Source: Saprospiraceae bacterium
GTDB taxonomy: Bacteria; Bacteroidota; Bacteroidia; Chitinophagales; Saprospiraceae
DNA: 33,747 nt
Reading direction: 5' to 3'
NCBI GenBank assembly: GCA_020631635.1
Contig: JAHDGW010000006.1
Coordinates: forward strand, 1 to 33,747
Positions 1 to 33,747 of the stretch are shown piece by piece; position 1 is the first letter of the stretch, and each line of letters opens with the position of its first letter. Both the position numbers and the translations under genes were made by a program. The notes beneath the pieces were generated by a model. The model worked only from the letters and a program-made list of their open reading frames with translations, ran no database searches and had not been told where the DNA came from.

Positions 1-188
1 ATATAACGATCTCCTGATGAGAAATAACTTTTGCCTATACAGCTGTAATATACAGAGTCCAGCAAGTTAGTCTTACCCATTCCATTGCGACCAACAACTA
101 CATTCAACTTGACATCAAAATCAACGCTGATCTGTTCGAAATTTCTAAAATTGAATAATCTAGTTTTATGTAGTGTCACTTGCTCCAA
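1..188 (-). CDS. recF: DNA replication/repair protein RecF, N-terminal fragment (runs off the window; start codon uncertain, TTG at 188 or GTG at 179)
   Basis: Reverse-strand translation gives ...LEQVTLHKTRLFNFRNFEQISVDFDVKLNVVVGRNGMGKTNLLDSVYYSCIGKSYFSSGDRY, a RecF N-terminus with Walker A (GRNGMGKT). The track's + strand ORF 85..312 is antisense to it. Confidence 0.85.
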   Translation of the reverse strand, partial: MEQVTLHKTRLFNFRNFEQISVDFDVKLNVVVGRNGMGKTNLLDSVYYSCIGKSYFSSGDRY

Positions 189-254
189 CCGCCAATATGA
201 TTTTATTCTATTTGAATTGATTTATATAACAAGTGTTAAAATTAGATGTAATCG

Positions 255-318
255 CTTGGTTTCCAAGATGAAGCTCTTTTTGAGTTTCGTAGCCAGTGCT
301 ACGGGAGGATAAAAAGCT
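255..318. other. Structured intergenic hairpin region
   Basis: CTTGG-TTT-CCAAG (255-267), then an extended hairpin 272-318 with core TTTCGTAGC-CAGT-GCTACGGGA (285-306) and outer TTTTT/AAAAA plus AGC/GCT pairing. Confidence 0.45.
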
Positions 319-394
319 GAAATATTGGGAAGCAATGGATTGCATATCAATTAACAATTTGTTTTTAAATCACTTCATTGTATATCTAATCTAA

Positions 395-421
395 AAATGA
401 AATTCATTTGTTATATCTTTG
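395..421 (+). promoter_or_regulatory. Putative pdhA promoter: -7 element TATCTTTG (414-421) with palindrome AAATGAA-A-TTCATTT (395-409) just upstream
   Basis: Matches the Bacteroidota TAnnTTTG -7 consensus. The palindrome is a perfect 7-1-7. Confidence 0.45.
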
Positions 422-486
422 CAAAGTTAAGAAGTATCACTAGATCAAAGACCGTGATGCGATAATACTAACAACATCTAATCAGA

Positions 487-1527
487 ATGACTATGGCAGC
501 TGTGGTAGAAGCGAAACCTAAATCAAAGAAAAAAAGTACTTCAAAAAAATATTCTAAAGCAACATATCTCAAATGGTATGAAACCATGTTGCGTATTAGA
601 AAATTTGAAGAGGCTACATTGAAAGCTTACTCCAAACAAAAAATAAGAGGTTTCTGTCATGTATATATCGGACAAGAAGCTATAGCTGCGGGCTTAGTAA
701 GTGCTATTACACCAGATGACAAAATAGTCACCGCATACCGTCAGCATGGTATAGCGTTATGTCGAGGATTGGATTCCAACTCTTGCATGGCAGAGCTTTT
801 TGGTAAAGAAACAGGATGTGTAAAAGGGAAAGGAGGATCTATGCACTTCTTCTCGAAAGAGCATAATTACTTCGGAGGTAATGGAATTGTAGGTGCCCAA
901 ATTCCAATAGGCACCGGTATCGCATTCGCAGAGCACTATAGAGAGACCAAAAACCTATGCGTGACCATGTTTGGTGATGGTGCCGCGAGACAGGGAGCTC
1001 TATATGAGTCTTACAACATGGCTATGACATGGAATCTTCCCGTACTATATATATGCGAAAACAATGGTTATGCGATGGGAACATCTGTCTCTCGTACAAG
1101 CAATGTCCAAGAAATAGCCAAAGTTGGCTCAGCATTTGACATGCCTAGCGAATCGGTAAATGGTATGAGTCCTGAGGAAGTTCACGAAGCTCTCTCTAGG
1201 GCGGCTAAGCATATCAGGTCAGGTAAAGGCCCCTACTTCTTGGAGATAAACACCTATAGATATAGAGGACATAGCGTAAGTGATCCTGGAAAATATCGAT
1301 CAAAAGAAGAGGTGCAAGAGTACAAAGAAATAGATCCTTTAAAGGTGACAGAAAATAAAATTCTAGATCAAAAAATAGCATCTAAAGCAGAGATTGATAA
1401 AATCAAAGACGCTATTAATAAGGAAATCGAAGCGGCCGTTAAGTTTGCAGAAGAATCAGATTACCCTATATCTTCTGAACTGTATGAAGACAACTATCTT
1501 CAAAAAGATTATCCTTTCTTGACGTAA
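487..1527 (+). CDS. pdhA: Pyruvate dehydrogenase (acetyl-transferring) E1 component subunit alpha
   Basis: 346 aa; RGFCHVYIGQEAIAAG, TPP-binding FGDGAARQGALYESYNMAMTWNLPVLYICENN, YRYRGHSVSDPGKYRSKEEV. Confidence 0.93.
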   Translation: MTMAAVVEAKPKSKKKSTSKKYSKATYLKWYETMLRIRKFEEATLKAYSKQKIRGFCHVYIGQEAIAAGLVSAITPDDKIVTAYRQHGIALCRGLDSNSCMAELFGKETGCVKGKGGSMHFFSKEHNYFGGNGIVGAQIPIGTGIAFAEHYRETKNLCVTMFGDGAARQGALYESYNMAMTWNLPVLYICENNGYAMGTSVSRTSNVQEIAKVGSAFDMPSESVNGMSPEEVHEALSRAAKHIRSGKGPYFLEINTYRYRGHSVSDPGKYRSKEEVQEYKEIDPLKVTENKILDQKIASKAEIDKIKDAINKEIEAAVKFAEESDYPISSELYEDNYLQKDYPFLT

Positions 1528-1607
1528 AAAGACCACTTAAAAAGGAACCAACTTCATTTATTATTTACTCATATGTTGAGATTTGATAATAATAACAACG
1601 ATTTTTA

Positions 1608-1615
1608 TATTTTTG
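1608..1615 (+). promoter_or_regulatory. Putative -7 element TATTTTTG upstream of the TPR gene (TTTG at 1582-1585 could be the -33 element)
   Basis: TAnnTTTG match 22 bp after a TTTG; 22 nt upstream of the ATG. Confidence 0.45.
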
Positions 1616-1637
1616 CGGTCGTTTTAAGAAAAGCATT

Positions 1638-2315
1638 ATGGCAAGAAGAAGACAAACAAAACGCGAGCAGGACGAAACGCTCATTGATTTAGTAGAAGCT
1701 AAAGAAAGTGCTCAAAGTTTTTTTGAGAAAAATCAGATGGCAATTATAGGAATTGCTGCAGCACTAGCAATACTGATAGGAGGATATTTTATCTGGAAAG
1801 TACTGATAAATGAACCTGCAGAAAAAGAAGCTATGGCTTCACTTACGAAGGCACAGCAACAGTTTGAAGTAGATTCTTTTGCGCTTGCATTAGAAAATCC
1901 TGGAGCTGGATTTGATGGTTTCTTAGATATCATAGATAACTATGGTGGTACAAAAGCAGGTAATCTTGCCAACTATTATGCCGGCGTAAGTTATTTAAAC
2001 TTAGGTAACTATCAAGTTGCTATTGAATATCTTTCTGATTTTAGCCCTAGTGGTAAGGTTAGCCCAATTATGAAATTTGGCGCTTTAGGAGATGCCTATT
2101 CTGAATTGAATGAGTTTGATAAAGCACTATCTAGCTATAAAAAAGCAGCATATAATTCTGATAATAATTTATTATCTCCGTATTATTTAAAAAAATATGG
2201 GATGCTATCTGCTGTACAAGGAAATCAAGAACAGGCGAATGATGCTTTCAATAAGATCAAAAAGGATTATCCTAGCTCAACTCAAGCTAGAGATATAGAA
2301 AAATATCTACGTTAA
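1638..2315 (+). CDS. Membrane-anchored tetratricopeptide-repeat protein
   Basis: Single N-terminal TM (MAIIGIAAALAILIGGYFIW) followed by TPR-like helices (NLANYYAGVSYLNLGNYQVAIEYL, GALGDAYSELNEFDKALSSYKKAA). Confidence 0.8.
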   Translation: MARRRQTKREQDETLIDLVEAKESAQSFFEKNQMAIIGIAAALAILIGGYFIWKVLINEPAEKEAMASLTKAQQQFEVDSFALALENPGAGFDGFLDIIDNYGGTKAGNLANYYAGVSYLNLGNYQVAIEYLSDFSPSGKVSPIMKFGALGDAYSELNEFDKALSSYKKAAYNSDNNLLSPYYLKKYGMLSAVQGNQEQANDAFNKIKKDYPSSTQARDIEKYLR

Positions 2316-2342
2316 TAACTTCTAGACATAATAGTTGTTACT

Positions 2343-2381
2343 AATAGGTAGGATGACAAGATCATTCTACCTATTTTTTTT
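2343..2381 (+). terminator. Strong rho-independent terminator/attenuator hairpin between the TPR gene and ribH
   Basis: AATAGGTAG-G-ATGA-CAAGA-TCAT-T-CTACCTATT (14 bp with one G-T pair, 5-nt loop) with an 8-nt T run (2374-2381). Confidence 0.85.
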
Positions 2382-2391
2382 AACCCAAATC

Positions 2392-2913
2392 ATGATCATG
2401 TCAAGCGCCAATCAATCATTATCGAAAGCCACTCAAGAACACCTACCATCAGGGCAAGGAAAAAAGATAGCCATACTGATAAGTGAATGGAATAAAGATA
2501 TAAATACTGCTATGCTTGAGGCAAGCAAAAATTTATTAGTCGATAATAAAGTGTCCTCTGATGATATTTTAGAGTATTGGGTGCCTGGAGCATTTGAGTT
2601 GCCAGCAGCAGCGAAAATGATCAATGCTAAACATAATCCTGATGCCATTATATGTCTTGGTTGTGTGATAACGGGTGAAACAAAACATGATGAATACATC
2701 TCTAATGCAGTTGCACATGGCATTATGTCATTAAGCATAGGACTCAATAAGCCTGTAATATTTGGAGTCATTACTCCAAGAACAAAAGAACAAGCGGAAG
2801 ATAGAGCTGGAGGAAAACACGGTAATAAAGGTGTAGAGGCCGCTGCCACAGCACTTAAAATGCTTAATCTCAAGAAAGAGTTAGATTCTAAGAAAAAATC
2901 AATAGGATTTTAG
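2392..2913 (+). CDS. ribH: 6,7-dimethyl-8-ribityllumazine synthase
   Basis: GKKIAILISEWN...WVPGAFELPAAAKMI...AIICLGCVITGETKHDEYISNAVAHGIMSLS...PVIFGVITPRTKEQAEDRAGGKHGNKGVEAA. The track start (2335) lies upstream of the terminator hairpin, so ATG 2392 or 2398 is preferred. Confidence 0.92.
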   Translation: MIMSSANQSLSKATQEHLPSGQGKKIAILISEWNKDINTAMLEASKNLLVDNKVSSDDILEYWVPGAFELPAAAKMINAKHNPDAIICLGCVITGETKHDEYISNAVAHGIMSLSIGLNKPVIFGVITPRTKEQAEDRAGGKHGNKGVEAAATALKMLNLKKELDSKKKSIGF

Positions 2914-2915
2914 AT

Positions 2916-3770
2916 ATGATACGCGAAATTCATACGATAGAGCAAGGTAAATTTAAACTAGATGGCGGAGCTATGTATGGCGTAGTACCCAAGTCACTTT
3001 GGGATAAGCTCAATCCTAGTGATGAAAATAATATGTGTACCTGGACAATGCGATCTCTCGTATTTAAAGAGGGTGATCGTACCATACTTATAGATACAGG
3101 CATTGGTAATAAACAAGATGATAAATTTCGATCACACTTCTACCCTTCTCAGGAAGAACTGTACATACCCGCATTAAAAGCTCAAGGATACATCAAAGAA
3201 GATATCACTGATGTCTTTCTTACGCATTTACATTTTGATCATGTGGGTGGAGCACTCGAGCTAAACCCTAAGGGCAAAATACAAGCTACTTACCCTAATG
3301 CTAAATACTGGGTAGGTGAAGAACAATGGAAGGCCGCAATGAATCCTAATCCTAGAGAAAGAGCTTCTTTTTTGAAAGAAAATTTAGTACCCTTACAAGA
3401 GATGGGGCTAATAAACTTTATAGAAAGCCATAGTGATGTTGTCTCCTTTTCATCACATATCGATATGAAATTTTTGTATGGTCATACAGCAGGTATGATT
3501 CTCCCTATACTTAAATTACAACATAAAAAGATCATATTTGGTGCAGACTTAATACCATCTAGTGGGCATATCGGTATGCCATATGTAATGAGTTATGATT
3601 TACATCCATTAGATACCATGCTAGAAAAAGAATGGCTTTACGAATATATGTCACCTGAAGATATAGTTGTATTTGAGCATGGCCCACAGATAGAAGCTGC
3701 TACCCTAAAGCGTGATGACAAGGGACGTATAAGAGTACATAAAACAGGAAAATTGGCTGATTTAATCTAA
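2916..3770 (+). CDS. MBL-fold metallo-hydrolase
   Basis: THLHFDHVGG (HxHxDH) and ILIDTGIGNK; ribH stop is 2 nt upstream. Confidence 0.85.
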   Translation: MIREIHTIEQGKFKLDGGAMYGVVPKSLWDKLNPSDENNMCTWTMRSLVFKEGDRTILIDTGIGNKQDDKFRSHFYPSQEELYIPALKAQGYIKEDITDVFLTHLHFDHVGGALELNPKGKIQATYPNAKYWVGEEQWKAAMNPNPRERASFLKENLVPLQEMGLINFIESHSDVVSFSSHIDMKFLYGHTAGMILPILKLQHKKIIFGADLIPSSGHIGMPYVMSYDLHPLDTMLEKEWLYEYMSPEDIVVFEHGPQIEAATLKRDDKGRIRVHKTGKLADLI

Positions 3771-4115
3771 CATAGCTTCTCTTACTTTCTTAGGTAATGA
3801 TTGAAAAACAAGATCATAAGAATGCTTAAGCAGCTCTAAAATCAATGAGTCTCCTAAGTGATCTAGGTAGAGTGTATTCCAATGTTTTTTATTCATATGG
3901 TAACCCGGTATAATGTGATCGGGATACTCTTCTCTAAGCTCAAGTGCTCGTTGGGGATCGCATTTAAGGTTGACACTGTGTTCGTTAGGATCAAGTCTAA
4001 GTAAAGCAAACATTTTGGCCCCTACTTTAAATACTAAAGCACCATCACCGAAAGGCATAGATTCTTCCGCCCCAACTAGAGCTAAACAGGATGATCTAAA
4101 TAATTCAATATCCAT
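3762..4115 (-). CDS. MmcQ/YjbR family protein
   Basis: 117 aa; FPGDG-like MPFGDGALVFKVGAKMFALL, HWNTLYLDHLGDSLILELLKHSYDLV, typical of YjbR/MmcQ. Confidence 0.8.
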   Translation of the reverse strand: MDIELFRSSCLALVGAEESMPFGDGALVFKVGAKMFALLRLDPNEHSVNLKCDPQRALELREEYPDHIIPGYHMNKKHWNTLYLDHLGDSLILELLKHSYDLVFQSLPKKVREAMLD

Positions 4116-4178
4116 AGATAAATTTTTAAAAAGTTGAGAAATTTCAAATCTAATTCACATAAAGATCGTTTTTATCTA

Positions 4179-4186
4179 TAATTTTG
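4179..4186 (+). promoter_or_regulatory. Putative -7 element TAATTTTG upstream of the cytochrome c peroxidase gene
   Basis: TAnnTTTG match about 100 nt upstream of the ATG; no clear -33 element. Confidence 0.3.
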
Positions 4187-4283
4187 CGGAGCGGACAGAA
4201 AAACCTACTTGTTTAATGTTAAGCAACTTACATATTAAATTTTTATTTAATATATTTGATTGGTGTAAGAGTTAAGTAGAAAT

Positions 4284-5621
4284 ATGAGAAATTTTATTGG
4301 TCTTTTTGTAGTAATAGGATTATTAGCTGGATGTACTAAGGATAAAATGCCTAGACTTGTTGAGTTAGACAATCAACTCAGGCTAAATATACAAGCCGTA
4401 AGTCCAGATAATACCGTGGACTACTATATCATTGATGATGAAAATGATCTAGCCAATATTCCTGCAGATCCTCTCAATCCCCTTACGCGAGAAAAAGTAG
4501 AATTAGGTAAGCTAATGTTCTACGAAACAGGATTAGGGGTAGATTCAAAATTCGAATTCGGATCGGGTACTTATTCTTGTGCAACCTGCCATATTCCAGA
4601 AGCTGGTTTTAGACCCGGTACTTTTCAAGGAATTGCAGACGGTGGAGAAGGTTTTGGTGTAAATGGTGAAGATAGGACTAAACACCCCAGCTATCAACCA
4701 GAAGATCTTGATATACAAAGCGCAAGGCCATTGAGTCTAGTGAATGTTGCCTATGTTACTAATACTTTTTGGAATGGAGCATTCGGAGCTACAGGCGCTA
4801 ATATAGGTACAGAACATTTATGGAATGAAGAAGATGGTACACATTTTAACCATACGGGCCATTTAGGGATTGAAGCACAAAATATGGAAGGTCTTCATGT
4901 ACATAGGATACGCATAGATGAAGAAATTCTTGATCAGTACGGTTATACTAAGTTATTTGACGAGGCGTTTCCTGATATCCCTGCTACCGAACGATATACC
5001 CAAGCTACTGCATCGCTTGCCTATTCTGCTTATATCCGAACGATACTATCCACGAAAGCTCCTTTCCAAAATTGGCTCAAAGGGGATAGCTATGCAATGT
5101 CTTTTGAACAAAAGCAAGGTGCTATTTTATTTTTTGGGAAAGCACAGTGTTATCAATGTCATTATGAAGAAAACCTAGGAAGCACTGAGTTTCATGCTCT
5201 AGGTGTCAATGATATGTTTATGAGGCCAAGTTTCAATACAAGCCCTAGTGATAAAAGAAATCTTGGTAGAGGTGGTTTTACTTTAAATGCAGAAGATAAC
5301 TATAAATTTAAGGTACCTGGTATATATAATATGAGTGATACTCCTTTTTACTTTCACGGATCATCCAAGGAAAGCCTCTATGATCTCGTAGAATATAAGG
5401 ATAAAGCTATCAAAGAAAATCCGAATGTTCCCGACAGCCAGATGTCTGATAAATTTAATCCCGTAAATCTTACCGAGGAAGAAAAAGGATATTTAGTGGA
5501 TTTCTTAGCAGAAGGATTACGTGATCCTGATCTTACAAGGTATGCTCCCACCTCGTTACCATCAGGCTTATGCTTTCCCAATAATGATCCGCAGTCTAGG
5601 CTAGATTTAGGTTGTGATTAA
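4284..5621 (+). CDS. Di-heme cytochrome c peroxidase (MauG/CcpA-like) lipoprotein
   Basis: Lipobox LLAGC; two CxxCH heme motifs, CATCH (4578-4592) and CYQCH (5148-5162). Confidence 0.88.
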   Translation: MRNFIGLFVVIGLLAGCTKDKMPRLVELDNQLRLNIQAVSPDNTVDYYIIDDENDLANIPADPLNPLTREKVELGKLMFYETGLGVDSKFEFGSGTYSCATCHIPEAGFRPGTFQGIADGGEGFGVNGEDRTKHPSYQPEDLDIQSARPLSLVNVAYVTNTFWNGAFGATGANIGTEHLWNEEDGTHFNHTGHLGIEAQNMEGLHVHRIRIDEEILDQYGYTKLFDEAFPDIPATERYTQATASLAYSAYIRTILSTKAPFQNWLKGDSYAMSFEQKQGAILFFGKAQCYQCHYEENLGSTEFHALGVNDMFMRPSFNTSPSDKRNLGRGGFTLNAEDNYKFKVPGIYNMSDTPFYFHGSSKESLYDLVEYKDKAIKENPNVPDSQMSDKFNPVNLTEEEKGYLVDFLAEGLRDPDLTRYAPTSLPSGLCFPNNDPQSRLDLGCD

Positions 5622-5773
5622 TTTATAACTGTGTTTCAAATACTCTAGTAAGTAGAGTTAAATAAACAACATTCCTTTCTCAGCTCAAAAATACAACAGC
5701 TGATATACTATATATGATTTTGATTATAGCCAAGACCTTGACATTATCCACGACTAAAATCTTATAATCATTC

Positions 5774-6865
5774 TTAGTATTCTACATCTAACTCAGGGGA
5801 GAGGTACCAACTAGAGTCTGAGTAACTCGCTCTTATATTTTGTAATATCGAAGGTAGATCGGAATCATTGTTACAATCGACGAACAAGCCTACTCTAGTA
5901 TAACCAATGTTGTTGGGCTCCTTGAAAACCCTATGACCATCCTTCTTTATTCTAGCGATCATCGTATTTGCATTATTAGCATTCTTGTAAGAGCCTACTA
6001 CTATGATACACCCTTCTTCTATGATATCTTCTGATAAATTATAATTGTATACTATCTCTCTTACAGGCCCTTGCATCGCCTCTGAGTCATCAGTGTTAGT
6101 ATTTCTACTATCTATGTGATGAGATTCAGCTTTTCGACTCAATGCTTCACTCTGATCATCTAATATGGAGTCGTCAGTTTGTGCTTCAGAAATATTAGTC
6201 ACCGGATATGTTCTATTTCGGAGTTCGTTCTGTTTATATAATTGTGAACATTGAGATATCAATAGTACAATGGCCAGTATGAGTATAGCACATAGCATAT
6301 AGTCTTTCCATCGAGATTGAGTATACACAGAATTCAGAACCTCCGATGGATTTGGATCGTTTATGGCCTTTGACTTAAAGTCTTCAGCATACTTCTTATT
6401 CTCTTCTAGTTTTGATAAGATAATCTCCTCCTTAGGCGCTTGTCCTCTTTCTATAGGATTTAATTGTAAAGTAGGTAACATGGTGCCCATTCCCTGATAC
6501 AATATAGCATCAGGAACAAACTCAATAGTTTTATCTTCCTTTTGTTTTAATTCGCCTATACCATACAACTTAGCCATTCTGTAATTTAGAAGTCGATTCA
6601 GTACCTGCTCTGAAAACTCTCTAATCTTATCCTCGGCCTTATTTTTAGAAATATTGAGTATGCTGCATACATAATCAATAAAACCAGAATCACTAAAATA
6701 GCTATCATCAAAGCTGTATTTGGTCGCTGATGGCTTTATACTTTTGGATACTACATGGAGTGAGGATGGAATGTACTCTTCTTTAAACCTTCCTAATCCT
6801 GGTACAATGACTTCGCCATGCAACAGTAAATAGTTTTTAATCAGGATGTTTAACTTTTTACTCAT
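5774..6865 (-). CDS. HU-CCDC81-like and SPOR domain-containing membrane protein
   Basis: N-terminal HU/CCDC81-like VIVPGLGRFKEEYIPS...; TM DYMLCAILILAIVLLISQ; C-terminal SPOR-like CIIVVGSYKNANNANTMIARIKKDGHRVF...YTRVGLFVDC. Confidence 0.82.
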   Translation of the reverse strand: MSKKLNILIKNYLLLHGEVIVPGLGRFKEEYIPSSLHVVSKSIKPSATKYSFDDSYFSDSGFIDYVCSILNISKNKAEDKIREFSEQVLNRLLNYRMAKLYGIGELKQKEDKTIEFVPDAILYQGMGTMLPTLQLNPIERGQAPKEEIILSKLEENKKYAEDFKSKAINDPNPSEVLNSVYTQSRWKDYMLCAILILAIVLLISQCSQLYKQNELRNRTYPVTNISEAQTDDSILDDQSEALSRKAESHHIDSRNTNTDDSEAMQGPVREIVYNYNLSEDIIEEGCIIVVGSYKNANNANTMIARIKKDGHRVFKEPNNIGYTRVGLFVDCNNDSDLPSILQNIRASYSDSSWYLSPELDVEY

Positions 6866-6884
6866 ATACCATTCTCCAAGCCTT

Positions 6885-6892
6885 CAAAAGTA
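6885..6892 (-). promoter_or_regulatory. Putative -7 element TACTTTTG (reverse strand) for the HU-SPOR gene
   Basis: TAnnTTTG match on the minus strand, 20 nt upstream of the start; overlaid by direct repeats CTAAACTAT at 6893 and 6906. Confidence 0.35.
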
Positions 6893-7065
6893 CTAAACTA
6901 TGAAGCTAAACTATTGAATATCAGTGTTAAAAACATGAAAGATATTAGATAGAAAATATCTCTATACATAAGGTGTTAGTATTCATAATTATGCTAAATG
7001 GAATAAGGATAATAATATTTCAAAAATATGACCTAATGAGATGATCAAGCCCTTATTTTTATATC

Positions 7066-8352
7066 ATGAAAAGAGCAAAATCGGCAGAACTGTTTGAAGA
7101 AGCAAAAACACTTTTTCCTGGTGGAGTAAATTCACCTGTACGTGCATTTAAATCGGTAAGCGGTCCGCCTTTATTTATTAAAAAAGGTAATGGGTGCATC
7201 ATTACAGACGAAGATGACAATGATTTTATAGATTTTTGCTGCTCGTGGGGACCACTTATTTTGGGTCACAATAATGATCGTATCAGAGAATCCATTACTG
7301 AAACGATAGCCCACGGAACTTCGTTTGGTACACCGACTAAACTAGGTAATAAAATCGGACGATTAATTATCGAAAATCACCGATATCTAGATAAGATACG
7401 ATTCGTCTCATCTGGCACTGAGGCCGTTATGTCGGCGATAAGACTTGCTAGAGGATATACAGGTAGAGATAAAGTAGTAAAATTTGAGGGTTGTTATCAT
7501 GGTCATGTAGATTCTTTACTAGTAAAAGCTGGTTCTGGACTAGCAACTTTTGGTGTAAGCACTTCCGCTGGTATTCCCAAATCTCTTATCGAGGATACTT
7601 ACGTACTGGGATTAAATGACTTAGCAGGACTCGAGGCACTTTTAGAGGAAAAAAGCCATGAAATATCATGCATTATCATAGAGCCTATACCTGCAAATAA
7701 TGGTCTACTTATACAGGACAATAATTTCTTAGCTTGGGTAAGGCAGCTATGTGATAGATTTGATGTCCTTTTGATATTTGATGAGGTTATTTCTGGATTT
7801 AGAGTGGGATTTGAAGGTGCCGCTGGTTACTACCATATCCAACCAGATATCATAACTTTTGGTAAAATCATAGGTGGTGGTATGCCTGTTGGGGCATATG
7901 GAGGAAATCATGAAATCATGAGTCATATAGCACCTGACGGAGACGTATATCAAGCAGGCACCCTATCCGCCAACCCTGTAGCGATCTCAGCGGGTATAGC
8001 CGCTATCGAACAATTATTAGAAGATGGTTTTTACGAAAAGCTAGAGAAAAAAACAAATTACTTCTTGGATCAAATCAGAACGCATATATCAGATCACGAT
8101 TTGCCCGTCAGAATACAAAGTATAGGATCCATTTTTTGGTTTGCATTCGCTAAAGATAGAATTGCAACCTCTAATGAAATCGATGCGGACTCTATGCAAT
8201 ACTTCAGGGCAATGCATCATGAATTACTGCAACGCGGAGTGTATCTAGGGCCATCAGGTTATGAAGTAGGATTTGTTTCCGCTGCTCATGATCACAAGCA
8301 TCTAGATATTGCTGCTGGACATATCAATGAAGTACTAAGTCAGATTTTTTAA
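7066..8352 (+). CDS. hemL: Glutamate-1-semialdehyde 2,1-aminomutase
   Basis: SAELFEEAKTLFPGGVNSPVRAFKSV, GTEAVMSAIRLARG, GCYHGHVDSLLVKAGSG, FGKIIGGGMPVGAYGG (PLP lysine). Confidence 0.95.
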   Translation: MKRAKSAELFEEAKTLFPGGVNSPVRAFKSVSGPPLFIKKGNGCIITDEDDNDFIDFCCSWGPLILGHNNDRIRESITETIAHGTSFGTPTKLGNKIGRLIIENHRYLDKIRFVSSGTEAVMSAIRLARGYTGRDKVVKFEGCYHGHVDSLLVKAGSGLATFGVSTSAGIPKSLIEDTYVLGLNDLAGLEALLEEKSHEISCIIIEPIPANNGLLIQDNNFLAWVRQLCDRFDVLLIFDEVISGFRVGFEGAAGYYHIQPDIITFGKIIGGGMPVGAYGGNHEIMSHIAPDGDVYQAGTLSANPVAISAGIAAIEQLLEDGFYEKLEKKTNYFLDQIRTHISDHDLPVRIQSIGSIFWFAFAKDRIATSNEIDADSMQYFRAMHHELLQRGVYLGPSGYEVGFVSAAHDHKHLDIAAGHINEVLSQIF

Positions 8353-8363
8353 CGCTTAAGTAC

Positions 8364-9338
8364 GTGAATAAAACAAAACTTGTCTCTATTATCGTAGCCG
8401 CCTACTTACTGCTGGCTTTGGCATGGTGGTCCGTTTTGTTACTTCGTAAAAATCAAGAGATCAACACTCTTCAAGTAGAAAATCTAAAACTATATCAAGA
8501 AAAACAACTAGGTATTACTAATTATACGGTCTTAGACGATCCTGCCTACTCCAGTATTATGGACGATGCAAAGAAACAGAGATATATGATTTATGGAGAA
8601 TCTGTTTTTTTTGGCATATCTCTTATCATTGGTCTATGGATCATATGGTCGAGTGCAAATCGTATTATCCAAACCAATAAACAGCAAAACAACTTCTTAC
8701 TGGCTATCACTCACGAGCTGAAGACCCCCGTGGCTTCTATTAAATTAATACTCCAAACTATCATCAAGCGGGATCTTAATCCTGATAAAGTAAAAGAGCT
8801 AAGTGGAAAGGCGCATGAAGAAAATAAAAGACTAGATGCCCTTATCAATAACATACTGCTATCTACTAGGCTCATGGATAGCTATGAGTTTAATCTAGAG
8901 AAAACCTCATTGGATAAATTATTGATACAAGGTATAGATAAAGTAGAAGGAAGGTATCCAGCAAAGCATATAACAAGCCACCTTAGTCTTGATCATACCT
9001 CAGTGTATGTCGATAAAAGTGCTTTAGAAATATGTATATGCAATCTAATAGACAACGCCTGCAAATATGCCAGAAGTAATATCGTAGTACAATCCCAGAT
9101 CGAAAATAACAGGGCGAAAGTAATCATAGCAAATGACGGTCTATTAATCAAAAAAGAAGATCGAGAATTAATTTTTCAAAAATTTTTTAGAGGTGGAGAT
9201 GAGCACCAAAGAACAACCAAAGGAACTGGTTTGGGGTTATATATCGTAAAAGAAATTGTATCCGGTCATGATGGTCACATAGAATATAGTGTGGTGAACC
9301 AAATGAACCAATTTACCCTAAGCTTGCCCTTGACATGA
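8364..9338 (+). CDS. Sensor histidine kinase (GTG start)
   Basis: Two TMs; H-box AITHELKTPVASIKL; N-box CNLIDNACKYA; G-box GTGLGLYIVKEIV. Confidence 0.9.
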   Translation: MNKTKLVSIIVAAYLLLALAWWSVLLLRKNQEINTLQVENLKLYQEKQLGITNYTVLDDPAYSSIMDDAKKQRYMIYGESVFFGISLIIGLWIIWSSANRIIQTNKQQNNFLLAITHELKTPVASIKLILQTIIKRDLNPDKVKELSGKAHEENKRLDALINNILLSTRLMDSYEFNLEKTSLDKLLIQGIDKVEGRYPAKHITSHLSLDHTSVYVDKSALEICICNLIDNACKYARSNIVVQSQIENNRAKVIIANDGLLIKKEDRELIFQKFFRGGDEHQRTTKGTGLGLYIVKEIVSGHDGHIEYSVVNQMNQFTLSLPLT

Positions 9339-10048
9339 AAAGAATACTTATCATAGAAGACGAAGAACAGATCAGATCTATCCTTAAAATGAATCTTGAG
9401 CTTGAGGGCTATGATGTGGTGGCTGCAGAAAATGGCATGGTAGGAGTCGACTCTTACCGTAATCAACATTTTGACCTCGTCATCCTAGATATCATGCTGC
9501 CTAATACGAGTGGATATGAAATCTGTGAACAAATCAAAGTCACTGGCGATACCACTCCTATACTTATGCTATCAGCAAAAGATAGTCCTAAAGATCGTGT
9601 ACAAGGACTTAAACTAGGCGCAGATGATTACGTTACAAAACCCTTTGATCTAGAGGAACTACTACTAAGGATAAAAAACCTCCTCAATCGTGCTATTGCG
9701 AAGAGTTCTCCAGAAATACATCGCTATACTTTTGAAGGAAATACCATAGAGTTTTCAAAATTTCAGGCTACAACACCAAAGGGTATCATCAATCTAACGA
9801 ATAAGGAAACTTACCTGCTGAAAATGCTGATCGAACATAAAAACGAAGTAGTTTCAAGACAAAGCATACTCAATACAGTATGGGGATATGATGTATATCC
9901 CAGCACCAGAACGATCGATAATTTCATATTGGCTTATAGAAAATATTTCGAAGTAGATCCCAAAAAGCCACAATATTTCAAATCTGTGAGAGGTATCGGT
10001 TACATGTTTAAGGAAAGAGACAGCCTTATAAATCAATCTCCAAGCTGA
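9335..10048 (+). CDS. Response regulator, OmpR/PhoB family
   Basis: Receiver LIIEDEEQIRSIL...DLVILDIMLP...KPFDLEELLLRI; winged-helix RQSILNTVWGYDVYPSTRTIDNFILAYRKYF. 4-bp ATGA overlap with the kinase. Confidence 0.92.
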   Translation: MKRILIIEDEEQIRSILKMNLELEGYDVVAAENGMVGVDSYRNQHFDLVILDIMLPNTSGYEICEQIKVTGDTTPILMLSAKDSPKDRVQGLKLGADDYVTKPFDLEELLLRIKNLLNRAIAKSSPEIHRYTFEGNTIEFSKFQATTPKGIINLTNKETYLLKMLIEHKNEVVSRQSILNTVWGYDVYPSTRTIDNFILAYRKYFEVDPKKPQYFKSVRGIGYMFKERDSLINQSPS

Positions 10049-11946
10049 GTAGCTAGGTCATCCCATTCAGACATTTTCGTGTCCAGTTGCTCTTTATAGT
10101 CTCCATGAGCTTTGCTTAGGCTTACACTATCCTCTCTCATATAAAACTTAGGATCAGCCATTTCAGCTTCTATTTCTTTTATTTGCCCTTCTAACTTTTC
10201 TATATCTCGCTCTACATACCGTAGCTTTCTTCTTAGTTTCTTTTCATCATCACGGGACATTTTATTCACCTCTGTCTTAAGTTCCTCTTGCTTTTTGCTT
10301 TTGACTATGGTAGCTTTTTCTATTTCTCTAAACGTATCTGTTGCTCTAGAATTGAGAAACTCATTGACGTCACCTATATGGTATTTTATATTTCTATTTT
10401 TGAATTCTACCGTCTTGGACGTAAGTCCTTGTAGAAAGCTTCTGTCGTGACTTACTACCAGCAAAGTACCATCATATTGCATGAGCGCATCCTTGAGCCT
10501 TTGCTTAGAGATAATATCCAAGTGATTGGTAGGTTCATCCAAGACTAAGAAGTTATTTTCCTGCATAATCAAGCATGCCAAAGCGAGACGTGAACGCTCA
10601 CCCCCAGAAAGGACTTTCACTTTTTTATCAACATCTTCACCAGAAAATAAAAATGAACCTAAAATATTACGTGCCTTACTTCTAAGCTCTGGTGGAGCCT
10701 TACCCTCAACTACCTCGAGTAGAGTACGATCACCATCAAGTTGCTCTGGTTGATCCTGAGCAAAATAACCAATAGAAACATTATGCCCAGTGGTAACCTC
10801 TCCTTGTGAGGCTTCTATTTCATCAGTAAGTATTTTGGCAAGAGTGGATTTACCTTGACCATTCTGCCCTACGAATGCCAGCCTCTCTCCTCTCTCGATT
10901 TGAAAATCCACCTTATCCAATACCAGATTTTGACCATAAGACTTCGTTAAAGATTCTGCTTTACTTACGATCTGCCCAGACCTTCCTGCCGGTGGAAATC
11001 TTAGATTCATTGCCTTAGTATCGCTGGCAAACTCTTCTATACGATCCATCTTATCTAGCTGCTTGATAAGAGACTGTGCAAATTTTGCTTTATTCGCTTT
11101 GGCTCTAAATTTCTCGATCAATCGTTCTTTCTCTGCGATCTCCTTTTGTTGATTTTTGATCGTAGATTCCATGACTTGGCGTTGGAGCTCTTTTTCTATC
11201 ATGAATCCAGAATAATTTGATTTTACATCAAAAACACGGGATAATTCCAATTCAACTATACGATTGCATACATTATCCAAAAATTCTTGATCATGCGATA
11301 TCACAATGACTATACCATCATAATCCTTGATATATTGCTCTAGCCATATGATAGATTCGATATCCAAGTGATTAGTAGGCTCATCAAGCATCAATATATT
11401 GGGTTCTCGTAACAATAACTTAGCAAGCTCTATTCTCATTTTCCAACCACCACTAAAGGTCGATACAGCATTATTGATATTAGAATCCTTAAACCCTAAG
11501 CCTTTGAGAAGTTTAACCGCAGTCGCTTCTACCGTATTGACATCGTAGTGCCCTAACTGCTCAGATAAACCTGTTATACGATCGATGAGTTTCATGTAGT
11601 CATCAGATTCATAATCCATTCTACCTGCCAACTCATCATTCAATTTCTCCAACTCAGCTTCTAGGTTATTGAGACTCTCAAAGGCCGTTAAAGCTTCTGT
11701 AAGTACAGAATTCTCTTCATTGACATAAAGGTCTTGCGTCAAGAAACCCATGGTCATACCATTTGGTATATCTATGGTACCTGAGTCTGCTGATATATGC
11801 TTAGCTATGATTTTAAGCAGCGTGGACTTCCCTGCCCCATTTCTACCGATCAAGCCTATTCTTTCTTGATCCTTAAACGTCAGGTTTAGATTTTTGAAAA
11901 TATGACGATCTCCATACTTGAGATTTATGCCTCTTAAATCAATCAT
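10033..11946 (-). CDS. ABC-F family ATP-binding protein
   Basis: Two ABC domains (GRNGAGKST, FSGGWKMRIELAKLLL, LMLDEPTNHLDIESI; GQNGQGKSTLAK, LSGGERSRLALACLI, LVLDEPTNHLD) and a C-terminal coiled coil. Confidence 0.92.
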   Translation of the reverse strand: MIDLRGINLKYGDRHIFKNLNLTFKDQERIGLIGRNGAGKSTLLKIIAKHISADSGTIDIPNGMTMGFLTQDLYVNEENSVLTEALTAFESLNNLEAELEKLNDELAGRMDYESDDYMKLIDRITGLSEQLGHYDVNTVEATAVKLLKGLGFKDSNINNAVSTFSGGWKMRIELAKLLLREPNILMLDEPTNHLDIESIIWLEQYIKDYDGIVIVISHDQEFLDNVCNRIVELELSRVFDVKSNYSGFMIEKELQRQVMESTIKNQQKEIAEKERLIEKFRAKANKAKFAQSLIKQLDKMDRIEEFASDTKAMNLRFPPAGRSGQIVSKAESLTKSYGQNLVLDKVDFQIERGERLAFVGQNGQGKSTLAKILTDEIEASQGEVTTGHNVSIGYFAQDQPEQLDGDRTLLEVVEGKAPPELRSKARNILGSFLFSGEDVDKKVKVLSGGERSRLALACLIMQENNFLVLDEPTNHLDIISKQRLKDALMQYDGTLLVVSHDRSFLQGLTSKTVEFKNRNIKYHIGDVNEFLNSRATDTFREIEKATIVKSKKQEELKTEVNKMSRDDEKKLRRKLRYVERDIEKLEGQIKEIEAEMADPKFYMREDSVSLSKAHGDYKEQLDTKMSEWDDLATQLGD

Positions 11947-11955
11947 ACTTCAAAA

Positions 11956-12522
11956 TTAGTTTAAACTCACAAATTCTGGTATTTGTGCTAGTACGGTGTA
12001 AGTATTTCCCTTATTATGCAGTACTTGACTCCATAAAGAGATTTCATTTTTATTAAAAATATAATTCAGATCAAATTCGGCTGTCAACCACGAACCAAAA
12101 TCAAGTTCATCATACAACTGCCCTGTAGACCACCCACTATAACCGATATAGAATCGGATATTGATAGGTTGTATAAGTTTATTTCTGACTAAAAATTTTA
12201 GCTTATCAAAGTTACCTCCCCAATATAGACCTGGTTTGATCTCAACACTTTCTTCTAATATATCTCCGCAATCATGAATATAATGAATGGTATCCGTGGC
12301 CACAGGTCCGCCGTAGTATACTGTTGCTTCAAATTCTGGAAAATCACCTATCAACTCATTGATACTCATATGGATTCTCTTATTGAGAACAAACCCAACA
12401 GAGCCATCTTCATCGTCGTGATCTGTGATTAAAATTACTGACCTTTTGAAGTTAGTGTCCATCATAAATGGTTGGGACACCAATAGAGAGCCAGACTCTA
12501 TGTTTCTGGAAATCCTAGACAT
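11956..12522 (-). CDS. YqgE/AlgH family protein
   Basis: GSLLVSQPFMMDTNFKRSVILITDHDDEDGSVGFVLNKRI; FYIGYSGWSTGQLYDEL. Confidence 0.9.
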   Translation of the reverse strand: MSRISRNIESGSLLVSQPFMMDTNFKRSVILITDHDDEDGSVGFVLNKRIHMSINELIGDFPEFEATVYYGGPVATDTIHYIHDCGDILEESVEIKPGLYWGGNFDKLKFLVRNKLIQPINIRFYIGYSGWSTGQLYDELDFGSWLTAEFDLNYIFNKNEISLWSQVLHNKGNTYTVLAQIPEFVSLN

Positions 12523-13396
12523 GAAGAGGACGCGTTGGAATGGATCGATCTAATTTCTTAAACATTCCGCTTACGACTTTTCCATTTCCGCCAACCTCTA
12601 CAACTTCAGTCAGACCATCTCGTTGCAGATTTTTCATAGTCTGCGTCCACAGCACTGACGAAGTTAATTGTTGTACAAGATTATCCTTTATTTCAATCGA
12701 ATCGGTATGTGATGCGCCATCCACATTCTGATAAATTGGACACTTTGGAGTGTTGAACTTAGCTTTTTCTATGGCTTCTGCCAATTCTTCACGAGCCGGC
12801 TGCATTAGTGGTGAGTGAAATGCACCACCCACAGGTAATATTAATGCCCTTCTTGCCCCTTTCTCTTTGAGGAGTTCGCATGATTGCTCAACTGCCTTTC
12901 TTTCGCCAGAAATCACTAACTGACCGGGGCAATTATAATTGGCCGCGACCACTACACCTTCTACAGTATTACATACTTCCTCTACAGCGGCATCTTCAAG
13001 ACCTACAATAGCAGCCATAGTGCCATCTGCTATATCACAAGCCTTTTGCATTGCACTAGCTCTTGTATGTACAAGTTTCAATCCATCTTCAAAACTCAGA
13101 ACTCCCGCCGCCACTAATGCCGAAAACTCTCCTAAAGAATGACCTGCCACAGCATCAGGTGCTAGTTTATCATTAATTAAATAACTGATTACCGAGTGGC
13201 AAAATATTGCAGGTTGAGCATATTTTGTACATTTTAAATCTTCTGCAGTTCCTTCAAACATTACCTTTGAAAGGTCAAAGCCTAATATTTCATTAGCCTT
13301 TTGAAAAAGAGCTTTGGCCTTATCGTTTGACTCATAAAGCTCCTTTCCCATACCCGAAAACTGACTTCCTTGTCCAGGAAATACGTATGCTATCAT
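12515..13396 (-). CDS. fabD: Malonyl-CoA:ACP S-malonyltransferase
   Basis: YVFPGQGSQFSGMGKELY, GHSLGEFSALVAAG, VISGERKAVEQ, VGGAFHSPLM. Confidence 0.95.
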   Translation of the reverse strand: MIAYVFPGQGSQFSGMGKELYESNDKAKALFQKANEILGFDLSKVMFEGTAEDLKCTKYAQPAIFCHSVISYLINDKLAPDAVAGHSLGEFSALVAAGVLSFEDGLKLVHTRASAMQKACDIADGTMAAIVGLEDAAVEEVCNTVEGVVVAANYNCPGQLVISGERKAVEQSCELLKEKGARRALILPVGGAFHSPLMQPAREELAEAIEKAKFNTPKCPIYQNVDGASHTDSIEIKDNLVQQLTSSVLWTQTMKNLQRDGLTEVVEVGGNGKVVSGMFKKLDRSIPTRPLHV

Positions 13397-13414
13397 TTCA
13401 ACTCAATTTGAATG

Positions 13415-13422
13415 CAAAGCTA
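13415..13422 (-). promoter_or_regulatory. Putative -7 element TAGCTTTG (reverse strand) for fabD
   Basis: TAnnTTTG match on the minus strand, 19 nt upstream of the start codon. Confidence 0.4.
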
Positions 13423-13468
13423 GGGGTTAAATTCTACTAATCAGAAAAAAACTGAAATCAAATTATGC

Positions 13469-14065
13469 TTATCTCAGATTAGCGTTAATTAAATTTAGGA
13501 ATTCACTTCTCGTTTCTACATTTTTAAATTCACCAGTAAATGCAGAAGTGGTCGTTACAGAATTTTGTTTTTGTACTCCTCTCATCATCATACACATATG
13601 AGCCGCTTCGATCACTACAGCGACACCGAGGGGTTTCAGTGCTTTATCAATACAATTCAAGATTTCATGAGTCAAACGCTCCTGAACCTGTAGTCTTCTA
13701 GCAAATACATCAACTACTCTCGGTATCTTACTCAATCCTACCACATATCCATTTGGGATGTAGGCGATATGAGCTTTCCCATAGAAAGGCAATATATGGT
13801 GCTCACATAAAGAATATACCTCGATATCCTTCACGATGACCATATTATTATAGTCTTCTTTAAATAAGGCGGAGTTTAAAATTTTGTCCGCATCTAGAGA
13901 GTATCCTTGTGTCAGAAATTGCATTGCCTTTGCCGCTCTTTCTGGAGTTTTTACAAGTCCTTCCCTATCTTTGTCCTCACCTAGTTTATCTAAGATATCA
14001 GAATATCTAGTCTTTAATTCATCCGTGGTTTCTGCACTATAAACCTCAGTCTTATTGTAGCTCAT
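13469..14065 (-). CDS. folE: GTP cyclohydrolase I
   Basis: [85 protein letters not shown]. Confidence 0.95.
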
Positions 14066-14099
14066 TTTTTATTTTTTAAGCGATATAAGCATCTAACAG

Positions 14100-14136
14100 C
14101 ATTCAAACTTGAATGTTTGTATTCAAGTCAAAAATA
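14100..14136 (-). promoter_or_regulatory. Putative folE promoter (-7 TATTTTTG, 14129-14136 reverse) with overlapping inverted repeats at the predicted start of transcription
   Basis: CATTCAA-AC-TTGAATG (14100-14115) and ACTTGAAT-GTTTGT-ATTCAAGT (14107-14128). Confidence 0.45.
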
Positions 14137-14211
14137 AGATTAATCAATGTATCTTGATACTTTATCGAAATAATTGAATAATAATAAAAATTAGCCTGAA
14201 TATTGAATGCG

Positions 14212-15276
14212 ATGAATGACCACAAAAGGAGTGTCTCCAAGTTAATTAGACGATTTACTCGTAATGAGTATTTTGGACACTTCGTATTTTGGGCACTACT
14301 ATACGTATTATTTCTTCGTCTACATGACTTTACTAACTCTATACCTGCTGGACTTATAGAAGAGCTTTTGAATATTCTATTCTTTGCTGTAATTGTCTAT
14401 TTCAACATATTGTACTTAATACCAAAGTACCTGAAACGGCACAAGGTATTTCAATACGTATCTCTTCTTGTATTTAGCTGTCTATTGATCACCCCAATCA
14501 AGGCTGTGGTATTCTTGATGTGGAATGGAAGTGATCCAGATATCAGTAAAGCATTTAGCGAATTATCAGTCCTTCAATCCTTTTTCTTGAGTAGTTTCTT
14601 TTTAGCGGGTGCCAGTACAATCTATCAAATTATTAATGATTGGGTTATACATCAAAGAGAACGACAAGAACTTGAAAATAGAAATTTGAAGTCCGAGTTA
14701 AATTTTTTGAAATCCCAGATCAATCCTCATTTTCTATTTAATACGCTGAATAATCTCTATGCTCTCACTTTGAAAAAAAGCGACGAAGCACCCGCGACGG
14801 TATTGAAACTATCAGAGATGATGAGGTATATGCTTTATGAATGCAATGAAGATCGGGTACCCCTTTACAAAGAAGTCAATTATCTCAAAAACTATCTCGA
14901 ACTTGAAAAATTGCGTCAAGGTGAAAATATTGAAATAGATTTTGAGCTTACAGGTGAGGTAGGAAATCAAATGATCGCCCCACTTATGTTTATCCCATTT
15001 ATAGAAAATAGCTTTAAGCACGGGGTAAGCAATCATTTATCAAGCGGCTATATTGATATCAAAATGACTGTAGAAAATACTCAAATAAAATTGGACGTGG
15101 AAAACTCTAAAGCTAGTTCTATGCCTACTGGACATCTTAATGGTAAAAAAAGTGGAGGTATTGGACTTTCAAATATTAAAAAACGACTGTCATTGTTATA
15201 TCCTAAAAGCTATAGTTTAGATATAGATGATCAGCCAAATAAATACAAAATCTCACTAAATCTAAACCTAAACTAA
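14212..15276 (+). CDS. LytS/YehU-type sensor histidine kinase (track start 14203 is TTG; ATG at 14212)
   Basis: Four predicted TMs; LKSQINPHFLFNTLNNLYALTLKKSDEAPATVLKLSEMMRYMLYE (His_kinase family); GGIGLSNIKKRL. Confidence 0.9.
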   Translation: MNDHKRSVSKLIRRFTRNEYFGHFVFWALLYVLFLRLHDFTNSIPAGLIEELLNILFFAVIVYFNILYLIPKYLKRHKVFQYVSLLVFSCLLITPIKAVVFLMWNGSDPDISKAFSELSVLQSFFLSSFFLAGASTIYQIINDWVIHQRERQELENRNLKSELNFLKSQINPHFLFNTLNNLYALTLKKSDEAPATVLKLSEMMRYMLYECNEDRVPLYKEVNYLKNYLELEKLRQGENIEIDFELTGEVGNQMIAPLMFIPFIENSFKHGVSNHLSSGYIDIKMTVENTQIKLDVENSKASSMPTGHLNGKKSGGIGLSNIKKRLSLLYPKSYSLDIDDQPNKYKISLNLNLN

Positions 15277-15996
15277 ATGATCAAAGCGATAATTGTTGAT
15301 GATGAGCCATTGGCTCTAGATGTGATGGAGACTTATATAAATCAAGTACCTGAAATGGAATTAGTAGCCCGATGCGAAAATGCCTTTAAAGCAAATGAAG
15401 CCCTCAAAAATAATCATGTTGATGTCATGTTTCTCGATATTCAGATGCCTCAGTTGACAGGGATTGAGTTTTTAAAAACACTGAGCGATCCTCCCGAGGT
15501 CATCTTTACTACGGCCTACCCTGACTATGCTGTACAAGGATTTGAGCTCAACGCCATGGATTATCTCCTAAAACCTATTTCTATGGAGAGATTTATGAAA
15601 TGTGTCAATAAAATATCTGATCGATTAAGCTCTAAATCTAATGAGATAGAATTTAATCCTGATGACGAAGATTACTTCTTTGTCAAAGCAGATAAAAAGT
15701 TAGTTAAAGTAAGTTATAGTGAAATCTTATATATCGAAGGGCTTAAGGATTATGTCATCATACGTAAGGAAAGTGGCCGAGTAATCACCCTTCAAACTAT
15801 GAAAAGTTTAGAAACTAAAATGCCCGCCAAACAATTTATGAGAGTACATAGATCATACATTGTCAACGTCCAAAAAATAAATGCAATCGTAGGAAATATG
15901 ATAGAGATTACTGAAAAAGGACAAACAAAACACCTCCCTATTGGTAAAAACTATAGAGACGCTCTATTGACAGCTATTCAAAATAAAAGATTATGA
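15277..15996 (+). CDS. LytTR-family response regulator
   Basis: Receiver IIVDDEPLALDVMETYI...VMFLDIQMPQLTG; LytTR YFFVKADKKLVKVSYSEILYIEGLKDYVII...FMRVHRSYIVNVQKI. Abuts the kinase gene. Confidence 0.92.
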   Translation: MIKAIIVDDEPLALDVMETYINQVPEMELVARCENAFKANEALKNNHVDVMFLDIQMPQLTGIEFLKTLSDPPEVIFTTAYPDYAVQGFELNAMDYLLKPISMERFMKCVNKISDRLSSKSNEIEFNPDDEDYFFVKADKKLVKVSYSEILYIEGLKDYVIIRKESGRVITLQTMKSLETKMPAKQFMRVHRSYIVNVQKINAIVGNMIEITEKGQTKHLPIGKNYRDALLTAIQNKRL

Positions 15997-16207
15997 TAGA
16001 TTATAAGATCTAAGTCTAACTCACTTTAGTATAGTTGAACATATCTACTTAAAGTAATCTACTATTACTATTCATGTGATCATTACTCTTCTTAAAATAA
16101 ACTAGATCAGATTATTATACAAGATCCCACCTCTAGGTTAAAAAGAATATTGAAAGATGTGATGGTTAATGGAACGTATGCTGGCTTAGAATGTAATCAA
16201 ACAATAC

Positions 16208-18667
16208 TTACCGAATCACCTCAAGTCGCTGATTGTATGAATGACCGTCAGTACAATTGAGTTGTAATAAATATATACCTGTATGGAGATCCTCCACATT
16301 GAGCATATAGTAAGACTGTAAGTTATCTTGAGGAACTGTAACTATTTTCATTAGCTTACCCATGATATCATAAATAGCAACTGACTCTACTGACTTCTCT
16401 GAATTATTGAAAACTGTTACTTGAGTCGAAACGGGGTTAGGGTACACAATGAGGTTATCTACAATATCGTCGTCAGACTCTTCTGCCGATCTATCCAATC
16501 TTAGATTAACCGTTGCATTGGTTGGCTGTAGTCCTATACCATTTCCATAAATATCCATAGATCTCACATTGGAGCTTTGAATATCGAATTCAAAATATTC
16601 CTGATCATCCCCTATTCTGAAACCATTTAAATCATCTTCTACGATAAATCCTAAAGTTCCTATAATTCCTTCTCCTACAATGCTATTATTTCCTGTTCTG
16701 GTAAAGGAGGTACGTATTTGACCCTCCGAAGGTTGGAATGTGAGTTCTAAGCTTGGACTTTGATTTGTAAACCATCCATCCTTATTATAATCTATAAAAA
16801 GACTAGATGAATCTATTAAATAATCTGGAATATTAAGCTGGAAACTAATACCCTGTAGATCTTGAATTAGTACTTGTTCATTACCTAAAACGATATCCAC
16901 CAATAGCCAGTCTCCCGAATCCACAACCGTAGATCTTGGCACAAAGCTTAGTGGGATATTGGATATTGCAGGAACATCATCACTGATAATATTATGTGAT
17001 TGACCAAAGTTATTTTCTACCCATATTGCATCATCAGAATTTAATACACCATCTCCATTGGCATCCACATATTTTGCATTAAGGCTACCAGACATAAAAC
17101 CTTGAGACCAATCATTAGCAAAAGATCCATGCCAATCATTATTCAATATTCTTGAGTCACCTGTACTACCGATGCAATAACCTAAAGGCAAAAGATCAAA
17201 CTCATCTACAATACCATCATTATTGCTATCTCCAGACCAAATACAATCATTGGCTATACATTCACATGATTCTTCAGAATCCTTGATAGTCATATTAACT
17301 TTGACGACCCTACAGGCATTAGATATATTCCCGCAAAACCTAAGTTCAAAATAATCGTCTCCGTAAAAATTCGGATTAGGCCTATACTCTACCAAATAAT
17401 TAGATTCATATTGCCCGCAGTCATTATCAACACTAGCTCCATGACCTCCTATATTGATCTGACCATTGGAAGGAGCAGATACGATAGTATATTCAAATTC
17501 ATCGACTGGAACATCGTAGTCTATATAAAAGGAAAGGTTCTTCGAAGTCTCAAAGGAATAAACCTCTGTTACCCTAGGCGCATACTCATCAATTTTGAGT
17601 AAAATATTAGCACTTTGATGCTCAAATCCGTTATATGCCGTGTACTCAAAGATTTTATATCCAGTTTCCCAAGGGAACGGGGTATAAGAAAATATACCTG
17701 AACTAATTTCTGTAAGCTGGGGTGAATACGATACGATAAATGCGTCATTTAGCACATCGTTTTCAGTCACATCAATAATCATTTCTTCGCCTACCATTAC
17801 GTATGCTTCATCATCTTTAACAAAAGGTAAACCTTCATCAAGGTCTCTTGAGTTAAGTATGACGTGATAATTAATGGAACCATTATCAAAAACTAAGGTA
17901 TCTATACCTTCCGAATTTGAAGTATATTGAAATCTCCCAGATCCTTGTTTGTCTAAAGCACCAAATAATGGCTGAGAATTAATGTAAGCTTCATTTTTCA
18001 ATATGATCTCGAATGAGCTCCCTACTTCTATATAATGAATTGTGGTATCCGCTGGGATATAATCTTCATGCCTAACTTTTATCATCCCCAAAGCAGAGCT
18101 ACCTAATGAATCCTCTACGATGTATTGTATCAATCCTAAATCTTGAGTATCCAAAATATCCAAAACCGATATGGAGTCGCTTGTATGTAATGTAGATACA
18201 ATATTTTTCTCATTAGCGATACCTGCGAGGCTAGCTTCATGAATGTTTAAATCATCATTTTCCATCGGATCGATCATGAAAGATGTACTTTGCACATCTA
18301 TAAAATCATCTTTTGCATTAATGATGCTACTAGCCATGAAAAAAGAAACCTCAGTGTAATGAGTAGGCCATACTCCCGGCACTGAACTATTACCGTAATA
18401 TTGGATTACAGTTTTATCTAAGCCCAGAAATAATTCATCTGAAATATACTCAAAGGCATAAACGTTATTACCTAAATAATTTTGCTCGAGTTTTCCATTA
18501 TCGACTACCTCAATGATTTGAGGTGTATTATTTGAAATAATATTGAAATGTATGGTATCCCCTTTTATCCCTTTGAAATTATACTCACTCGCATTTTGCT
18601 GACCATACAGATCTACTGACATGAATGCCAGCCAACTAAACATTATTATTAGATAATATCTGTACAT
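16208..18667 (-). CDS. T9SS type A sorting-domain secreted protein with dockerin-like and cohesin-like segments
   Basis: Signal peptide; EF-hand-like GDSNNDGIVDEFDLLPLGYC and DANGDGVLNSDDAIWVENNFG; C-terminal VYPNPVSTQVTVFNNSEKSVESVAIYDIMGKLM...LHTGIYLLQL (T9SS type A). Confidence 0.82.
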   Translation of the reverse strand: MYRYYLIIMFSWLAFMSVDLYGQQNASEYNFKGIKGDTIHFNIISNNTPQIIEVVDNGKLEQNYLGNNVYAFEYISDELFLGLDKTVIQYYGNSSVPGVWPTHYTEVSFFMASSIINAKDDFIDVQSTSFMIDPMENDDLNIHEASLAGIANEKNIVSTLHTSDSISVLDILDTQDLGLIQYIVEDSLGSSALGMIKVRHEDYIPADTTIHYIEVGSSFEIILKNEAYINSQPLFGALDKQGSGRFQYTSNSEGIDTLVFDNGSINYHVILNSRDLDEGLPFVKDDEAYVMVGEEMIIDVTENDVLNDAFIVSYSPQLTEISSGIFSYTPFPWETGYKIFEYTAYNGFEHQSANILLKIDEYAPRVTEVYSFETSKNLSFYIDYDVPVDEFEYTIVSAPSNGQINIGGHGASVDNDCGQYESNYLVEYRPNPNFYGDDYFELRFCGNISNACRVVKVNMTIKDSEESCECIANDCIWSGDSNNDGIVDEFDLLPLGYCIGSTGDSRILNNDWHGSFANDWSQGFMSGSLNAKYVDANGDGVLNSDDAIWVENNFGQSHNIISDDVPAISNIPLSFVPRSTVVDSGDWLLVDIVLGNEQVLIQDLQGISFQLNIPDYLIDSSSLFIDYNKDGWFTNQSPSLELTFQPSEGQIRTSFTRTGNNSIVGEGIIGTLGFIVEDDLNGFRIGDDQEYFEFDIQSSNVRSMDIYGNGIGLQPTNATVNLRLDRSAEESDDDIVDNLIVYPNPVSTQVTVFNNSEKSVESVAIYDIMGKLMKIVTVPQDNLQSYYMLNVEDLHTGIYLLQLNCTDGHSYNQRLEVIR

Positions 18668-18802
18668 GAGTTTTTACTTTCACCACAAATAACGTGATTT
18701 TTTTTGGAAAGACCGTCATATAGAGAAAATAAATATATTTAAATAGATGAATTATACTACTTTTATAATCATCAAGTTAATCGTAATCTGAGAACTGAAA
18801 GA

Positions 18803-20221
18803 ATGGATATCAAAGCTGTACAGATAATAAAAAGCTTCTCTAAAGTAGAGCGAAATCGCTTAACCAAATTTATAGATTCTCCTTACTTTAACAGTAACGA
18901 CAAACTCTCTGCCTATTATCACAGTTTTATAAATAACGTAAACTCTATACAAGAGCCTAGCCTTCAAGATAGCGCTTGTTCTATCTACAATAAAAAGTTG
19001 AGCAAAGATGAATTCAATAAAATCAATCATGCCTTACTTGAATTAGTTACTCAATATCTACAACAGGAAAACTTAAAGTCAAAGAAGCTACTCCTTGAAA
19101 ACCTGTTAGTAAACGAAGTAATAAAAAGAAAAATTGAACTACTTGAAAAGCAAGCGTTCAAACAAGCTGAACGAACTAAAAAAAGAGCACTCGAACGTTC
19201 ATTTGATCACTTATTGGAATCATATAGGCTAGAGCACTATCGATTCATGAATACCAGTGAGTTTGAACGGAAGGTAAAGTCTAAAAGGAATTTTTCTGGT
19301 GAAGAAATCAATTCGATAAATCAATCCTTAAATGATTTGTTTGCGACAGAAAAGCTAAGAGTCTATTGTATGTATTTGTCTTGGAACAGAGTCGTAGGCT
19401 TAAAAATAGAATTTCCGCTTATCAAATATGTAGAACGTTGGGTGAAAAATAATAACACCAAGCCATTAACCCAAATCTATTATCTGGTCTCCAAGACGTT
19501 TACTGATTTTGAAAATGATACGCATTACTACGAGTTGAAAAAGCTTTTAGAGAGTAATAAGGATACCTTTAACGCTAATGAAGGAAGGATAATTTACGAT
19601 GCTATCCTTAATTATTGTATTCAAAAAACAAATATTGGTGAAGCATCATTTCAAGAAGAATTATTGACCGCATATATAAATTCTCTAGAACAAGGATATC
19701 TACTTGTCAACAATCAACTTAGTCCAACATCATTCAGAAATATATGCTTCATTGGTACTAGGCTCAAGAGATTTGATTGGGTAGAAAGTTTTATCAATAA
19801 ATATAACGCCTTATTACCACTAGAATTTAGAAAGAATGCACTGACATTCAACCAAGCTAGACTAGCCTTCTATAGGAAAGATTATTTGATGGTACTTGAG
19901 CTCTTAAATCAAGTCGAATATGAAGACATTGGGTACAATCTAAATTCTAAGACTCTAATGCTTGCATCGTATTATGAACTAGATGAATATCTATCCTTGA
20001 CTTCACTTATCGAGAGCTTTAGAGCATACATAAGGCGATTAAAAGGAACTACTAAAGAGCGTAAATCATTTTATATGGACCTCTTGAAATATACTCAAAA
20101 GTTGACCAAGATTGAGCCAAGAGACCGCAAAGCGCTTATCAAGCTGAAAGAAGAAGTGACTCATAAAAAAGGAGTTGTCAATAAGCAGTGGCTTTTAGAA
20201 AAAATAGAAGAACTACTCTAA
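18803..20221 (+). CDS. Hypothetical protein, all-helical, lineage-restricted family
   Basis: 472-aa intact ORF, predicted mostly helical (MDIKAVQIIKSFSKVERNRLTKFIDSPYFNSNDKLSAYYHSF...); no domain recognised. Confidence 0.75.
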   Translation: MDIKAVQIIKSFSKVERNRLTKFIDSPYFNSNDKLSAYYHSFINNVNSIQEPSLQDSACSIYNKKLSKDEFNKINHALLELVTQYLQQENLKSKKLLLENLLVNEVIKRKIELLEKQAFKQAERTKKRALERSFDHLLESYRLEHYRFMNTSEFERKVKSKRNFSGEEINSINQSLNDLFATEKLRVYCMYLSWNRVVGLKIEFPLIKYVERWVKNNNTKPLTQIYYLVSKTFTDFENDTHYYELKKLLESNKDTFNANEGRIIYDAILNYCIQKTNIGEASFQEELLTAYINSLEQGYLLVNNQLSPTSFRNICFIGTRLKRFDWVESFINKYNALLPLEFRKNALTFNQARLAFYRKDYLMVLELLNQVEYEDIGYNLNSKTLMLASYYELDEYLSLTSLIESFRAYIRRLKGTTKERKSFYMDLLKYTQKLTKIEPRDRKALIKLKEEVTHKKGVVNKQWLLEKIEELL

Positions 20222-22785
20222 AACTCCACCTGTGCTCTCGCTCTGATAGCTAATCCCTTATTACCCCATAAGGCAGGTACATCTGGATTATCGAGATAGG
20301 TAAACCTTTGTACAAAATCTACTCTCAGAAATTTCAAAATATTGCTGAAGCCAATGTTGGCTTCGACATAAGGCTCTTTGCCAAATGTGAAAGTTCTTTG
20401 TTGATCATTCTGATCTCTAGGAAATTGAATAAGTGTAGGATCGATATCTGGATTGTCATCATCTCGTGTAGATCCATAATATACCTTTAGACCTACAATT
20501 TCTCGCAATTTAAGATGTTTGATGAGAGGTATATTATTCAAGAAATACCCATAGAAATAATGCTCTACTTGAAAACTCGCAAACTGATCAGCAGTGAACT
20601 CTAAAAAATTCATGAGATTGAAGGAAGAGAGTTGATAAATATAGGTCTGATTTCCTCTGGGAAGCCAATGCAGTATGTACGGTATATTACCCCAGAGTTT
20701 ACCCGCCTCCATATTGATATTCGTAGTTCCTAGTTCCGTCCATTCAATTTGCTTAAAAAGAGTGGCATACAATTTATGATAATCATGCTCACCTCCAAGT
20801 ACATTAGCAAGTCCACGAGCATATTGTAAAGTAAGTATTGGAAATTCATTTTGAAGTTGGACTCTAGCATCTTTACCTTGTAGAAACTGCTCATTAGGAG
20901 CATATCTCAAACGTATAAAAGGCTCAGTGGTACGTACATTACCCGCAGCAACTATTTGCTCCAGCTCCTCATCATATCGATCAAAACTCAATGAGCCGAT
21001 TGCTTCTCGATCCCTAAATCTTGCTCCCAATTCAATTGAAAAAGGACTGCGATCGCTTTCTCGCAAATAACTAAACTCCAAACGAGTAGTGAGTAACATA
21101 CGTGTAGCTTCTCCTCTTCTAAAGGATAAAAATATATTTTCAGGATTAAAATTCTCTAACTCCTGACCTGGGAAAGAGCTTGCCTCCTCTACAGAAATTG
21201 AGAATTCATGTTTGGGACTCTGAAACCAATCCTTATTGAAGCTATATACAGCTCTGCCAAACCATTTCCAGTTTTCAGTTTTGGTAGCATAGGAAATATC
21301 ACCGATCAGTCTTAGTTTTTTTGAAAAGTCGAATTTAGTACTTATCCCAAACCTTAAAGTCCAATCTTCTACTTGATTGTAATTGGCGAAATTGGCTACT
21401 TTTCCTATCTCGAAATACTTTAAAGGAATATATCCAGTAGTCGCAATATTCAAAGCTGTTACATACGTCTGATATCTCCTGTTATTGCGCAGTGTATCCA
21501 TCATCTGGTAGAGTTCCAAATCACTTTTACCTAGGGGTACCAATCGATTACTTTGCCAAAAGTCTTCTCCTTGTTCTAGTCCTTTATCATTTAGAATAAT
21601 CTCTTCAGTACCAGAAAATATAGACTTATCCTGCGGTGCATCAAAAGAGAAATTACTCCGATGTAAGCTTCGGTTTCCAAAAAAACCAATCCCATTATTT
21701 GTCAAAGAGTAATCAATGACAACTTCATCTTTTGTTATTAAAAATCGGCCTTCATATTCTTTAAATTCTTGATCGATACTTAAATCTCTTACAAAATTAA
21801 GATTGATGCCATTGATGATCCCCATCTTTACTTTTAATATAGAATACCTGTCATCATTGGAGATAAATAGATTTCCTGTAAATCCCATATCCCCTTTATC
21901 CTCTGGTATAAAAGCAAGATTTATAGCACTCTTACCATTGATATAGGTAGTATCCTGAATGTAGTATCTATAGAAATCTACCCCATTGCTACTTATAGGA
22001 CTGACAAAATTATTTTCGATAAGTTGGATCTCGTCTTCATAGATATCAATATCGGTATAGAGTAAATCGATAATATCATTTAGGCTATTGGCATCTACTT
22101 GATCGTTCACTTTTGAATAATTGACACCATATCTGATTTCTCTATTGATGTAACCTTCTCTTTTGTGATACTTTGTACTAGAAATTTCTCTAATAAATAC
22201 TGGTAAGTATGTCCGTCCATTGATTTCGCTCGTATCTATATATTCCCATAGGAAATCAAAATCCCTCAAAAATCTACGATTTTTGAATTTATCAGTAATA
22301 TTATTGATATCCAATCTTACCTTATCGTATTGATCATAAGAATAATATTCCTCTTCTTTTAAATGATTTTTACCCTTATTAGCTAGGACTTTTTTCATGA
22401 GCTCTAGAGAAGGATTGTTCTTTTTGGAATACTTTGTTTTATCGGCAATAATGTTGACAGTATTGAGCCGTAGACCCTCTGGTTCGAGATAAAAATCTTT
22501 GTTTATCCGTGTTCCTTTAGGCACATATACTTTAAGATCTTGGTACCCTATATAGTCTATCAAAAGAGTATCACTTGGAAATCTCGTATGAAGCTTAAAT
22601 CGACCATCCAGATCTGTAGAAGTACCTACTGCCGTACCTACGTAACTGATATTGACAAAAGCTAGAGGTTCTTTAGTTTCTTTATCAAATACCTGACCCT
22701 TGACTCTCGTGACTTCTTGAGCCAGACCCATCGTAGAAAATAAAAGAAAAGAAAATATGAGATTAATAGAAGAGTAATAATTCAC
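20218..22785 (-). CDS. DUF5686 / carboxypeptidase-regulatory-like domain outer-membrane protein
   Basis: Signal peptide; VKGQVFDKETKEPLAFVNISYVGTAVGTSTDLDGRFKL (CarboxypepD_reg-like); long beta-rich C-terminus ending VQRFTYLDNPDVPALWGNKGLAIRARAQVEF. Confidence 0.82.
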   Translation of the reverse strand: MNYYSSINLIFSFLLFSTMGLAQEVTRVKGQVFDKETKEPLAFVNISYVGTAVGTSTDLDGRFKLHTRFPSDTLLIDYIGYQDLKVYVPKGTRINKDFYLEPEGLRLNTVNIIADKTKYSKKNNPSLELMKKVLANKGKNHLKEEEYYSYDQYDKVRLDINNITDKFKNRRFLRDFDFLWEYIDTSEINGRTYLPVFIREISSTKYHKREGYINREIRYGVNYSKVNDQVDANSLNDIIDLLYTDIDIYEDEIQLIENNFVSPISSNGVDFYRYYIQDTTYINGKSAINLAFIPEDKGDMGFTGNLFISNDDRYSILKVKMGIINGINLNFVRDLSIDQEFKEYEGRFLITKDEVVIDYSLTNNGIGFFGNRSLHRSNFSFDAPQDKSIFSGTEEIILNDKGLEQGEDFWQSNRLVPLGKSDLELYQMMDTLRNNRRYQTYVTALNIATTGYIPLKYFEIGKVANFANYNQVEDWTLRFGISTKFDFSKKLRLIGDISYATKTENWKWFGRAVYSFNKDWFQSPKHEFSISVEEASSFPGQELENFNPENIFLSFRRGEATRMLLTTRLEFSYLRESDRSPFSIELGARFRDREAIGSLSFDRYDEELEQIVAAGNVRTTEPFIRLRYAPNEQFLQGKDARVQLQNEFPILTLQYARGLANVLGGEHDYHKLYATLFKQIEWTELGTTNINMEAGKLWGNIPYILHWLPRGNQTYIYQLSSFNLMNFLEFTADQFASFQVEHYFYGYFLNNIPLIKHLKLREIVGLKVYYGSTRDDDNPDIDPTLIQFPRDQNDQQRTFTFGKEPYVEANIGFSNILKFLRVDFVQRFTYLDNPDVPALWGNKGLAIRARAQVEF

Positions 22786-22869
22786 GTGAGCTACAATGAT
22801 TTACAATTAGATGTTACAACAACGATCTATAACTTAGAAATGTTGAAAACTTTATAAAAAATTAAGCCA

Positions 22870-22877
22870 CAAAGCTA
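22870..22877 (-). promoter_or_regulatory. Putative -7 element TAGCTTTG (reverse strand) for the DUF5686 gene
   Basis: TAnnTTTG match; same octamer as the fabD promoter. Confidence 0.35.
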
Positions 22878-22955
22878 AATACCTTTCTCTCTTTTATAGA
22901 ACGAAAAAAGGAAGATTCTGACCTATTGTAGATATACGAGCTTGAGCAGGGTATA

Positions 22956-23648
22956 TTAATCTATGAGTGAAACACCATTGATATCAGTAGTCAGTACATC
23001 ACTCATCAAATCAAACCAAGGGCGCAAACTTATATAGTCTTCAACAACCGAATCTAGAAATCCTCCAGAAAGCACCTCTTTGTCTGAGTAGTTTTTCGCA
23101 AAAAAATATGATTTATACCTCAATAGGTCTATCGCAGGATCATCCTTTTTGTATCCTTTGGGCGCAGTCTTTACTTGATCGCCTTGCAGCGACCCAAATC
23201 TTTCCAGGAGTTTATCATTTTTAAAAACATCTCTAAATGCTTCGGTGTCATGAGCAATTTCGTGTCTGATCCTTGCTAAGTCTTTGGAATCAGGTTTCCA
23301 AAACCCTCCTCCGATAAAGGTCTGACCATTCGGTTGGATAGCGAAATAATAGCCGCCACGTAATCTAGCGGTATCTCGCTTTAATTGCCCAGAAAAACCA
23401 TTTTTATATGGTGTCTTATCCTTCGAAAAACGAACATCTCGATATATCCGAAATAAAATCTTTTTACCAGTCTGATCTACAATCTGATCATGCTTTGACA
23501 TTTCCTTTTTTAAATCATCAGCAAATGAGATCATGTTTTCATGCGCGATGATGTACCTCGCTTTTTGATCAGCAAACCAAGGTTTATTATTGTTTTTCGC
23601 CAAATCTTTTAAAAAGGATAAAGTCTCTTTAGCAATCAGAGTAGACAT
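22956..23648 (-). CDS. DUF2461 domain-containing protein
   Basis: TLSFLKDLAKNNNKPWFADQKARY, RIYRDVRFSKDKTPYKNGFSGQLKRDTARLRGGYYFAIQPNGQTFIGGGFWKP. Confidence 0.88.
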   Translation of the reverse strand: MSTLIAKETLSFLKDLAKNNNKPWFADQKARYIIAHENMISFADDLKKEMSKHDQIVDQTGKKILFRIYRDVRFSKDKTPYKNGFSGQLKRDTARLRGGYYFAIQPNGQTFIGGGFWKPDSKDLARIRHEIAHDTEAFRDVFKNDKLLERFGSLQGDQVKTAPKGYKKDDPAIDLLRYKSYFFAKNYSDKEVLSGGFLDSVVEDYISLRPWFDLMSDVLTTDINGVSLID

Positions 23649-23737
23649 AGTTATGATTTTGCAAAGGCATATTTTTGGGTAAAATTAGAAATCGCTGGTA
23701 ATATTGCCATAAATATTGGCAATTGGGTTTTATACGT

Positions 23738-25075
23738 TTAAGATGGAATATCAAAAGAACAGCGTTGCCCATGCCCATGTTCAAAATACTGACCTTCGTC
23801 ATAGACTTTATATCCGTTGACATAAGTTGACTTGACTGATCCCTTAAAGGTTTTTCCTTCTAATGGCGACCAACCACATTTATATGCAATATTGGACTTA
23901 TCTATAGTATAGTTCTTAGTGGGGTCTACGAGTACAAGATCGGCGAAATTTCCCTCTCTAATATATCCTCGGTCTTCAACATGAAAACATTCAGCGGGTG
24001 CATGACACATCTTTTCAATAATTCTCTCTTTGGTGATCATACCCCTGTGGTAAAAATCTAACATTATATGAAGACTATGCTGTACGAGTGGTAAGCCGCT
24101 AGGCGCCTGCATGAATGGTTTAGATTTTTCTTCTATGGTATGTGGTGCATGATCGGTTGCGATGATATCCAATCGATCATCTAGCAGCGCCTGAAATAAG
24201 GCTTCTTTATTCACCTTTTCTTTGATCGCTGGATTACATTTAATTTTATTACCCAGTTGAGCATATTGCTCAGCATCGAAGTATAGGTGATGGACACAGA
24301 CCTCTGATGTTATTCTTTTTTCGGATAAAGGGATATCATTGGTAAAAAGATCAATCTCATCCTGAGTAGAAATATGCAGTATATGGAGTCTAGTATTATA
24401 TCGCTTAGCCAAGTCAACCGCTAAGCTAGACGACAGCAAGCAACCTGTGGCATTTCGAATGATCGGATGATAGCTTGCATCAAGTTGATCACCAAACTCC
24501 TTGGTATAAAATTCTATATTTTGCTTTATGGTTTCCTCATCTTCGCAATGTGTAGCGATGAGCAATGGTACTTCCTTAAACAATGACTCTAGTGCAGTAC
24601 GATTATCGACAAGCATCTTACCCGTACTCGACCCCATAAATATTTTTACTCCACATACCTGCTTCCCATCTGTCTTTAGTACTTCTTCCAAATTATCATT
24701 GGAGGCTCCCATGAAAAATGAGTAATTGGCAAATGAAGATGCTGCAGCAATATCATACTTATCCTGCAATAGCTCTTGGGTCAATGCCGCGGGTTTGGTA
24801 TTAGGCATTTCAAAAAATGTAGTCGTACCTCCAGCGACTGCTGCCCTTGATTCGGAATGGATATTGGCCTTATGTGTAAGGCCTGGTTCTCTGAAATGTA
24901 CCTGATCATCAATAATACCTGGCATCATCCACAATCCCTCACAGTTCACCTCGGCATCGGCATGAGTAGCTATCGATGGGGCAATTTTTTCAATTTTGTC
25001 ATTCACGACCAAAACGTCAGCCTCTTTTGATATACCATCCGAGATCACCAAAGCATTACGGAATATAGTCTTCAT
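23738..25075 (-). CDS. pyrC: Dihydroorotase (amidohydrolase family); ATG at 25075, track start 25084 is TTG
   Basis: MPGIIDDQVHFREPGLTHKANIHSESRAAVAGGTTTFFEMPNTKP; IATDHAPHTIEEK...APSGLPLVQHSL. Confidence 0.87.
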   Translation of the reverse strand: MKTIFRNALVISDGISKEADVLVVNDKIEKIAPSIATHADAEVNCEGLWMMPGIIDDQVHFREPGLTHKANIHSESRAAVAGGTTTFFEMPNTKPAALTQELLQDKYDIAAASSFANYSFFMGASNDNLEEVLKTDGKQVCGVKIFMGSSTGKMLVDNRTALESLFKEVPLLIATHCEDEETIKQNIEFYTKEFGDQLDASYHPIIRNATGCLLSSSLAVDLAKRYNTRLHILHISTQDEIDLFTNDIPLSEKRITSEVCVHHLYFDAEQYAQLGNKIKCNPAIKEKVNKEALFQALLDDRLDIIATDHAPHTIEEKSKPFMQAPSGLPLVQHSLHIMLDFYHRGMITKERIIEKMCHAPAECFHVEDRGYIREGNFADLVLVDPTKNYTIDKSNIAYKCGWSPLEGKTFKGSVKSTYVNGYKVYDEGQYFEHGHGQRCSFDIPS

Positions 25076-25195
25076 GTGTTTCAATTTTCCTCTAATATGA
25101 TGAATAATCTAGTTTCCAAAATTTATTATCCACGAAAATCCTATTACCTATTGCATTTTGTTCCATTTGCCCGCTACATTATGTAATATTATGAA

Positions 25196-26272
25196 ATGCG
25201 AATAATCACTTTACTTCTTATCGGTATCCTTGCCCTGTCTTGCAACACTACTGATCATCATCCGATTGTAGATAGTCAAACACCAGTATTATCTAAAGTT
25301 CTTGCAGAGCAGCTTTTAGACTTACCTCTCAAATGTGTCGAACAACAACTCCCTTATAAATCAGGTATCATATTAGCTGACTCCAGCGATCTTGACTTAC
25401 CGATCGTACACCACCCTATCTTTTATGGTTGTTTTGATTGGCACTCCGCTGTGCATGGTTATTGGTCTATGGTTTTTCTTTTGAAATCGCATCCTGAGCT
25501 ATCTCGAAAAAATGAGGTACTCTCCATTTTCAACAAGCATTTCACAAAAGAGAATATAACTCAAGAAATTGCTTATTTCAATCTCAATAAGTATTCGGCA
25601 TCCTTTGAACGGACTTATGGATGGGCCTGGCTGCTCAAGCTTCAAGAAGAACTGGATACTTGGGAAATCGAACAAGCCAAAAGCTATGCCAATACATTGA
25701 GACCACTCAGCAATCTGATTATCAAAAAGTATGAAGACTATTTACCCAAACTGGTCTATCCTATTCGAGTTGGAGAACATACAAATACCGCTTTTGGTCT
25801 AAGTTTCGCTTTAGATTATGCGGTACAGTCTGGTAATAATGTTTTTGCCAATTCTGTTAAAGAGCATGCCATGCGCTTTTATGCTAGAGACGAAGACTGC
25901 CCTATAACTTGGGAGCCTAGCGGATATGACTTTTTATCTCCCTGCCTTTCTGAACTCAGTCTTATGAAAAAAGTACTAAGTAAGGATGAATTTAAGTCTT
26001 GGAGTAGTGCCTTTCTTCCTAGCCTATTTGATAACAGTCTTACACTTAGCCCCGGAGAAGTAAAGGATCGGTCTGATGGTAAACTAGTGCATCTAGATGG
26101 ACTCAATTTTTCTAGAGCTTGGTGCCTGTATAATCTTGATCAAGAATATGCAAATCAATTAGCAGATCAGCATATCAATCATTCCTTGGATAAAATAAAA
26201 GATGGTGATTATGCTGGGGAGCATTGGCTCGCAAGTTTTGCATTATATGCACTCAAAACAAGTGCTCAATGA
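25196..26272 (+). CDS. DUF2891 family lipoprotein
   Basis: Lipobox ILALSC; FYGCFDWHSAVHGYWSMVFLL, FERTYGWAWLLKLQEEL, GEHTNTAFGLSFALDYA, CPITWEPSGYDFLSPCLSELSLM. Confidence 0.8.
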   Translation: MRIITLLLIGILALSCNTTDHHPIVDSQTPVLSKVLAEQLLDLPLKCVEQQLPYKSGIILADSSDLDLPIVHHPIFYGCFDWHSAVHGYWSMVFLLKSHPELSRKNEVLSIFNKHFTKENITQEIAYFNLNKYSASFERTYGWAWLLKLQEELDTWEIEQAKSYANTLRPLSNLIIKKYEDYLPKLVYPIRVGEHTNTAFGLSFALDYAVQSGNNVFANSVKEHAMRFYARDEDCPITWEPSGYDFLSPCLSELSLMKKVLSKDEFKSWSSAFLPSLFDNSLTLSPGEVKDRSDGKLVHLDGLNFSRAWCLYNLDQEYANQLADQHINHSLDKIKDGDYAGEHWLASFALYALKTSAQ

Positions 26273-27477
26273 TCAGCTCTCTTAAAAAGTATTTTGGACC
26301 TTCTATGCTTATCACTGCGGCCTTCATTGGTCCGGGCACATTGACTGTATGTACTATTGCGGGTTATGAATTAGGTTATGAACTTCTATGGGTATTGCTA
26401 TTCGCAATTTTCACAACAGTTGTCTTGCAAGAAATGTCAGCAAGAGTTGGTCTAAAAACACAACAAGGACTTGCTCAAGCCCTTCAAAATTACATTCCAA
26501 ACAAAGTCATAAGAATTTCAATTATCGTTCTTTTACTAGCAGCTATTTTAGTTGGGAATACTGCTTACGAATCTGGCAATATAGCTGGAGCAGGACTAGG
26601 GCTATCGGGCTTATTTGGTGATATTTGGTGGTTTCCGATCATCATAGGCATCTTAGCTATAGGCTTATTGAGTGTACCATCTGTTCGTTACTTCCAGATG
26701 ATCATAAGTGGTATTGTCATACTGATGGTCGTTTGCTTTTTGATAGCCGTCTGTATGATCGGGCCCAGTTATTCAAATATACTATCAGGTATAATGCCTT
26801 CCAGTATATCAAGTGATAGTATACTCAAGGCTGTAGCGCTAGTAGGTACTACTGTGGTGCCCTACAATCTATTTTTACATGCTTCTCTTATCTCTGAAAA
26901 ATATGATCAAGGGTATTCACTCCAAGATCTCAGAATAGAAAACATGCTCGCAGTATTTTTGGGAGGGTTGATCTCTATCCTGATTCTGATTGTGGCCGCT
27001 GAAACCAGCACAATGAATGGCGGTGGATCCGTGAAATCGATCATGGATCTAGCAACGCTACTCAACCCTAGCTTTGGCGAAGGGTCCTTGTATATAATCT
27101 CGATAGGGCTATTAGCCGCAGGATTGAGTTCCGCGATTACAGCTCCTTTGGCGGCAGCCTATGTCGGTAAAGAAGTATTTAGTCTATCTCGGGATAGTTG
27201 GTATTTCAAAAGTATCTGGATAGTCATTATTCTGATTGGCGTGATAATTTCTCTTTCTGGTTATCAACCCATTTTAATAATAAAATTTGCTCAAGTCGCG
27301 AATGGAGTTATACTTCCACTACTAGCAGGCATACTTATATGGATGACTAATCAGAAATCTATTGTAGGCAAAGACATCAACAGCCTCGTATATAATGGAC
27401 TAGCCCTATTGGTTTTGATCGTAACTATCTTTATTTCTTTACGAGCTATGCATAGTGTATTCGGTATTTTCCAATAA
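26269..27477 (+). CDS. NRAMP-family-like (LeuT-fold) membrane transporter with non-canonical substrate motifs
   Basis: About 11 TMs; NRAMP-like TM1 AAFIGPGTLTVCTIAGYELGYELLW and TM6 VGTTVVPYNLFLHASLI; 4-bp ATGA overlap with the upstream gene. Confidence 0.85.
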   Translation: MISSLKKYFGPSMLITAAFIGPGTLTVCTIAGYELGYELLWVLLFAIFTTVVLQEMSARVGLKTQQGLAQALQNYIPNKVIRISIIVLLLAAILVGNTAYESGNIAGAGLGLSGLFGDIWWFPIIIGILAIGLLSVPSVRYFQMIISGIVILMVVCFLIAVCMIGPSYSNILSGIMPSSISSDSILKAVALVGTTVVPYNLFLHASLISEKYDQGYSLQDLRIENMLAVFLGGLISILILIVAAETSTMNGGGSVKSIMDLATLLNPSFGEGSLYIISIGLLAAGLSSAITAPLAAAYVGKEVFSLSRDSWYFKSIWIVIILIGVIISLSGYQPILIIKFAQVANGVILPLLAGILIWMTNQKSIVGKDINSLVYNGLALLVLIVTIFISLRAMHSVFGIFQ

Positions 27478-28215
27478 GTGATCGTGAGAAATCATATACA
27501 TATCAATTGTGATCTGGGAGAAGGTAACACTAATCTTGATAAATCCATTATGCCATTGATAGATGCATGTAACATTGCATGCGGTGGGCATACTGGAGAT
27601 GTTGATTCTATGATTCATTCTATAGAGCTTGCTCAAAAGCATAAAGTAGAAATAGGTGCTCACCCCTCCTACCCCGATCAAGATAATTTTGGCAGATTGA
27701 GTATGGATTTATCATGGATAGAATTAGCTCAAGCATTGAATTTTCAATGGAATTCGTTTAAAAAAATCGTACAGCGAATAGGTGCTACTATATCGCATAT
27801 CAAACCACACGGAGCACTTTATAATGATTGTCAAAAAGATGCTCAGCTCAGAAGGCAAGTATTTAATTTAATGCACAGTTGGGATGATAGCTTATACATT
27901 TTCACCAATGCACTTATCACTGAAAAAATCTTTAATATCAGTCAAGAACTATTTTTGGATCGAAATTATAACAAAGATCAATCGCTCGTTTCACGTCAAC
28001 AAGAAAATGCCCTTATTAGCGATCCGAAAGAAGTCATCGCAAATCTAGATCGATTGATTATGTATGGTGAATTATTGACAATAGATGGGACTGTTTTAAA
28101 ACCAGAATTTCAAACTCTTTGCGTCCATAGTGATAGCCCTAATGCCCTTAATATACTTCAACAGATAGGAGAATATTGTAAAACCAAAAAGATCGCTCGT
28201 GGAAAAAACACTTAG
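27478..28215 (+). CDS. pxpA: 5-oxoprolinase subunit PxpA (LamB/YcsF family), GTG start
   Basis: INCDLGEG, DACNIACGGHTGD, VEIGAHPSYPDQDNFGR, ISHIKPHGALYND. Confidence 0.93.
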   Translation: MIVRNHIHINCDLGEGNTNLDKSIMPLIDACNIACGGHTGDVDSMIHSIELAQKHKVEIGAHPSYPDQDNFGRLSMDLSWIELAQALNFQWNSFKKIVQRIGATISHIKPHGALYNDCQKDAQLRRQVFNLMHSWDDSLYIFTNALITEKIFNISQELFLDRNYNKDQSLVSRQQENALISDPKEVIANLDRLIMYGELLTIDGTVLKPEFQTLCVHSDSPNALNILQQIGEYCKTKKIARGKNT

Positions 28216-28831
28216 AGACATCTTAGATATTAAAGTATATGATTCTTATATTTTTGGACAAGCGATATCCGAATACTCCCAAATAGATATTCCTCTACTT
28301 GCTCAATACCTCTATCATTCTGAAAACCACGTCATCAAAGATTGTCATGCCACAAACGCTGAGATATGTATCCAACTTTGTGAATCTTCAGCAGTAGAAC
28401 AATTACTCGATCTAAAGATTGACATAAGCAACATTCCCATACCGAGTAAGGATAAAATAGTTCTAGAGTTTGACCCCGATAAAGGTAACGATTGGTCACA
28501 TATAGAGGCTCATGTCAAAATTACAAGGCAACAATATATCGACCTATTGGAGCGCCTAGACTTCAGATTATGTATGTATGGATTCCTTCCGGGGTTCTGC
28601 TACCTTACTGGTTTGCCTAAGTCCATGCAAATCCCTCGATCCAGTAAACCAAAACGTAAGATTAAAGCCAAAACGCTAGCTCTAGGTGGTGAGTACATAG
28701 GGATATATGGTATTGATAGCCCAGGTGGCTGGATAGAAATTGGTGAATGCAATCAAAATTTACTTGACTTCAATAGTGAAAACATACACCGTCTTCCAAT
28801 AGGGCAAATCATCAACTTCAAATCGATCTGA
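28199..28831 (+). CDS. pxpB: 5-oxoprolinase subunit PxpB (allophanate hydrolase subunit 1 family), GTG start
   Basis: MYGFLPGFCYLTGLPKSMQIPRSSKPKRKIKAKTLALGGEYIGIYGIDSPGGW; 17-bp overlap with pxpA. Confidence 0.9.
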   Translation: MEKTLRDILDIKVYDSYIFGQAISEYSQIDIPLLAQYLYHSENHVIKDCHATNAEICIQLCESSAVEQLLDLKIDISNIPIPSKDKIVLEFDPDKGNDWSHIEAHVKITRQQYIDLLERLDFRLCMYGFLPGFCYLTGLPKSMQIPRSSKPKRKIKAKTLALGGEYIGIYGIDSPGGWIEIGECNQNLLDFNSENIHRLPIGQIINFKSI

Positions 28832-28832
28832 C

Positions 28833-29708
28833 ATGGAAGAAAACCGACAAGTAATAGAGATCACAGACGCAGGCTTGTATAGCATCATTCAAGATGGTGG
28901 ACGGGATTGTACTAAGTTTTATGCAATCCCAAGTTCTGGCTATATGGATACTCAAGCTGCCCAATATGCAAACTATATTTTATCCAATACACTACATCAT
29001 CCTGTCATAGAATGTAACCTATCAGGAATGGGCTTACGCTTTCATCATCCGATGCATGTTGCACTTACAGGCGCAGATTTTGATTGGAAACTGAATGGTC
29101 AAAAGATTGAGCTAGATAAAAAGATATTCATTTCTAAAGGAGATATGCTGACAGGGAGCTACGGCAAGAAAATGGCACGATCATATATCGCTTTTGATAT
29201 GGATCTCGATGAAAAAACAACATTGGGATCATATGCTACATACCCCACCGCGACGATAGGTGCCAATGGCGGTCGAATCTTACAGAAGGGTGATGCTATC
29301 AAACTTAAAAAACGCCAAAATACGCTGCCCGATAAGGTATCAGTTACCAAGCCAGTATACAAAAACTTACAAACCATTAAAATACAAAAAGGGCCCGAGT
29401 GGGAATTATTGGATCAAAATTCTAAGCGATTATTTAGTCAGCTTTATTTTCAAATAACTAGCCGAAGTGATCGAATGGCAGCGCATGTCACAGCTCAAGA
29501 AAAACTTCTGCTCAGAGAAAAGCCAAAGAATTCTAATTGTATCATTCCAGGTATGATACAGCTCAACTATGATGGTCATCTTATGGTCATCCTTAGAGAT
29601 GGTCAGACAACCGGAGGTTATCCAAGAGTCGCCTATATCACTAATGAACAATTAAATCTATTCAATCAAATTCTTCCTCATCGTAATTTTAAGTTTGAAG
29701 TCGAATAA
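28833..29708 (+). CDS. pxpC: 5-oxoprolinase subunit PxpC (biotin-dependent carboxyltransferase family)
   Basis: ITDAGLYSIIQDGGRDCTKFYAIPSSGYMDTQAAQYAN; IIPGMIQLNYDGHLMVILRDGQTTGGYPRVAYI. Confidence 0.92.
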   Translation: MEENRQVIEITDAGLYSIIQDGGRDCTKFYAIPSSGYMDTQAAQYANYILSNTLHHPVIECNLSGMGLRFHHPMHVALTGADFDWKLNGQKIELDKKIFISKGDMLTGSYGKKMARSYIAFDMDLDEKTTLGSYATYPTATIGANGGRILQKGDAIKLKKRQNTLPDKVSVTKPVYKNLQTIKIQKGPEWELLDQNSKRLFSQLYFQITSRSDRMAAHVTAQEKLLLREKPKNSNCIIPGMIQLNYDGHLMVILRDGQTTGGYPRVAYITNEQLNLFNQILPHRNFKFEVE

Positions 29709-29734
29709 TTATCACCTAAAGACTTTCCATTTTT

Positions 29735-29742
29735 TACCTTTG
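29735..29742 (+). promoter_or_regulatory. Putative -7 element TACCTTTG 4 nt before the purK ATG
   Basis: TAnnTTTG match; no clear -33 element. Confidence 0.35.
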
Positions 29743-29746
29743 TGGT

Positions 29747-30898
29747 ATGTCAAATATTTTAGAGCAAAAAGTAGGAATATTAGGAGGTGGTCAACTCGGA
29801 AAGATGCTGGTACAAGCGGGTAGCAAACTAGGTTATCCATTACATATTCTAGAAAAAAACAAAGACTTCCCCACTCCACAAATATGGCCTCATGTCATAT
29901 ACGGTGATTTTACTCAATATGAAGATGTAATGGCTTTTGGGAGTGAGATGGATATCATAACCGTCGAAATAGAGGCGGTCAATACCCGTGCCTTACACGA
30001 TTTGGTAGCGCAGGGAAAAAAGGTCTACCCCCAGCCGGATATCTTAGATACCATCAAGGACAAGGGCTTGCAAAAAGACTTTTATCAAGAATCAGGTTTC
30101 CCCACGAGCAGCTATATCCTCGTTCAAGATAAAGCAGAGGTACTAGAGCTTATTAATACTGGTAAACTCAGCCTACCATTTGTCCAGAAGTCAAGAACAG
30201 ATGGATATGATGGAAAAGGAGTAACAGTCATCCGCACAGAAAGTGATTTTGAATCAATATTTGACGTCCCTTCTGTGATAGAAGATTTAGTCGATATACA
30301 GACGGAAATTTCGATTATCGTTGCTAGAAACCCTAAAGGAGAAATTAAGTCTTTCCCTGCGGTAGAGATGATGTTTCATCCCACGGCTAATCTCGTAGAG
30401 TTTTTGATAAGTCCTTCTAAAATAAGTGAAGAGCTGCAAATAAAATGTAAGCGAATATCTGAAGCTTTGGTGCAAAAAATGGGTATTGTTGGGCTTCTTG
30501 CCGTTGAGCTATTTGTGACTAATTCTGATGAGGTGCTTATTAACGAAGTTGCACCACGACCACATAATAGTGGTCACCATACCATAGAAGCTAACGCTAC
30601 ATCACAGTACGAGCAGCATATAAGAGCAATACTAAATTTACCTTTAGGGGAAACAGAAATCCTATCTCCAGCTGCCATGGTCAATATACTCGGGCATCCT
30701 GATCATACTGGAGAAGCTAGTTATGATGGATTAGAGGAATGCTTACAAATACCAGAGGCCCACATACATCTATATGGAAAAACAACAACCAAACCCTATC
30801 GAAAGATGGGACATGCTACCGTCGTTGCAAGATCTTTAGAAGATGCGATAAAAAGAGCAAGAATACTGAAAGATAGGCTTCAAGTCATATCCAAATAA
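29747..30898 (+). CDS. purK: 5-(carboxyamino)imidazole ribonucleotide synthase
   Basis: VGILGGGQLGKMLVQAGSKLG, PFVQKSRTDGYDGKGV, LLAVELFVTNSDEVLINEVAPRPHNSGHHTIEA. Confidence 0.95.
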   Translation: MSNILEQKVGILGGGQLGKMLVQAGSKLGYPLHILEKNKDFPTPQIWPHVIYGDFTQYEDVMAFGSEMDIITVEIEAVNTRALHDLVAQGKKVYPQPDILDTIKDKGLQKDFYQESGFPTSSYILVQDKAEVLELINTGKLSLPFVQKSRTDGYDGKGVTVIRTESDFESIFDVPSVIEDLVDIQTEISIIVARNPKGEIKSFPAVEMMFHPTANLVEFLISPSKISEELQIKCKRISEALVQKMGIVGLLAVELFVTNSDEVLINEVAPRPHNSGHHTIEANATSQYEQHIRAILNLPLGETEILSPAAMVNILGHPDHTGEASYDGLEECLQIPEAHIHLYGKTTTKPYRKMGHATVVARSLEDAIKRARILKDRLQVISK

Positions 30899-30990
30899 AA
30901 ATGCTACATTAGTTAATCGAGAAGAATTGCTCTCTCAATGAAATTTAACTGCAAACAAATTACAACTATCTAACTGACAACCGTCCAACT

Positions 30991-31485
30991 ATGAGTAAAG
31001 TAGGAATTATCATGGGATCTGACTCTGATCTTCCAGTAATGAAAGCCGCAGCGATCGTCCTTAAAGAGTTTGGAGTAGATTATGAAATGACCGTAGTCTC
31101 TGCTCATCGTACACCAGACCGTATGATTGACTATGCTCATCATGCTTACGATAGAGGTATACGAGTCATTATAGCGGGTGCTGGTGGAGCAGCACATTTA
31201 CCGGGCATGGTGGCATCTCTCGTGCCCTTACCCGTGATCGGTGTTCCTATCAAATCGAGCAATTCTATTGATGGTTGGGATTCTATATTATCGATCTTAC
31301 AGATGCCTAATGGTATTCCTGTAGCTACAGTCGCACTAAATGGTGCCAAAAATGCCGGAATATTAGCGGCTCATATCTTAGGTAGTAGCAACCCAGAATT
31401 GTATCAAAAGCTGCTGAAATATAAGGAAGATATGAAAGCAGCAGTTCTAGTCAAAGCAGAGAATGTGGAAGGTACTGCAATATAG
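30991..31485 (+). CDS. purE: N5-carboxyaminoimidazole ribonucleotide mutase
   Basis: [54 protein letters not shown]. Confidence 0.96.
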
Positions 31486-31510
31486 TACAAAGTAATGCTC
31501 CCACACTTCT

Positions 31511-31936
31511 ATGACACTACGCCAAAAACTTGAAATTTTTAGAGAAAAAAACAAATCGTATTTCTCTACGGTGAACCAATCCCAAGAGAGTAAAGAATTC
31601 ATGGACTGCCATGATATCGCTCATGTAGTTTTCGGATGTAATACCAGTCTTTATGGTGAAGGAATTGTCAAAATATGGTGTACTTTCGGTACAGATTTGA
31701 GATATAGTGAGATTACAAAAGCCTATGCAGAAGTGGGCGCTTACCATCTAGCAAAACAGTATAGCGTAATTCATGTTCTGAAAAATATAGTCATACTCAT
31801 ATTGACCATACCAAAGGCTATCTATCGATCAAGAATGATGACCAAGCCATGGCCCTTCAGAAACTATTCTCATTATTTGGATAAATCTATGGACGAAATA
31901 AGAATAGAATTTGGCATAAATATCATAGAGCAATAG
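31511..31936 (+). CDS. Coq4-like small protein
   Basis: 141 aa; HDIAHVVFGCNTSLYGE fits HDxxH-x11-E (31610-31660), followed by GIVKIW; C-terminal MDEIRIEFGI resembles the Coq4 C-terminus. Confidence 0.65.
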   Translation: MTLRQKLEIFREKNKSYFSTVNQSQESKEFMDCHDIAHVVFGCNTSLYGEGIVKIWCTFGTDLRYSEITKAYAEVGAYHLAKQYSVIHVLKNIVILILTIPKAIYRSRMMTKPWPFRNYSHYLDKSMDEIRIEFGINIIEQ

Positions 31937-31988
31937 TAGGCAATGAATATAAGAATACCATTTATGAAATAAAATGACGTATTTCTGA

Positions 31989-32079
31989 TATGAACTATAT
32001 CCAATATCTGCGTTAAAAATACTCGGCGTAGCTAAGGCTATGCCTGTGTTTTTTGCCTTGATCTCGAATATATTTCATA
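31989..32079. repeat. 91-bp imperfect palindromic element with a central 8-bp terminator-like hairpin
   Basis: TATGAAcTATAT.C.A.ATC / GAT.T.G.ATATAtTTCATA outer arms; central GGCGTAGC-TAAG-GCTATGCC (32025-32044) flanked by A5 and T6; all arms share a centre near 32034. Confidence 0.6.
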
Positions 32080-32117
32080 AGTCATCCTATCCGACATCTT
32101 ACATTATAAATAGGATA

Positions 32118-32149
32118 AAAGGGAAATCGAACGATATCAATTTCCCTTT
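32118..32149 (-). terminator. Intrinsic terminator of the OmpA-family gene
   Basis: AAAGGGAAAT (32118-32127) and ATTTCCCTTT (32140-32149), perfect 10-bp stem; TTTT follows in reverse orientation; 18 nt past the OmpA stop. Confidence 0.75.
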
Positions 32150-32166
32150 CTTTGCTTTATAAATGC

Positions 32167-33699
32167 TTAATTCCTTGGAACTAAATTAAACTCTGTACGT
32201 CTATTCAATGCTCTACCTCTCAATGTAGTATTGTCTGATATTGGTGTACTTTCGCCATATCCAGTATAGTTCATTCGAGATACGGATATACCTTGTCTTG
32301 AAAGGTAGTCATAACATGCTTTTGCTCTTCGTTCTGACAATTGCTGATTAGCTCTAGCGCTTCCTGTATTATCAGTATGACCATTGATGCTTAGGTTAAA
32401 ATCAGGGTATTTATTCATAATACTTGATATCTGTTGGAGTACTTTCAGAGAAGATGGTTTTAGCGTTGCTCTTCCAGTATCAAATTGTACTGATCTCATC
32501 GCAGTTTCCAAAAATTCAATATCAGCTTTGTCGATCTCAGGGCATCCTTGAGTAGAAACAGGACCAGCACTATTAGGACACTTATCTCTACCGTCATCTA
32601 TACCATCACCATCAGTATCAGGACAACCACTATATACGCTAAGTCCTGCTTTATAAGGACACTTATCAGCGAAGTCAGCTATTCCATCTCCATCTGCATC
32701 AGGACAACCTCCAGCTGAGATACTTCCTCTATCATTAGGACACTTATCTTCCGCATCAGGGATACCATCACGATCAGAATCTTCGGTCGGACAACCATTA
32801 TTAGCTGCAGAGCCACTTATATTTGGACATTTGTCTAAGGCATCAGGTATACCATCTCCATCCGCGTCATTATCTGGACATCCTTTATTGGTGCTAAGTC
32901 CAGCCATATTAGGGCATTCATCTTCATTGTCAGAAATACCATCACCATCGCTGTCAGGGCAACCTTTAAATACTTTTAATCCCGCGTATTCAGGACAAGC
33001 ATCTTCGTAATCAGCAATGCCGTCTCCATCTTTATCAGGACAACCATTGAGCTCTCTAGAACCAAAATCCTGTGGGCATAGATCAATTTCATCCGCTAAA
33101 CCATCACCATCACTATCTGGTCCTTCCTTATTTTCTTCTTTAGGCATCGCGGGCTTATCCCCTTTAGATCCAAACAGGTATACGAATCCAAGTCCGTGAT
33201 GTAGATGGTTTCTATCTTGTGCCAATGAAAATCTATATTCTGATTGAATATTAAAAAATGCGTTATCTGCCATTTTAATGTTAATACCAGCGCCTACTGG
33301 AGCTTGTACATTGGTTTCTCCTTCAGTCTCCGTATGTGCTCCTAGTCCCCCCATGATATAGGGAACTATTTTGGTATCAGGTTTATAAAACTGATATTGA
33401 ATTTGAGCATCTAAGCCAGCTACGGTTTTATGAAAATTTTCTAATTCTGTATGGCTTTTGACTACGCCAACCTTAACTGGAAATACTAAGTTTACATTTT
33501 CTTGAATATTATAGAGGAATCCAAGCTCAAATCCGTAGTGGTAACTTTTAAAATCAGATATGGATCCTCCATCTTGTTGAGATTGGTAATCCATAAAGAG
33601 TGTTTTGGTCGTAAGACCATACTTATAGTTTGGATTCTGAGCATAAGAGCTAGTCATCACAAACAGCGTAAATAGTAGAGCTACTGCTAACTTTTTCAT
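32167..33699 (-). CDS. OmpA-family protein: N-terminal beta-barrel, seven TSP3-type calcium-binding repeats, C-terminal OmpA domain
   Basis: Repeats D-D-DG-D--D-CP (DSDGDGLADEIDLCP... to DTDGDGIDDGRDKCP...); C-terminal VQFDTGRATLKPSS...LSINGHTDNTGSARANQQLSERRAKACYDYL. Confidence 0.92.
   Translation of the reverse strand: MKKLAVALLFTLFVMTSSYAQNPNYKYGLTTKTLFMDYQSQQDGGSISDFKSYHYGFELGFLYNIQENVNLVFPVKVGVVKSHTELENFHKTVAGLDAQIQYQFYKPDTKIVPYIMGGLGAHTETEGETNVQAPVGAGINIKMADNAFFNIQSEYRFSLAQDRNHLHHGLGFVYLFGSKGDKPAMPKEENKEGPDSDGDGLADEIDLCPQDFGSRELNGCPDKDGDGIADYEDACPEYAGLKVFKGCPDSDGDGISDNEDECPNMAGLSTNKGCPDNDADGDGIPDALDKCPNISGSAANNGCPTEDSDRDGIPDAEDKCPNDRGSISAGGCPDADGDGIADFADKCPYKAGLSVYSGCPDTDGDGIDDGRDKCPNSAGPVSTQGCPEIDKADIEFLETAMRSVQFDTGRATLKPSSLKVLQQISSIMNKYPDFNLSINGHTDNTGSARANQQLSERRAKACYDYLSRQGISVSRMNYTGYGESTPISDNTTLRGRALNRRTEFNLVPRN
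32540..33125 (-). repeat. Seven tandem TSP3-like coding repeats of about 27 aa (about 81 bp)
   Basis: Repeated xDGDGxxDxxDxCPxxxGxxxxxGCP units in the translated frame. Confidence 0.85.
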
Positions 33700-33747
33700 A
33701 GAAAAATCTATTCTAAATTATTTAGTCAATTGATTTTGGGATCAACA

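Follow-up and report, generated by a model that had tools for sequence, protein, structure and literature searches.

Transport of 5-oxoproline (pyroglutamate) by proteins of the NRAMP kind is already known. Corynebacterium glutamicum needs PxpT (cg1142), an NRAMP-family protein that is 50% identical to Bacillus subtilis YcsG, to grow on 5-oxoproline, as confirmed by complementation, and mutants of both PxpT and YcsG fail on 5-oxoproline itself (PMC13274462). YcsG has also been renamed MntG, as a manganese importer; overexpression of ycsG raised Mn, and no triple mutant of mntH, mntA and ycsG could be obtained (PMC10448178). MumT of Acinetobacter baumannii is likewise reported to import Mn, as its deletion lowered cellular Mn and was complemented (PMC5050338). 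In Campylobacter jejuni, a mutant lacking cj0552-4, which encode DUF969, DUF979 and DUF2891 proteins, cannot use 5-oxoproline, an effect of losing all three genes together and so not assignable to DUF2891 by itself (PMC12795558).

A coupled operon of DUF2891, NRAMP-related and pxpABC genes

We analyzed a 33,747-nucleotide stretch of DNA from a Saprospiraceae bacterium (contig JAHDGW010000006.1), which we refer to as the window. It contains a coupled operon of the order DUF2891-NRAMP-pxpA-pxpB-pxpC, with the following features:

25196..26272, + strand: gene that opens the operon, encoding a DUF2891 lipoprotein with lipobox LALSC; Pfam PF11199, 417 bits
26269..27477, + strand: NRAMP-related transporter, proposed 5-oxoproline importer and functional analogue of PxpT; Pfam PF01566
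26329..26340, + strand: unwound TM1 motif G21-P22-G23-T24, replacing D-P-G-N
26857..26868, + strand: unwound TM6 motif V197-P198-Y199-N200, replacing M-P-H-N
27478..28215, + strand: pxpA, 5-oxoprolinase subunit A (LamB/YcsF); Pfam PF03746, 234 bits; above the cut-off of the NCBIfam PxpA subfamily
28199..28831, + strand: pxpB, 5-oxoprolinase subunit B, divergent; Pfam PF02682, 103 bits; below the cut-off of the NCBIfam PxpB equivalog
28833..29708, + strand: pxpC, 5-oxoprolinase subunit C; Pfam PF02626, 198 bits; below the domain cut-off of TIGR00724

The DUF2891 and NRAMP genes overlap by ATGA and the TAA stop of the NRAMP gene abuts the GTG start of pxpA, both junctions lying where a first-pass annotation of the window had placed them. 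The pxpA and pxpB genes overlap by 17 bases, and a single base separates pxpB from pxpC. PxpB and PxpC are divergent, scoring under the NCBIfam cut-offs, yet their reading frames are intact.

The gene upstream of the NRAMP gene had been left unidentified in the first-pass annotation, and its identity proved informative. Its DUF2891 product is a homologue of C. jejuni Cj0554 (PDB 8ieu, E = 1.5e-64), and a search with the DUF2891 model returned no match outside its own family at E below 0.001. On a Streptomyces plasmid, DUF2891 adjoins genes for a pyroglutamyl-peptidase (pcp), DUF979, DUF969 and pxpABC. The putative 5-oxoproline transporter DUF969/DUF979 (cj0552-3) thus sits with DUF2891, as does the NRAMP-related protein of the window, and in Streptomyces also with pxpABC and pcp, but the two kinds of transporter belong to unrelated families. 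DUF979 was found in 0 of 61 genomes from the family of the window, so that the NRAMP-related protein appears to take the place there that DUF969/DUF979 occupy elsewhere. We also considered DUF979 as the missing transporter of those genomes among the 61 that carry pxpA and no GPGT protein, and did not find it.

An NRAMP-family protein lacking the canonical metal ligands of TM1 and TM6

The open reading frame at 26269-27477 starts with ATG and encodes 402 amino acids, including AAFIGPGTLTVCT and GTTVVPYNLFLHAS. Its match to Pfam PF01566 (Nramp), 252.5 bits against a cut-off of 29.8, places the protein in the NRAMP/SLC11 superfamily. TM1 reads FIGPGTLT, with GPGT rather than DPGN, and TM6 reads VVPYNLFLH, with VPYN rather than MPHN. 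We aligned the protein with DraNramp (TM1/TM6, DPGN/MPHV), a Bacteroides Nramp (DPGN/MPHN) and EleNRMT (DAGG/APW). The alignment bears out the earlier claim that the TM1 Asp and Asn and the TM6 Met are all replaced, at exactly the codons then given for GPGT and VPYN, and shows that the TM6 His is replaced as well. Across 49 homologues, G21, P22, G23, T24, Y199 and N200 do not vary at all, so that the site is fixed and a product of neither chance nor decay. In TM3, E101, which occupies the position of DraNramp D131, is also invariant in this 49-sequence set; it is Gln in most FLA-type proteins (a TM6 subtype, as are the FLH and FLG types below) and in FLH_G002. N104 is common to the window protein and YcsG-type proteins.

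An AlphaFold2 model built from the homologue alignment (pLDDT 87.2, pTM 0.87) has a LeuT-type fold in which TM1 and TM6 are unwound. The predicted TM1 helices span residues 11-19 and 22-35, with GPGT on the break at 20-21, and those of TM6 span 182-195 and 198-211, with VPYN on the break at 196-197. In a Foldseek search with this model, the top 29 matches were NRAMP-family structures, the best being DraNramp, EleNRMT and BfraNramp; below these ranked APC-superfamily amino-acid transporters, among them GkApcT (with arginine), LAT1, BasC and AdiC. The model also matches an integrative model of YcsG and FabL that is based on cross-linking (PDB 9a52, Foldseek TM 0.80). The Pfam match and the predicted fold, closest in the PDB to DraNramp, thus agree with the first-pass view that the remainder of the protein is NRAMP-like.

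The canonical NRAMP/MntH proteins (DraNramp, EcoDMT, ScaDMT and, from clade B, BfraNramp) share the Pfam Nramp domain and LeuT fold with the window protein, the best structural match having a TM of 0.89 (6d91). The window protein, however, has neither the TM1 D-x-x-N nor the TM6 Met ligands of the canonical metal transporters (MntH, clades A-C), lacking both DPGN and MPH; DraNramp D131 and E134 of TM3 correspond to E101 and N104, and its neighbors are 5-oxoproline genes. The source genome (100% complete, 436 contigs) encodes only two NRAMP-family proteins, neither with a metal motif, and no canonical MntH was found in it.

The YcsG-type proteins that we found, on plasmids and in a pxp-type operon of A. 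baumannii, carry GPGF/GGY and have lost all of the metal ligands. Like the window protein they lack the D, N and M residues and keep the GPG of TM1 and a GN(I/V) in TM3, but they are only 19-22% identical to it, differ in motif (GPGF/GGY versus GPGT/VPYN) and have a YcsI-like hydro-lyase as partner gene where the window clade has DUF2891. In the tree that we constructed, PxpT and YcsG themselves are represented by YcsG-type relatives that have the same operon; an exact search of the genome contigs for the 3' end of C. glutamicum pxpT, taken from a published primer, gave no match. The YcsG-type branch (support 100/100) lies apart from the clade of the window protein (97/97), although a joint YcsG-type and window clade was not rejected (p-AU 0.36). 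These separate branches, at ∼20% identity, make the window clade another lineage of NRAMP-related proteins linked to 5-oxoproline and not a set of YcsG orthologues.

Linkage to two unrelated 5-oxoprolinases

A search of genome contigs yielded at least 591 relatives, and we examined the neighborhoods of the best 80, the named homologues, which span Flavobacteriaceae, Saprospiraceae, Balneolaceae and others. The pairing of an NRAMP-family membrane protein with pxpABC that characterizes PxpT/YcsG-type operons, and that is present in the window, is general among them: pxpA lies directly downstream of the NRAMP gene at 74 of the 80 loci, nearly always with pxpB and pxpC. DUF2891 is directly upstream at 45 of the 80. 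At one locus (L172), a gene for a fused OPLAH-type 5-oxoprolinase replaces pxpA directly downstream, and at four (L119, L136, L162 and L182) no 5-oxoprolinase is nearby.

We also drew 148 Bacteroidota genomes evenly and independently of this search, and the best 30 loci for the GPGT query among them fell into two TM6 subtypes. Where TM6 is of the FLH type, pxpA adjoins at 19 of 20 loci, and where it is of the FLG type (FLG or FLA), OPLAH or HyuA adjoins, within ∼1.5 kb, at 7 of 10. Around loci of other NRAMP types, controls that come from a family-level draw and not from the 148 genomes, pxp or OPLAH genes were found in 0 of 29 cases. We therefore rejected the equation of GPGT/VPYN with pxp as too simple, since the FLA/FLG subtype pairs with OPLAH. 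The first-pass annotation had held that GPGT/VPYN homologues with no association with pxp genes would count against its reading; such homologues exist, but most pair with the other 5-oxoprolinase. Among haloarchaeal relatives (37-39% identity, on plasmids), HyuA and HyuB are encoded directly downstream; these score best against caprolactamase models, below the curated cut-off, and although their substrate is not certain, it is likely that HyuA acts on 5-oxoproline.

The same subtypes track the enzymes across genomes. In 61 genomes, each from a different genus of the window's family, pxpA is present in 16/18 with an FLH-type protein versus 6/43 others, and fused OPLAH in 11/14 with an FLA/FLG-type protein versus 4/47 others, two genomes (G027 and G030) being counted from partial or truncated matches. 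One or the other 5-oxoprolinase is present in 31 of 32 GPGT genomes and in 5 of the 29 without GPGT (Fisher p 8e-11, a value that ignores the relatedness of the genomes), and one GPGT genome (G022, 92% complete) has neither. The separate adjacency events, in the Bacteroidota FLG clade, at L172 and on haloarchaeal plasmids, are a stronger argument than this co-occurrence test.

Proposed 5-oxoproline import, its alternatives and a possible wider G-x-G branch

The reading that best accounts for these data, and one that we consider highly probable, is that the window protein is an inner-membrane importer of 5-oxoproline. The first-pass annotation had proposed a non-metal substrate, most economically 5-oxoproline, and this gains support from the conserved synteny, from the loss of all canonical ligands in TM1 and TM6, and from two non-orthologous replacements, one of the 5-oxoprolinase and one of the transporter beside DUF2891. 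The L172, haloarchaeal and FLG/FLA loci show that the enzyme can be swapped. By analogy, PxpT, a more distant NRAMP-family protein, points the same way in being needed on 5-oxoproline, as may the amino-acid transporters among the nearest non-NRAMP folds of the predicted structure. Set against import are the position of the window clade outside the YcsG/PxpT clade, on a well-supported branch of its own, the reports that YcsG (PMC10448178) and MumT (PMC5050338) raise cellular Mn, and the four loci and single genome in which a 5-oxoprolinase is not nearby or not present.

In APC-superfamily amino-acid transporters, a G-x-G loop in TM1 binds the substrate carboxylate through backbone amides. Our analysis shows the sequence, operon, predicted fold and conserved linkage of the window protein, whereas we infer what it carries, in which direction, with which coupling ion and how it binds. 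As an NRAMP-related secondary transporter, on a branch of the APC superfamily, it would bring 5-oxoproline across the inner membrane, and PxpABC, the product of the coupled genes that follow, would hydrolyze it with ATP to glutamate. The change from D-P-G-N to G-P-G-T in the unwound middle of TM1 would create a G-x-G loop that binds the carboxylate of the substrate through its backbone amides, and the unwound TM6 (VPYN) and TM3 (E101 and N104) would line the remainder of the site. The DUF2891 lipoprotein would be an accessory of the same 5-oxoproline pathway.

Import of Mn, Mg or another lactam is in each case less likely. The window protein could be a divergent importer of Mn2+ or another transition metal whose gene merely has nitrogen catabolism genes as operon partners, which is the proposal made for YcsG (MntG) and MumT, whose overexpression and deletion phenotypes described above favor such a role; in addition, EcoDMT binding-site mutants retained Mn transport (PMC8806188). 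We regard this as unlikely, because the D, N, M and H residues of the metal site are gone not only here but also in YcsG-type proteins, including that of A. baumannii, and because the gene tracks a 5-oxoprolinase of either unrelated kind, which a metal role would not predict. At the A. baumannii locus (L109:6893-13100), genes for the NRAMP protein, PxpA, a YcsI-like hydro-lyase, PxpBC and a biotin carboxylase stand in the order of mumTLUHC. This order can be cited for the Mn reading; it also gives the operon published for "manganese and urea" the look of one for a 5-oxoprolinase.

It is very unlikely that the protein instead imports another lactam or pyroglutamyl compound (a pyroglutamyl dipeptide, a hydantoin or a caprolactam-like molecule), or exports 5-oxoproline. 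The caprolactamase-like scores of haloarchaeal HyuA/HyuB, albeit under the curated cut-off, and the pyroglutamyl-peptidase gene adjoining DUF2891 in Streptomyces fit such a substrate, but the commonest partner, PxpABC, is a cytosolic 5-oxoprolinase, for which 5-oxoproline import is the simpler need, and it is on 5-oxoproline itself that the PxpT and YcsG mutants fail (PMC13274462).

The NRMT-like Mg2+ transporter that the first-pass annotation had named as its main alternative can be rejected almost entirely: the window protein, like NRMTs (EleNRMT, CabNRMT), is Nramp-related, lacks the Met ligand and has a TM6 Thr (GTT in EleNRMT too), and EleNRMT resembles it at a low level (profile E = 7e-51) and in fold (Foldseek TM 0.85), but the DxxG-TxxA/T signature of NRMTs (PMC8806188), which keep the TM1 Asp, is replaced by GxxT in TM1, with Gly in place of Asp, and TxxV in TM6, an Rfam scan of the window gave zero matches and hence no M-box (linked to a subset of NRMTs) or other known metal riboswitch, and EleNRMT branches with metal NRAMPs, away from the window clade (84/60), their forced union having a p-AU of 0.07.

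Other NRAMP-related proteins with a TM1 G-x-G were evident in our searches. The only other NRAMP gene of the source genome (G000:C355:3158-4366; L002:1423-2658) encodes TM1 GTGS and TM6 GTTMAAATFLSR. Loci of this type have an alginate lyase (L198, L211), a KDPG aldolase (L206), a PfkB kinase (L200, L206), a TIM-barrel epimerase (L197) or an SDR, maybe a DEH reductase (L202 and the source genome's own L002), beside them, making these proteins candidate uronate or alginate-monomer transporters; a literature search joining the Nramp family with alginate lyase found no paper. Proteins with GTGS and TM6 GTTVFSG, encoded 0-15 bases from the mannonate dehydratase gene uxuA (L048:5968-8425, L051:4760-7215, L212:1036-3599), are candidate hexuronate transporters. 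Proteins with TM1 GPGS precede NAD-epimerase-like and DHDPS-like genes in one order in three genera (L044, L045, L047), and an amidohydrolase gene adjoins those for GTGS/GTTCSAA proteins (L196, L205). A very divergent NRAMP-related type, GVSHLVQ/GWMPIPIASVWH, occurs in two genera within the family of the window (L207:1396-2652, L213:3974-5230).

In published rooting, Nramp-related proteins are basal to the canonical family members (PMC12873925), so that an organic-acid ancestor is possible and an organic substrate may be the older state. The first-pass description of the clade as "repurposed" thus assumes a metal ancestor. We tentatively suggest, as a possibility that falls somewhat short of even likelihood, that the NRAMP superfamily contains a large organic-acid branch marked by a TM1 G-x-G (GPGT, GPGF, GTGS, GPGS), of which at least two deep clades would import 5-oxoproline and others would include candidate uronate or alginate-monomer importers; metal transport would then be derived, by conversion of a carboxylate-binding G-x-G into D-x-G-N, and YcsG and MumT would owe their Mn phenotypes to indirect effects.

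In the literature that we searched, we found no description of the window clade, its enzyme-matched subtypes or its motif code. The code, FLH with PxpABC and FLG/FLA with OPLAH, makes the 5-oxoproline reading directly testable, and in the dispute between YcsG/PxpT and MntG/MumT, the pairing of one transporter clade with two unrelated 5-oxoprolinases independently supports 5-oxoproline. Almost everywhere, annotation makes NRAMP proteins divalent-metal transporters, and nearly all of the annotated homologues that our search listed carry this label; if the clade carries pyroglutamate, many of these labels are wrong. The comparison further points to a way in which, within one fold, a metal site and a carboxylate site can replace each other.
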